A DNA stretch of 22,623 bases from Pinguiococcus pyrenoidosus (lineage: Eukaryota > Sar > Pinguiophyceae > Pinguiochrysidales > Pinguiochrysidaceae). The notes under the pieces are model-generated. The model saw only the letters and a list, made by a program, of their open reading frames with translations, made no database searches and was not told where the DNA came from. A program made the position numbers and the translations under genes. Location of the stretch: the NCBI GenBank assembly GCA_019677205.1, contig JAAMXY010000025.1:1-22623 (forward strand), in the 5' to 3' direction. Shown piece by piece: positions 1-22,623 of this stretch. Position 1 is the first letter of the stretch, and each line of letters begins with the position of its first letter.

Positions 1-265
1 GCAGCTCTTCCTCCGGTTTCCGCGACTTCAAGGCACCAGCGAAAGGGACGAGGAGGAGGCTAGCGGCATTGATCTCGCGCGGCCATGAGATTCACGAGTA
101 GTCTGGAAATGGAATGCTCAAGATGCCGAGAGGATGGTTTTAGGGATAGGGACTGCGACGCATCGGTACGGTCTGCTGGCTTGTGACCTGAGAGGGTGGT
201 CTTGAGATGAGCATGCTTGCCGCCTCGATCTGATCAAGCCAGGGAGTACGCACAGTCTTTCCTTT
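1..265. other. left edge, no recognisable gene
   Basis: I see no convincing coding sequence here. A 65-codon minus-strand reading frame (118-315) has no family features. Acceptor-like sites on the minus strand (for example TTCCAG near 103) could belong to later exons of the tentative gene starting at 634, but the reading frames after them close quickly or show nothing I recognise. Confidence 0.4.
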
Positions 266-634
266 TTACGTCGGGACTGACGGTGCCGCTTCTCCGACTC
301 GGTCCGGTTGAGCATGCGTCAGCCACCACGGCGGCGCCTTGCCGAGACCCTCACAGGCCATTCTCACAAGCCATTCTTGCACGTCATCCGCGGGCCAATC
401 CTCCACCTCCTCTTCATCCACTTCCACCGCCACCACCTCCCCATCCACCAGCCAGGGCGACGCCTTTGATGGCCGCGTCTGACAGGCGCTGTCACGGGCC
501 GCAGCAATCGACGCAGACGAAAACCCCCTGCGACTGCAGTGTATCGTGTTCGCACTGTGTCTTCGGCTCTGTCCGCTTGAAGGGATGGCGCGATCTGGTT
601 GGCTCCCGGCCTGTGGATTCTGAGCTTCACGCAT
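266..634 (-). CDS. possible 5' part of a gene with a SAM-domain-like start (weak)
   Basis: The minus strand is open from an ATG at 632-634 to a stop at 266-268 (122 codons). It contains an acidic stretch and the motif EDWPADDVQEWL, which resembles the first helix of a SAM (sterile alpha motif) domain, where W-x3-DV-x-x-WL is common. A plausible donor (GTGAGA) follows directly after EWL, so the real exon may end near 360 and continue in exons toward or beyond the left edge. I could not find the rest of a SAM domain in positions 1-360. An acceptor-like CTGTCAG lies just upstream of the acidic segment, so the ATG exon may also be separate. The ATG would be 112 bp from the gelsolin ATG on the other strand, giving a compact divergent pair. 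On the plus strand the same bases read as a proline-rich shadow. Chance coding is a real alternative. Confidence 0.27.
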   Translation of the reverse strand: MREAQNPQAGSQPDRAIPSSGQSRRHSANTIHCSRRGFSSASIAAARDSACQTRPSKASPWLVDGEVVAVEVDEEEVEDWPADDVQEWLVRMACEGLGKAPPWWLTHAQPDRVGEAAPSVPT

Positions 635-645
635 CTTTGCGAGGC

Positions 646-651
646 GATTGG
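646..651 (-). promoter_or_regulatory. candidate CCAAT box upstream of the gelsolin gene
   Basis: GATTGG (CCAATC on the minus strand) lies about 100 bp before the gelsolin ATG, the usual distance for an NF-Y-type CCAAT box. It also sits between the gelsolin ATG and the tentative minus-strand ATG at 634. The same hexamer occurs upstream of two other plus-strand genes in this window. This is a motif match only, with no mapped transcription start. Confidence 0.3.
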
Positions 652-746
652 TTCGCTCGCATGAACGAAGATGTGTTGTGGAAGACAGCGCCGCAAGCCT
701 TCGAGATCGTGGGCAGAACGCAGAGAGCCGCAGCGACAGCACTACC

Positions 747-1901
747 ATGCTCAAGTTTCTCTTCGACCAAGCCCAAGCCTTCACATGGAGCACCGATGGC
801 GCGCCCCTGGCGGAGTCTAACGTCGCGCACATCGGCAGCGACGCGGACAAGGCCGCGCGAAAGGCCGCGGCGCAGACGGAGGACGCGTGGATCGGTGCCG
901 GCGACGCCCCGGGAGTGCAGGTGTGGCGCATCGAGCAGTTCCAGGTGGTGGAGTGGCCCAAGGAAGAGTATGGGAACTTCTACAAGGGAGACTCGTACAT
1001 CGTCCTCCACACCGTCGTCGACCCCGACAGTAGGAAGCTGGAATACGATATCCACTTCTGGCTCGGATCCGAGAGCAGCATCGACGAGAAGGGGACCGCA
1101 GCCTACAAGACGGTCGAGCTGGACGATCTGAAGGGCGGGATCGCCGTGCAGCACCGCGAGGTGGAGCAGCACGAGTCCGAGGAGTTCCTTTCGCTCTTCA
1201 AGCACATCAACTACATGGAGGGCGGCGTCGAGAGCGGGTTCCGACATGTTGAGCCGGATGCCTACCTTGCTCGTCTCTTCATGGTTCGCAAGGAGGGCCG
1301 CGACATCGTCAAAGTCATTCAGGTCCCCCTCGCGAGGTCCAGCCTCAACCAGGGCGACTGCTTCATCCTGGACGCCGGCAAGAACATCTTCCTCTGGAAC
1401 GGAGAAGAGAGCAGCCCCTTTGAGCGCAACAAGAGCAATATGGCGGCACGCAACATGGCGAATGATCGTTGCGGCCACGCGCGGGCGGTGTCGTGGGAGG
1501 AAGATCCCGAAACCTTCTGGATGCTCCTCGGAGGCGAGGGGCCCGTCGCTTCGGCTGAGGAGGGAAACATCATCGCCCATCGCCTTAGCAACCAAGATAT
1601 TGGCGACGAACCCGTCTTGTACAAGCTCAGCGACGCGAATGGCGAGCTGATGTTCTCCGAGGTTGCCCGCGGGAATCTCCGCATGAGGATGCTCGATAGC
1701 TCCGATGTCTTCGTTGTGGACGACGGCAGCGAGATTTTCGTTTGGATCGGGCGCCGTTCATCGGACCTCGAGAAGAGCAAGGCCCTGGTCACGGCCTCGC
1801 AGTACCTGGAGTCCAATGGCAAGCCGGACCACACGCCCATCCACGTCTTCCGCGAAGGTCGCCGGCCCAAGAACGCTCGTTGGAAGCAGATCATGCAGTG
1901 A
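747..1901 (+). CDS. gelsolin/severin-like actin-binding protein
   Basis: An intronless gene of 384 residues. Proteins of this family bind actin, and many sever or cap filaments under Ca2+ control in the cytoplasm. The sequence shows three gelsolin-like repeats. The first (about residues 50-170) contains VQVWRIEQFQVV, YKGDSYIVLHT and IHFWLGSESS, the classic G1 core. The second (about 185-290) has the LFMVR, GDCFILD and IFLWNG strands. The third (about 295-384) has LYKLSD, DVFVVDDG and IFVWIGRRSS. Three repeats in about 380 residues match severin/fragmin rather than six-domain gelsolin or villin, and there is no villin headpiece. I start at the ATG at 747 (context ACCATGC); the frame is open further upstream to 648 but without an earlier ATG. 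It converges on the aminopeptidase gene, whose stop codon is 322 bp away. Specific Ca2+ dependence and severing activity are not deduced. Confidence 0.9.
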   Translation: MLKFLFDQAQAFTWSTDGAPLAESNVAHIGSDADKAARKAAAQTEDAWIGAGDAPGVQVWRIEQFQVVEWPKEEYGNFYKGDSYIVLHTVVDPDSRKLEYDIHFWLGSESSIDEKGTAAYKTVELDDLKGGIAVQHREVEQHESEEFLSLFKHINYMEGGVESGFRHVEPDAYLARLFMVRKEGRDIVKVIQVPLARSSLNQGDCFILDAGKNIFLWNGEESSPFERNKSNMAARNMANDRCGHARAVSWEEDPETFWMLLGGEGPVASAEEGNIIAHRLSNQDIGDEPVLYKLSDANGELMFSEVARGNLRMRMLDSSDVFVVDDGSEIFVWIGRRSSDLEKSKALVTASQYLESNGKPDHTPIHVFREGRRPKNARWKQIMQ

Positions 1902-2223
1902 AAGCGGAGAGAAAAGATGGCGTCGGCGGGTGGCACGGCGAGAGCATTTTCGGACGTAACTACAGTGTGCGTGCGCTTTCGGACCAAGGTGCGGCGCGTC
2001 TTGTGGACCACAGGAGTTCCCCAAGCGACTCCTCTTTTATATATAAGGACTCGACAAAGCAAGGAGTAACACTGAACATACTTCTTGACAACTCTGATGT
2101 CTCTGCCTTGGAAACGAAGCGCCCCCCCCCCCCTTCGCGCTCTCCCTGGGGCCTTCACTCCGCTCGTCCTCCCCTTGACGAGTCCAGCATTGTGAGATTT
2201 TCTGCCTTGTGCGTTTCGTCCGC
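1902..2223. other. convergent intergenic region between gelsolin and aminopeptidase genes
   Basis: The 322 bp between two stop codons presumably hold both 3' UTRs and polyadenylation sites. I see no AATAAA. There is a run of eleven C at about 2121-2131 and an AT-rich TTTTATATATAAGG at 2035-2048. The latter looks like a TATA box, but it lies between two 3' ends, so I do not call a promoter. No further gene is visible. Confidence 0.5.
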
Positions 2224-4113
2224 TTACCAACCGCTGGTGCGGATCAGCTCGACAAGGAGCGCCACGCCGTACCCCGTGGCACGCTGATTCTGTGGAGCGA
2301 AGAAGATGAAGGGCGTCCAGCATCCTTCTGAGCTGTGAACAGCTTACCTGGGCTACGGGGTAGGCCATGTCAATGTGCAGCCAGCGGCCGGTCTCCTGAT
2401 ACTCGCGAAGATGGTTGCCGATGAACTGTGCCGCGCAGCTGACCTGCGCATTGCTCCTGTCTGCAACGCTGCGAAGGAACGCCATCCATCAGCGGTTGTC
2501 AAAGGGCCGCCCAGTGGGATGGACACACGAGGAGCAACCGGCGACTCGTCCACGTGTCCAGGCCGGCGCAAACGACGTACCTGTTCTTCATGTCGGCGAC
2601 TTTCGACGCAAACTCCCCACGATAGAACTCGGGACAGTACGGAACAGCGTGCGCCAGGTCTCCGGAGCTTCTGCCGGCTCGCAAGGTCTGCTCTTCAACG
2701 TCCTCATCGTTGCAGTAGATGGCCGCATGCTTCTGGCCGGTCGCAATGCCTTGAGCCCCGGTCAACGTGCACATATTGATCACGATGTGCGGGTTCAGGT
2801 GCTTCGCCGCAAATGCCACGCCATCCGCCAGGACCAGACGCCCCTCTGCGTCGGTGTTGTTGATTTCCACCGTAAGGCCGGAGTAGAAGGTGTGAATGTC
2901 GTCAGGTCGTGTCGCCAGCGGTCCAACCGCGTTCTCCGCCAGGCAAAGAAGGCAGTAGAGCGGTTTTTGCGGGACCCCAGCGGCCACGGCAGCTCGGAAA
3001 GCGCCGAGGATGCCGCTCGCACCTCCCATGTCTTTCTTCATGCCGGGCATGCCCGTCTTGGTCTTGATGCTCAGTCCACCGGTGTCGTAGACAATGCCCT
3101 TCCCAACAAGGATGGTGGCCGCGTCTCCGGAGGTCGTGCCGGGGGGGAAGTACGAAAGGATCGCGAGGGCTGGCGGGTGCGTGGCTGCCTTGCCGACTCC
3201 GAAGATCCCCCCAAAGCCTCGCCTCTGCAGCTCGTCGCCTTCTATCACTTCCAAGGCGACTTTCGCAGGATCCTCTCCGCGGTGCGCAAGGCTCTTCTTC
3301 AGGGAATCCACAACGCTTCCGGCGAAGCGCACCATCTCGGTGGTGTTCAAGATGTTGCACGGCATGTCGACCAGCATGGCGGAGAAACGAATGGCGCGCA
3401 TGGTCTCCAGCAGCGTGCTTGCCGCGCTCGCGGACAGCTCCTCACTGAAGCTCACGCTAATCCTGCGGCCGCGAAGCTTCTCCGCCACCGCGTCTCTCCC
3501 GTGCCAAGCAGGAAACGCGCGCGCAACGGCACATCCCTGGAAGTCGCTGAACTCAGGGGAGGCCAGCTGGAGGGAAGCCAGGCGCGGCAGGCGATCGATG
3601 AGCTTACCATGGCAAAGACGTGCTCAGGCTGCTCGGCGACGCAGTGCACGTGCACATCGTCCGTCGCTGACGCAAGGCTTCGCAGTGCGCTCAAGATCCC
3701 GTCCGGGCGACACGGGCTGTTGTGTCGACTGCGCGCGGACGGCAGCACGACCAACACGACGCGGCGCAGCGAGGCATTGGGGTCCACTCTCAGCAGCAAA
3801 ACATCGCGAGACGCCGAAGTGTATTTCGGTTGTCCAACCACACAGGCCGCCGCCTGGAGCAGCTGCTTCTCGGTCTCGGACACGTCCAGCAGCTGGCGAA
3901 GCTTCTCCACGTCCTCCCTGCGGCAAAGAATATGAGCTCTGCACTCTGCGAAAGGTTGGGCCCTTCCGTCGCCGTTGCCGTTGCCGTTGCCACCGCGTCT
4001 TACCCGAGCAACCTGTTGAGCTGCGCCGGAAACCCGACCAGAGCCACCAGGACGGGGTTCTCTGGCTTCTCGTCCCCACCAAGCAGCCTCAGAGACTCGT
4101 CGGCGGTTGCCAT
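2224..4113 (-). CDS. NPEPL1-type M17 leucyl aminopeptidase
   Basis: A metallo-aminopeptidase of family M17 that removes N-terminal residues from peptides, probably in the cytosol, since I see no clear targeting peptide. Coding exons, in order: 4113-4004, 3917-3608, 3536-2581, 2456-2348, 2283-2224; joined they give 514 residues with all phases agreeing and GT-AG introns of 86, 71, 124 and 64 nt. The N-terminal region (1-155) carries SRHNSP and ends in ARAFPAW, as in animal NPEPL1. The catalytic domain shows VGKGIVYDTGG (Lys286, Asp291), the active-site Lys298 in LSIK, KKDMGG (Asp309) and the M17 signature NTDAEGRL (367-374, with Asp369, Glu371 and Arg373). All expected metal ligands are present. 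The C-terminus has ADMKN, GRWLHIDMAYPV and RATGYGVALL across the last three exons. It shares a 344-bp divergent upstream region with the thioredoxin gene. The length is close to the 520 or so residues of NPEPL1. The family is secure; the exact substrate is unknown. Confidence 0.92.
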
Positions 4114-4457
4114 TGTGCGCCTGAAAACCAACGTGCCGCTAAGAGTGCGGCGCCCAACTTCGCCTTTGGGCCGCAGCGTCGGATCCTCCTTCTGTCACAA
4201 AGATAGAGCGGGCGACACCGGCTGATCAGCTGACAGACGGGCGAGGACGGCGCGGTTCAAGATAAGAGCCCGCCCACGGTAGCTGTCCAGCTGTCACGAT
4301 ACTGCGCCTAGCCACAAATCGGAAATTCGAAAATGAAATCACAAATCACCGTAATCACAGATCGCTTTGGACGCTTCGCTCCCACGCGTCTCTCCTCGGA
4401 AGCCGATCAGCTCTGGGCGTTCCTTTGTGCTTCAAATTTTGCTGGTCGTTGCGGATC
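4114..4457. promoter_or_regulatory. shared divergent upstream region of the aminopeptidase and HCF164-like genes
   Basis: These 344 bp separate the two ATGs and must carry both promoters. A perfect 10-bp palindrome, GCTGATCAGC, lies at 4221-4230. Two CAGCTG E-box-like hexamers occur near 4228 and 4289, and TTCAAATTTT lies 18-27 bp before the thioredoxin ATG. An upstream ATG at 4333 opens an 84-codon frame that overlaps the thioredoxin start out of frame. If transcription begins before 4333 this would be an overlapping uORF. No TATA box is obvious. Confidence 0.4.
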
Positions 4458-5237
4458 ATGCGAAGGGTCGCGACAGGCTTGCTGGGCGCGCTCGCTGTGC
4501 TGGGCCTCACCGGGGAGCGGTCCTGCTCAGCGTTTCTGCTCTTCCGGCAGCCTGCGTTGCAGCGGCCGCCGATGCGAAGGATGTTGAAGGAGTCGGATGA
4601 TGTGCAGGGCCCGTGGATGTCGTCGCTCACGTCGCAGGAAGAGCGTGCTGACGACGCGCCCTGCGTAGACTGCATGGACTCCGCGAAGAGTCTGAAGCGA
4701 GATCGGATGCTTGCCGCTGCCAGCGCAGTCCTCGCGGCCGCCGCCTTTCTCTTTCAGCGAAGCGCTCCCGTCAGTGCGGTCGCGCTCTTGCATCAGATGG
4801 AAGCGGATTCGCCGAGCCTGACCGCTGCGCTCGACAACGGCAAACCGACCATCATCGACATCTATGCGGACTGGTGCGACAACTGCAAGAGCCTCGCGCC
4901 GGTAACGCGCCAGCTCGAGCGCGAGTTCGGCGATTCGGTCAACTGGGTCACGGTCAGGGGGGACGCGGCCTTGAGAGAGAATCAAGCGGTCGTGAGGGCT
5001 TTGCGCGCGGATGCCATCCCTCACTATGCCTTCGTCCGTGCCGACGGCCAGGTTGAGACGTCCCTTATCGGAGCGGTGCCAGCGAGAGTGCTGAGGGATG
5101 ATGTCAAAGCGCTTGCGGAAGGGCGCCAGGTGCCCTTTGTACAGTTCGATAGCTATAGGGGAGCGCCAAGCCACAACATCCGCGATTACCTCGGGAGCGA
5201 TTTCTTCCCTCGCACGGCCCGACCTGAGACGCGGTGA
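4458..5237 (+). CDS. HCF164/TxlA-like thylakoid thioredoxin-fold protein with bipartite plastid leader
   Basis: An intronless gene of 259 residues. HCF164 in plants and TxlA in cyanobacteria are membrane-anchored thioredoxins that pass reducing power into the thylakoid lumen, where they are needed for cytochrome b6f assembly. The redox site is YADWCDNCK, with Cys140 and Cys143, close to the ADWCEVCR of HCF164. A cis-proline motif, AIPHYAF, follows at about 186-192, then a typical LPR-like segment (AVPARVL). The leader has three parts. Residues 1-25 form a hydrophobic signal peptide ending SCSA before Phe26; 26-80 are transit-like; 84-100 (MLAAASAVLAAAAFLFQ) is a second membrane segment. Ala-Phe at the first cleavage point is the ASAFAP-type mark of secondary red plastids. 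An extra CVDC pair (69-72) precedes the anchor. I chose the ATG at 4458 because it gives a compact signal peptide; the frame is open to 4425 without an earlier ATG. Confidence 0.88.
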   Translation: MRRVATGLLGALAVLGLTGERSCSAFLLFRQPALQRPPMRRMLKESDDVQGPWMSSLTSQEERADDAPCVDCMDSAKSLKRDRMLAAASAVLAAAAFLFQRSAPVSAVALLHQMEADSPSLTAALDNGKPTIIDIYADWCDNCKSLAPVTRQLEREFGDSVNWVTVRGDAALRENQAVVRALRADAIPHYAFVRADGQVETSLIGAVPARVLRDDVKALAEGRQVPFVQFDSYRGAPSHNIRDYLGSDFFPRTARPETR

Positions 5238-5697
5238 TGACCGCAAGGCCTGCGTGAAGCGACGAAGCCTCTGATCTGGTCTGATCTGGTCTGTACACAA
5301 AGCAAGTCAAAGGGCGTCGTGGTCCGGATACTAGATGTGAATCCCTTCCCACGAAGGCGAAGTGGGCCGAGCAAGCGACCGGAGTTTCTTCTTAGTTCGT
5401 GGGCGAGCGCGTTGATACGTCGCGGGCTCGAAAACACTCGATACCGAAAACACTCGGTCCCGAAAACACTCGATCCCGAAAACGCTCGGTCCCGAAAACA
5501 CTCGGTCCCGAAAACGCTCGGTCCCGAAAACACTCGGTCCCGAAAACACTCGGTCCCGAAAACACTCGGTCCCTCGTTCCATTCACGCTGCCAATTGGAT
5601 CGAGGACCACGCCGCAAGGATGTCCGTAGAACATCTTCGCCAGTGAGGCTGCGGCAGACGTCCCACTCGGACCCGTGCTTGTGGCAGGCCGAGCGTG
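5238..5697. other. convergent intergenic region with tandem repeat
   Basis: The 460 bp between the thioredoxin stop and the kinesin stop contain a short CTGATCTGGT duplication (about 5271-5291) and the nine-copy 16-bp array at 5429-5572. Apparent long reading frames here exist only because the repeat lacks stop codons in several frames; I see no gene. Confidence 0.6.
5429..5572 (+). repeat. tandem repeat, nine copies of a 16-bp unit
   Basis: Nine head-to-tail copies of CGAAAACACTCGGTCC with a few substitutions. Units 1 and 3 carry GAT in place of GGT (unit 1 also ends AC rather than CC), and units 4 and 6 have GCTCGG in place of ACTCGG. There are no spacers, so it is not a CRISPR. The unit length is not a multiple of three, and the array sits between two convergent 3' ends. 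It is a minisatellite, probably variable in copy number between strains. Confidence 0.95.
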
Positions 5698-8600
5698 TCA
5701 AGGATTGTTCAGGGATGCATCCGTCTCTTGTGCCTCCTTCAGCTTCTCGCCAGTCCGTGAGCCTGGTGCGTCTGAGCAAGCGCCCTCTTCTGTGCGGTGC
5801 TCCTCCGCCTCCCCCAGCGCTACCGGCTCCGCCTTTGTCACGGGCTCGCCTTTGAGTTCGGCCACCTGTCGGATGCGTTGTCAAAGCTAGGTATCGGAGA
5901 CGTGACGGACGTTCCTCTCGGTTTTGGCTGGTGACCGCGTCACTTCACCTCTCTCATGAGCCCGAAGATCTGTCTCTGGAGCGCGTCCTTGTCCTTCCGC
6001 AGCTGAAGAACCTCCGCCTGTTCCCACGCGCTTGCTCCTTTAGGCAATCGACGAGACGGAAAGCAGCTTCCGCAGCTTCCGCAGCTTGCGCATTACCTGC
6101 AAGGTGGCGGCGTCCTCAGCCGTCAAGTCCTTCGCCAGAGGCATCTCGGTGCCCATGATGGAAGCCCGCACAAGGGCGCTCGCTGAGGAGATTGCATGCT
6201 TCGGCACGTGGAGCACGGGGGACGCGAACACGCGAATCTCCATTCCCGTTTCCTGTTGCAGAAATGCGAGATGCTCTTCCGTGACCTGCGGGATGTGGAT
6301 GATGGCCGTGTAGTCCGAATCTTCGACCGCAAACCTCGGCGAGCTGGTGTTCTGCTCAACAGTCTCAGTGTAGTACGTCTCGGTCATGAACCTGAAAGCG
6401 CAGTACGACTTCTCGGCGACGACGGGGAGGCCGGTCGCTTGGCGAATCGTAACTCGATACGTCCAGGGCTGGCCCAGCAGGTCTTCCGGATCGTGCACGA
6501 CGAGCTCATCGCCAGCCTGGCTTCGCGGGGGGCCAGCCGGAATGTTCCCGTCCACATCCGGGGGCCCGGCGAGGGGCTCCCAGTCGACGGTCAGCTTCCC
6601 TAACGTTCTGAAGGGCGCCGTGGGCGTTCGGAGATCGAGGTGTCGGTCCTCCTCTTCGGCGCCAAGCAGGTAGACGAAGTAATCCAAGAACTGCGTCGCG
6701 ACAGCAACCTCCGTGGTCGTGCCGAACATCAATCGTACCGGGTCATTGCTCTCGTCGACGGTGTACTCCCGATCATTCTCGATGGCATTCCGCAGATTCC
6801 GCACCTCGTCGCCCATGATCGCGAGACCCTTGCTAAACTCGAAAGTGTCGATGCAAATGTCTTCCGTGCGGCCGTCGACTTCGGTCTTCTTCACCATTAC
6901 CTTCACCTTGTCGATACCCAGGGGATGGTCCGACTTCTGCAGCTTCACTTCGAAGTCCAGATTGCTGCGGCAAAGCCGATTCGCCAGCTCCTTGGCCTCC
7001 CTGGTGCGCACCATGAGATCCATGATCTCCTTGTCTAGCGCCGCGATCATCTTCGCCTTCTGCTCTTCTCTGTCAATCTCCTCCGTGCTGGCTCCCTGAG
7101 CCATCATCTGCTGCTTGTGTCTCTCAAACTCTGCCTTCTGCTCTTCGAAAGCCTTGCGCGCCTCCTCCAACTTCCGCTTCTCCTCGTCGTCAGCGGCCCC
7201 TCCCCCGCTGAGACGCTGCCGCCTGAGCCCTTCGTGGAATTCTTCCAGCGCGTCCTCTGCCGCTGGTTTCTCCTGTCCTTCCGGAAGGCCCGGGGCTCGG
7301 AACAGGAGGAGCTCTCCGCCCATCACGATTCGATCCCAAGTCTTGAGGACCTTCCGGTCGCCCTCCCCCACGGGCTCCCCGTTGTGGAAGGTCTCCCCCC
7401 GCCCGCCGACCAGCGTAAAGATTGGCGCCGGATCAAGCTGGTCCAGCGTCCCCTCCCCGGCGTGTAAGCTGTCAAAGCTCACGTTGGCCACCTCCACCAC
7501 GCAATGATCCCGTACCACCCCCAGCGCCAGCGGAGAGACGTCGCCTCGGACCCCAAAGGCTGTCTGCGGCTTGCGCAGGATGTACATGACACGGCCGTCT
7601 CGGTAGGGATCTTCGTCAAGGTTGATGAAGTGCGGCAAGGCGGTGTCGCGCTCGAAGTGCGCCAGGGCGATGCCTCGGGCGGCGTAGTCCGCCCGCTGCC
7701 GCTGGAGAGCGACGTCCGACTCGTCCGCCTCCGCATCCTCGCCCTCCAGAACGCCGGCCAGCTGCGCCTGCTTGGCTCGCAGCATCTCCTGGAGCTCTTC
7801 CACCTCCGACGAAGCCTGCAGCTGCTTGTTCTGCTGCTGCAGCTGAGACACCATGAGCTTCATCTGCTCCAGCTCCTCCATCAGGCGGCGCTCTGCCGCC
7901 GACGCCGCAATCGTCGCCTTCTTGGGCTGCAGCTTGATGACGGACGCGTTCTTGGCAAACCCGAGGGTGGCGAAGGTGTACTTGTGATACTCCACCTCCG
8001 GCCGAACCGCGCAGAAGAGATACGTGCGTGCTTGCAGCATTGTGTCCTTGAGGTACTTGCACAGGAAGTAGCTGTTGCAGCCGGGAATGGTCTTGCCGGG
8101 CTTGAGCTTCTTGGCTTTGATCGCCTCGGCCATCTTCATGAAGAACTGCGCCATCTCGGTGAGCGACAGGTTGATCTTCTTGCCCTGATCCTGCAGCTCC
8201 TTCGTCTTGCGCTGATCCGGATGCGGACCGATCAGGTCGTGGTCAATCGTCCCATCCGCGTGCGCCACGGTCTTGTAGTTGGCGTAGTAGATGTCCCCGG
8301 CCGGCTCCGTGCCAGCCAGGTCGCACACGTACACCCTGCCCCGCTGCTTGCGCGTGGGGTCGTCCGGGTTGGGCTTCTCGACCTCCAGAGTCAGGATGCA
8401 GTGGCCCCTCGTCGACTGGTGATTGAACTGCGTGGGAGAGATGGCCTTCCTGGCGTTGGCCTCCATGAACTTGCTGCGCAGCTCATCCCAGGAGTGCAGC
8501 ACGGCGTGGGAGCACCAGTCGATGTCTGTGAAGCCATCCTCGTCTTTCTTCATCCCCTTCTTGTAGTTGTTCTCCTGCCCCACCGGCGACATGAGATCCC

Positions 8601-9347
8601 GCACGATGTCCACCACGTTCTGGAAGTACTTCATGCTGATCTTCCAGCCGTCCTCGCGCAGCTGGAACACCTCGTAGGCCAGCCGCGGGAAGATGCCCCA
8701 CCACTCGGTGGGATGCGAGTGCTTGAACCAGGCGTCGGGGCTGTCGATGGCGTCGGGCCCGAACACCGTGAACGTCTTCCCCGAGCCGGAAAGGCCGTAC
8801 GCAAACAGCACCACGGCATTTCCCTCCAGCAAGTCCGCCTAGATGTTGGGTCCGAGATCAGGCGGCGAACATGCTACGTCTGGCGGTGGGAGAGGCTCCT
8901 TCTGCACCTCGTCCCTCACATGGGCTCATGCGGGGACTCCTACCTTGATCTTCTTGCCGCAAGCTTCGTAGCAGTCCGGTTGCGACACCAGAGGCATCGA
9001 TTCGGCGACGTCCACCTCCGACTTGCATCGCCGCTTCCAACCGAAGGCGGACCACCAGGCGTAGCTGAAGGGGAAGCGCGTGGTCGAGTAGCCACTGTTC
9101 AGCAGACTGATTTCGCCTTCTTCATCTCCATGCTGAGACGCAAGAGCACCAGAAATCCCAAATCGCAGATCAGACTTCAGAACTTGTGGCAAACATGTGT
9201 GGTCTTCTCGATCCTCGCCTTCGGCCCAGCGTGATCCCATGCTTCTCTTCATGTGGACGGTGAGCTCACCTGAACCAAGTGGACGCCAAGCTTATCTTCG
9301 ATGGTGAAAGGGCGACAGCGCACCGCCACTTTGATTGACACGGACAT
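5698..9347 (-). CDS. kinesin-3-like motor protein (motor, FHA, coiled coils, C2-like tail)
   Basis: A microtubule motor of 1081 residues. Coding exons, in order: 9347-9270, 9132-8944, 8838-6097, 6017-5949, 5865-5698; all phases are zero, introns 137, 105, 79 and 83 nt. The motor domain starts SIKVAVRCRPF and has the P-loop GLSGSGKT (104-111), switch I NHQSTRGH (228-235, for the usual NxxSSRSH) and switch II DLAGTE (262-267). The alpha4 region reads INLSLTEM and the end FAKNASVIKL. These departures from animal kinesins look conserved, not decayed. A coiled coil (about 402-453) precedes an FHA domain (about 494-606) opening FINLDEDPYRDGRVMYILRK. A second coiled coil follows (about 640-730), then a C2-like tail (about 880-970) around AFRFMTETYYTE and VTEEHLAFLQ. 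This order matches the kinesin-3 (KIF1/KIF13) plan. I added the last two exons because the heptad pattern runs on through QRQIFGLMREVAEL. Cargo is unknown. Confidence 0.87.
6018..6096 (-). other. kinesin intron 3 with an open alternative tail
   Basis: The 79-nt intron (GTAATG...AACAG) stays open for 18 codons if not spliced. It would then end the kinesin with the basic peptide VMRKLRKLRKLLSVSSIA instead of the coiled-coil tail. A 9-bp unit giving RKL is repeated three times. Splicing is favoured because the sequence beyond the acceptor is clearly coiled-coil coding in phase. Confidence 0.45.
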
Positions 9348-9644
9348 GTCTCTGGATCCTGGGCCAGCAAGGCGCCACGGCGAGGACACAACGCATTCCC
9401 GAGAGCGCCTCGGGCGGTTGGACTCATGTGAGCAGCTCAGAGGCCTTTTACACGCACTATACAATGCATGCGGAGACGCAAAAGCCAAGGCTTTTATACC
9501 GCTGGAGCGACTTCCCGGAGCTTCCGGAACCTTGTACATAGCAACTACTCCCCAAAACTATATAACATCGCAACCAGCCATGGTACTGGAGTTCCTGGGC
9601 CTCGGGGTGGAGGGGCGGGGGAATCTTGCGATCTTTCCTGGTCT

Positions 9645-9679
9645 CTTGCCTGTTGCCTGTTGCCTGTTGCCTCTTGCCT
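9645..9679 (+). repeat. short tandem repeat, five copies of a 7-bp unit
   Basis: Five copies of (C/G)TTGCCT in a row; the first and last begin with C and the middle three with G. It lies in the kinesin/MTHFR-SAHH divergent region. Confidence 0.9.
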
Positions 9680-10186
9680 CTCAGCCATTTCCTGGAGGCA
9701 GGTCTTGCTTCATGTCATACCGGAAGGACGTCGCAGCTAGTCCGCTACGAGCGAGGCAGCCAAGTTTAGCTAGTAATGCATAAGTAACCTCGCTCGCGTG
9801 TGTGTGACGTCGCAGCGTATGGGAGACTACAGACACTGCTCACAACTTCCGGCGTGTCTCTGCGGACTGTTCCACTCTGTCCCATGAGCGCTGATGCTGA
9901 GTTCTCAAGAGTTCAGTGCTGGGGAGGAACGTTCCCTGTCTCGTTCCAACCGCGACGTGCGTGGATGACGCGTGCAGGATCGAAATGGATTAAGCGAGTT
10001 GTAGTCGGGCCTTTCACAATCAAAACGCACCGGTATTATGGCTCCATAAGGCTTCCTTGCTGCAACTCCGAGCCAAAGTGAATCTGGAAAATCTCCTCTA
10101 TTCCCCTCTGCAGCAGCACAAGATACTAGCTGAACAGTAGCTTTGCTGTGTTCGCGCGCGATAAGTCAAAGATCCGGCTAGTCTGG

Positions 10187-10192
10187 CCAATC
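10187..10192 (+). promoter_or_regulatory. candidate CCAAT box of the MTHFR-SAHH fusion gene
   Basis: CCAATC about 105 bp upstream of the ATG at 10293, matching the spacing of the GATTGG upstream of gelsolin. Motif and distance only. Confidence 0.3.
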
Positions 10193-10292
10193 CGCGCCTG
10201 CCGCCCTCTTAAGTCTCCCGAAGTGTCCCACGTGCGTTCACAAGTCCCCAGAGGCGTCGTGAAAGCACTCTTCGCATCTCCGCCCTTTCAAA

Positions 10293-10382
10293 ATGGCGCA
10301 GAAACTCACAGATCTGTTTCAGCAGCAGGTTCGTCGGCATTGCGGGACTGGGCTCATCTCATGCACCGTGTCAGAATCCCTA

Positions 10383-10424
<42 letters not shown>

Positions 10425-13422
10425 AAAGTGCTCCGACTCACTGGATGTGTTACTGCGCTCCCATGGTCGTGCACTGCAATGCGTAGAAGGCCAATGAGCC
10501 ATGGGTGTCCGTCGAGTTCTACCCTCCCAGAACTCCAGAGGTACGTAGCGCAGCAACTTCGTCCCTCTGTCTGACTTGGAGAAGAGCAGTCTTCCGCAGC
10601 CCTCTCTAATCGCCGAAACGCTCTGCTGGCAAAGGGCGTCGAGAACCTGAAAGGCCGCATCGAGAGGATGCAGAAGGGGCTCAACCCCGTGTTTGGAGAT
10701 ATCACGTGGGGCGCCGGAGGCTCCACGTCGGAACTGACGCTGGAGCTGAGCAAAGCCATGCAGGACGACTACGGCCTCGTGACCAACATGCATCTCACGT
10801 GCACCAACATGCCGGCGGAGGCCGTCCACACCGCCTTGGAAGAGGCGAAGGCAGCTGGCATCCGCAACATCGTGGCGCTGCGCGGAGACCCGCCCAATGG
10901 CCTCGACGGGGAGTGGACGGCCGTGACCGGCGGCTTCGCGTGCGCTCTGGACCTCGTGAAGTTCATCCGCAAGGAGCACGGAGACTTCTTCAACATCACC
11001 GTGGCCGGCTATCCGGAGGGACACCCCAATGCGCTCAGCAGCGTGGAGGATGACGAGGTGCTGAGCGAGGCCGAGGAACGCCGCGTGGCGTCCGTGGTCG
11101 GCCCCGACGGCGAGAGGACCCGCTGGGTGTGCCGCGACGACGCTTACGCCAAGGAGATGGCCTATCTCAAGGCGAAGGTCGACGCCGGCGCCGACTGCGT
11201 CTTCACGCAGATGTTCCTCGACCCGGAGACCTTCGTAGACTTCCAAACGAACTGCCGCGAGGCGGGCATCAACGTGCCCATCGTCCCCGGGGTCATGTGC
11301 CTCAACGCCTACGGCGGCTTCTGCCGCATGACGAGCGCGTGCAAGACCCGAGTGCCCGAGGTAGCCAGAGTGTCCTCCCTTCGCTGCTGCTCGCGGGCTC
11401 TCGGAAACCCACTAAAGAGTTGCGAAAACATCTGCCCTGCAGGAGCTGCGCCGGAGACTGGACGCAGCCAAGGATGACGCGGATGCCATCAAAGCCGTCG
11501 GCGTCGAGTGGGGAACGCACATCTGCAGGTGAGCGAGCCACGATTCCGACTCAACTGGAACGGTCCTTGGCAGTCTTTGGAGGGTGCCGCTGATGGATCT
11601 CGCCACCTCCTAGACGGGTGATCAAGGCGGGCGTGCCAGGCCTCCACTTCTACACCCTGAACCTGGAGAAGGTGACCTTCGGCATCGTCGAGGCGCTGAA
11701 GCTGGGCGAAGACGTGAGCGCCGCGGAGGAGGACGAAGCACTGATGGCCGCCGGCACGATCGCGGCGGGAGAGCAGCTGCCTCCCGTGGGCGATGCGCTG
11801 GACTACCACGTGGCGGACATTTCCCTCGCCGAGTTCGGGCGCAAGGAGATCGAGCTTGCCGAGCAGGAAATGCCCGGTCTGATGGCGTGCCGCGACGAGT
11901 TCGGCGCCGAGGCCCTTGCTGGCTCCCGGGTCTCCGGCTCGCTGCACATGACGATCCAGACCGCCGTCTTGATCGAGACGCTGGCGGCGATGGGCGCGGA
12001 CATCCGCTGGTGCTCGTGCAACATCTTCTCCACCCAGGACCACGCCGCGGCTGCGGTCGCCCGCGACGGCAGCGCGTCGGTCTTCGCCTGGAAGGGAGAG
12101 ACGCTTGCGGAGTACTGGGAGTGCACCCTGAAGGCGTGCACCTGGCCCGAGGACGACGGCAAGGGCCACGGCCCGGATCTGATCGTGGACGACGGCGGAG
12201 ACCTCACGCTTCTGATCCACGAGGGCTACAAGGCTGAGGTGAACTACGAGAAGTACGGCGTGATGCCGGATCCGGACTGCACGGACAATGCCGAGTTCAA
12301 GATCGTGCTCAGCATCATTGCCCGCGAGCTCCAGAAGGATCCGCAGCGCTGGCACAAGGTGGCTGCTCGCTGCGTGGGCGTCTCCGAGGAGACGACCACG
12401 GGCGTCCACCGCCTGTATCGCATGGAGGAGAAGGAGGAGCTGCTCTTCCCCGCGATCAACGTCAACGACTCGGTCACCAAGTCCAAGTTCGACAACCTCT
12501 ACGGATGCAAGCATTCGCTGCCGGACGGCATCATGCGGGCTACGGACGTCATGCTCGCCGGCAAGCGCGCGGTGGTGTGCGGCTTCGGCGACGTGGGCAA
12601 AGGGTGCGCCCAGGCCTTGAAGGCTGCGGGGTCCGTTGTGTACGTCACCGAGATCGACCCGATCTGCGCGCTGCAGGCCGCCATGGAAGGCTTCCGCGTC
12701 GTGCGGCTCGAGACCGTGCTGAGCGAGGCGGACATCTTCATCACGACCACGGGAAACAAGGGGATCGTCCTTGCTTCTCACATGGAGAAGATGAAGAACA
12801 ACGCCATCGTGGGCAACATCGGGCACTTTGACAACGAGATTGACATGGAGGGCTTGGAGGGCTCCACCAAGCGCATCAACATCAAGCCGCAGGTGAGGAT
12901 CGCTTCGCAGCCCATCCGCACGCACGGAAAGCAACCCAGGCGCTGACTCGTGTGAGCCCCATTTCCAACAAGGTGGACAAGTTCGTCTTCGAAGATGGCC
13001 ATGGTGTGATAGTCCTTGCCGAAGGGCGTCTTCTGAACCTGGGCTGCGCGACGGGTCACCCGTCGTTCGTCATGTCCAACTCGTTTACGAACCAGACTCT
13101 CGCGCAGCTCGAGCTGTGGAAAGAGCGCGAGTCCGGCAAGTTTGCACGCGGCCACGTTTACGTCCTGCCGAAGGAGCTCGACGAGAAGGTATGGAGCGTC
13201 GTTGAGAAGCCTTCGCTGTTGAGATCCGCGATCGCGCGGGAAGCTCCGTGCGTGTTCCTCCTGGGTTTTCATCTCTGTGCTCTTCTTCGTGGAATGCTGC
13301 AGGTTGCCCGCCTTCATCTGGATGCGCTCGGAGTTGAGCTCACGACGTTGAGCGACGAACAAGCCCAATACATCAACGTTTCTGCTTCCGGACCGTACAA
13401 GCCCAGCACGTACCGGTACTAG
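10293..13422 (+). CDS. methylenetetrahydrofolate reductase - adenosylhomocysteinase fusion
   Basis: One spliced gene of 838 residues with two enzymes. Coding exons: 10293-10328, 10487-10540, 10635-11360, 11443-11528, 11614-12892, 12973-13188, 13303-13422; introns are GT-AG (158, 94, 82, 85, 80, 114 nt) and every phase fits. Residues 1-332 are an MTHFR catalytic barrel, which reduces 5,10-methylene-THF to 5-methyl-THF using FAD. Motifs: [65 protein letters not shown] and GLHFYTLN (309-316). A linker rich in Ala and Glu (about 333-362) follows. Residues 363-838 are SAHH, which splits S-adenosylhomocysteine into homocysteine and adenosine. Motifs: [36 protein letters not shown], the plant-type insert before [11 protein letters not shown]-binding [11 protein letters not shown] (Gly624 on), [10 protein letters not shown] and the terminal PYKPSTYRY. 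Exon 5 holds the end of MTHFR, the linker and most of SAHH without interruption. The regulatory domain of eukaryotic MTHFR is missing. No targeting peptide is seen, so probably cytosolic. Confidence 0.93.
10386..10422 (+). repeat. (CT)n microsatellite in intron 1 of the fusion gene
   Basis: An uninterrupted CT run of about 37 nt inside the first intron (10329-10486). It is a pyrimidine tract some 65 nt before the acceptor, so it could influence splicing, but it is most simply a microsatellite. Confidence 0.95.
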
Positions 13423-13582
13423 TGCGGTGGTCAAGCGCGCACTCCGTTGCCAAGCTGCTGAGAACCAGTTTTTGTGTTATCGATGATGGCAAGAGGAATG
13501 AACTAAACCCAAGAACTCAATGAGATAAGAAATAGCTCGGTTTGTTTCTACGCCCATTCATACTGTCGCATGCCTGCCAAGA
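13423..13582. other. convergent intergenic region between MTHFR-SAHH and mtHsp70
   Basis: Only 160 bp separate the two stop codons, so the 3' UTRs are very short or overlap. No canonical AATAAA is visible and nothing else is recognisable. Confidence 0.5.
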
Positions 13583-15931
<2,349 letters not shown>

Positions 15932-16078
15932 CGAAGTCCGGAAAACCCCCAGATCTTGGGCTCACTATTTTATTAAAAGTTGTTCTTCATTCTTAACGTA
16001 ATGAACATAAATAGATAGATAACTATTGAAGTAAAAATATTTCAATTTATATTGTAAAAATTTATATTATTGGCCACC

Positions 16079-16220
16079 TCAGCGAGAAGGCGGAGAGATC
16101 TCTTTAAGGATCTCTGATCTCCGGATAGACGTTGCTTGTGCCATGACGATCTGAAGCAATGGCAGGCCGTACGTCTCGCTCATTGCCTTGTCCACAAACA
16201 TCATGCTAGGGCCAGGCGTG
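16079..16220 (-). pseudogene. possible orphan terminal exon or gene relic
   Basis: Reading the minus strand from an acceptor-like GCTCAG before 16220, the frame runs about 46 codons to a TGA at 16079-16081. It looks protein-like, with pieces such as MMFVDKAMSETYG and LPLLQIVMAQATSIRR. A good donor, CTTCAG/GTAAGG, lies upstream at 16302-16303, which would give an intron of about 82 nt, but the sequence before it does not read as a convincing exon. I do not recognise a family. It may be the last exon of a small unrecognised gene, the remains of one, or chance. Confidence 0.2.
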
Positions 16221-16429
16221 CTGAGCGACTAAGTCGAGTTCGCGCGACGAATAGAAGGAAGTGAGAGTCGTTCCTTCACAGCAGCTCCTGCACCATCCTT
16301 ACCTGAAGGAACGATGGCGCCAACGCCAAAACCCAAAAATCAGAGAAACAGGGTGAGCGAAAAAAAAAAACCCAATAGTCAGTGAACAGTTTCTATCGCA
16401 GACACAGTCACCCGACCAAAGATGTCGCT

Positions 16430-16448
16430 CCTCTCTCTCTCTCTCTCC
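16430..16448 (+). repeat. CT microsatellite
   Basis: About nine CT units, similar to the CT run in the fusion-gene intron and the GA run in the CELF-like gene intron. Confidence 0.8.
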
Positions 16449-16519
16449 ACCCTCCACACTCTCACACTATGGGGTTGCAAAGTTCAAATTCAAATTTTGG
16501 TTGTGGATCGAGAGAGCAT

Positions 16520-16671
16520 GATTGGACGTCTTTGATTCTTGTGGAAGAATTCGTCCCACGTCTGGGGCCTGGATTGGCCGGCGCGCGGCCTCTGACAGTA
16601 AGTTGAATATTTATTCGGACGAACAACGCGGCCGTCAAAATGGCATCATCGCCATCCCGAGCCTTGATTGG
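16520..16671 (+). promoter_or_regulatory. three GATTGG (inverted CCAAT) elements
   Basis: GATTGG occurs at 16520-16525, 16572-16577 and 16666-16671. They lie about 540-690 bp before the CELF-like ATG and 590-740 bp before the mtHsp70 ATG. The clustering is unusual for a hexamer and suggests CCAAT-box control, but the distance to either ATG is large unless there are long 5' UTRs or untranslated exons. Confidence 0.25.
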
Positions 16672-17208
16672 TCGCCACTGCTTCTACACGCAGCACAAGT
16701 AACTTTCGCCAGGCGTGTGGCGATAGCTGTGATGGGCCTAACGATTTAAAAATTCGTTTTAGAGAAGGATCAGGGTCAGCTTGTGAGCCGCGTGTATGGC
16801 TGGAGTTCATTCAAAAGCCCAAACCATAGTTTTTGAAACTATTCCGTGGCGCTAACGGGGGTGCAAGCTGGCCTCCAAAAACTTTTTGCAAATACTCATA
16901 AAATATTTATATTTTTATGAAAAAATACCCAAATTGTTTACTTGAATAATAAAATATCTCACCAAAACTACAACATAACATTATGAAAATCTGAAGAAGT
17001 CCTGTGAATCCCCTAAATCAAGTTCGGAGCTCCCCTGGCCGCCGCCGCCTATGTCTGTCCGTCACGGTTAAGACCGCCCGTAGTTGTTCGCGGAAGTCTT
17101 TCGATCTGAATCTGTGTGGCCCGGCGTCGCTCCATCTCACTGCGTCGTCGAGAGCGCGGACTCTCTCCACCGCAACTCCAAGGGTGCCGCATCTGCGCGT
17201 CGGGCGCC

Positions 17209-19828
17209 ATGGCAGATCCCATGGCGCCGCACGCGCCGCACCTGGGCGCGTACGCGCACCAGAAGCCGCTCGCGCACACCATCGATCTGGCGCGCGGCCC
17301 CACTTTTGAGCCCGTCAAGATCTTCGTGGGCCAGGTAGGCGTCTTCTCGCGCCGCAAGGCACCGCGCAGACGGAGTGAAGAGGAGGAGAGCGCAGTGGAG
17401 CGTTCGACTTTGCGCGCGTTTCCATTCAAATCGCAGCCACTTCCGCGCTAAGGGCCGCATTCTTTAGGTGCCGAGGACGCTGGAAGAGCAAGAATTGCTG
17501 CCGATGTTCCAGGACTACGGAGATGTGCTCCACATCAATGTGCTGCGCGACAAGGTGTCTGGCCTGCATCGAGGTGAGGCGTGTAACGCACGACAAAATG
17601 CTTTTCTGGACTGCACTTCGCGGAAACAAGCGGAAAGAAGCGGAATTCGGTGGAGAATCCGGCTGCGGCTTCGCTGTGTGCGCCGGAGAATTCTGTATCC
17701 AGCGCAGCAAGCTCTCTTGAAGCAGTGCAAGTCCGTTCCGTGAAAAGCGACAGAGATGGTCGAGACAGGAACAAGCGTGAAGAGAGATGCGCAGAAGGGT
17801 TCGGCAGCGCTTCAACACCAGCTGGCACGGAAGCCTCTCTTGGAAGTGTGAAAAGGTCCACACGGAGAGAGAGAGAGAGAGAGAGAGTCTGAAGAATCCC
17901 GGATGCTGCGGTCTTGAAGTGGGGGCCAAAGAGACGTGCATCGTGCTGTTCGCAAGAGATCCGCCGTGTGTAGAGATTGTGGTGCGTCGCGTGCAGAATC
18001 GGTTGTCAAGCCCCACAAAAATGATGCGGCACAACAGCAGTGCGCCTCTTGAGTAGAAGCTCACCGCGCTGTGCTCCTCAGGCTGCTGCTTCGTGACGTA
18101 CTCCACCCGAGAGGAGGCGGAGGCGGCCATCGAGGCGCTGCACAATAAAGTGAAATTGGTCGGGGTACGTAGCTCCCGCGCTGAATCGCTTGTGGAAGCT
18201 GCCAGCTCACCATGGCCCCAGGCGCTGAATCCACTGCAAGTGAGAGAAGCGGATGCGCAGACGGGAGAACGAGAGCATAAGCTCTATGTTGGAATGCTGG
18301 GGTCGCATACGACAGGTGCGCCACGCTGAGGTGTTCGGAGTCGAGTTCAACATCTGCTGCGTCTCAAAAAAGACTGACGCGCGCCCTGTCTGCTTGACCT
18401 TCTTCAGATGATGAGCTGATCGGTGCTTTCAGTCCGTATGGGAGCGTGAAGGAGATCCACATCATGCGGAACTCGGATGGGAGCACGAAGGGCTGGGGCT
18501 TCGTCAAGTTTCACAAACGCGACGCGGCAAACGACGCCATCAACGCTCTGAGTGGCAAGTTGACCCTTCCCGGCGCACACGCCGCCCTGGTCGTCAAGTA
18601 CGCCGGGGCGCGGAAGCCGACGCGCGTGCAGTTGCAGCAGCGGCAGCAGTACCATCCGGCCGGGTCGCCGCCGTCGCAGCCGCCGCCCAACGCGCATCCC
18701 AACTCCTACTGGAACGGCATGCAGCCCGGGAGCCCCATGCCCGGGCAGGGGAACCCGAACGGCGCACCGGTGTACCCGCAGCAGTATCCCGCGCCGGAGC
18801 GCATGGGCATGAATGCGCTGCCCATGCAGAACGTCGACATGCAGCCGTCTCCCAACATGGGCATGCAGATGGGCATGGCCGGCATGCCGTACATGAACAA
18901 CGGCTACCCGGGGCCCGCATACCTCATGTACCCGCCCTACATGCAGCAAGGCTACCAGAACCCGAACCCCGGCCCGAACCCGGGCGCCAACCCGGGCCCA
19001 AGCCCGGGTCTGAATCCCACCACGAGCCCGGAGCTGGGCCCGAGCCCGAGCGGCAGCGTGCCGAGCGCCAATCCGCACAGCCCCTTCGCCAACGCGCAAG
19101 TCCCCTACGCCATGGGCGCGCAGGGCTCCGCCCCGGGCGCTTCGCCGGTTGGCGCTTCGCCGGTTGGCGCGGCGGCGGGGGGACCCGGGGGGATGAAGAG
19201 TGACGAAGTGGAGCAGATGCCGCAGATGCCGCAGAGGCCACCAATTCCGCAGAGGCAGCAGATGCCGCAGATGCCGCAGATGGCGACGCCGACGGCTGTG
19301 ACGACCGCGGATGACGTGCCGAAGAAGGAAGGGATCCAGGCTGTCCCAGCGGCGGGGCAGACGGAGCTGCGGGGCCGCTCGCGCGGGCGTTCGCCGAAGG
19401 GTCGGGGCCGGAGCCCGGTGCCGGGGTCGTCGAGGAGCCGGAGCCCCGCGGCGATCGGCGAGCGGCCTCCCGAGGGCCCGGCCGGGGCGAATCTCTTTAT
19501 TTACCACCTGCCGCACGACGTGACCGACGCGGACCTCGCGACGGTCTTCTCTCCCTGTGGCAACGTGATCAGCGCCAAGGTCTACATGGACAAGGAAACG
19601 GGAGAATCGAAGGGCTTCGGCTTCGTGAGCTATGACAGCGCCGAGGCGGCCGAGCGGGCGATCTCGAGGATGAACGGCTTCCAGATCGGCTCGAAGCGCC
19701 TCAAGGTGCAGCACAAGCGCACGGGGAGGCAGCCCGCGGCGGAGGCCGAGCCGGTGGCCGTGGCCATGGAAGCCTTGACGCTGGACGCGCAGCGCGAGCT
19801 CGAGGACTCGGCGGAGAATGACACTTAA
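17209..19828 (+). CDS. CELF/Bruno-like RNA-binding protein with three RRMs
   Basis: A 609-residue protein of the CELF (CUGBP/Elav-like, Bruno) family, which binds U/G-rich RNA to control splicing, translation and mRNA decay. Coding exons: 17209-17334, 17468-17573, 18082-18164, 18222-18315, 18408-19828; introns 133, 508, 57 and 92 nt, phases consistent. RRM1 begins VKIFVGQ (36-42), with RNP1 GCCFVTYS at 78-85. RRM2 begins [17 protein letters not shown] (124-140), with KGWGFVKF at 164-171. A linker of about 300 residues follows, rich in Pro, Gly, Met and Gln ([18 protein letters not shown] repeats), with an RS-like patch at 458-483. RRM3 starts [17 protein letters not shown] (497 on) and ends [15 protein letters not shown]. 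The two-plus-one RRM layout and the RRM3 wording are diagnostic of CELF. The ATG has a strong context (GCCATGG). Exon 4 was placed because its reading, NPLQVREAD, matches the HPIQMKPAD link of CELF proteins. Confidence 0.92.
17574..18081 (+). other. 508-nt intron 2 of the CELF-like gene
   Basis: By far the longest intron in the window, splitting the codon just before RNP1 of RRM1. It contains a 23-nt GA run at 17865-17887 and GCGGAA repeats near 17619-17644. I see no nested gene. A long intron inside an RRM of a splicing-factor gene could host a regulated poison exon, but no such exon is evident. Confidence 0.6.
17865..17887 (+). repeat. (GA)n microsatellite in an intron
   Basis: An uninterrupted GA run of 23 nt inside intron 2 of the CELF-like gene. 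Confidence 0.95.
19139..19168 (+). repeat. 15-bp tandem duplication inside the CELF-like linker
   Basis: GCTTCGCCGGTTGGC occurs twice in a row, in frame, encoding the doubled [11 protein letters not shown] in the disordered linker. The perfect identity suggests a recent in-frame slippage event. Confidence 0.9.
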
Positions 19829-20298
19829 GGCTGTCTCGTTTTCGATGTCATAGACACCCACGATTTCAAGCTTTTGAAATTTGTAGAGCATGTGCAGATG
19901 CGGACGCGAGGATCCACACTTGTTCGTGTACTTTACGTTTGTGCAGACCTAGTTATGGCGAGTGCGTCGGAACAGTCTTTCCAGGAGGAACGCGAAGCAG
20001 CGCTTTGCGATCCGGTTACGAGATTCGGAGGTACAAGGTCGATTCCCGCGGAGGAGACCCGTAAGACGACGAGTGGGAATGTGATGTATGTGCATCCGCC
20101 AGCACATGTGCGTACGGTGAATGTTCTCAATGTTTACGCAGCGAGTCTTTCAGAAGGATGCGCGGAATCCTAGTTATGTATGAATGTGCTACGGCAAGTG
20201 GTTCAAGTGAAGTCTTTCATTTTTCACGTATCCTATCTTTGTTTGAGTTTTCATCTTGCGTCCAGCCTTGGTTGAGCCAAGATAGTCGTCCTCCATTG
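19829..20298. other. convergent intergenic region between CELF-like and DUF2009 genes
   Basis: The 470 bp hold the two 3' UTRs. Plus-strand frames such as 19874-20173 show no family features. No tRNA cloverleaf, AATAAA or repeat stands out. Confidence 0.5.
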
Positions 20299-22311
20299 CT
20301 AGCCTTTGAAGTCGCCATCGAAGCCCTGGAATCCGGCCAGCATGAAGAAGTGGTTGTACTTCTTCTTCTCGATGCGGCTACACCAGTTCCACGTCGACGT
20401 GAGACGGCCGTCGATGCACGATCCGCCATCGTCTCCGTCGCCGTCAAAGGCATAGCGGAAGAAGTCGCTGAGGATCTGCATGCGGAGGCCTCGGCCATCG
20501 CCCCAGTTCTCTGTTACATACACCTTGATGGCGTCGTGCGACGCCATCAACTCTTCAATACTATCGACTGCACGGACTATCGGAGCTAAGATTCGCGGAA
20601 TCTGCGTGTACTTGTCAATGAACATCAGTGCGTTCGGCACATCCCTGTGGCGCAACAGCAAGAACGGCCATCAGCACTCCTAGGGACAGCTCGGGAGGAC
20701 GAAGCCGCCGGCGGCCACATTTCTTACCGATCTCCAAGATGCACGACACTGAGTCCCACCCACGGGCCACATCTCCGCTGCACCTCTGCGAGGATGCGCC
20801 GCATCTCCGCTCTCACGTTGGGGCATCTCTGGACGCGATTCAGGCCTTGCCCGGTATTCCACAAGCTGTAGTCATCCTTCTGCGACAGCAGATCTCTGTC
20901 TGCTGCATACCACAATCTGTACATGCTCTCCATCATCTTCGCCCACAGCGTGAGGCTTTGCTTCACGAAAGCAAACTGCGTCGCGTGATCATGAGTGAGC
21001 TTCGCCGAGCCGCCCAGCGAGGAGTACCTCGCAGAGCTGTACGCAGAGCTGTACGATCCCGAGGAGCCATACTTGTTGAAGTACGAGCCGCCCCGAAGTG
21101 ACAGGCTGTACTGCTTTTCCTCCTTGTCCGGATGAAAGTTCTCCTCCAGCAGCTCCAGCATGCGAAGCACCGGCTTCACGTTGTACGTGACATAGTTATC
21201 CGCGTCCCCGACGGAGTCCAAAACCCGCTGAATGTCCGCCTCGGTGAGAGGCTGCACCGGTCCAACCGTCTCCGCCTCTTCGTTCTCCTTCGTCTTGTAC
21301 TTCTGCTTCAGTTCTTCCTGCGCGACGCGCTTGCGCTGCACCTCCCGTGCGAGGTACGCCGGAGTCTTCGTGCCGTCATTCACCACCTCCCGCGTGGCAT
21401 CTCGCAGCTGCGGATCCTCCAGCAACGCCAGCGCTCGCTTGCCTCTCTTCAAGAGGAAGCTCCTCACGGTCTCCAGCTCCTTCACCGGGTGTATCCCAAC
21501 GTGCTCCACGAAGCGCGGCTGCGAGGCGTCTTGCAAGAGGTACATCAACTTCCCGTAGGTGCCGCGCAGCTTCTCCGGGTTCATCACTTTGTAGCGCCGA
21601 GCCACTTCGAAGGCGCGGCGGAAGAGGTCTTCATTCTCCGAGAACCTGTCGACCACCAGCCTCTCTCCCGCTCTGCCCGGGCGCGCCGACACCGCGAGGC
21701 CGGTGATCATACTGTACATCTCGCGGAGGCCCTCCATCATGCGGCGGTCCTTGCCATAGCTGCGCACCGTGTCCACGCTGTCCGTATACTCGCTCACCTG
21801 CACATCATCATGGGTTTCAATCAGTTCTTCTCTGCTCTTTTCTGTTTTTTTTTCCTGGTTTTCTTTTTCTGAAAGAGAGGAGAAAACCCCCAGAGCAACG
21901 CACCTCCAACGCCGACTCCACGATCTTCAGAAGCCCTCTCTCCTCCGGCGCTAATCTCAACGGGACGCATTCCACGAACGCCGAGTTATCCACCGCTCCG
22001 TCGCCGCCCGAGTCGCTCTGCACCGCCTCCGAGAGCTCTTCGGCAGGCGCTGAGTCCGTCGTGGGCGGCGGACCGTTGCGCGGACTCGCGAGTTCCATGG
22101 CCTCCGTCGCTTTGGACGGATCCGGCGCGACGCTCGGCGCCGCCATGACGCTCCCCAAGATGGCCTCTCGCACGTGCTCCGCGCGCTTGCCGCGCCGGTG
22201 GAGAGCCTCCATACATGGACGACAGAAGCTCTCGCCGCAAGTGACGCATCGCACGACGGCGGTGTGCGATTCGCACTCCCCACAAAGCACTTGCGCCGCT
22301 TCCGAGGCCAT
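20299..22311 (-). CDS. B-box zinc finger plus DUF2009 (UPF0652) protein
   Basis: A 607-residue protein of unknown biochemical role. Coding exons, in order: 22311-21904, 21797-20728, 20644-20299; introns 106 and 83 nt, phases consistent. The N-terminus has a B-box-like zinc finger: Cys10, Cys13, Cys22, Cys25, Cys30, Cys33, then His38 and His46 (CGEC, CVTC, CRPCMEALH, KRAEH). A low-complexity acidic/Ser/Pro spacer follows (about 55-115). From VSEYTDSVDTV (137 on) it follows the DUF2009 pattern known from plant, fungal and protist UPF0652 proteins: NPEKLRGTYGKLMYLLQD, LTHDHATQ (403-410), QSLTLWAKMMESMYRLWYA, LWNTGQGLNRVQ, VVHLGDRDVPNALMFIDKY (across intron 2), GSCIDGRLTSTWNWCS and the terminal FQGFDGDF. 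A Gly/Ser/Tyr-rich insert (372-400, YSSAYSSARYSS) interrupts DUF2009 just before LTHDHATQ. I start at the ATG at 22311; the frame is open upstream but has no earlier ATG. Family secure, function not. Confidence 0.9.
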
Positions 22312-22404
22312 CGGGGCCACACAGCGCGCGCACACGCCGCGCTCGCGCAGCCGAGCTACCGAAGGTTTCGGAAGGGGGAAGTGCGACGATCTGATGCGCG
22401 GCGG

Positions 22405-22434
22405 AATTCAAAATTGCAGCGCTGCGTTTGAATT
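22405..22434. repeat. imperfect 30-bp inverted repeat in the DUF2009 promoter region
   Basis: The outer arms AATTCAAA (22405-22412) and TTTGAATT (22427-22434) flank the inner arms GCAGC (22416-22420) and GCTGC (22421-22425), with a small asymmetric bulge. The position, about 95-125 bp upstream of the ATG, fits a binding site for a dimeric regulator. Confidence 0.5.
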
Positions 22435-22561
22435 TTATGGCGCGCGCGCGGAACCGTAAGAACGCCGCGTTTTGGTTGGGTGCTTCCGGATATTATCGTT
22501 TTAAATAGTTTATGACAATGGCTAAAATAATTGATTTGTTTATTTTCAAATAGAGGCTGTG

Positions 22562-22587
22562 TTGCAAGCGACAATGATCACTTGCAA
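22562..22587. repeat. short inverted repeat
   Basis: TTGCAAG (22562-22568) and CTTGCAA (22581-22587) are separated by 12 nt. They could form a small hairpin or a dimeric protein site at the right edge. Their role is unknown. Confidence 0.5.
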
Positions 22588-22623
22588 ACAAAACTATTGA
22601 ATGCGTCGTCACCTTACGGATGT

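Follow-up and report, generated by a model that had tools for sequence, protein, structure and literature searches.

The window analyzed here, a stretch of 22,623 nucleotides from Pinguiococcus pyrenoidosus that makes up a whole contig (C12) of a 23.7 Mb assembly in 768 contigs, contains on its forward strand a gene (10293..13422) in which the coding sequence of MTHFR is followed, in a single spliced frame, by that of SAHH. Judging from sequence comparison, this gene most likely makes one bifunctional MTHFR and SAHH enzyme, a reading to which we assign a probability of roughly 0.7. The MTHFR-SAHH layout is not unique to the window but is found in other organisms, and belongs to a set of eukaryotic MTHFRs that lack the regulatory domain and carry SAHH, SHMT, a second MTHFR or ADK-SAHH instead. 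What sets the fusion apart is that it originated repeatedly, that the regulatory domain is missing and that alternative partners exist.

Gene model and conservation of the two halves

The best model of the gene extends from an ATG at 10293 to a stop codon at 13420-13422 and comprises 7 exons, all on the forward strand, which are separated by GT..AG introns and, when the window sequence is spliced, join into one frame whose only stop codon is the terminal one, giving a protein of 838 amino acids (91.4 kDa). Exon 1 (10293..10328), which runs from the ATG to a GT donor, encodes 12 residues, with the Pfam match to MTHFR starting at residue 11; exon 2 (10487..10540) carries the MTHFR motif EFYPPRT in the spliced frame; exon 3 (10635..11360) encodes the main part of the MTHFR barrel, and exon 4 (11443..11528) continues MTHFR in frame. 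Exon 5 (11614..12892), which lies within an open frame at 11594-12946, is the junction exon and encompasses the end of MTHFR, the linker and most of SAHH; SAHH continues in frame through exon 6 (12973..13188) and ends in exon 7 (13303..13422), which contains its C-terminus and the stop codon. The introns had been described as keeping phase: all 7 exons do give one frame, but only 5 of the 6 introns are phase 0, with intron 4 departing because exon 4 is 86 nucleotides long. An Rfam scan of the window yielded no matches.

For exon 3, there are three in-frame acceptors, 10587, 10590 and 10635. The first two would add 15-16 residues that are absent in all 8 homologues compared, where the sequence passes from the PPRT motif to a GVENL-like sequence without insertion, as it does with the acceptor at 10635, and the Pfam MTHFR score increases from 307 to 324.8 bits with the latter. 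For these reasons, acceptor 10635 is preferred, and a start of exon 3 at 10587 or 10590 was rejected. With acceptor 10635, the BLASTP score is higher against 4 of the 5 fusion relatives; the exception is P0010, where the reported alignment spans just the SAHH end and the score is 754 vs 755.

Pfam recognizes three co-linear matches in the 838-residue protein, namely, MTHFR at residues 11-329 (6.3e-97), AdoHcyase at 364-837 (4.5e-138) and AdoHcyase_NAD at 595-755 (8.9e-80), and the gap between the domain ends leaves a linker of about 34 residues (330-363; 11699..11800). From GLHFYTLN (11639-11662) to DYHVADIS (from 11801), the sequence stays within exon 5 and meets neither a stop nor an intron. 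Thus, two central statements of the preliminary description, that GLHFYTLN runs on into SAHH in the same exon and frame and that the two enzymes are fused, are borne out at the DNA level. The scores are well above the family thresholds: the MTHFR catalytic domain PF02219 reaches its 324.8 bits against a curated cut-off of 24, and both equivalog models passed, TIGR00677 for MTHFR with 322.2 (cut-off 310.05) and TIGR00936 for SAHH with 581.8 (cut-off 497.6), although these NCBIfam scores were taken on an earlier 854-residue model and only the final Pfam scores on the model of 838 residues.

Human MTHFR (6fcx) and 8uy2, presumably a fungal MTHFR, can be aligned with the MTHFR half on either side of an insert of about 25-35 residues (11028..11144, with approximate limits) that was delineated by alignment with short-form and full-length MTHFRs. 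The SAHH half (11801..13419) is complete, with PF05221, PF00670 and TIGR00936 all above cut-off at full length; it aligns along its full length with 3ond, the closest solved SAHH, which we take to be the plant-type enzyme of lupin. The NAD-binding domain (PF00670; residues 595-755, 12494..13056) is split by intron 5, and the C-terminus reads KPSTYRY; what we take to be the NAD motif, GxGDVGKG, and the C-terminal K..YRY tail are both kept. The earlier claim that the motifs of both enzymes are present is upheld by column counts: the MTHFR half agrees with 77 of 80 near-invariant columns (at least 95% constant in 22 other rows), the departures being F/Y, I/F and L/V, and the SAHH half with 215 of 216 (at least 98% constant in the other aligned rows), the sole departure being I to V. 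GC3 is nearly equal in the two halves (0.86 and 0.87). The preliminary description overlooked, however, that the MTHFR half is short: the SAM-binding regulatory domain, PF21895, is absent from the fusion protein according to Pfam.

Related proteins and origins of the fusion

The homologue lists comprised the best 120 of 7999 or 8000 proteins scored per search, and the architectures of the 219 proteins listed were re-scored. Among these matches listed, MTHFR is located upstream of SAHH in 35, including 26 MTHFR-SAHH proteins, 7 with the regulatory domain between MTHFR and SAHH, and 2 MTHFR-ADK-SAHH proteins (P0010 and P0011), in which an adenosine-kinase-like domain separates the halves; the middle domain of P0010 matches a solved adenosine kinase with an E value of 6e-115. 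The remaining proteins listed are 47 MTHFR-SHMT, 7 tandem MTHFR-MTHFR, 4 MTHFR with the regulatory domain and without SAHH, 2 MTHFR with no such partner, and 124 SAHH alone. MTHFR coverage in the 35 listed fusions is at least 250 of 335 residues in 21, 150-249 in 5 and below 150 in 9, the latter being fragments with an MTHFR stub. The fusion sequences are already present in databases, several of them under the source name adenosylhomocysteinase.

The closest relative listed, P0007, shares the layout of the window protein (65% in the region searched, 74% over the whole) and has a linker that, by eye, resembles that of the window. MTHFR followed by SAHH, the architecture for which a search had been proposed at the outset, is also present in transcriptome-derived proteins of Prymnesium parvum (P0016, taxid 97485) and Haptolina brevifila (P0018, taxid 156173, with a label beginning 'Chryso'); Prymnesium and Haptolina are haptophytes by label. 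The listed MTHFR-SHMT proteins include those of Symbiodinium (P0038) and Polarella as well as truncated labels ending in 'Dinoph' and 'Heteroc', and in P0080, NDK is located upstream of MTHFR. The insert, which follows AGYPEGHP, is common to the short-form MTHFRs printed or aligned, and was not seen in 4 full-length MTHFRs (P0082-P0085) or in the regulatory-domain SAHH fusion P0024.

We built an MTHFR tree of 48 rows, which included the window along with 41 of the 95 proteins listed as carrying MTHFR, and a SAHH tree with 22 of the 35 listed fusions, 21 of the 124 listed free SAHHs and 2 sequences from the genome of the window. Nine rows were cut from the first SAHH tree, namely, 8 free SAHHs and P0156, an extreme outlier of which the cut piece is probably not SAHH. 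Of the sets compared below, the window group and the haptophyte and dinoflagellate-like sets were named once the trees had been seen, whereas those of all fusions and of short-form SAHH fusions were defined by architecture.

In the MTHFR tree, the window groups with P0007 (100/98) and next with P0009 (96/80); the haptophyte-type fusions, together with P0080, form a separate set (100/100); P0012 and its kin sit inside a clade (100/100) made up of MTHFR-SHMT proteins and tandem MTHFRs; and the regulatory-domain SAHH fusions fall outside the short-form clade (97/93). With the MTHFR half, AU tests rejected a single clade of all 21 SAHH fusions (p = 0.002), a single clade of the 16 short-form ones (p = 0.006) and a clade uniting the window group and the P0012 set (p = 3e-6), so that one ancient fusion behind all cases was rejected. 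A clade of the window group with the ADK-SAHH fusions was not rejected by the MTHFR half (p = 0.213), nor was one with the haptophyte fusions (p = 0.133), which the SAHH half does reject (p = 4.7e-5). Free SAHHs are interspersed with the P0012 set in the SAHH tree, and each of the six such free SAHHs that were inspected starts with its own methionine. Overall, the trees support at least three origins of the SAHH fusion on the MTHFR side; for single sets, a swap of partners after fusion, instead of a fresh fusion, may account for the pattern. The SAHH link was made on more than one occasion, in one case to a full-length MTHFR, and its repetition suggests that joining both enzymes benefits the cell. 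Algae and other protists have repeatedly made this join, a probably bifunctional fusion of one-carbon enzymes, and usually it replaces the control domain found in other eukaryotic MTHFRs.

Within the 23.7 Mb genome, MTHFR was found in the fusion gene alone, and a second, free-standing SAHH with its own start is located on another contig (C531). Therefore, the fixed 1:1 ratio of the two enzymes envisaged earlier would not apply cell-wide. The fused and free SAHHs are 84.6% identical (pN 0.105, pS 0.46), and with a dN/dS of 0.16, the pair as a whole appears to be under purifying selection. At polarised sites, the fused copy shows 18 private changes and the free copy 4, which allows for weaker constraint on the fused SAHH. 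In the best SAHH tree, the free copy pairs with the fused SAHH of P0007 (99/79), not with that of the window, and the alternative pairings of the three were not rejected (p = 0.449 and 0.407), such that gene conversion, duplication or refusion may each lie behind these relations.

Proposed function and its alternatives

MTHFR makes 5-methyl-THF, and SAHH turns SAH into homocysteine and adenosine in a reversible reaction; methionine synthase consumes 5-methyl-THF and homocysteine, and SAH inhibits methyltransferases. In the proposed scheme, the MTHFR half would use FAD and NAD(P)H to reduce 5,10-methylene-THF to 5-methyl-THF, and the SAHH half would use NAD+ in hydrolyzing SAH, which yields homocysteine and adenosine. 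Because methionine synthase consumes both 5-methyl-THF and homocysteine, the two halves would feed both substrates of this enzyme (MetH) while clearing the inhibitor. The link between methyl supply and SAH removal drawn in the preliminary description is therefore a sound reading, but the shared end point, methionine synthase, had been missed. The genome contains a match to PF02965 of the B12-dependent methionine synthase MetH; no match to PF01717 of the B12-independent MetE was found in it by a search that was positive in 10 of 14 control genomes. The MTHFR-ADK-SAHH fusions fit the bifunctional reading because ADK would also remove adenosine. We infer that the two halves are co-transcribed as one mRNA, that both activities are present and that supply is coordinated.

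The MTHFR half is a short form, in which the SAM-sensing, dimerising regulatory domain was lost or never present, and SAHH, occupying the place of this domain, probably provides the oligomeric core and might also be a source of new control. Accessible sections of the plant literature report a homodimer for plant-type SAHH (PMC7765604) and native SAHH complexes that look tetrameric (PMC7367456), and a tetrameric core is plausible for the fusion. The latter source, in the same sections, also states an interaction of SAHH with ADK in plants, yet the two did not co-migrate in native gels. For the fusion, a dimer or tetramer centered on SAHH, with the MTHFR lobes attached to it, and release from SAM inhibition would be expected.

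A farther-reaching possibility is that, in several protist lineages, the tethered SAHH has assumed the functions of the regulatory domain, holding the MTHFR subunits together and, through its ligand-driven opening and closing, making MTHFR respond to the level of SAH or adenosine, while free SAHH performs the bulk of the hydrolysis. As described in the available portions of recent papers, eukaryotic MTHFR carries the regulatory domain and dimerises through it (PMC13001107), and in the human enzyme, this domain senses SAM and SAH, with SAM being inhibitory (PMC11018872). The position of SAHH in the fusion corresponds to that of this domain in other eukaryotes, and both the presence of a free SAHH on C531 and the faster change of the fused copy would fit such a division of labor. 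Nevertheless, the fused SAHH retains all but one of its near-invariant columns, and 7 of the 35 listed SAHH fusions retain the regulatory domain, so that SAHH is not always a substitute. We consider this takeover unlikely; if it were true, methyl supply would be switched by catalytic removal of SAH rather than by binding to an allosteric domain.

The bifunctional reading also has to be weighed against a neutral fusion, that is, two genes of the same pathway joined by accident and kept without gain. This MTHFR clade has several partners among the matches listed (SHMT in 47, MTHFR in 7, SAHH in 26 and ADK-SAHH in 2, as well as the upstream NDK of P0080), which could mean that the MTHFR C-terminus is permissive. 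However, most of the partners are enzymes of the folate and methionine cycles, and the SAHH fusion was repeated, given the rejection of one origin for both the 21 and the 16 rows, which makes a purely accidental join improbable.

It is highly improbable that two proteins are made, with SAHH either released by cleavage or expressed from a start or promoter of its own within the linker. The linker does contain one methionine (residue 345), and visual inspection shows one at a similar place in P0007 as well as in the P0012 group, but similar methionines are present in MTHFR tails without SAHH behind (P0005, P0006), so that this residue need not be a start; the one 2A-type pattern tried gave no match, and the genome already has a separate SAHH gene. 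An assembly chimera or a gene model that merges two neighbors, conceivable insofar as there is a single assembly, was rejected, given that the junction is located within one exon, in frame and without gaps, and that independent proteins from other sources share the order and a similar linker. Together with the domain scores, these independent proteins of the same layout exclude chance as well.

Comparison with known systems and genomic setting

The catalytic domain of the fusion is the same as that of eukaryotic MTHFR (6fcx, 8uy2, TIGR00677), from which the fusion differs in the absence of PF21895, the presence of SAHH in its place and the insert. Similarly, the match to SAHH/AhcY (3ond, TIGR00936) is full-length, including the NAD domain and the C-terminal tail, but, unlike the usual stand-alone SAHH, the fused one bears MTHFR at its N-terminus. 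The dinoflagellate MTHFR-SHMT proteins (e.g., P0038 of Symbiodinium) belong to the same short MTHFR clade and likewise have a one-carbon enzyme at the C-terminus; the SHMT partner gives methylene-THF, the substrate of MTHFR, whereas the SAHH partner gives homocysteine. The bacterial bifunctional homocysteine S-methyltransferase/MTHFR (NCBIfam NF006396) likewise links MTHFR to an enzyme of the methionine cycle, but has the methyl acceptor enzyme rather than SAHH as the partner, and the fusion protein matches the MTHFR part only, and weakly (50.7 vs a cut-off of 453).

In Proteobacteria, metF is found in an SAH-riboswitch ahcY operon in 6 of 7 lineages, according to the relevant part of PMC4239095; there, the same two enzymes are made together, but as separate proteins, with coupling at the RNA level. 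This precedent is limited to some lineages because, when the 80 prokaryotic SAHH loci closest by sequence were examined, an MTHFR gene was found near SAHH in only one (L027), or in 1 of the 49 loci with both 5-kb flanks.

No description of an MTHFR-SAHH fusion was found in the open-licence literature, and the fusion is apparently undescribed so far. To this extent, the preliminary description was right that no enzyme of this layout has been described, but 35 of the 219 matches listed share it. In the portions available, the 'fusion' of PMC3942190 denotes a cob-cox3 transcript of the mitochondrion and a protein of the plastid, with MTHFR and SAHH in separate rows of an EST table; in PMC5557254 and PMC6381741, the word belongs to the title of a paper on a read aligner; and PMC4920855 deals with human disorders and contains no MTHFR-SAHH fusion. 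Neither 'fusion' nor 'fused' appears in the accessible text of a 2026 MTHFR article (PMC13001107), and 'fusion' and 'MTHFR' are absent from a 2026 SAHH article (PMC13406329). The fusions offer natural constructs for examining a physical coordination of methyl supply with the removal of SAH, as well as the operation of SAM feedback in MTHFRs that lack the regulatory domain.

Regarding the remainder of the genome, searches for the regulatory domain PF21895, run without a positive control, gave no match. PfkB-family kinases, a family that includes adenosine kinase, are encoded elsewhere in the genome. The rbcL gene on contig C750, presumably of form ID, has as its nearest named matches listed, at 88% and after two 100% entries, those of ochrophytes (raphidophytes, Olisthodiscus). 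By this gene, the source is an alga with a red-type plastid and probably an ochrophyte, from a lineage that has no close named rbcL among the matches listed. The two 100% matches come from EukProt, under the labels Lingulodinium polyedra and Karenia brevis, and are probably contaminants.

SAHH fusions carrying a further domain

Several of the listed protein relatives of the fusion join MTHFR to SAHH together with an additional domain. P0010 and P0011 (1170 and 1169 aa, respectively) are MTHFR-adenosine kinase-SAHH triple fusions, so that, judging from the domain content, a single protein would unite three methyl-cycle steps that are linked to one another. In P0024-P0031, except P0026, the order is MTHFR, regulatory domain, SAHH; because the regulatory domain is retained before SAHH, SAHH is an addition to it in these proteins, not a replacement.

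Other partners of MTHFR and the bacterial neighborhood

MTHFR-SHMT fusions account for 47 of the 219 matches listed (P0032-P0076, P0078 and P0079), several of them with dinoflagellate labels, and a literature search yielded no paper on these fusions. Tandem MTHFR-MTHFR proteins are represented by P0001-P0006 and P0008, the last of which was left out of the MTHFR tree. In this tree, the two MTHFR halves of P0005, and likewise those of P0006, are each other's kin; the first halves of P0001-P0004 cluster separately from the second halves. P0080, a short MTHFR (lacking the regulatory domain) with a nucleoside diphosphate kinase domain upstream, clusters with the haptophyte-type MTHFR-SAHH fusions.

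Among 80 prokaryotic SAHH loci, an MTHFR gene closely follows the SAHH gene in only one, L027, from a Phycisphaeraceae bacterium.

Repeats, composition and organelle genes

In the window, a 16-nt unit is repeated in an array of about 9 copies (5429-5573), with long open frames on both strands. A (CT)18.5 repeat lies within intron 1 of the fusion gene (10386-10422). The region 15976-17000 is AT-rich and contains none of the listed frames; GC content is 0.447 at 16001-17000 vs about 0.60 in the surroundings.

In the source genome, rbcL (contig C750, locus L007) has two identical EukProt entries among the matches listed, one labelled Lingulodinium polyedra and the other Karenia brevis; the likely cause is a contaminant shared by these two transcriptomes. 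On contig C741 (locus L006), a long frame continues from mitochondrial cox1 and, by eye, resembles an intron reverse transcriptase.
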